From Candidatus Neomarinimicrobiota bacterium (lineage in GTDB: Bacteria; Fidelibacterota; UBA2242; B5-G15): a stretch of 11,756 nucleotides of DNA. The notes beneath the pieces were generated by a model. The model was given only the letters and a program-made list of their open reading frames with translations, searched no databases and was not told the DNA's origin. Positions within the stretch are counted from its first letter, which is position 1; every line of letters starts with the position of its first letter. Positions 1 to 11,756 of the stretch are shown here, piece after piece. The translations under genes and the position numbers were made by a program. The stretch spans positions 1 to 11,756 of the forward strand of contig JACDNV010000031.1 of assembly GCA_017656425.1 (NCBI GenBank), written 5' to 3'.

Positions 1-2
1 AG

Positions 3-1025
3 TTTAATTATACCCACAATATTGTAAACAACCTGATTGAAATCACCTCTGCAAGAGAAATAATCCTGAATGCCTATCTTGTGCCGAAGTGGGAAGTATC
101 TTTAAGAAGAGAGGCTCTCATCAGGGCAACCCATGCCTCAACGGCAATAGAAGGGAATCCTCTTACACTTGAAGAGGTAAACGAACTTGCTCAGGGAAGA
201 AAGATCACTGCCGCAAGGAGAGCAAAGCAGGAAGTCCTAAATTATCTTAATGTTCTAAGAAATATAGAAAAGTATCAGGATGATGGAAAAATAAGAGAAA
301 AACACGTTTTGGAGCTGCACAGGGATATAACCAGGGAAGCGCTTGAGAATCCTGAATGGGAGGGGAAATATAGGGAAATACAGGTATACGTAGGAAACAG
401 AATCACAGGCGAGGTAATATTTACGCCTCCACCATCTGAAGATGTCCCCCTCTTGATGAGAAATTTTTTGGGTTGGTTAAATTCTGAAAAATCTTTCGAA
501 CTCCATCCTGTTCTGGTTGCTGGAATTTCTCACTACGAATTCGTAAGGATCCATCCCTTTGCTGACGGAAACGGCAGAACTGCAAGGGCACTCGCAACCC
601 TGATACTTCATATAAGAGAATTTGATATAAAGAGATTCTTTGCCCTTGATGATTACTACGACAGTGATAGGAGAGCCTATTATTCAGCTCTGAAATCAGT
701 GAATCAAAAAACTCTTGACTTAACTCAATGGCTTGAATACTTCACTGAAGGGGTCAAAGTCTCCATACTGCGTGTGAGGGAAAGGGTTTTACAGTTATCT
801 ATCGAAAAAAGAAAACAAAAAAAGAGAGGGCAAATTGCACTTACTGAAAGGCAGATGAAAATAATAGAGTTTATTCAGCGTAACGGAAAAATCACTTCAG
901 GAGATATTCAGAGAACATTTGGAATTTCAAGGCAAGCTGCTCATAAGGAAATAAAAAAACTGATAGAGTTAGAAATTATCGAACAAAAAGGAAGTGGCAA
1001 GGTTGTTTACTATGTGCTTAAGTAG
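3..1025 (+). CDS. Fic family protein (AMP-transferase) with C-terminal winged helix, 5' partial
   Basis: Fic enzymes transfer AMP, or another nucleotide part, onto a hydroxyl side chain of a target protein. The frame is open to the left edge. The 26 codons before the GTG at 81 encode residues typical of the Fic N-terminus (NNLIEITSAREIILNAYLVP), so the real start lies outside the window and 340 codons are visible. Numbering from the first visible codon: an inhibitory helix motif STAIEGN at 46-52 (S46, E50, G51), which marks a class II, N-terminally autoinhibited Fic; a flap region around TGEVIFTPPP near 135-144; the catalytic motif HPFADGNGRTAR at 184-195 with His184 intact; and a winged helix-turn-helix at about 281-340 (GISRQAAHKEIKKL). 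All catalytic residues seen are intact, so the gene looks functional. Its target is unknown. Two short copies of its 5' end occur further on at 3391 and 10718. Confidence 0.9.
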   Translation, partial: FNYTHNIVNNLIEITSAREIILNAYLVPKWEVSLRREALIRATHASTAIEGNPLTLEEVNELAQGRKITAARRAKQEVLNYLNVLRNIEKYQDDGKIREKHVLELHRDITREALENPEWEGKYREIQVYVGNRITGEVIFTPPPSEDVPLLMRNFLGWLNSEKSFELHPVLVAGISHYEFVRIHPFADGNGRTARALATLILHIREFDIKRFFALDDYYDSDRRAYYSALKSVNQKTLDLTQWLEYFTEGVKVSILRVRERVLQLSIEKRKQKKRGQIALTERQMKIIEFIQRNGKITSGDIQRTFGISRQAAHKEIKKLIELEIIEQKGSGKVVYYVLK

Positions 1026-1061
1026 GTTGACGCAAAAGTTGACGCAAAAGTTGACGCAAAA
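1026..1061. repeat. 12-bp tandem repeat, three perfect copies, right after the fic stop codon
   Basis: The unit gttgacgcaaaa is repeated three times without error, starting at the base after the TAG stop of the Fic gene, and is followed by a partial gttt. It has no obvious hairpin. It looks like replication slippage; a protein-binding array is possible but unsupported. Confidence 0.85.
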
Positions 1062-1171
1062 GTTTAACATAGAAGGTCTTTAAAGGAGATGAGGAAGCCG
1101 GGGCGAGGAGGCAATCTACCCCAGGAAGTGGCTTGACGCCCAAAATATACCGCCATCGCCCTTGTTGAGGG

Positions 1172-1357
1172 AGATTGCCGCGCTCGCTCACGCTTCGCTC
1201 GCAATGACAAGGAGACCTTCCCCAAACGTCATTGCGAGGAGTCCCATTGGGACGACGAAGCAATCTGCTCTGCAAGTAGGAATACAATTAAAACATGCTA
1301 CCATCACAGCTTAAGCATAATAGATTGCCACGCTCGCTTACGCTCGCTCGCAATGAC
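1172..1357. repeat. Composite palindromic repeat unit 1 (three alternating half-elements)
   Basis: Three half-elements occur in the order minus, plus, minus: 1172-1208, 1228-1266 and 1322-1357. The plus form begins gtcattgcg and ends gcaatct; the minus forms are its reverse complement (agattgcc ... cgcaatgac). The middle element also holds a perfect hairpin GTCCC-att-GGGAC at 1241-1253. The middle element can pair with either neighbour but not both. Unit 2 (1566-1727) and unit 3 (10973-11147) keep the same order and share spacer sequence (ggaataacaatcaaaacat-like), so this is one repeat family. Confidence 0.8.
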
Positions 1358-1390
1358 AGCGGGCTACCGAAGAATTTACACCAAGTTACT

Positions 1391-1446
1391 TCTTTAGCTA
1401 GTTAGCTTGTTAGCCCGATAGCTTGATAGCTTGTTAGCTTGACAGC
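1391..1446. repeat. 8-bp minisatellite, left copy, first half (7 units)
   Basis: Seven consecutive 8-mers of the form NNGWTAGC (for example tagttagc, ttgttagc, ttgatagc) run in strict 8-base phase. The reverse complement of this consensus resembles the second half at 1468-1555 (AGCYATCY), so the two halves are the same unit in opposite orientation around a centre near 1447-1467. The right-hand copy (11226-11337) has 14 units. Confidence 0.8.
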
Positions 1447-1467
1447 CAGTCAGACCATTTACCTCTC

Positions 1468-1555
1468 AGCCATCCAGCTACCTAGCCGTCTAGCCATTTC
1501 GCTATCTAGCCACCTCGCCATCTAGCTATCTAGCCATCTCGCCATCCAGCCATCT
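1468..1555. repeat. 8-bp minisatellite, left copy, second half (11 units)
   Basis: Eleven 8-mers in exact phase with consensus AGCYATCY (agccatcc, agctacct, agccgtct, agccattt, cgctatct and so on). The right-hand copy (11359-11478) has 15 units, the first six of which are identical to these. Confidence 0.8.
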
Positions 1556-1565
1556 CAATCCAATG

Positions 1566-1727
1566 AGATTGCCACGTTTCGCTTGCAATGACGGGGGAAC
1601 CTCATCCGAGCGTCGTTGTGAGAAACCGAAGGCGACGAAGCAATCTATTTTGTAAGCGGAATAACAATCAAAACATGCATCCATTGCTTCATCCACAATA
1701 GATTGCTTCGTTATCGCTCACAACGAC
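1566..1727. repeat. Composite palindromic repeat unit 2
   Basis: Same minus, plus, minus order as unit 1: 1566-1592, 1612-1646 and 1700-1727. It is more diverged (gtcgttgtgag in place of gtcattgcgag), but keeps the spacer with ggaataacaatcaaaacatgc. The minus elements here are shorter, about 28 bases. Confidence 0.75.
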
Positions 1728-2083
1728 AGGAAGAGGTTATAGCTAAAGCACAAATATTTTTTAAACTCTCTTTAGAAAGTATATGCCTAATTGTTCGAAT
1801 TTTATGAAAATCCTGGCAGTGCAATGGAGTCCCATTTAAACTAAGAAATATAGACAAATAAACTTACGCCGTTATGCTTTTTAAAGATTTCTATACAGCT
1901 TTCACATCTTTCAAGAATATAAATTGTAATTCTATTTTAATTGCTTCTCAGAGCAACATTTGTTTATAATGTCGTTTAAAAATCTTTGTACTTATCAGCA
2001 AGGTATCAATACCCCTTCTGTACCAATATCAATATCATCAGATATAAGTCGAAACATAAAATGATTGGTTTTCTAACATTTGC
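1728..2083. other. Gene-free AT-rich stretch upstream of the toxin-antitoxin operon
   Basis: No intact gene is seen on either strand. On the minus strand, 2057 down to 1995 encodes 20 residues (MFRLISDDIDIGTEGVLIPC) whose centre resembles the SDIDIG motif of minimal nucleotidyltransferases; the frame then stops, so this is at most a decayed remnant. A 7-bp inverted repeat (ATAAGTC at 2044-2050, GACTTAT at 2086-2092) reaches into the -35 box of the following promoter and could be an operator half-site pair, but this is weak. Confidence 0.4.
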
Positions 2084-2112
2084 TTGACTTATTTCATTAC
2101 ATAACTTAAAAT
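2084..2112 (+). promoter_or_regulatory. Sigma70-type promoter of the toxin-antitoxin operon
   Basis: A TTGACT -35 box (2084-2089) is followed by a 17-base spacer and a TAAAAT -10 box (2107-2112). The predicted transcript begins near 2119, giving a very short leader with GGATGG (2119-2124) six bases before the ATG at 2131. The antitoxin's XRE domain probably represses here, as in other toxin-antitoxin operons. Confidence 0.6.
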
Positions 2113-2130
2113 AGAATAGGATGGTTAATT

Positions 2131-2910
2131 ATGGTTGGAATTGGTCAAAAAGTAAGGAAGTTAAGAGAAAATTTAGGAATTAGTCAGCAAAGGCTTGCTG
2201 AATTGCTTGGTGTTTCTCGACCAACAATATCTCAAATAGAAAGAGAAGAAAGAAGAATATCAATCGACGAGATAATAAAACTGTCTGAAATATTCAACGT
2301 TTCCATAGAAAGTTTAATAAATATAGAAAAAGAACCGGAAATTATTTTAGAAAAAAATAGGAAAATAACTAAAGTAAAACCCCAAATTAGAATCAATGTA
2401 CCACAGAAAAAACTTGACAAATTTAAAGAAGTATTGCTATACATTTTAAATAAAGTTGGCTCAAAACCTAATGTTGGGGAAACTGTCATCTATAAGCTTC
2501 TGTACTTCATTGATTTTGACTTTTATGAAAAGTACGAAGAGCAGCTAATTGGAGCAACATATATAAAAAATAAATATGGACCAACACCCTTAGAATTCCA
2601 AGAAATTGTCAATGAGCTACTCGACAAAGATATTATCAGAGTAAAAACTGGATATTTCAAGTATCCCCAAACAAAATATTTACCCTTAAGAAAACCTGAT
2701 CTTGCAAAACTAAAAGCCCATGAGATTGAATTAATAGATGATGTTCTTAATAAACTCTCTGATATGAATGCTGCTCAAATAAGCGAATATTCACATAACG
2801 ATGTCCCTTGGTTAACAACAAATGATGGGGAAATTATTGAGTATGAATCTGTTTTCTATAGAACACCTCCCTATTCTGTGAGAGAATATAGTGAGGAAGA
2901 TTTTCAATGA
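2131..2910 (+). CDS. XRE-family HTH / Panacea-domain antitoxin (PanA-like)
   Basis: Residues 5-63 form a Cro/C1-type helix-turn-helix (GISQQRLAELLGVSRPTISQ) for DNA binding and autoregulation. A lysine-rich linker follows, then a Panacea (DUF4065/SocA-like) domain at about 95-245. Its family hallmarks are visible: KLLYFIDFD at 122-130, KYGPTPLEF at 148-156 and SEYSHNDVPWL at 218-228. Panacea domains are known to neutralise many unrelated toxins, and N-terminal DNA-binding fusions are common. The stop overlaps the start of the next gene by 20 bases, so antitoxin and toxin are translationally coupled in antitoxin-first order. ATG start at 2131 with SD GGATGG. The A-rich coding differs from the cluster at 4-10 kb. 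The antitoxin role is inferred from family and context. Confidence 0.85.
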   Translation: MVGIGQKVRKLRENLGISQQRLAELLGVSRPTISQIEREERRISIDEIIKLSEIFNVSIESLINIEKEPEIILEKNRKITKVKPQIRINVPQKKLDKFKEVLLYILNKVGSKPNVGETVIYKLLYFIDFDFYEKYEEQLIGATYIKNKYGPTPLEFQEIVNELLDKDIIRVKTGYFKYPQTKYLPLRKPDLAKLKAHEIELIDDVLNKLSDMNAAQISEYSHNDVPWLTTNDGEIIEYESVFYRTPPYSVREYSEEDFQ

Positions 2911-3271
2911 AATATCTTATCTGCCTGAATTTAAAAAAGATGCAAAAAAACTCCGAAAAAGATTTCAAACTATTAAAAGCGATTTGGAAATTTTTGTAGA
3001 AAAACAGCTTTTTCTTTATCATAAACTGAAAATTGATAACAAAGGAATTTTTCAAATTTCAGGCTTACATATAAATTATCCTAAAATATATAAAGCCAAA
3101 AAATTCGCATGTCGTTCTCTTAAAGGAAGAGGAGCTAAATCAGGTATTAGAATTATTTATGCTTATTATGAAGATAAAGATAAAATTGAGTTTATAGAGA
3201 TTTATTACAAAGGTGATAAAGAGAATGAAGATAAAGAAAGAATCTTAAGATATTACGAAAAAGAATATTGA
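2891..3271 (+). CDS. RelE/ParE-superfamily toxin (probable mRNA interferase)
   Basis: This 126-aa basic protein begins at a GTG inside the antitoxin gene. The N-terminal LPEFKKDAKKLRKRF (11-25) is the helical hairpin typical of RelE/YafQ-like toxins. The C-terminal half holds the beta-sheet core: SLKGRGAKSGIRIIYAYYED (77-96) with R80 and R87, then IEFIEIYYKGDKENEDKERI (99-118). Family members cut mRNA on the ribosome (RelE) or poison gyrase (ParE); the RelE side looks closer, but the catalytic set cannot be assigned with certainty. The 20-base overlap with the Panacea antitoxin supports pairing. The ATG at 2907 gives an unrelated frame and is rejected. No clear terminator follows. Confidence 0.8.
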   Translation: MRKIFNEISYLPEFKKDAKKLRKRFQTIKSDLEIFVEKQLFLYHKLKIDNKGIFQISGLHINYPKIYKAKKFACRSLKGRGAKSGIRIIYAYYEDKDKIEFIEIYYKGDKENEDKERILRYYEKEY

Positions 3272-3390
3272 ATAAATTAGGTCGTTGTAAATCTAAGATA
3301 AAGAATAGCATCGCTTAAGGAAATATATTAACCAAATTTTATATCAAGTAGAAAATATTGTATACAGTACCCACCTTAACTCTAATTATT

Positions 3391-3447
3391 ATGCCGAAGT
3401 GGCAAGTACCTTTAAGAAGAGAAGCTCTCACAAGGGCAACCCATCCT
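3391..3447 (+). pseudogene. Remnant of the fic 5' coding region (copy B)
   Basis: Positions 3391-3447 align without gaps with 81-137 of the Fic gene at the left edge, encoding MPKWQVPLRREALTRATH, after which similarity ends. The frame continues into unrelated repeat sequence (tail ttttgctcgcg ... ctgtgtgtcat, then a degenerate palindrome half) and stops. No Fic catalytic motif exists here. Copy C at 10718 loses similarity at about the same codon and has the same tail, so B and C probably descend from one truncated ancestor. Confidence 0.75.
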
Positions 3448-3481
3448 TATCATTTTGCTCGCGATAGTAGATTGTCTGTGT

Positions 3482-3522
3482 GTCATTGCGAGGAAGCCGC
3501 TTTTGTGGACAATGGAGCAATT
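3482..3522 (+). repeat. Degenerate palindromic half-element
   Basis: gtcattgcgaggaagccg followed by a decayed 3' end (gcaattc in place of gcaatct). It is the same family as the elements at 1228 and 11029, and sits just after fic remnant B as another one does after remnant C. Confidence 0.6.
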
Positions 3523-3915
3523 CGTTTCTGGTAGTTCTTAAAGATATAGAGGGAAACCAGCGGTTATAAGAGGAAGTCTTTTATTGAGCTGAATGACTCC
3601 ATGTGGTAGAATTCGTCTTCGATTAATCCGTGAGAGGATTTCGCATTGGCATTAGCATTGGGGTAATGTGTCCGTAGGATTCTTAATCGGGAGAGGTATA
3701 TATTTTACCTTAGCATTTCAATTCTTTTCGACATATTTTCTCTTTACCTTTATGCTATTTCAATTTTGTCCTGTGGTGACTCTTTTAAATTTCTTTTCAG
3801 AAATCTTACAGAGCATAGCCCTTCCCCGAGCTGTGCTCTCACTATTCATTATCCTTAATTAATTTTGTTATATTTCTATGTTCGTATGCTTTTCTATACT
3901 AATGCTAGAAATTTC
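3523..3915. other. Gene-free stretch upstream of the biosynthetic operon
   Basis: No convincing gene. A 64-codon Phe/Leu-rich frame (3668-3862, GTG start) has no family resemblance and looks like chance coding in T-rich DNA. A hairpin at 3811-3838 pairs GAGCATAGC with GCTGTGCTC (9 bp including one G-U pair, 10-base loop), but no T-run follows. A short gcattg/gcatta triplet repeat lies near 3642-3660. Confidence 0.4.
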
Positions 3916-3945
3916 TTGACAATAGTAATATATATATATTATATT
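3916..3945 (+). promoter_or_regulatory. Strong sigma70-type promoter of the biosynthetic operon
   Basis: A perfect TTGACA -35 box (3916-3921), an 18-base AT-rich spacer and a TATATT -10 box (3940-3945). It lies about 50 bases before the GTG of the precursor-like peptide. No other promoter as good is seen up to 10452, and the genes are close or overlapping, so the six genes probably form one transcript. Confidence 0.65.
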
Positions 3946-3995
3946 ACATCATATTTTTTAAGGTAAATTGAAGCAAAAACAGGTAGGGAGAAGTT

Positions 3996-4163
3996 GTGGA
4001 TGTTGAGAGGATTAATCGAAGTGAGTCCAACGAACCCGGTAAAGGGGATTTAACATCTAAGGAGGATGAATTCTCTTTTTTAGAGCTGGAAGAAAGATTG
4101 GAAATGGAAGCTGCTCCGCCAGTTGATTCTCCTATTGAATGGAGAGTAGACTGGTATTTTTAG
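3996..4163 (+). CDS. Small acidic peptide, candidate RiPP precursor (55 aa)
   Basis: The GTG at 3996 has an AGGGAG Shine-Dalgarno (3985-3990) five bases upstream and follows the promoter directly. The 55 residues divide into a Glu/Asp/Ser-rich N-terminal part, an amphipathic stretch FSFLELEERLEMEAA (26-40) like a leader recognition helix, and a Pro-containing hinge before an aromatic C-terminus IEWRVDWYF (47-55) with two Trp, one Tyr and one Phe. There is no Cys, no signal peptide and no double-Gly site. First place in an operon with a PqqD-like domain, an M50 protease and an ABC exporter fits a ribosomally made, modified peptide. The W-R-V-D-W pattern resembles cross-linked cores of other families, but no radical SAM gene is nearby. 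That this is a precursor is inferred from size, composition and position; it matches no family I can name. Confidence 0.65.
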   Translation: MDVERINRSESNEPGKGDLTSKEDEFSFLELEERLEMEAAPPVDSPIEWRVDWYF

Positions 4164-4236
4164 TTGTTGTTCTGTAAAGCTTTCCTGCCTAAATATTGAT
4201 TCAACTACTTATTCTTTTTCTCTGCTGTGGTTTGGT

Positions 4237-4240
4237 GGAG
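4237..4240 (+). promoter_or_regulatory. Ribosome binding site that sets the start at 4247
   Basis: GGAG stands six bases before the ATG at 4247. The longer frame beginning at TTG 4196 has no such site and would add a 17-residue hydrophobic tail not expected in this enzyme family, so ATG 4247 is preferred. Confidence 0.65.
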
Positions 4241-4246
4241 CTTTAC

Positions 4247-6277
4247 ATGGTTATAGTGGAGATTAATATTGAGAAGGTTATATATGAGATTGATTGTCTT
4301 TTTCGTAAAGAGGTCGGTGAAATTCTGAATAACATGGAGCTCTGGGGTATTTTAGATGACAGCGAAGGTAACGGGAAGCGTGGGGGGTTTAATGTCCATT
4401 ATTATTACCCACTGCTTTTTTATGACTTTTATAAGGATATAGGAATAGGTTACTTTAAGATACTATCAGTTTATAGTAGGTTATTCTTGATGTATTGTTT
4501 GTTGGTGGATAGGATTACAGATGATTACAGAAGAACTGCGAGCCCAGAGGATATTTTGCTCCTGTCATCGCTCCAGAAAAGGGCTCTCAGCATCCTTTAT
4601 AAGATATTCGGTTCAGATTCTGAATTCTGGAGGTATTTTCACAGGTATTATTTAGATTACTTAGGGGCCGTTCTCAACGAACAGAATAAGCATTTTGATA
4701 GGATAAGCTCCTATCCTTTTGACGAATTTAAGAAGATAGCCAGCGGGAAATCTGCCCTGGCTAAAACCGTTACTGCTGCTTTGGGGATTTTGAAAGGATC
4801 AGAGAAGGAAATTGAGATTTTAGACCTCTCACAGGATTATTTCTATATCGCTTATCAGCTATATGATGATTTAGTCGATTGGAAAAAGGATATTGAGAAC
4901 AGACAATTTTCATATATATTGACAAAATTGATAATTGAGAATGAGATACCGGAGACCTGCATCAATTGTAACGTCATCAGGAAGTTTTTATTTTGTTCGG
5001 ATGTGGCTGAAGAGATTATGGAAGTGGCCAGAGAATATTACGAGAAAGCCTTAGAGGTTCTGGGGGATTACAAATTTCTTTCGTGGCGGAGAATAATACA
5101 TGATTATATGGATAGGTGTACTATATTAAGGGATGATATAATTAACATAAAAAGAAAAGTTAGACGCGGAGGTGGTAGCAAGACTCCAATGGGTGCTGGC
5201 TCTATGAGCAAGGTAGTTGTGAAAACAAGTGGTGGCCGTTTAGCTAAGGAAGTTATAGAAGAATCTGTTAAGCACTCTATAGAATTTCTTTTGAAGTTAC
5301 AAGGACAAAAGGGCTTCTGGGAGGATTTCCTGCTGGACGTGGGTTATTCGACGGAGTGGGTGACAGGATATGTCGGTAATTCGTTGATTTCTGCGATGGT
5401 TTTTAACGAGAGTATTAGGGATAAACTGAAACTTGCCTCCAGAGCTTTGATAGGGGCACAACATCCAATTGGGGGTTGGGGCTTTAATGAAGATAGCGGG
5501 GTAGATGCGGATTCAACATCAAATGTTGTAATTTTCTTGAGAAGAATGGGTAAGTTGGTAGGTGAGCAGGCTGTTAAAGTGTTGAAGGAAAATCAGAATG
5601 GAGATGGAGGTTTTGGTACATACTCAATCAAAGAAATACTACGAGAACAGGAAAAGCTGAATATAAACTTTTCTGCACCGATAGAGCTCTATGGCGGGTG
5701 GACGTCGTCAGACATACAGATTACAGCAATTGCAATACAGGCATTGTTGGCAATAGGATTGGAAAGAGAATCGGAAGTAATGAGAAGGGGTGTGTCATTT
5801 ATTATTGGCAAACAGCATAGCGAAGGCTACTGGGATGCATACTGGACAGAAGGGAAGATTTTAGGGACTTCTTTTTGTGTGCAAACATTGAATAAGTTTT
5901 GTAAGTGTGGTCGGTATATTAAGAGGGCCCTATTATGGTTGATCGACATACAGTCTGAAGAAGGTGGTTGGAGCAATCAGGTGACTCCTGTGTTGAATCC
6001 TTACGATACCGCGTTAGCTTTGCTGGCCTTTATGGTTAAAGGTAGTGGAATAGATTGTAGCAAGTCTATTAAAGAAGGGATTGAGTGGCTGATTGCAAAT
6101 CAACTGGAAGATGGGAGCTGGGAGTCATCTCCCATAATGGTAATTCCAAGACCGTGGGAGAAGAATCAGCCAAACAGGCAGTATAAAATGCCTGCCATCC
6201 GGGATGATAAGCGCATTTTCACTACTGCTACTGTTCTAAGAGCTTTGCTTGGATACTGTAAGTGGATGAGCGTCTAG
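4247..6277 (+). CDS. Fused class I isoprenoid-synthase-like / terpene-cyclase (prenyltransferase-repeat) protein
   Basis: A 676-aa two-domain protein. Residues 1-305 are all-helical and carry YQLYDDLVDWKKDIENRQ at 203-220, matching the second Asp-rich motif of trans-isoprenyl diphosphate synthases and class I terpene synthases. The first motif is unusual (VDRITDDY, 87-94) and may not bind Mg normally. A Gly/Ser linker (306-330) follows. Residues 331-676 hold prenyltransferase/squalene-cyclase repeats (QW-like GGWGFNED, GDGGFGTYS, GGWTSSDIQ, EGGWSNQ, DGSWESS). VDADST at 419-424 parallels the DxDD(T/S) acid motif of class II cyclases, with the fourth position Ser and the catalytic-acid position Asp422 kept. 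At about 345 aa this half is one barrel, shorter than hopene cyclase. It occupies the modifying-enzyme slot after the peptide. Possible roles are making and cyclising an isoprenoid, or attaching one to the peptide; sequence does not decide. Loss of catalysis in the first domain is also possible. Confidence 0.7.
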   Translation: MVIVEINIEKVIYEIDCLFRKEVGEILNNMELWGILDDSEGNGKRGGFNVHYYYPLLFYDFYKDIGIGYFKILSVYSRLFLMYCLLVDRITDDYRRTASPEDILLLSSLQKRALSILYKIFGSDSEFWRYFHRYYLDYLGAVLNEQNKHFDRISSYPFDEFKKIASGKSALAKTVTAALGILKGSEKEIEILDLSQDYFYIAYQLYDDLVDWKKDIENRQFSYILTKLIIENEIPETCINCNVIRKFLFCSDVAEEIMEVAREYYEKALEVLGDYKFLSWRRIIHDYMDRCTILRDDIINIKRKVRRGGGSKTPMGAGSMSKVVVKTSGGRLAKEVIEESVKHSIEFLLKLQGQKGFWEDFLLDVGYSTEWVTGYVGNSLISAMVFNESIRDKLKLASRALIGAQHPIGGWGFNEDSGVDADSTSNVVIFLRRMGKLVGEQAVKVLKENQNGDGGFGTYSIKEILREQEKLNINFSAPIELYGGWTSSDIQITAIAIQALLAIGLERESEVMRRGVSFIIGKQHSEGYWDAYWTEGKILGTSFCVQTLNKFCKCGRYIKRALLWLIDIQSEEGGWSNQVTPVLNPYDTALALLAFMVKGSGIDCSKSIKEGIEWLIANQLEDGSWESSPIMVIPRPWEKNQPNRQYKMPAIRDDKRIFTTATVLRALLGYCKWMSV

Positions 6278-6990
6278 TGAAGGAACGGAATAGGGCTGAG
6301 GTAATTCTTTCTGTTGAAGGTATATCCAAGACTTACAGAAAAAAGTGGATTTTGGATAATGTTAGTTTCGAAGTAAAAAGAGGAGAGGTTGTTGGACTAG
6401 TTGGCCCCAATGGATCAGGAAAGTCGACGACCATCAAGATTATATGTGGACTTGTTTTTCCTGATAGAGGAGATGTTAGGATAAATGGAGTAGGAGTATT
6501 CACTAATCCGCTGGTTGCCTTGAAACGGGTTGGAGCTTTGGTTGAAGGAGCACAATTTTACCCTTATCTCACGGCCTTCGAGAACCTTGAATTAATTTGT
6601 TCAATTTCTGGTCTGGATACGTCCCGGATTGACAGGCTGCTCAATTCCGTTGGACTGTCAGAGGCAATTCACGTTAAGGTGAAAGAGTTTTCTCAGGGTA
6701 TGAGGCAACGTTTGGGAATAGCGCAGGCTCTTCTAAAAGAACCAGAGCTTGTAATTCTGGATGAACCCACCAGTTTTCTGGATCATAATGGGATGGAATT
6801 GCTGTTTGGTATTATTCGTGAGTTGAAAGACTCCAGTAAAACCGCTTTTTTAATATCCGGCAACGATCTGAGTGGTATGAGTAAAATATGTAATAGAATT
6901 ATTGCTTTGAACAAAGGCAAGATAGTCGCAGATGGCTTTCTTGGAAATCTTTCAGAGGAAGGTGTTTCTTCTCTGGAAAAACTGTTTTGA
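6262..6990 (+). CDS. ABC transporter ATP-binding protein
   Basis: A single nucleotide-binding domain of 242 aa, cytoplasmic, expected to power export with the permease at 8573. Walker A GPNGSGKST is at 48-56, the signature FSQGMRQR at 143-150, Walker B LVILDEPT at 163-170 with catalytic Glu168, and the D-loop SFLD at 171-174. The Q-loop position has Glu95 (ALVEGAQFY), as is usual in the BcrA/CcmA-type branch. The H-loop, normally SSH, reads ISGND at 198-202, so the switch His is Asn201, which is unusual. The gene overlaps the end of the fused enzyme; GTG 6262 is given, but GTG 6277 (TAGTG overlap, GGATGAG six bases upstream) is equally plausible and removes only five residues. The ATPase and permease correspond to the yydI/yydJ pair of epipeptide clusters by role, not by demonstrated homology. 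Confidence 0.88.
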   Translation: MDERLVKERNRAEVILSVEGISKTYRKKWILDNVSFEVKRGEVVGLVGPNGSGKSTTIKIICGLVFPDRGDVRINGVGVFTNPLVALKRVGALVEGAQFYPYLTAFENLELICSISGLDTSRIDRLLNSVGLSEAIHVKVKEFSQGMRQRLGIAQALLKEPELVILDEPTSFLDHNGMELLFGIIRELKDSSKTAFLISGNDLSGMSKICNRIIALNKGKIVADGFLGNLSEEGVSSLEKLF

Positions 6991-7017
6991 ATCTGGATAT
7001 ATAGTGGAGGTAAAATA

Positions 7018-8568
7018 GTGAGTCAACTAAAAGTTCTGTTGTTTGTAAGTTTTTGGCTACTGATACTGGGTACTTTTCCTGCTGGATGGGCTGTTGATAA
7101 GGATTCATATTTTGAAGTTTATAAGTTCAGAATTAATGGTTGTATAAAGGATTATGTTATTGAGGACATAAATGGAGATGGCTTAAAGGATATAATGGTG
7201 TTCTATCAAAGGCTGGATTTACACAGGAATTTTTGTGCTGCGATTTATTATCAGAGCTCGGACGGCTTTAAGAGCAGACCGGATCAGAATGTCAGAATTG
7301 ATTCATCAGTGATTATTCTTGATTTAGCCAATATCGATCCAAGTCCTGCGTTGGAAATAGTGGCTATTGAGCCTGAGGGAGTGTTTTGTTATACCCGGCA
7401 TAAAGACGTTTTCGTGGATGTGCCAGAATTGCTTATAAAGGAGGAGTCGGTATTTAGAGTTCCGGGCCCTAGAAAACTTCTGTGGGACTTTTCGGAAGAT
7501 TTCGATAATGATGGGATAGATGAAATGGTTATTCCCGGGTTTGGCGGATTGAAGATTTATAAAAAAGGCGTAACCCGGGACGATTATCGTTTAAACTCTC
7601 TGTTACACGTTTGTCCGGATGTCATTCTGGAGGAATCTCAAGAGGTTGCAAAAAGCATTTCACCTATTTACAGAATTCCGAAAATGTTGTTTATGGATTA
7701 CAATAATGATGGGAAAAGAGATATCCTGGTTATTGAAAGATATGGTTTGAAGATCTTTTTTCAGAAAGGGGTGCCAATGTTTACTGATGAAAATTCTGCG
7801 CAACTACGACTGGGGTTCGGATATTGTAACACTTCGGCTATTTCGGTTGGAACCAGAGGGGACTCTAAAGAGAAAATAGGGATAGGTCATATAGTTGATC
7901 TGAATAATGATGGGTTTGTGGATTTAGTTGTGAATAAATTACAGAATAGAGGAAGTATGTTCAATCCGAAGAAGCAATTCCAGATATATTTGGGCAGAAG
8001 AGATGAGGAACATCCTTTAAATGGCAGTGTATTCGAAAAGGTACCGGATCAAATAATCACGAGTATGGGCTTTCAGATAGCCAGCCAGTTGGTGGATGTT
8101 AATAATGATGGAATGTATGATATTGTTATTCCTTATGTGGATCTGAATATATACAGACTCATTTCTCTTTTTTTAAGGGGGAAGATCAGAGTGGATGTTG
8201 TTTTTTATATTCAGGATGGTAATGACGGTTTGTTCAAACCTGAGAACTACCGCAGGAGTTTTAAAGTAGTGATGGGGTTTGGCGGTAGGGCCAGGGTTCC
8301 TGTATTTTGTGTCGATGGGGATTTTAACGGGGATGGTTATGTGGATCTGTTGACAAATGAAGGTGGGGACCTGTTGATCTTCTATGGGAAGATGGGTAAG
8401 GAGTTCAGTGAAAGGCCCGAGGTTAAGTTTCCTGTAGGTGTCCTGGCAGGGAGAGTGTTCAGTGTTACAGTAGCAAGAATAAATGACGATTTAAAATCCG
8501 ATGTTGTGATTGTTCCTGAGGCAGGAGATGCCAATAGCGACACAATCTTACTGTTGGTTACGGGCTGA
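7018..8568 (+). CDS. Exported FG-GAP/VCBS-repeat beta-propeller protein
   Basis: 516 aa, started by GTG with a perfect GGAGG (7006-7010) seven bases upstream. Residues 1-25 form a Sec signal peptide (Lys5, hydrophobic core 6-20, likely cut after AGWA at 25), with no lipobox Cys. The mature part carries six calcium-binding loops of the DxDxDG / DxNxDG type: DINGDG 50-55, DFDNDG 161-166, DYNNDG 227-232, DLNNDG 294-299, DVNNDG 360-365 and DFNGDG 435-440, plus a degenerate one near 488. Spaced about 65-110 residues apart, these predict an integrin-alpha-like propeller outside the cytoplasm. Such folds bind proteins or sugars rather than catalyse. Its place between the ATPase and permease suggests a part in export, display, self-protection or target binding of the product; none of these is shown by the sequence. 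Confidence 0.8.
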   Translation: MSQLKVLLFVSFWLLILGTFPAGWAVDKDSYFEVYKFRINGCIKDYVIEDINGDGLKDIMVFYQRLDLHRNFCAAIYYQSSDGFKSRPDQNVRIDSSVIILDLANIDPSPALEIVAIEPEGVFCYTRHKDVFVDVPELLIKEESVFRVPGPRKLLWDFSEDFDNDGIDEMVIPGFGGLKIYKKGVTRDDYRLNSLLHVCPDVILEESQEVAKSISPIYRIPKMLFMDYNNDGKRDILVIERYGLKIFFQKGVPMFTDENSAQLRLGFGYCNTSAISVGTRGDSKEKIGIGHIVDLNNDGFVDLVVNKLQNRGSMFNPKKQFQIYLGRRDEEHPLNGSVFEKVPDQIITSMGFQIASQLVDVNNDGMYDIVIPYVDLNIYRLISLFLRGKIRVDVVFYIQDGNDGLFKPENYRRSFKVVMGFGGRARVPVFCVDGDFNGDGYVDLLTNEGGDLLIFYGKMGKEFSERPEVKFPVGVLAGRVFSVTVARINDDLKSDVVIVPEAGDANSDTILLLVTG

Positions 8569-8572
8569 AGGT

Positions 8573-9370
8573 ATGTGGCTGAGAATTCGCAGAATTACTA
8601 TAATAGAGGCAAGAAAAATACTGAAGAAGAAAAGTATATGGGTGTTAGTCTCTTTGCTGATTGTTTTTCAAGCGCTGTTGACGTTATTCGGGATTGGCCT
8701 TACAGGAGGAACTGCTCTGGATAATGGGTATCAGATCAGCGCTTTGTCTGTAAAAGTGTCTTTGCAGTTTATAGTTCTATTCATATTAGTTGTTTCCTTA
8801 AAATCTATTTCTGATGAGGTGTCTTATGGAACTATTAAGATCATGCTGTCGAATTCAGTTTTGCGCCAGGATGTTGTTCTCAGCAAATTTCTTGCTGTAT
8901 GCCTTTTATCTTGGATTCTCGTGGTTACTGTAGGGGTTGTTGGACTTGTGCTGGGTGGTTTTTCTGCCGGGATGAGTGACCTCAAAGAAGGGGAATATAT
9001 AATTTTTTCGTCATTTTTCCTCTTAAAAAATTATTTTTACACTATCATTCTAACGCTACTATCATTGCCGCCTTTGGTTGCCTATTCTATTCTTTTTTCG
9101 GCTGTAATACGGAATCCGGGAGCTTCAGTGGGATTTGGAATAGCTATTTACTTCTTATTGCAGGTTTTTTCGGAAAGTTACTCCATTGAAGAATATTCAT
9201 TCACATACTATATATTCAGGCCGGTGGGTGAATATTACAGGATTGCCCACGGTGAATTACATAATTTGCTTACGGACTTAATTCATCTGATCGTTTCTTC
9301 TTCATTTTATGTAGTGATATTTATAGTTCTGGCAGTCTATTTGGTAAAGAGGATAGATTTTTGGGACTGA
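8573..9370 (+). CDS. ABC-2 type transporter permease
   Basis: A 265-aa integral membrane protein with about six hydrophobic segments, the first at roughly 24-45. After the second segment it has SDEVSYGTIKIMLSNSVLRQ, which matches the conserved cytoplasmic coupling region of ABC-2 permeases (E..GT...L....R). It should form the channel for the ATPase encoded at 6262. The ATG at 8573, four bases after the propeller gene's stop, is chosen; a longer frame back to TTG 8510 lies inside the upstream gene and adds a non-conserved polar stretch. The Shine-Dalgarno is poor (AAGG almost touching the ATG), so translational coupling is likely. The 3' end overlaps the next gene by 10 bases. The small size and partner genes suit export of a peptide or small lipophilic product. 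Confidence 0.82.
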   Translation: MWLRIRRITIIEARKILKKKSIWVLVSLLIVFQALLTLFGIGLTGGTALDNGYQISALSVKVSLQFIVLFILVVSLKSISDEVSYGTIKIMLSNSVLRQDVVLSKFLAVCLLSWILVVTVGVVGLVLGGFSAGMSDLKEGEYIIFSSFFLLKNYFYTIILTLLSLPPLVAYSILFSAVIRNPGASVGFGIAIYFLLQVFSESYSIEEYSFTYYIFRPVGEYYRIAHGELHNLLTDLIHLIVSSSFYVVIFIVLAVYLVKRIDFWD

Positions 9371-10452
9371 AAAAATGTCTGAACAAATACTGTATTCCTG
9401 AGTTGGTTGAAGGTGTAATAACTTGTGAACTTGATGCTGTCTATCGTGATAGCCCGAGGTATTTAATTGTTACTCCTGACAGGAGATATTTTGAGATTTC
9501 ATACTCAGTAAAAAGGGTAGTAGATTTTATAGATGGTAGAAGAAGAGTTCTGGATATTGTTGAAGAATTGAACTATCTCGGCTTTAGCTTCTCACTGTTA
9601 GATTTGATAAATGTTTTTGAACGTTTTTTGATCCCGTATGGCATAGTTATAATAGATGGGGAGAGGCTCAATGAAGCAAAAGGGGTAAAAACAACAGGTG
9701 TTTCCTATCTGAGGATGAAAAAAAATTTTATTAGTTACAACCACGTATATTTAATACTAAGGGTTTTCAGTAACTTTTTTAGGCTTAATATATGTATGTT
9801 TATATTAGCAGCTATTTTGTTGTCGCATATGCATTTGTATACCAGTTATCAGCAACCTGTACTCCAGCTGTCGAATACCCTCGATGTGATAGCGTTATGT
9901 GTTATTCTAGTTTTTTCTACATTCTTTCATGAGTTGGGCCATCTTTCTGCTGCGACCCATTTTGGTGTGAAATCAGGGAGCATTGGTTTAGGACTATATT
10001 TAGTTTTTCCTGTTTTCTATTCGGATATATCCGATATCTGGAAGCTGAACAGACATAAACGTATAGTCATCGATGTCGCTGGTGTTTATTTTAACTTGAT
10101 TTTTGTTGTATGCCTGTATTTGTTTTACATGTGTTTTAAGTACGACGTAATTATCCTGGCTATATATTTGATAGATTATAAGACAGTTATTTCGCTTAAT
10201 CCTTTTTTTCGGTTTGATGGTTATTGGATTTTGTCTGACGCTACTGGAATTACAAACATGAGAAGGAAATCTCAGTTGCTCATCTGCAAGTTGCTTCCCA
10301 GGGGTTTACAGGACAGAGTAGGTTGCGATTTTACTACCAGTGATTTATCCCCAAAAAATAAGATATTTTTAGTTCTGTATGCTTTTGTCTGTAGCTTGTT
10401 TTTTGTCTGCTTCAGTCTTAGAACGTTCTTTGTAGTCTTGCGTTTAGTTTGA
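9361..10452 (+). CDS. PqqD-like domain fused to membrane M50 zinc metalloprotease
   Basis: 363 aa from a TTG start with AGAGGA (9348-9353) seven bases upstream, overlapping the permease gene. Residues about 30-105 resemble a PqqD-like RiPP recognition element (YLIVTPDRRYFEISYSVKRV, then GRRRVLDIVEEL). The rest is a polytopic site-2-type protease: HELGH at 190-194 gives two zinc ligands and the catalytic Glu191, and NPFFRFDGYW at 280-289 gives the third ligand, Asp286. The stretch FPVFYSDISDIWKLNRHKR (216-234) is typical of peptide-zinc-metalloprotease proteins found beside RiPP clusters, such as YydH. All catalytic residues are intact. Inferred role: bind the leader of the small peptide and cleave it in or at the membrane before export. 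It is the last gene of the operon; no clear intrinsic terminator follows. Confidence 0.82.
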   Translation: MGLKKCLNKYCIPELVEGVITCELDAVYRDSPRYLIVTPDRRYFEISYSVKRVVDFIDGRRRVLDIVEELNYLGFSFSLLDLINVFERFLIPYGIVIIDGERLNEAKGVKTTGVSYLRMKKNFISYNHVYLILRVFSNFFRLNICMFILAAILLSHMHLYTSYQQPVLQLSNTLDVIALCVILVFSTFFHELGHLSAATHFGVKSGSIGLGLYLVFPVFYSDISDIWKLNRHKRIVIDVAGVYFNLIFVVCLYLFYMCFKYDVIILAIYLIDYKTVISLNPFFRFDGYWILSDATGITNMRRKSQLLICKLLPRGLQDRVGCDFTTSDLSPKNKIFLVLYAFVCSLFFVCFSLRTFFVVLRLV

Positions 10453-10679
10453 AAGTCTGGTATTCCAATATGACCTGAGTTCGTAGTAAGGCTAAATAAC
10501 ATTAAGACCGCCATACGGAAAATATCTGAGCAGCCTTAGCCTCCCAAACAAAAGAAGAAATGGTGCAGATTCTTAAAAGTGGGAGGGAAATTGCCAGCTC
10601 CGATATACTAATAAGTAGAGACACAGTAGACAAACGTTTTAATAAACTGCTTAGATTAAATTCTGATAAAGAGAAATAA
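10453..10679 (+). pseudogene. Winged-helix remnant (39-codon open frame at its end)
   Basis: Positions 10560-10679 encode 39 residues (MVQILKSGREIASSDILISR, then DTVDKRFNKLL) that read as a winged helix-turn-helix, loosely like the C-terminal domain of the Fic protein at the left edge. Upstream similarity is broken: one frame gives PEFVVRLNNIKTAIRKISEQ and ends at TAG 10537, and the wHTH frame opens only after TGA 10527. There is no Shine-Dalgarno. It is most simply the tail of a decayed gene. A 7-bp inverted repeat (AGGCTAA 10489-10495, TTAGCCT 10536-10542) has a 40-base loop and is not a credible terminator. Confidence 0.45.
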
Positions 10680-10717
10680 GGAAAGGAGAAGTACCGTAAT
10701 TGGTGCTGGCGATAACG

Positions 10718-10840
10718 GATATTGTAGACAACCTGATTGAGATCTCCTCTGCAATAGAAATAATCCTGAATGCCTATCTTGTGCCGAAGTGGGAAGTATC
10801 TTTGAGAGGAAAGACATTAGTCGGGGCAACCCGTCCTTAA
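10718..10840 (+). pseudogene. Remnant of the fic 5' coding region (copy C)
   Basis: Positions 10718-10837 align without gaps with 18-137 of the left-edge Fic gene at an offset of 10700, including NLIEI.SA.EIILNAYLVPK. The frame then meets TAA at 10838, before any Fic catalytic motif. Substitutions are few in the first 80 bases and many in the last 40. The sequence after the break (ttttgctttgctcgcg ... ctgtgtgtcat) resembles that after remnant B at 3447. Confidence 0.8.
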
Positions 10841-10883
10841 CGAGTTCTCAGTTTTGCTTTGCTCGCGTGGGGTTTACCTGTGT

Positions 10884-10919
10884 GTCATCGCTAGGAAGCC
10901 GAAGGCGACGAAGCGATCT
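10884..10919 (+). repeat. Palindromic half-element after fic remnant C
   Basis: gtcatcgctaggaagccgaaggcgacgaagcgatct in pieces matches the plus form of the palindrome family (gtcattgcgagg ... gacgaagcaatct) with a few changes. Confidence 0.7.
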
Positions 10920-10972
10920 GTTTCAGGAGGTGTTTGACGCTCAAAACGTACCGCCATCGCCCTTGTTGAGGG

Positions 10973-11147
10973 AGATTGCCACGCTCCGCTTACGCTTCGC
11001 TCGCAATGACAGGGGAACCTCCCCAACTGTCATTGCGAGGAGTCCCATCGGGACGACGAAGCAATCTGCTCTGCTGGTGGAATAACATTAAAACATACTG
11101 TCATCGGCTCAATCAAAATAGATTGCTTCGCTAACGCTCGCAATGAC
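10973..11147. repeat. Composite palindromic repeat unit 3
   Basis: Minus, plus, minus half-elements at 10973-11010, 11029-11067 and 11120-11147. The middle element has hairpin GTCCC-atc-GGGAC at 11042-11054, with a loop base different from unit 1 while the stem is kept. The spacer ggaataacattaaaacat matches units 1 and 2. Confidence 0.8.
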
Positions 11148-11194
11148 AGGAAGGCTACCCGCAAACAACGAAGCAACCTTTACCAACGAGAAAC

Positions 11195-11213
11195 AAAAAA
11201 GCCCCGAAAGGGC
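11195..11213 (-). terminator. Short intrinsic-terminator-like hairpin on the minus strand
   Basis: On the minus strand, GCCC-tttcg-GGGC is followed by six T (11200 down to 11195). The stem is only four to five pairs. No minus-strand gene is seen that would use it; it may be a relic within the repeat. Confidence 0.35.
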
Positions 11214-11225
11214 CATTTTAGCTGC

Positions 11226-11337
11226 CTGTTGGCCTGTTGGCTTGATAGCCAGTTGGCTAGTTAGCTAGTTAGCCTGTTAGCCAGTTAGCTAGTTAGCTTG
11301 TTAGCCCGATAGCTTGATAGCTTGTTAGCTTGACAGC
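11226..11337. repeat. 8-bp minisatellite, right copy, first half (14 units)
   Basis: Fourteen consecutive 8-mers ending in GGC or AGC (ctgttggc, ttgatagc, tagttagc, ttgttagc, ccgatagc and so on) in unbroken phase. The last six correspond exactly to those of the left copy; the extra units lie on the outer side. Confidence 0.8.
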
Positions 11338-11358
11338 CAGTCAGACCATTTACCTCTC

Positions 11359-11478
11359 AGCCATCCAGCTACCTAGCCGTCTAGCCATTTCGCTATCTAG
11401 CCACCTCGCCATCCAGCCATCTAGCTATCCAGCCACCCAGCCACCCAGCTATCCAGCTATCTAGCCATCCCGCCATCC
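11359..11478. repeat. 8-bp minisatellite, right copy, second half (15 units)
   Basis: Fifteen 8-mers of AGCYAYCY type in unbroken phase. The first six are identical to the left copy, after which the order differs, showing unit gain or loss at the outer end. Confidence 0.8.
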
Positions 11479-11485
11479 CATCAGC

Positions 11486-11514
11486 TTGCAACCCTGACTC
11501 AGAATTAGTATATT
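11486..11514 (+). promoter_or_regulatory. Sigma70-type promoter of the coiled-coil gene
   Basis: TTGCAA (11486-11491), a 17-base spacer and TATATT (11509-11514). The expected transcript start near 11521 is about 20 bases before the ATG at 11542, which has GAGG (11533-11536) at a good distance. Confidence 0.6.
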
Positions 11515-11541
11515 AACATCTCGCAAAATCTTGAGGTTGGA

Positions 11542-11756
11542 ATGGCAGTCGTAACAGCAAAAAATCTCTGAGAGAAAAACTCGGGAATGATGGCATAGAA
11601 GTCTTGGTTGAATTAATCAACGAAGCCCAGAAAGAAACTCAAAATAATGTAATCAAGTTCGTCGAAGAAAAATTCGAAAAAAGACTCTCCGAAGAACTGG
11701 TTAAGGTTAAAGTCGAAATTGGTGAAGTAAAATCCGAATTGATAACCAGAATCGAA
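11542..11756 (+). pseudogene. Coiled-coil protein gene, frameshifted near its start, 3' partial
   Basis: The ATG at 11542 with GAGG upstream gives MAVVTAKNL and then TGA at 11569. In the frame shifted by two bases, coding continues without stop to the window edge (63 codons from 11568): LREKLGNDGIEVLVELINEA, then a charged, heptad-like helix rich in Glu, Lys and Val. Removing one CT from CTCT at 11566-11569 restores MAVVTAKN-LREKLGNDGIEV, a continuous start I recognise from small coiled-coil proteins of unknown function in environmental bacteria. The promoter and RBS are intact, so the break may be recent, a sequencing error, or a slippage switch. The 3' end lies outside the window. Confidence 0.65.

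Follow-up and report, generated by a model that had tools for sequence, protein, structure and literature searches.

The window, an 11,756-base stretch of DNA that is exactly the contig under study, contains a real and recurrent RiPP operon. The operon most probably makes a ribosomal peptide that carries a cyclised isoprenoid on a Trp residue, and then cuts and exports the product. As far as the family is covered by the review through which it is cited here (PMC13290415), the operon is not a new class but belongs to a young family that was first described in 2024.

Table 1. Features of the operon, with positions in the window
Feature	Position	Strand	Basis
Candidate sigma-70-type promoter, TTGACA-18-TATATT	3916..3945	+	11/12 consensus, top match in the window; unproven
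55-aa precursor peptide	3996..4163	+	ORF; Shine-Dalgarno-like GGGAG at 3986-3990
P domain of the fused maturase, trans-isoprenyl-synthase-like peptide prenyltransferase	4247..5170	+	Family profile, AlphaFold2, Foldseek
C domain of the fused maturase, MstE-type single-domain class II terpene cyclase	5222..6277	+	phmmer
ABC transporter ATPase, lantibiotic-protection/DrrA-like	6262..6990	+	Pfam, NCBIfam
Exported FG-GAP beta-propeller protein	7018..8568	+	Pfam FG-GAP_3; signal peptide by eye
ABC-2 family permease, partner of the ATPase	8573..9370	+	Pfam ABC2_membrane_2
M50 intramembrane metalloprotease with PqqD/RRE-like N-terminal domain	9361..10452	+	Pfam, NCBIfam, family profile

Six open reading frames follow each other on one strand with overlaps or short gaps, encoding a 55-aa peptide, a fused prenyl-synthase-like/cyclase protein, an ABC ATPase, an exported FG-GAP protein, an ABC-2 permease and an M50 protease (Table 1). 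The ORF list and the domain scans confirm this layout as it was given in an initial annotation of the sequence. The probable start of the fused protein is ATG 4247, which is preceded by GGTGGAG at 4234-4240, and not TTG 4196, so that its length would be 676 aa; the permease probably starts at ATG 8573. No other site in the window matches the consensus as well as the promoter proposed in the same annotation, but the total of promoter-like sites is the same as in shuffles (36 compared with 33 +/- 6) and shows no excess. The set of genes in the operon is more than a chance assembly because the same set recurs in other genomes and because the peptide matches the profile of the precursors found there.

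The P domain was found in 13 of 120 Hymenobacter-group genomes and, at E <= 1e-40, in nine further genomes from a sample of 395 Bacteroidota, which together make up 22 confident loci. Three weak matches in the same 395 genomes (E 6e-8 to 1e-14) have no accompanying protease. An M50 gene is adjacent to the P-domain gene or one gene away from it in 21 of the 22 loci. It directly adjoins the P-domain gene in all 13 Hymenobacter loci. Of the other nine loci, five have it next to the P-domain gene and three at a distance of one gene; it is absent from L063, where the contig ends about 0.9 kb past the peptide. The cyclase is fused to the P domain in 14 of the 22 loci and appears split in L063. The initial annotation had suggested a search for co-occurrence of the fused enzyme with PqqD-M50 proteins and a conserved short peptide, and with the protease in 21 loci and the peptide in nearly all, the recurrence supports its view that this is a RiPP-type operon whose peptide is modified by an isoprenoid enzyme. 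A tblastn search of plasmids added two from Hymenobacter. After the P-domain gene on these plasmids come genes for a PqqD-M50-like protein and for a peptide of 49-51 aa, and the annotation of every one is 'hypothetical protein'. Most other matches of the fused protein in that search were squalene-hopene cyclases, and those in Deinococcus and Streptomyces were not peptide clusters.

Both the prenyltransferase and the M50 protease have their closest relatives in L065, L066 and L071, as expected if the two genes have travelled together. In about 244 other genomes of the host's own phylum, neither the enzyme nor the protease was found with the fused protein, the M50 protein and the P-domain profile as queries; the match in L002 is an ordinary squalene-hopene cyclase. 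A scan of viral contigs with the P-domain and M50 alignments also gave nothing. Truncated extra copies of the prenyltransferase were seen at L018 9833-10552 and in L011 and L012 (Hymenobacter mucosus; Hymenobacter sp. DG01 plasmid).

Sequence matches of the P domain alone to prenyl synthases are marginal, and Pfam gives a weak polyprenyl_synt match on the fused protein (E 0.034). A profile built from 13 P-domain relatives matches polyprenyl synthases in the PDB with E 3e-4. The AlphaFold2 model of the domain has a pLDDT of mostly 70-95 from about residue 50 to 310, and VIA-align compares it with trans-prenyl synthases at Z about 20-22 over about 240-275 residues, so that the predicted fold is clearly of the trans-prenyl-synthase type. 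The top match in Foldseek is Ord1 (E 5e-4), a C15 farnesyltransferase of free Trp (PMC13290415). The preference for Ord1 over other synthases is not strong, because its Z in VIA-align is 19.5 compared with about 20-22 for the others. The domain contains the motifs D88xxxD92, K168, Q204 and D207-D208-xx-D211-xxx-D215, in which D88, D92, D207, D208, D211 and D215 are invariant across the 13 aligned relatives. Q204 stands just before the second Asp motif (Q204-L-Y-D-D), and a Gln just upstream of this motif helps to recognise the indole of Trp (PMC13290415). Two ordinary polyprenyl synthases are encoded elsewhere in the same genome and could be the source of the prenyl donor.

The C half of the fused protein matches the squalene-hopene cyclase C-terminal domain in Pfam/NCBIfam (8e-21), and phmmer aligns it over its full length with 8pak (E 3e-42), 8paj (5e-40) and MstE (5e-19). 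These cyclases are stand-alone proteins, whereas the homologous domain in the window is fused to a peptide prenyltransferase-like domain. An in-frame query found homologous C domains in 14 of 14 fused relatives. The acid motif, D420-A-D422-S-T in the window, is present in all aligned relatives except L040, a Hymenobacter C domain that has lost it. The AlphaFold2 model of the C domain has low confidence. The eight Bacteroidota relatives without a fused cyclase, together with the lost motif in L040, could be taken to mean that the P domain prenylates the peptide while the C domain is a mere scaffold that binds the leader or the lipid, with a linear, ComX-like product. This is unlikely for the window, in which the C domain keeps DADST and aligns from end to end with cyclases of the 8pak type, and the C domain of the homologue ChrPC cyclises the chain according to the review account of that enzyme (PMC13290415). 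The preferred reading is that the C domain cyclises the attached chain.

The short peptides of the relatives share a leader motif, F(x)4LxxRxE, in nearly all of the 22 loci. The leader of the window precursor reads FSFLELEERLE at residues 26-36 and retains the invariant F26, L31, R34 and E36 of the family, and the putative core is MEAAPPVDSPIEWRVDWYF, with Trp49 and Trp53. In a local hmmsearch with the profile of the relatives' precursors, the 55-aa peptide was the sole match among the ORFs of the window. The match is weak, with 13.2 bits and E 0.015 among 4,799 short ORFs, and 4 of about 19,400 shuffles of the peptide scored as high. An NCBIfam scan of five of the relatives' peptides gave no meaningful match. 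Several precursors in one locus are common, with four in L045, at least four in L044 and six in L070. The six tandem precursors of L070 have different cores, each with one Trp at +3/+4 after the motif.

Trp is the only constant core residue in the relatives' precursors. Some of the Hymenobacter peptides were first chosen by a filter requiring Trp, and the Bacteroidota peptides and profile matches were chosen without it. Modification of another residue, for example Tyr54, or of a backbone position would agree with L065, the closest relative by both P domain and protease, in which the precursors are Cys-rich and without Trp and no cyclase is present, and with the more distant L017, where a 76-aa peptide is by reading also Cys-rich and without Trp. 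Such a target is nevertheless improbable, since Trp is kept in the core and absent from the leader in 28 of 29 listed precursors, that of the window included, while other core residues vary, and since every characterised trans-IDS-like peptide prenyltransferase targets Trp (PMC13290415, a 2026 review). A core Trp is the favoured site. That the fused protein makes a free terpene as a class I chain builder and class II cyclase, like the fungal bifunctional diterpene synthases, with the 55-aa ORF being due to chance or a regulator and the protease and ABC genes being unrelated neighbours, has in its favour the terpene-synthase folds of both domains and the fungal copalyl diphosphate synthase prenyltransferase domains among the structural matches of the P domain, but is very improbable because M50 proteases and peptides of a conserved family repeatedly accompany the enzyme, the best Foldseek match is a Trp prenyltransferase and the contig has no terpene-tailoring genes.

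Two of the loci just mentioned differ in their gene content. L065 (21-6439) contains a TonB-receptor-like gene, a stand-alone P domain, a DUF4097 protein and an M50 gene together with the Cys-rich precursors. In L017 (8877-15814, Bacteroidetes WY2.bin60), a separate cyclase-like ORF with DLDTTS, a fusion of a P domain with a SPASM-like region, and radical SAM-like genes were recognised by reading along with the 76-aa peptide, and this locus is possibly a different terpene/radical-SAM RiPP.

The protease of the window matches Pfam Peptidase_M50 (3e-7), the daptide M50 model daptide_HExxH (5e-25; 88.3 bits, below the NCBIfam cut-off of 300) and the YydH/LiaK M50 model (7e-18, below the curated cut-off). 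It has the motifs HELGH and NPFFRFDGYW, and HExxH and DGYW are conserved in 21 relatives. The protein is presumed to be a leader peptidase. A PqqD part of the protease, claimed in the initial annotation, appears at the level of the family: a profile of the N-termini has PqqD (5sxy) as its best PDB match with E 3e-4, and TIGR03859 matches 5 of 10 members weakly, but the window protein alone has no significant Pfam match to PqqD. The AlphaFold2 model of the M50 protein is poor (pLDDT 45).

For the remaining genes, Pfam matches are ABC_tran for the ATPase (1e-33), ABC2_membrane_2 for the permease (4e-11) and FG-GAP_3 for the propeller protein (1e-23), whose N-terminal signal peptide was judged by eye. 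The ATPase also matches the NCBIfam model galliderm_ABC (2e-53, below cut-off). No relatives of the FG-GAP protein were found beside the Bacteroidota clusters.

These findings are consistent with the following order of events. The leader of the precursor (F26...L31..R34-L-E36) would serve as the recognition site for the maturase, for the PqqD-like domain of the protease or for both. The P domain, with D88/D92, D207-D215 and Q204, would transfer a chain derived from FPP or GGPP to Trp49 or Trp53. Asp422 of the DADST motif in the C domain would then protonate the far end of the attached chain and so fold it into rings. Removal of the leader, with a cut expected near MEAA|PP, would be performed by the M50 protease, and the ABC pair would export the product or protect the producer. 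For the exported FG-GAP protein, a possible role is to bind this product.

The closest described systems are ChrPC and NctPC (Hubrich et al. 2024, Chem 10:3224, reported here via the review PMC13290415). In ChrPC, according to the review, a trans-IDS-like P domain prenylates an internal Trp of a RiPP with C10-C20 donors and the C domain cyclises the chain; NctPC is a similar fusion with another prenyltransferase fold. In the terms of that description, both resemble the window enzyme in that one protein combines a prenyltransferase domain with a monodomain, MstE-like terpene cyclase, and the trans-IDS-like P domain is shared with ChrPC. The features of the ChrPC type found in the window are a trans-IDS-like domain, a fused MstE-like cyclase with the acid motif and a linked precursor with Trp in its core. 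Because the window enzyme has the ChrPC architecture, and fused prenyltransferase-cyclase maturases acting on Trp of RiPPs are described in the review, the initial annotation's statement that no RiPP class with this set was known does not hold. In addition to such a fusion, the window operon has the PqqD-like M50 protease, the ABC pair and the exported FG-GAP protein, and its host belongs to a phylum in which the other searched genomes lack the enzyme of the operon.

The operon also resembles ComQ/ComX and PalQ/PalX, in which a trans-isoprenyl-synthase-like enzyme adjoins a short precursor with a conserved Trp near the C-terminus, but these systems lack a cyclase fused to the enzyme. The leader of PalX is an NHLP leader, and PalQ requires a C-terminal Trp (PMC10853753). 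No ComP-ComA quorum-sensing kinase/regulator pair was found among the ORFs of the window scanned with Pfam. An M50 metalloprotease, a short precursor and ABC genes are likewise combined in the daptide (MpaP) and epipeptide (YydH/LiaK) clusters. These clusters have other modifying enzymes, and the window protease falls below the NCBIfam cut-offs of both.

The proposal that a terpenoid enzyme replaces the radical SAM enzyme is not valid as a general rule. Pfam finds a radical SAM gene beside the prenyltransferase-cyclase in L043, L066, L067 and L071, and one is present by similarity or reading in L064 and L017. The radical SAM enzyme and the prenyltransferase-cyclase are therefore modules that can be combined. 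As radical SAM genes and a P450 accompany several relatives, the terpene enzyme is an added module and not a substitute for radical SAM. No radical SAM match was obtained with Pfam among the scanned ORFs of the 11.8-kb contig, which ends there. In L043 (12327-16308), radical SAM and cytochrome P450 genes stand directly downstream of the protease, and L064 is similar by reading.

It is conceivable, though somewhat doubtful, that these loci form a separate branch of terpene RiPPs, characterised by a PqqD-like M50 protease of its own and by a short leader with F(x)4LxxRxE. Such a branch would be recurrent in Bacteroidota, with horizontal spread to another phylum, and prenylation-cyclisation would take place with or without radical SAM and P450 steps; the window would add the ABC pair and the FG-GAP protein as an export/immunity or receptor module. 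Gene-encoded peptides decorated with polycyclic terpenes were reported only in 2024, according to the review. The about 22 clusters, in which the leader motif is clear and the cores are hypervariable, offer material for studying which parts of the enzyme determine the chain length, the ring pattern and the choice of Trp. A likely dedicated protease can also be named for these clusters, while ComX is processed by unknown proteases (PMC10853753).

Repeats on the contig recur on seven other contigs of its own genome. This shows that the contig belongs to the genome, and misbinning was rejected on the same ground. The contig has a block of about 1.4 kb in two copies (19-132, 1092-1719 and 10719-11483), 89-96% identical in places, which consists of an N-terminal fragment of a Fic gene, an 8-bp tandem tract and dispersed repeats. 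Between the copies stand the operon and a toxin-antitoxin-like pair, which suggests that the region is an island gained or moved by recombination. In the pair (2131-3271), a probable toxin-antitoxin system, an HTH-Panacea (SocA-like antitoxin) gene overlaps with a gene for 126 aa that has no Pfam family. A third, decayed relic of the Fic N-terminus with 68% identity lies upstream of the operon at 3389-3499, and at 81-1025 there is a Fic/DOC-family protein with a winged-helix C-terminus that is cut by the start of the contig.
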